Assembly (NCBI GenBank): GCA_021775385.1
Contig: JAJFHW010000245.1
Location: 1-10,616 of the forward strand
Source of the DNA: Hyphomicrobiales bacterium
Lineage (GTDB): Bacteria; Pseudomonadota; Alphaproteobacteria; Rhizobiales; HXMU1428-3
Direction: 5' to 3'
DNA length: 10,616 nt
This document shows positions 1-10,616 of the stretch, in pieces (positions within the stretch are counted from its first letter, which is position 1; each line of letters begins with the position of its first letter). Position numbers and translations under genes: made by a program. The notes beneath the pieces are model-generated. The model was not told the DNA's origin and did no database searches. It was given only the letters and a program-made list of their open reading frames with translations.

Positions 1-1342
1 AATACAAACTGTTTAAGTAAAGAGACGAACCATGCCATACATGGCGAACAGTTAGGGTCGCCCAGACAAAGCTAGTAATAAAAGCCAGTCCACCAACAAC
101 ACGCGGAATGAGAGGTGATTGCCAAAAGTCTAAATTTTTCCAAACCAAACGTATAAGCAAAAATATAAAAGAAGGGATTAGAAAACTTGGAAGTAGTAAA
201 TTAAAGAAGGTCTTCTCACCAACTTCCACCCCATATCTCAATGGTGAAAAGTGCACAAAGTTAGTAAATATAAAAGTTCCAATGATAAGCGGAAATGCAA
301 CTGGAAATATTCTGCTTTTCCAACCGTTAAAGAGAAAACGATAGAAAAAGATCACCGTTAGAAGAATTAACAATAAGCTGATTGAATGTGTATATGCTTC
401 AGCTGCTACTATAACCTGTAAATTTCCAAAATCATATGGACGTAGATGCCCCCCTACAAAAAGGTGCCTTATGGTGAGCAAGATAAAGCCACTCAGTAAA
501 ACCCAACTGGTCAGTTCTAGCACTGTTACATAGATAACAGGACGTCTTGTTCTTGCAATAAAGTGCACAATAGCTGCAATGATGCCAGGTACTAAATAAG
601 CAATCAGCAGCATATTAAAGATATGTCCAGTGCCAACAGGCTCGTTAGTAAAAAACGGGTTGAGCAATAAACCATGAGAAAGCAATACCATTGCAAGTGA
701 TAAGTAACCCAAAATCTGCGTGGCAGTCCTAAATATTACACTTGGCGATCTATCATCTAGTCGCATAAGAGCACCAGATAATACAAGAGCCGTAATTGTA
801 TGAGCAGCTTGCTCAGCAAGTTTGAAATCACCACTAAGCAAGTCACCATTATTCATGCCATGACGAATTTGCACGGTGAATAGGAGCGCGGTAAATAAAA
901 CAGCAACCCCTTCAAAAAAACGTTGTGGAGCATCTTTAACGGTTCTCCCCAGCAACAAACTAGCAATCCAGAAAGAGAGTGCGGGCAAACCATAAGCTGG
1001 TAGCAAAGAGTTGAAGATAATCGTGGTTGATGGGGTAAGGTTTAATGTTGGATGAAACAAGGTATAAGCGATAGCAACACCAGCGGCTACCATGGCGCTA
1101 AAGCGATAAACATGTAAGGGCCGAACAATACTAAGGCCAGCAAGAGCAACAGCTAAGAAAGAACTCAATACCACTAATATTGCACCATCAAATTTAAAAT
1201 ATACTGCCATGATGGCAAAAAGAGCTGATCCGCCAGCAATGAAAGTAAGGGGGAAAATTTCATTGAAATCTAAGCCCTTCAAGGAAGGGAGGCGTTTGAT
1301 AATTATTTCTGAGGATAAGCCAAGAGCTAGAGTGCCCAAAAG
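1..1342 (-). pseudogene. C-terminal part of DUF2339 membrane protein, downstream of in-frame TGA (runs off window)
   Basis: Reading the minus strand on past the TGA at 1343-1345 in the same frame gives 447 further codons without a stop, to the window edge. The translation begins LLGTLALGLSSE and ends VRHVWHGSSLYLNSLY. It is a chain of hydrophobic helices broken by short charged loops. The sequence RRPVIYVTVLELTSWVLLSG, the AEAYTHSISLLL helix, and a late VWATLTVRHVWHG segment resemble the C-terminal half of DUF2339 proteins, where an Arg-rich motif followed by HG is typical. It lacks its own start codon and ribosome site, so it is the rest of the gene that starts at 3013. With the N-terminal part and one residue at the TGA, the protein would exceed 1,000 residues, within the large size range of this family. 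It is either a gene broken by one nonsense codon or an artefact of one base error. Its function is unknown. Confidence 0.8.
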
Positions 1343-3013
1343 TCATACATATCCAATCCAATTCGGGCTTTGTATAAAATTTGAAACCCAGGTAACTGCA
1401 TAGGCTATTAGGGGAACAACAGATGCCGGTATTGCCCAGTTCAGTGCATGTGTCTCAAACTTCTGATTATTGGTTGCTTTAAGTACACCATAAACTCCAA
1501 TCATAATTGTAATGATAAAAAAGCCTAAACTTAACGAGGTGGCTTGTGTGTTTTGATTCCAATTATCCGTCGAACTTAATTCTGTATCCGCGATAGTGTA
1601 CATAAATTCCGTTACGGATATCCCTTGGAAAATGAAACCGATAAATGTAAACAAACCAAGTGCTGCACCTATTGCAAAAAGTAGAGAGAGCGCTGGTCTC
1701 AACCAGGCGCTAATCCAGAGTGATAAGACAACCACTGCAGTTGTTGCGATCGCTGTCGTTTGATAAGTTGTCGCATCAACATACAATAAAATAATTCCAG
1801 CAAGCCCTGTTATAAACGAAAACAATATTACGAAGAAGTCTTCATCTGGGTTATGATCAAGTGCAGATGATTTTATAGATGTTTCACTGTCTTCATCTGT
1901 GTCTTCCACCTCAGCTGTCTTTTGAAGTCTCCAAGTCAAGCCCAGGGTGCATAAACAGACAGCCAGTAAAGTTAAATAGGTCTTCAGAACAAATGATTGT
2001 AACAATTCATAATCACTATAGATGGTCAGAATAAGCGCCCAAAGTAGCGCCCCAACAGCAGCACATGCCATCAGCCAAACCCACGAACGAAAACGAGCGA
2101 TCGCCATTGCTGAATATGTGACAACCAATAAAAATGAAATAAGCGCCGTATAATTGGGAGAGGTAGTACTAACCAATGCGGGTGTTATATACGATCCAAG
2201 CAATCCTACAGCGGCAAGAGGCGAGCCATGAATAAGCGCCATCGTCAATGTTGATAGGGACAAAATTCCCATAATGGAAAAAGCAATTGCGGGGGAAATA
2301 AAACCAAATATGCCGTAGGCAATATAAGTTACGGCAAATAATATCATAGAGCCAACCGCCGTGAGGATCCCAGGCACATAAGCATTTTTGATATGAGAAA
2401 TATCTATTGCAAATGGAAGGCGGCGGAAATACTCACCAGCACCCATTAAAGCCAGACCAAACATAGCTGCCATTGCCAACCTGATTTTTGGCCCAATAAG
2501 CCCAACCTCAATAGAATATTTAATGAGAAATACAGCGCCAAATGCAAGGGCTATACCGCCGATCCAAACAGCCCACTTACCATCAGAAACTATGTTCAAT
2601 AATTTAGCTGAAATTTTCTCTAAAATAGGTGTAGGCGACTGAGCTTCTAATTTACTTGCCGCACGATCAGTCGAAAGAATGGTACTTTTGCGATGCGGGT
2701 TTTGTGAAGCTTCTTCAAGTTCAGACTGCTCCTTGAGTTTATCTGACTGAGGTTCGTCAACCTCCAAGGTAGCCCTCATCAGAGGCTTTTTTTCTTCAGT
2801 ACGAATAAGGGGGACAGAAGTGCTTTCGGCCAGAGCAGTCTCCAGCTCAGCATCATCTGCAGAGTCATCAAATTGAGGATTTTTTAGTTTTAAAAGGGTC
2901 GATTGAAGGTGCTCGATTTTATTTTTCTGAGCCTGGATTTGATTATGTAATTTCCAGCAAATAAAAAGAGCCAAAAATCCAGCTATATGCGCTAAGAATT
3001 CCAAATCAATCAT
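1343..3013 (-). CDS. DUF2339 multi-spanning membrane protein, N-terminal part ending at a premature TGA
   Basis: This 556-residue reading frame begins with one membrane helix (about residues 5-20). A short Gln/Lys-rich probable coiled coil (21-43) and a long acidic, Ser/Glu-rich linker (about 44-130) follow. The DUF2339 membrane domain then starts with KWAVWIGGIALAFGAVFLIK and VGLIGPKIRLAMAAMFGLAL, the characteristic Gly-rich first helices and GP-x-x-R-L loop. About ten helices follow, with an acidic loop (EDTDEDSE). DUF2339 proteins are inner-membrane proteins of unknown function. The frame ends after NWIGYV in a TGA, inside a helix, and the homologous sequence continues in frame. Start: ATG at 3011-3013 is preceded directly by AAAAGG with no spacer, too close to work well. 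The TTG at codon 4 lies about 9 bases after the same AAAAGG and is a plausible alternative start. The gene lies 433 bases downstream of acnB on the same strand. Confidence 0.8.
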   Translation of the reverse strand: MIDLEFLAHIAGFLALFICWKLHNQIQAQKNKIEHLQSTLLKLKNPQFDDSADDAELETALAESTSVPLIRTEEKKPLMRATLEVDEPQSDKLKEQSELEEASQNPHRKSTILSTDRAASKLEAQSPTPILEKISAKLLNIVSDGKWAVWIGGIALAFGAVFLIKYSIEVGLIGPKIRLAMAAMFGLALMGAGEYFRRLPFAIDISHIKNAYVPGILTAVGSMILFAVTYIAYGIFGFISPAIAFSIMGILSLSTLTMALIHGSPLAAVGLLGSYITPALVSTTSPNYTALISFLLVVTYSAMAIARFRSWVWLMACAAVGALLWALILTIYSDYELLQSFVLKTYLTLLAVCLCTLGLTWRLQKTAEVEDTDEDSETSIKSSALDHNPDEDFFVILFSFITGLAGIILLYVDATTYQTTAIATTAVVVLSLWISAWLRPALSLLFAIGAALGLFTFIGFIFQGISVTEFMYTIADTELSSTDNWNQNTQATSLSLGFFIITIMIGVYGVLKATNNQKFETHALNWAIPASVVPLIAYAVTWVSNFIQSPNWIGYV

Positions 3014-3446
3014 CCTTTTGTAAATTCAATAAAACCAGTAAAATATTACTGGTAAATACATTTTTCGTAAAACATGTTGAATGTAAGTATACAAAAAGAT
3101 TTAATGAACTTTTACTTAAGTCATTATTATATAATGAAAATAATATTCTTGCGTATGATGGAATTAGATGGGGATATAAAATTATACGCCTTTATTACAG
3201 TTATCAGGCTAAGCAGCGTATTTATGATCGAAGGCATCATTCCCTAAAGTGCTAACCGAAGAAATTTGTAAACCATCAATGCTTAATAGATTATTTTGAC
3301 TAGAAAATAGTAAAACTGAAAATTAAGTCATCGATGGTGTTACGTTCAATAAAGGCTATATCAAGGTTATAGACGAAATCAAAACGGCTATAACAAATAA
3401 GCAATTCCAAAGTCAGTGACAGAAAAATCGCCACTATTCAAATCTC
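3014..3446. other. 433-bp gene-less, AT-rich interval between acnB and the DUF2339 gene
   Basis: No convincing gene is present. The right end is the downstream side of acnB. There, GTTATAG (3366-3372) and CTATAAC (3388-3394) form a 7-bp inverted repeat with a 15-base loop. A second weak stem, GTGGCG with TGTCAC on the minus strand, lies about 10-30 bases after the acnB stop and could be its terminator, but no clear T-tract follows. The left end holds the dyad at 3034-3053. A 37-codon frame at 3134-3247 has no ribosome site. The stretch 3343-3384 resembles 6557-6594 in the other gene-less interval, including a 16-mer with one mismatch (ATAGACGAAATCAAAA against ATAGACGAAAGCAAAA), which hints at decayed repeated sequence. 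Confidence 0.5.
3034..3071 (-). promoter_or_regulatory. Candidate promoter with overlapping 8-bp dyad upstream of the DUF2339 gene
   Basis: ACCAGTAA (3034-3041) and TTACTGGT (3046-3053) form a perfect 8-bp inverted repeat around AATA, 21-40 bases upstream of the ATG. On the minus strand a weak promoter can be read across it: TTTACG (3066-3071), a 17-base spacer and TAATAT (3043-3048), each hexamer matching four of six consensus positions. A dyad over the -10 element is a typical repressor position. There is no T-run after the hairpin, so it is not an obvious terminator. The promoter is inference and the dyad is directly visible. Confidence 0.3.
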
Positions 3447-6233
3447 TTAAAAATGAACTGACTTTGGATCAATTGGTTTTTGTTGCGGAGGAGCGAACTT
3501 AGTAAGGTCGATGCCTTCCACAGCTGTTCTGTACTCTTCCATCGTAGGTGTTCTACCTAGGATAGCAGAAAGAACCACAACAGGTGTTGAGGCCAACAAA
3601 GACTCGCCCTTTTTCTCAGAACTGTCTTCTACAACACGCCCTTGGAACAAACGTGTAGATGTCGCTAACACGGTATCTCCTTTGGCAGCCTTTTCTTGGT
3701 TACCCATACAAAGGTTACAGCCTGGTCGCTCGAGATAGAGAATGTTTTCATATTCTGTACGTGCGTTGTTTTTGGGTGCAACATCATCAAATTCAAAACC
3801 AGAGTACTTCTGTAAAACAGCCCAGTCACCTTCATCTTTTAATTCGTCGATGATATTATACGTAGGTGCTGCAACGACCAAAGGTGCTTTAAATTCGACG
3901 CTGCCTGTTTGCTTTTCCAGGTTGCGAAGCATTTGTGCTACGATTTTCATGTCTCCTTTGTGAACCATACAGGAACCAACAAAACCGAGGTCGACTTTCT
4001 TTTCTGCTTTGTAGAATGAAATTGGTCTGATTGTATCATGTGTATAGCGCTTGGAGACATCAGCATTGTTCACATCTGGGTCGGCTATCATTGGCTCATC
4101 GATTAGATCGAGATCAACAACAACCTCAGCAAAATAATTAGCGTTGTCATCAGGAGTTAACGCTGGTTTTTCGCCAGATTTGATTTCAGCTATACGATTA
4201 TCGGCAATATTAATTAAGCCTTGAAGCGTTTGGGCTTCGTTATCCATGCCTTTATCGATCATAATTTGGATGCGATTTTTGGCAATTTCTAGAGAACCAA
4301 TGAGGGTATCATCTTCAGAAATACAGATGGATGCTTTGGCTTTCATTTCAGCTGTCCAGTCTGTGAATGTGAAAGCTTGGTCAGCAAGTAAAGTTCCGAT
4401 ATGAACCTCGATAATCCGTCCTTGGAAAACATTATCACCAAATTGCTTTAACATCTGCGATTGGGTCGCGTGCACAACATCACGAAAGTCCATGTGACTT
4501 TTCATGGTGCCTTTGAAAGTCACTTTAACAGATTCTGGTATCGGCATCGTGGCTTCGCCCGTAGCTAAAGCAAGGGCTACTGTTCCAGAGTCAGCGCCAA
4601 ATGCAACACCTTTTGACATGCGTGTATGACTATCACCGCCGATAATAATCGCCCAGTCATCTACCGTGATGTCATTCAAAACCTTATGAATAACATCTGT
4701 CATAGCATGATAAACATTTTTGGGGTCTCTAGCAGTAATCAGACCAAATTTATTCATAAAATTCATAAGCTTAGGGATGTTTTCTTGTGCTTTTATATCC
4801 CAAACAGATGCAGTATGGCAGCCTGATTGATAAGCACCATCAACAGTTGGTGATATAATTGTAGCTGCCATGGATTCAAGTTCTTGTGACGTCATCAAGC
4901 CGGTCGTATCCTGAGACCCGACAATGTTTACCTTCACGCGAACATCAGAGCCAGCATGCAAGACAGCTCCTTCAGTCACCCCAACTGAGTTAGCATTAAA
5001 GATTTTTTCCACTGCTGTAAGGCCTTGGCCTTCAAGAGAAATTTCTTTGGCAGGGGCGAAGACAGATTGCAATTCAATACCAAGTGTTGAGGCAGCAAAA
5101 CTCTGAAGCTTCTTGCCAAACACAATAGCATAGGAACCAGCAGCCTTAATGAACTCAACTTTTTGTGGCGTTAAAGAGGAGGAAATATCAACCAGCTCCT
5201 TGTCTCCATTGTAGAGCTTCTTTGTCTTGGTGTTAATGGTAAGAACTGTGCCGGTCTCTACTGAGTAGGTTTGCTCAAGAACCGGGTCATCATTTTCGTC
5301 CAAAATTGTATTGCCATCAGCATCTAGCTTTTTAACCCAGTTTTTCAGGTCAATACCAATGCCACCAGTAACACCTACCGTTGTTAAGAAAATAGGAGAA
5401 ATACCATTTGTTCCAGCAACAATAGGAGCAATATTAACAAAAGGAACATAAGGGCTTGCTTGCATTCCAGTCCACAAAGCAACATTGTTTACACCTGACA
5501 TCCGTGAAGAGCCAACGCCCATGGTCCCTTTTTCAGCGATTAACATCACTCTTGCATCAGGATGAAGTTTTTGAAGTTCTTGGATTTCAGCTTGTGCCGA
5601 TGGAGAGATCAGGCACTTTCCGTGTAGTTCACGGTCTGACCTAGAGTGAGCCTGGTTACCTGGTGAAAGCAAATCAGTAGAAATATCACCCTCAGCCGCG
5701 ATGTAGGTAACGACTTTAATCTCTTCATCAATCTCAGGAAGTTTTGTAAAAAACTCAGCTTTAGCATAACTTTCAAGTATGTTTTTAGCGATTTGGTTTT
5801 CGTCTTTATACGCTGTCTCTAATCGCTCCATATCTGCTTCATAGAGGAAGACTTGAGTTTTAAGGACTTCGGCAGCTTGTTTCGCAACATCTAAATCGTC
5901 ACCTAAGGCTACATCAAGGAGCACCTCCAAAGACGGCCCCCCTTTCATATGAGACAATAACTCAAAGGCGAAGGTTGGTGAGATTTCCTTAAGGACAGAG
6001 CTACCAAGAATAATCTCTTTTAAGAATTTTGCTTTTTCACCGGCAGCGCTAGTTGTACCAGGTAAGGTGTTGTAAATAAAAAACTTAAGAGAGTTTTCTC
6101 TATGCTCATTTTCGAGATCTTTAATTTGCGAGATGAGCTCACTTATAAGCGCACCATCGTCAATAGGCTTGGGGTTCAAACCTTGATTTTTTCTATTTTC
6201 AATCTCATTTAAGTAGTCTGTATACAAACTCAT
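3447..6233 (-). CDS. acnB: Aconitate hydratase B (aconitase / 2-methylisocitrate dehydratase)
   Basis: This is a cytosolic TCA-cycle enzyme that interconverts citrate and isocitrate through cis-aconitate; AcnB-type enzymes also hydrate 2-methylaconitate. The 928-residue protein has the AcnB order: an N-terminal HEAT-like helical domain (about 1-160, with GGPSLEVLLD), a swivelling domain, then the catalytic aconitase domains. The [4Fe-4S] ligands are visible: C755 in GSCMVHKGDM, and C839 and C842 in PGCNLCMGNQ. Active-site-type motifs such as IIIGGDSHTRMSKGVAFGADSG and STSTRLFQGR are also present. It is longer than E. coli AcnB (865 residues). Part of the difference lies between C755 and C839 (84 residues apart, against 59 between C710 and C769 in E. 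coli) and in a charged insert around ADGNTILDENDD. ATG 6231-6233 follows AGGA with a 5-base spacer, and the stop is TAA. AcnB clusters are sensitive to oxidants and NO, but nothing here shows NO-dependent control of the gene. Confidence 0.97.
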   Translation of the reverse strand: MSLYTDYLNEIENRKNQGLNPKPIDDGALISELISQIKDLENEHRENSLKFFIYNTLPGTTSAAGEKAKFLKEIILGSSVLKEISPTFAFELLSHMKGGPSLEVLLDVALGDDLDVAKQAAEVLKTQVFLYEADMERLETAYKDENQIAKNILESYAKAEFFTKLPEIDEEIKVVTYIAAEGDISTDLLSPGNQAHSRSDRELHGKCLISPSAQAEIQELQKLHPDARVMLIAEKGTMGVGSSRMSGVNNVALWTGMQASPYVPFVNIAPIVAGTNGISPIFLTTVGVTGGIGIDLKNWVKKLDADGNTILDENDDPVLEQTYSVETGTVLTINTKTKKLYNGDKELVDISSSLTPQKVEFIKAAGSYAIVFGKKLQSFAASTLGIELQSVFAPAKEISLEGQGLTAVEKIFNANSVGVTEGAVLHAGSDVRVKVNIVGSQDTTGLMTSQELESMAATIISPTVDGAYQSGCHTASVWDIKAQENIPKLMNFMNKFGLITARDPKNVYHAMTDVIHKVLNDITVDDWAIIIGGDSHTRMSKGVAFGADSGTVALALATGEATMPIPESVKVTFKGTMKSHMDFRDVVHATQSQMLKQFGDNVFQGRIIEVHIGTLLADQAFTFTDWTAEMKAKASICISEDDTLIGSLEIAKNRIQIMIDKGMDNEAQTLQGLINIADNRIAEIKSGEKPALTPDDNANYFAEVVVDLDLIDEPMIADPDVNNADVSKRYTHDTIRPISFYKAEKKVDLGFVGSCMVHKGDMKIVAQMLRNLEKQTGSVEFKAPLVVAAPTYNIIDELKDEGDWAVLQKYSGFEFDDVAPKNNARTEYENILYLERPGCNLCMGNQEKAAKGDTVLATSTRLFQGRVVEDSSEKKGESLLASTPVVVLSAILGRTPTMEEYRTAVEGIDLTKFAPPQQKPIDPKSVHF

Positions 6234-6259
6234 ATCTATCCTGAAGCAATTAGAGTTAA

Positions 6260-6265
6260 ATTATA
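6260..6265 (-). promoter_or_regulatory. Candidate -10 element for acnB
   Basis: On the minus strand, a perfect TATAAT (plus-strand ATTATA) lies 26 bases upstream of the acnB start codon. This would give a leader of roughly 20 bases. No good -35 hexamer lies 16-18 bases further upstream, and there is no TG extension, so an activator-dependent promoter or chance in AT-rich DNA are both possible. Confidence 0.3.
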
Positions 6266-6698
6266 AATGGCGCTTGAACGCTAGCTCGCAGAAACGTCTG
6301 GCAGCTGGAAAAAGCTGATTGAGCGTATCAATATTTTAGCCGAGATTAACTTGCAAGGTATTTTTCTATGGTGGTAAAACATAGTCTCAGCTAACATCAA
6401 TTCCTTGCATCATCTTAGGCTAATAGCTCCTAAAAAGGCTGTCTTTTATAGGGCTAATATCACCGTTCGTGTATTTAAGCTTTTCATGATTGAAAAGTAT
6501 ATACTTAGTAGAACAAAGGTGTCTTTTTCTTTAGTGCGGTCAAATCGTCACTACTCAACAAGAGTGGATCGAAAGGGCATAGACGAAAGCAAAAGGTACA
6601 GGCATGCGCTAGAGCGCGGGCTAAATTTGAATGCTAAAAATGCCAAAAAATACTAAAATCGGCGAATATCAAAGCCCAACTGAGCCTAAGGTTTCATT

Positions 6699-6740
6699 AT
6701 TAAGGGCCCAGATCTAATAATTAAAGGCCCAGTCTAATAA
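6699..6740. repeat. Imperfect tandem duplication of a 21/22-bp unit
   Basis: Unit 1 (6699-6720) reads ATTAAGGGCCCAG then ATCTAATAA. Unit 2 (6720-6740) reads ATTAAAGGCCCAG then TCTAATAA. They differ by one substitution and one missing base. GGGCCC in unit 1 is self-complementary. The pair sits in a gene-poor interval, and its origin and role are unknown. Confidence 0.6.
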
Positions 6741-6793
6741 ACAAGGACATGGACCTCATTGCCCTGTAAAACCGTACCAAATTTTGTTCAACT

Positions 6794-6822
6794 TTGCCGC
6801 ACAATGCCATCGGGTGCGACAA
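6794..6822. repeat. Inverted repeat with 9-bp stem (hairpin)
   Basis: TTGCCGCAC (6794-6802) pairs with GTGCGACAA (6814-6822) around an 11-base loop. Eight pairs are Watson-Crick; the remaining C/A position pairs as G-U only in a minus-strand transcript. It lies about 100 bases downstream of the DUF1971 stop, so it could be a processing or termination structure for that transcript. No T-run follows on either strand, so a classical intrinsic terminator is not supported. Confidence 0.4.
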
Positions 6823-6919
6823 TTTGTCAAGTGCCCAGTTACAAGGTCATTTGAGGGGAATGGTTTCTAGTGTTGGTAGTTTTATACTCTAGGCTTAAGG
6901 GGGGCGTATATAAAGATTC

Positions 6920-7207
6920 CTAAGTAGATTTTTTGTAAAATTCTAAATGGAATTTTACGGGGCCAATGACTTCAACATGGTGGGCTTCTTCAGGTTCAAT
7001 AATGACAAATTCACCTGCGCTAAGTGTGAGAATGTCTTCTGGCTTATTTTGCAAAATATAGTTGATAGCCCCTTCACTGATCACAGCTTTTGCCCAAACA
7101 TTAGGTTTCGTTTTATGCTCTTTCTGCAAAGCAAGAGGTAGAGTATCTTGGTCAAATTTAGGACTTTCAGAATATTTAGTCAGTTTCTCGGGTAAGCTAG
7201 TCAGCAT
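6920..7207 (-). CDS. DUF1971 small cupin, YeaR/TehB-N-terminal-like
   Basis: This 95-residue cytoplasmic protein matches the DUF1971 pattern: LPEKLTKYSESPKFDQDTLP (5-24), then KEHKTKPNVWAKAVISEGAINY with H31, W38 and G46, then a PEEAHHVEV segment (H76, H77) and a final KFHLEFYKK strand (H87). DUF1971 is a single-domain cupin fold, and the His cluster could bind a metal. The family includes E. coli YeaR, which is induced by nitrate/NO under NarL and NsrR, and the N-terminal domain of some tellurite-resistance TehB proteins. The biochemical role is unknown. ATG 7205-7207 is preceded by GGAG with about an 8-base spacer, and the stop is TAG. The gene is divergent from the norSY-type operon and shares an intergenic region carrying NsrR-like operators, which supports an NO-stress role by context. 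Confidence 0.88.
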   Translation of the reverse strand: MLTSLPEKLTKYSESPKFDQDTLPLALQKEHKTKPNVWAKAVISEGAINYILQNKPEDILTLSAGEFVIIEPEEAHHVEVIGPVKFHLEFYKKST

Positions 7208-7337
7208 TATACATCTCCATCAATGGCTCATTTAAAATGTTCTTGTTTGTTATGAGGCAATAAAAATTTGAAGTTATTTTCACAGTGCTTTTAAAATTTA
7301 AAAAGACCAACGAGTTAATAAATCAAACAATGCTATT

Positions 7338-7360
7338 AACATGCATGCAAAATACATCTT
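7338..7360. promoter_or_regulatory. NsrR-like operator 1 (11-1-11 dyad)
   Basis: Left half AACATGCATGC and right half AAATACATCTT flank a single A. This fits the proteobacterial NsrR pattern (AANATGCATTT, one base, AAATGCATNTT), with mismatches only at the two innermost left positions and a G-to-A at the degenerate purine position. NsrR is an iron-sulfur Rrf2-family repressor that releases DNA on contact with NO. The site lies 130 bases upstream of the DUF1971 start and about 75 bases upstream of the operon -35 element, so it could serve the divergent gene or be an auxiliary site. It was recognised by eye, not scored with a matrix. Confidence 0.5.
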
Positions 7361-7381
7361 AATAACATTTTATGCGCGTTA

Positions 7382-7395
7382 GCAATTTAAATTGC
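7382..7395. repeat. Perfect 14-bp palindrome in the divergent promoter region
   Basis: GCAATTTAAATTGC is its own reverse complement. It lies between the two NsrR-like dyads, 41 bases upstream of the operon -35 hexamer. A second, looser dyad, TTAAAT with ATTTAA around ATGC, lies at 7410-7425. Both are AT-rich, so chance is a real alternative to a regulator site. Confidence 0.4.
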
Positions 7396-7435
7396 AGTTA
7401 AAATCGCATTTAAATATGCATTTAATATATTTATA

Positions 7436-7464
7436 TTGACATCTGGATCTAGTTTTCTTTAAAT
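7436..7464 (+). promoter_or_regulatory. Sigma-70-type promoter of the norSY-senC operon
   Basis: A consensus -35 TTGACA (7436-7441) is followed by a 17-base spacer and a -10 TTAAAT (7459-7464; four of six matches). Transcription would start near 7471, giving a leader of about 30 bases before the ATG at 7503. NsrR-like operator 2 overlaps the -10 and the start point, as expected for repression. Confidence 0.6.
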
Positions 7465-7484
7465 AAGCATTCTAAATGCATCTT
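7462..7484. promoter_or_regulatory. NsrR-like operator 2 over the operon -10 and start site
   Basis: Left half AATAAGCATTC and right half AAATGCATCTT flank a single T. The right half is a perfect NsrR half-site, and the left half deviates at two informative positions. It overlaps the -10 hexamer at 7459-7464 and the predicted transcription start, a position where a bound repressor would block the promoter. With operator 1 it makes two similar 23-bp dyads within 150 bp. The assignment to NsrR specifically is inference from motif and gene context. Confidence 0.5.
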
Positions 7485-7502
7485 TTAAAGCGAGAGGTTC
7501 TT

Positions 7503-8036
7503 ATGCAACATTATGTCCTGGCATTAAGCTTAAGTTTAATGTGCTTTGTTTCATTATTTTTCATTTCAGCCGTAATGGCATCTGGAAATAAAAAAACATT
7601 TTCTTCTCCAGAAGAAAAAAGAAAAAAATATATTTGGGCAATGTTCTTCATAGGGATCGTCGTCACATTTACCTCGCTTTGGCAGTATCCCCACACAATC
7701 TCCAAGTCCGTACATGCTCAGGCAATCAATGTAACCGGTGCTCAGTGGTACTGGGAGATCGATAAAGAAAAAGTCTTACTGAATAAGCCTGTTGTTTTCA
7801 ACGTCCATACCTCAGACGTTAATCACGGGATGGGCGTTTTAGATTCTGATGGCAAGCTTATATTTCAAACCCAGGCTATGCCAGGATATGTCAATAGAAT
7901 TGAGCACGTATTCACAAAACCTGGCGAGTATAAAGTTATTTGCTTGGAGTTTTGCGGTGTGTCTCATCATGACATGATCACAGAGTTTCAGGTCGTGGAA
8001 AAAGTTGTGGCGCAGAAGGAAAACAAAAATGATTAA
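7503..8036 (+). CDS. norS: CuA-binding subunit II of heme-copper NO reductase (NorS-type; COX2 family)
   Basis: This electron-entry subunit is membrane-anchored with a periplasmic cupredoxin domain. Counting from ATG 7503 it has 177 residues. Two membrane helices (about 4-24 and 43-61) are followed by the COX2 fold with its aromatic stretch QWYWE (81-85). The CuA ligands are complete: H108 in VNHGMG, then C147, E149, C151, H155 and M158 in CLEFCGVSHHDM. It should accept electrons from a c-type cytochrome or another periplasmic donor and pass them to the catalytic subunit. An ATG at 7476 would add nine residues but lies inside the operator and has no ribosome site. ATG 7503 has AGAGG five bases upstream and is preferred. 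The 3' end overlaps the next gene by 8 bases, so the two are translationally coupled. COX2 of an unusual cytochrome oxidase is the alternative; the catalytic subunit decides between them. Confidence 0.85.
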   Translation: MQHYVLALSLSLMCFVSLFFISAVMASGNKKTFSSPEEKRKKYIWAMFFIGIVVTFTSLWQYPHTISKSVHAQAINVTGAQWYWEIDKEKVLLNKPVVFNVHTSDVNHGMGVLDSDGKLIFQTQAMPGYVNRIEHVFTKPGEYKVICLEFCGVSHHDMITEFQVVEKVVAQKENKND

Positions 8037-9468
8037 GCCATCTCATGAACCCCACTCTAATTTAATTAAATTCACCATGCTTCTAGCTGGTGCTGTCCTC
8101 TTATTGATGATGATTATTGGCTTGTTGATGCGAGCAGCACAAGGCGATTTAATCGAGATCGATCCAGCTATTTTTTATCAACTTATGACAGCTCATGGAG
8201 CAGGCATGGTTGGAGCAGCATCTTTAACAGGTGCAGCGATCATGTGGTACTTCGTTAGCCGATATGTTTTTCTTCTTAAAGAAGTCTTTGTTGTTTTTCT
8301 GACATTGTTTTTATTCGGTGTATTATTCATTCTAGGGAGTATCTCTTTAGGGCAGTTTGGGGCAGGTTGGACTTTCCTTTTCCCCTTGCCAGCCATTTCA
8401 GGGGGAGCATGGGAAACAGGGGCAGCCGCAGCTTTTATCATTGGGCTAATACTAATCGGTGTCGGGTTTCTTCTAATGAATTTAGAAGTCGGCCGTAAAG
8501 TAATCTCTGCCTTTGATGGGATTGGTGGAGCTCTGGCCTGGCCTGTAATTTCAGGGAAGGTAACACCAGATGATGCCCCGCCACCAGCAATTGTCGCAAG
8601 CATGGCTACCATTATTTTTAATACAATAGGTATTGTGGTTGGCGCTGCCGTTTTAGTCTCCAGCCTTATTAATCTATATGTTCCAGCCTTTGAAGTTGAC
8701 GCGCTTCTTGCTAAAAATATGATTTACTTTTTTGGCCATGTTTTCATTAATGCAACCATCTATATGGCGGTTGTCGCGGTATATGAAATCATTCCGGAAT
8801 ATACAGGAAAACCTTGGAAAACATCGCGCATCTTTGCAATTGCCTGGTCTGCTATTTTATTATTTGTCATGGCCGTTTACCCCCATCACCTGTTGCAAGA
8901 TACTGTGATGCCAGCCTGGGCTTTAATCATGGGGCAGATAGTCTCTTATCTATCAGGCATACCATTACTAACAGTCACAGCCTTTTCTCTTTGCGTATAT
9001 TTAAGAGGCTCAAATATTAAATGGGATCTAGCATCCGCTTTATTAGTGCTTGGTGTTGCTGGGTGGTCAGTTGGTGTTGTGCCCGCAATAATAGATGGCA
9101 TGATCTCAGTAAATAAAATTATGCACAATACCCAGTGGGTGCCGGGGCATTTTCATATTTACTTATTGCTCGGTGAAGTGGCCATGAGTTTTGGCTTTAT
9201 GGCTTACCTGATTAAAGAAGCAAAATCATCGGAATTCCAAATGATTGATAAAACCGCATTTGGAGTATATCTCGCAGGTGGCATCGGCTTTACTCTTATG
9301 TTCCTGGTATCTGGTGCGATGTCTGTTCCAAGAAGGTGGGCTGTCCATGCTGAAGAATGGCTTTTGCAAGATCGTATCGCAACAGCTTTTGCACTGTTAG
9401 TTATCGTAGGAGCTTTAATCTTCGTGGTGAGATATATAATCGGCATTTCAACATATAGAAGGACTTAA
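8029..9468 (+). CDS. norY: Heme-copper oxidase superfamily subunit I lacking the active-site Tyr: probable sNOR catalytic subunit NorY
   Basis: This integral membrane catalytic subunit has 479 residues and about 12 helices. All six metal-binding histidines are visible: H56 (TAHGAGM) for low-spin heme, H237 (FFGHVFINATIY) plus H286/H287 (YPHHLL) for CuB, and H374/H376 (VPGHFHIYLL) for the two hemes. In O2-reducing A- and B-type oxidases the residue four after the first CuB His is the crosslinked Tyr (H-P-E-V-Y). Here it is N241 (H-V-F-I-N). The Glu of cNOR/qNOR at that site is also absent. Loss of this Tyr, with the norS-norY-senC-orf order, points to sNOR, which would reduce NO to N2O. A Glu (E383) follows the HFH helix motif where oxidases usually have Ala. 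ATG 8029 with AAGGA 8 bases upstream is chosen; TTG 8005 has no such site. Activity is inferred from residues and context. Confidence 0.85.
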   Translation: MIKPSHEPHSNLIKFTMLLAGAVLLLMMIIGLLMRAAQGDLIEIDPAIFYQLMTAHGAGMVGAASLTGAAIMWYFVSRYVFLLKEVFVVFLTLFLFGVLFILGSISLGQFGAGWTFLFPLPAISGGAWETGAAAAFIIGLILIGVGFLLMNLEVGRKVISAFDGIGGALAWPVISGKVTPDDAPPPAIVASMATIIFNTIGIVVGAAVLVSSLINLYVPAFEVDALLAKNMIYFFGHVFINATIYMAVVAVYEIIPEYTGKPWKTSRIFAIAWSAILLFVMAVYPHHLLQDTVMPAWALIMGQIVSYLSGIPLLTVTAFSLCVYLRGSNIKWDLASALLVLGVAGWSVGVVPAIIDGMISVNKIMHNTQWVPGHFHIYLLLGEVAMSFGFMAYLIKEAKSSEFQMIDKTAFGVYLAGGIGFTLMFLVSGAMSVPRRWAVHAEEWLLQDRIATAFALLVIVGALIFVVRYIIGISTYRRT

Positions 9469-9474
9469 ATTCGA

Positions 9475-10110
9475 ATGAGTGCCTTCAAAGTAAATATTGT
9501 CATCATTCTTATCGGTTCGCTCGTCTTATGGTTCACAACAGATGGGTTGCAAGCCCTGACCAGTGAAGGTGCAAGACGACTACAGGTTACAAAGCTGAGA
9601 CCAATGATGCCAAATATTACTTTGGAGACAATGTCAGGTGCTTATACAAGACTACAAAGTGAAAACGAACATATAACTATTGTCGAGTTTATATACACAA
9701 CATGCCCGTTTATCTGCCAGGCCGGCGGTGACCATCTAGCTCGCTTACAGCATGAAATCAAAAAGAAAAAACTACAGGATAAAATTCGGATTTTTTCAAT
9801 TAGCTTCGATCCTCTAAAAGATAATATAGAAGAACTATCTTATTACGCTAAGCGCCATAATGCAGATGGGATTGTATGGACGATTGCAAGACCAAAGGTT
9901 GAGGATTTACCAGACTTACTAAAGGCATTTGGCATTATCGTAATACCGGATGAAGATGGAGGCTATGTCCATAATTCTGCGATGCATATCATTGATCAAC
10001 GGGGGAACTTAATATCCATTCTCGATAGTAATGATGTTCAAGGAGCGTTGAAAACCATTGAGCGAATGCTCCAAGGTATGCGAATGCTCCAAGTTGAGCG
10101 GACACGCTAA
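9475..10110 (+). CDS. senC: SCO1/SenC family copper chaperone
   Basis: This periplasmic, membrane-anchored thioredoxin-fold protein delivers copper to, or keeps reduced, the CuA site of COX2-type subunits. In 211 residues it has one N-terminal membrane helix (about 7-21) and then a SCO domain with the copper-binding CPFIC motif (C77, C81) and the distal His H166 in YVHNSAMHIID. The complete Cys-Cys-His set predicts a functional chaperone, whose natural client here is the NorS-type CuA subunit two genes upstream. Its start is 6 bases after the norY stop, with AAGGA about 11 bases upstream. The C-terminus holds an 18-bp tandem duplication (10062-10097) that repeats RMLQ; this tail lies after the conserved domain. 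The TAA stop shares its last A with the ATG of the next gene. Confidence 0.93.
   Translation: MSAFKVNIVIILIGSLVLWFTTDGLQALTSEGARRLQVTKLRPMMPNITLETMSGAYTRLQSENEHITIVEFIYTTCPFICQAGGDHLARLQHEIKKKKLQDKIRIFSISFDPLKDNIEELSYYAKRHNADGIVWTIARPKVEDLPDLLKAFGIIVIPDEDGGYVHNSAMHIIDQRGNLISILDSNDVQGALKTIERMLQGMRMLQVERTR
10062..10097 (+). repeat. 18-bp tandem duplication at the 3' end of senC
   Basis: GCGAATGCTCCAAGGTAT (10062-10079) is followed at once by GCGAATGCTCCAAGTTGA (10080-10097). The first 14 bases are identical. In protein this duplicates RMLQ in an amphipathic C-terminal tail. It keeps frame and looks like slippage. Confidence 0.75.
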
Positions 10111-10616
10111 TGATAGATGGTAAAATAAAAATATTAATCTCATCTCTTATATTTACATTTTGCATTCTCTCAAGAGGAGCATTAGAGAAGCTCCCAATTA
10201 CCCATATATTAATTCAATTGCCCTTGTTGATTTGTGTCGGCTATCTTTTGGTAGAAGAAAAATTTTTGAGAATTGGTGAGTGGAACAAGATTAGTGAGTG
10301 GAATAAAGGAGGGTGCGCGTCTCTTTTAATCGCAATTTTTACCATCGCTTATTGGATGTTGCCCAGATCAATAGATGCCGCAATATCTTCAGTCACTATG
10401 GAATTGCTCAAATTTCTCACGGTGCCATTACTAATAGGTGTTTCCTTGAAGTTAGGATGGGGAAGGGCACATCCAATCTTAAAAGGGTTTCTAAAAGCTC
10501 AAGCCATCTCCATGTTAGGAGTGGCAGCCTTTATATATATCCACGCGCCAATTCGAATTTGTAACTCCTATTTAGAAAATGCTCAGCAAGATCTGGGGTA
10601 TGGGTTTTTATATACA
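10110..10616 (+). CDS. Multi-spanning membrane protein of the norSY-senC cluster (orf1/orfZ position), 3' truncated by window
   Basis: The frame opens at an ATG overlapping the senC stop (TAATG) and stays open for 169 codons to the window edge, so translation is probably coupled to senC. The product starts MIDGKIKILISSLIF and has about five predicted membrane helices (roughly 7-22, 30-48, 69-84, 98-116 and 130-145). A segment RICNSYLENAQQDLGYG then lies after the last helix. I recognise no domain of known function. The position is that of orf1/orfZ in norSY-senC-orf1 clusters, so a role in sNOR assembly or as an accessory subunit is a reasonable inference, not shown. An 18-bp tandem repeat inside it (10272-10307) encodes the doubled motif EWNK. 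Trp codons are all TGG. Confidence 0.75.
   Translation, partial: MIDGKIKILISSLIFTFCILSRGALEKLPITHILIQLPLLICVGYLLVEEKFLRIGEWNKISEWNKGGCASLLIAIFTIAYWMLPRSIDAAISSVTMELLKFLTVPLLIGVSLKLGWGRAHPILKGFLKAQAISMLGVAAFIYIHAPIRICNSYLENAQQDLGYGFLYT
10272..10307 (+). repeat. 18-bp tandem duplication in the terminal membrane-protein gene
   Basis: ATTGGTGAGTGGAACAAG (10272-10289) is followed directly by ATTAGTGAGTGGAATAAA (10290-10307), with three differences. It encodes IGEWNK then ISEWNK in a polar loop between predicted helices 2 and 3, and keeps the frame. Confidence 0.7.

Follow-up and report, generated by a model that had tools for sequence, protein, structure and literature searches.

A cytochrome-oxidase-like operon of a Hyphomicrobiales bacterium most likely encodes a nitric oxide reductase of the sNOR family

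Introduction

Does the cytochrome-oxidase-like gene cluster on contig JAJFHW010000245.1 (Hyphomicrobiales bacterium, GCA_021775385.1) serve the reduction of oxygen or of nitric oxide (NO)? The window, i.e. the whole analyzed stretch of 10,616 nucleotides, ends in four genes that the sequence-only reading had assigned to the sNOR type of heme-copper NO reductase (NOR). The choice between NO and O2 as sNOR substrate is openly disputed in passages of PMC6967387, and an excerpt of PMC11388526 states that no sNOR has been assayed to date.

Gene cluster

The order of COX2-like, COX1-like, SCO and membrane-protein genes, overlapping or nearly so, was borne out by open reading frames and Pfam matches (Table 1). 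The junctions are an 8-base overlap between the COX2-like and COX1-like genes, a 6-base gap before the SCO gene and a 1-base overlap between the latter and the membrane-protein gene. Matches to COX2 (28.7 bits, cut-off 22), COX1 (164.5 bits) and SCO1-SenC (44.1 bits, cut-off 22.8) all exceed the cut-off. The COX2-like reading frame spans 7476-8036, with in-frame ATGs at 7476 and 7503; the second matches the MQ start frequent among the subunits II of relatives. The earlier reading held for the gene order. The fourth gene is truncated by the contig end; its product has no Pfam match at 0.001 and is 88% identical to a full-length homologue of 197 amino acids in the related genome L003, the structure model of which reached a pLDDT of 89.9. 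The identical operon arrangement was found at 59 loci, which rules out chance.

Table 1. Positions of the operon genes and of neighboring features in the window
Feature	Position	Strand	Evidence
DUF1971 protein gene	6920..7207	-	PF09313 58.4 bits, cut-off 23.1
Second NsrR-type palindrome	7338..7360	.	19/22 positions matched, 3 mismatches
NsrR-type palindrome	7462..7484	.	19/22 positions matched, 3 mismatches
norS-like subunit II (CuA), COX2-like	7503..8036	+	Pfam COX2, CuA ligands, two hydrophobic segments
norY-like subunit I, COX1-like, 479 aa	8029..9468	+	Pfam COX1, tree, active-site columns, model
SCO/SenC-type copper chaperone, CPFIC motif	9475..10110	+	Pfam SCO1-SenC, motif
orf1/orfZ-like multi-spanning membrane protein, incomplete	10110..10616 (contig end)	+	ORF, L003 homologue

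Active site and subunit architecture

Alignments confirmed that the metal ligands are intact. Subunit I retains H56, H237, H286, H287, H374 and H376 without variation in 60/60 members of its clade (see below). In all 19 aligned subunits II, two B-type references included, the CuA ligands H108, C147, E149, C151, H155 and M158 (numbering from the start at 7503) are conserved without exception. The residue four after H237 (codon 8737-8739) is Asn241 (codon 8749-8751) in place of the crosslinked Tyr, as had been noticed from the sequence. This Asn occurs in 60/60 clade members and in 240/240 homologues among the matches listed; in homologue P0054 it was read by eye, the pattern having matched an earlier GH. 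The position of E383, proposed for inspection near CuB, is Glu in only 38/60 clade members. By our own count, subunit I has 12 helices in a structure model (pLDDT 88.8) and subunit II two hydrophobic segments in the hydropathy profile. Passages of PMC3475470 describe a matching gene order, a 12-helix subunit I and a two-segment subunit II for the type II CuA-NOR.

Alternatively, the operon may encode a high-affinity terminal O2 reductase that merely resembles a NOR and is useful where low O2 and NO coincide; this is quite improbable. Tyr252 and Thr317 are the same as in the aligned ba3 references, and their retention speaks for O2 reduction; we take them to be K-path positions of B-type oxidases. 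Table A4 of PMC8756737 describes sNOR without a proton channel. A crosslinking Tyr from another helix had been considered: the C-type position, six before H286, is Val280, and the family-specific Tyr245 and Tyr284 are present and might replace the lost residue. Excerpts of PMC6967387 report N. europaea sNOR genes 2.7- to 10.8-fold up with O2 limitation, group NorY with B-type oxidases and argue for O2 reduction by sNOR. However, the crosslink Tyr is missing from every member examined.

Phylogenetic placement

The tree comprised 117 heme-copper subunits, including A, B, C, cNOR, qNOR, bNOR-like and eNOR-like sequences. Subunit I did not group inside an O2-reducing clade. It belongs to a separate 60-member clade (bootstrap 100), apart from all these types, together with published sNOR: Ruegeria (Silicibacter) pomeroyi, C. 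oryziterrae and A. resinae. B-type (ba3) oxidases form another clade (bootstrap 98), and the bNOR-like L115 clusters with Bacillota ba3 oxidases. The R. pomeroyi protein is 64.6% identical to subunit I of the window; Table A4 of PMC8756737 enters Silicibacter as sNOR bearer with active-site N. Among named relatives, a Methyloligella MAG (Hyphomicrobiales) is closest, which is no ammonia oxidizer. The active-site residues, the build of the subunits, the order of the genes and the tree all support the sNOR assignment; judged by sequence, the operon is a new member of this already known family. NorY of Nitrosomonas and Nitrosococcus, nNOR and gNOR were absent from the tree, which leaves room for a further uncharacterized NOR family, e.g. 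the proposed nNOR, instead of sNOR proper. This is very unlikely: a published sNOR bearer, R. pomeroyi, stands inside the clade, and Asn and operon order agree with sNOR descriptions.

Other types were rejected on individual features. At the position of Asn241, A/B-type oxygen reductases are expected to carry the crosslinked Tyr, and C-type (cbb3) reductases should have a Tyr in the next helix, six before the HH pair, at Val280. The cNOR/qNOR group has Glu four after the first His and is separate in the tree; eNOR has Gln there (excerpt of PMC8756737). For bNOR, the 13-helix subunit I, the one-helix subunit II and the place beside Bacillota ba3 oxidases are all missing.

Promoter and regulators

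The form of the NsrR site, an 11-1-11 palindrome, was taken from PMC5320621, and the operon promoter carries palindromes of this form, the only ones of NsrR type within the window. One lies 41 bases upstream of the start at 7503 and overlaps the upstream ATG (7476), the other lies toward the divergent DUF1971 gene. Among shuffled sequences, 1/5000 reached the best palindrome score and 0/5000 the second-best. The 2.9 Mb assembly holds four NsrR-type places, two of them in the operon promoter; a reversed control pattern found no place there. No significant box was detected in 21/54 upstream regions.

A gene for an Rrf2-family regulator is located near 36/53 related operons; none was found nearby at the other 17, including the nearest relatives L003 and L065. 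In 25/52 cases, the operon runs on into a formate/nitrite channel gene, at L003 into a NirC-like one. The window's assembly harbors three Rrf2 genes, two of them NsrR/RirA-like and below the cut-off. None of five regulators tested with NCBIfam models passes the NsrR or RirA cut-off, and the models do not separate the two: RirA scores exceed NsrR scores for L005, L123 and L124, the reverse applies to L117 and L006. An sNOR under the control of iron, its palindromes being read by an iron- or Fe-S-responsive RirA-like Rrf2 regulator, is unlikely. The three higher RirA scores and the many alphaproteobacterial boxes of a variant form, like AATAGGTATT..., fit such control. However, the boxes of this genus are similar to the E. 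coli ytfE NsrR site given in PMC5320621, the same source names yeaR as NsrR-regulated, and L117 and L006 score higher as NsrR. E. coli yeaR is annotated DUF1971, and the divergent window gene is of the YeaR family. The neighboring control sequences suggest NO itself as inducer; these palindromes and the Rrf2 genes at the operons also stand against the O2 reductase.

Proposed function

In eight genomes of the genus, each of the 24 COX1-family matches over the cut-off belongs to the aa3, cbb3 or sNOR type, which makes sNOR the only recognized NOR of the heme-copper superfamily there. An additional O2 reductase is disfavored by aa3- plus cbb3-type genes in 7/8 genomes and a cbb3 gene in the window's own, incomplete assembly. 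An sNOR was not found in 3/8 genomes. Such sNOR-less genomes, the RirA-like scores, box-less upstream regions, Rrf2-less operons and the retained Tyr252/Thr317 were counted against the explanation as a whole.

Due to palindromes, Rrf2 genes, channel genes and the lack of another recognized NOR, an NO-induced NO reductase is favored over a high-affinity O2 reductase. The cluster most likely encodes an NO-destroying enzyme of the sNOR family, which has received little study; the whole explanation, a heme-copper NO reductase of this family with NO-responsive control, is probable. The sequence shows its parts: subunit II carries CuA, the catalytic subunit I has the ligands of two hemes and CuB and lacks the crosslinked Tyr, and a copper chaperone and a conserved membrane protein are encoded next to them. 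Two NsrR-type palindromes precede these genes. An NO-sensing Rrf2-family repressor, encoded elsewhere in the genome, would be released from the palindromes upon NO. Electrons would pass from cytochrome c or a similar donor via CuA and the low-spin heme to the heme-CuB site, where 2 NO would yield N2O and water. The L003 NirC-like channel would transport nitrite. Most searchable sNOR carriers have no recognized NirK; therefore, the role is probably not so much denitrification as shielding from NO that leaks or comes from outside.

Tentatively, and with less than even probability, alphaproteobacterial sNOR may be a membrane-bound NO shield of aerobes, most of which produce no NO from nitrite. 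The NO-induced module would combine an Rrf2 repressor, a CuA-fed NO reductase with its own copper chaperone, an uncharacterized membrane protein on which the reductase depends and a nitrite channel. Some genomes would coordinate this module with a particular cbb3 oxidase and a YeaR-like protein. If so, many genes now named cytochrome oxidase would be N2O sources. KEGG labels sNOR coxA (excerpt of PMC11388526), and the source names of the listed homologues are likewise cytochrome oxidase; such naming by pipelines would hide N2O-producing capacity. With an NsrR-type operator, an Rrf2 gene and a nitrite channel recurring at these operons, the NO-or-O2 question can be tested directly in a culturable strain, e.g. 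Ruegeria pomeroyi DSS-3.

Comparison with known systems

The sNOR clusters norSY-senC-orf1 of Nitrosomonas and Nitrosococcus and the type II CuA-NOR of B. azotoformans and Geobacillus share with the window operon the Asn at the crosslink position, the two-helix CuA subunit, the 12-helix subunit I, and SenC and membrane-protein genes within one cluster. A gene listed as NsrR is near the N. oceani sNOR (excerpt of PMC3772326). In contrast to the ammonia oxidizers and Bacillus, the window host is alphaproteobacterial; NsrR-type palindromes, a divergent DUF1971 gene and, in related genomes, a following NirC-like channel gene distinguish its cluster. The bNOR (type I qCuANOR of B. azotoformans) has the same Asn and CuA and differs by a subunit I of 13 helices and a subunit II with a single one (excerpt of PMC3475470); an excerpt of PMC11388526 calls it biochemically characterized, which, given the shared Asn, speaks for the NO reductase reading. 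B-type (ba3) oxygen reductases share fold, CuA subunit and the Tyr252 and Thr317 positions, but they retain the crosslink Tyr and form a separate clade. cNOR/qNOR share superfamily and proposed reaction, whereas they have Glu for Asn, take electrons from cytochrome c or quinol instead of CuA, and are distant in the tree.

Gene order and surroundings of the operon

The operon lies on contig G000:C163, which is the entire window (10,616 bases) and comes from assembly G000 (2.88 Mb, completeness 79%, contamination 3%). A 295-base intergenic region precedes its four genes (see the table). Among named records, the MAG Methyloligella sp. DHS20C07 is the closest (97% identity); its coordinates show it to be G003, an assembly of the same genus as the window; Methyloligella is a member of the Hyphomicrobiales. 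No NCBIfam oxidase model listed for the operon genes reached its cut-off (e.g. CtaD, 55.8 versus 670.75). The order COX2-like, COX1-like, SCO and membrane protein, claimed by the sequence-only reading, is present in the window and recurs across 59 loci. The subunit II gene is located 5' of the subunit I gene in 58/58 loci with enough sequence, and the SCO gene and the fourth gene follow in 56/59 each, counts that are not independent because near relatives are over-represented. The loci comprised 54 of 61 from one locus search, after removal of six partial loci and one duplicate sequence, plus four from another and R. pomeroyi.

Coordinates of genes and sites in the window and in related loci
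Feature	Location	Strand	Remark
DUF2339 membrane protein gene	window 2-3013	-	in-frame stop at codon 557
Aconitase B gene (acnB)	window 3447-6233	-	928 aa versus 852-position NCBIfam model; adjoins DUF1971-sNOR region
Subunit II	window 7503-8036	+	Pfam COX2
Subunit I	window 8029-9468	+	Pfam COX1
SCO	window 9475-10110	+	Pfam SCO1-SenC
Membrane protein	window 10110-10616	+	ORF, truncated by contig end
Fourth operon protein, nearest relative	L003:7064-7657		197 aa
DUF2189-DUF1971-ccoNOP cluster	L003:1-4163		NsrR-type boxes
Bacterial-type globin, alphaproteobacterial MAG	L007:3322-3837	-	PF01152, 26.6 bits (cut-off 21)
Box at MoaB-like gene, genus genome	L190:9404-9426
Box at MoaB-like gene, genus genome	L191:6187-6209

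The fourth protein has the invariant residues P147, R149, C151, Y154 and Q159 near its C-terminal end in an alignment of L003, one of the two nearest relatives, with further relatives; no match to a known fold was found for it. In L003 the next gene encodes a formate/nitrite channel (PF01226, 216.9 bits), which scored 292.3 with the NirC model, just under the cut-off of 293. Such a gene occurs downstream in 25/52 loci, two of the matches being weak (20 and 24 bits), and the R. pomeroyi record itself annotates Rrf2 regulator, SCO and channel genes. The window stops before the expected start of the channel gene. At its other end, the broken DUF2339 gene is either a pseudogene or an assembly error.

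Active site of subunit I

The six histidines (H56, H237, H286, H287, H374, H376) and the Asn in place of Tyr at position 241, both read from the sequence, proved invariant in an alignment of the 60-member sNOR clade. Asn occupied the crosslink position in 240/240 listed homologues (the best 120 of 2203 and the best 120 of 2425 protein matches); homologue P0054 was scored by eye, as the search pattern had stopped at an earlier GH. Lower-ranking matches may include enzymes other than sNOR. In all 117 sequences the column contained N (61), Y (24), G (21), E (6), Q (3), A (1) and F (1). By reference type, ba3 and the A-type shown have Tyr, C-type Gly, cNOR/qNOR Glu and eNOR-like Gln. The 61st Asn belongs to the bNOR-like L115 (Ammoniphilus). 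Since this sequence clusters with Bacillota ba3 oxidases (support 100), Asn has apparently evolved at least twice. Gln, the mark of eNOR, was found in L078 and in subunits I of the Terasakiella (L109) and Paramagnetospirillum (L110) genomes; the latter two genomes carry sNOR too.

A Tyr supplied by another helix had been considered. None is present at the C-type position, six before H286, which is Val280; the family-specific Tyr245 (60/60) and Tyr284 (59/60) are near the CuB ligands in sequence and may be stand-ins for the lost crosslink Tyr. E383, singled out as well, is present in the window and kept in just 38/60 clade members.

NsrR-type palindromes and Rrf2 regulators

Two palindromes in the intergenic region resemble the site of E. 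coli NsrR. They were found with the pattern AAGATGYATTTNAAATRCATCTT, which we take to be the form of that site. The site is described as an 11-1-11 inverted repeat, with AAGATGCATTTAAAATGCATCTT at ytfE and with yeaR also under NsrR (PMC5320621). Both palindromes are the only sites in the window scoring at least 17/22. Among 5000 shuffles of the region, the best score was reached by one and the second-best by none. With up to three mismatches allowed, four sites were found in G000, two of them at the operon with three mismatches each. G003 carries two sites and G002 three, of which one and two, respectively, are at sNOR; the two sites of G006 share a contig with its DUF2189-DUF1971-cbb3 genes, which adjoin sNOR in G003. 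A reversed control pattern yielded no site in these four assemblies. Further sites lie near a MoaB-like gene with a molybdopterin-binding domain in G000 and G003, and near an aldehyde dehydrogenase gene in G000. Among 54 upstream regions, the best box had p < 0.05 in 33 (300 shuffles each) and lay above in 21; the summed score was 811, whereas the shuffles averaged 655 and did not exceed 675. The DUF2189-DUF1971-ccoNOP cluster with NsrR-type boxes occurs in L003 and L193 (G006:C35). At that place the window has DUF1971 and then acnB; the cbb3 part is therefore missing or moved.

Within 4.5 kb of 36/53 operons there is a gene of the Rrf2 family, divergent and at most 2.2 kb upstream in 26; none was found near 17/53, among them those of the nearest relatives, L003 and L065. 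No Rrf2 gene is present in the window, and G000 has three, one IscR-like. A three-cysteine pattern like that of E. coli NsrR was present in 25 of the 27 Rrf2 proteins first clustered, the best pairs sharing 40-43% identity with that protein. NCBIfam models cannot separate NsrR from RirA here: RirA scored higher in L005, L123 and L124, NsrR in L117 and L006, and none of these five regulators reached either cut-off. The nsrR-sNOR neighbourhood is already visible in Nitrosococcus oceani, as Noc2967, listed as NsrR, lies near SenC-NorY-NorS (Noc2969-2971) (PMC3772326). For the alphaproteobacteria of 2005, NsrR is reported as absent save in one (PMC1274295).

Other oxidases, nitrogen genes and the substrate

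In eight genus genomes, 24 COX1-family matches exceeded the cut-off, and each was nearest to an A-type (8), C-type (11) or sNOR (5) reference; the search covers heme-copper enzymes and recovers cNOR and qNOR in other genomes. The incomplete G000 has cbb3 and sNOR only, the other seven each aa3 and cbb3. sNOR was present in 5/8, the G001 copy being only 62% identical. It has been argued that sNOR is an O2 reductase, on account of induction at low O2 and kinship with B-type oxidases (PMC6967387). O2 reduction may be the role but fits less well with NsrR-type boxes in the promoter and with a genus already equipped with other O2 reductases.

NnrS occurs in 6/8 genus genomes and NirK over cut-off in none. 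G000 contains a 205-aa NirK fragment (257.5 bits versus a cut-off of 296.3) on the 3005-base contig L169 (G000:C55). Its tetranucleotide correlation with the window is 0.70, below all 40 pieces from seven own contigs (at least 0.77), so the contig may be foreign, possibly an assembly contaminant. NirK exceeded the cut-off in 9/45 sNOR genomes (45 searched of 47) versus 9/142 genomes drawn from the class (Fisher p = 0.016). This enrichment suggests some link of sNOR to denitrification, though Leisingera-type relatives account for four of the nine. The other 36/45, many of them incomplete MAGs, have no NirK over cut-off, which favours NO defence over NirK-type denitrification. A gene for a globin, a protein group also linked to NO, lies close to the sNOR operon in one alphaproteobacterial MAG (L007).

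The sNOR identity claimed for the operon is supported by four tested features, nitrifier NorY being compared by description only. The lost Tyr, the NO-type control and the Asn shared with a characterised bNOR lead us to infer that the enzyme works by NO reduction. The operon adds a further member to the known sNOR family of presumed NO reductases, and its regulatory context makes the question of NO versus O2 testable.
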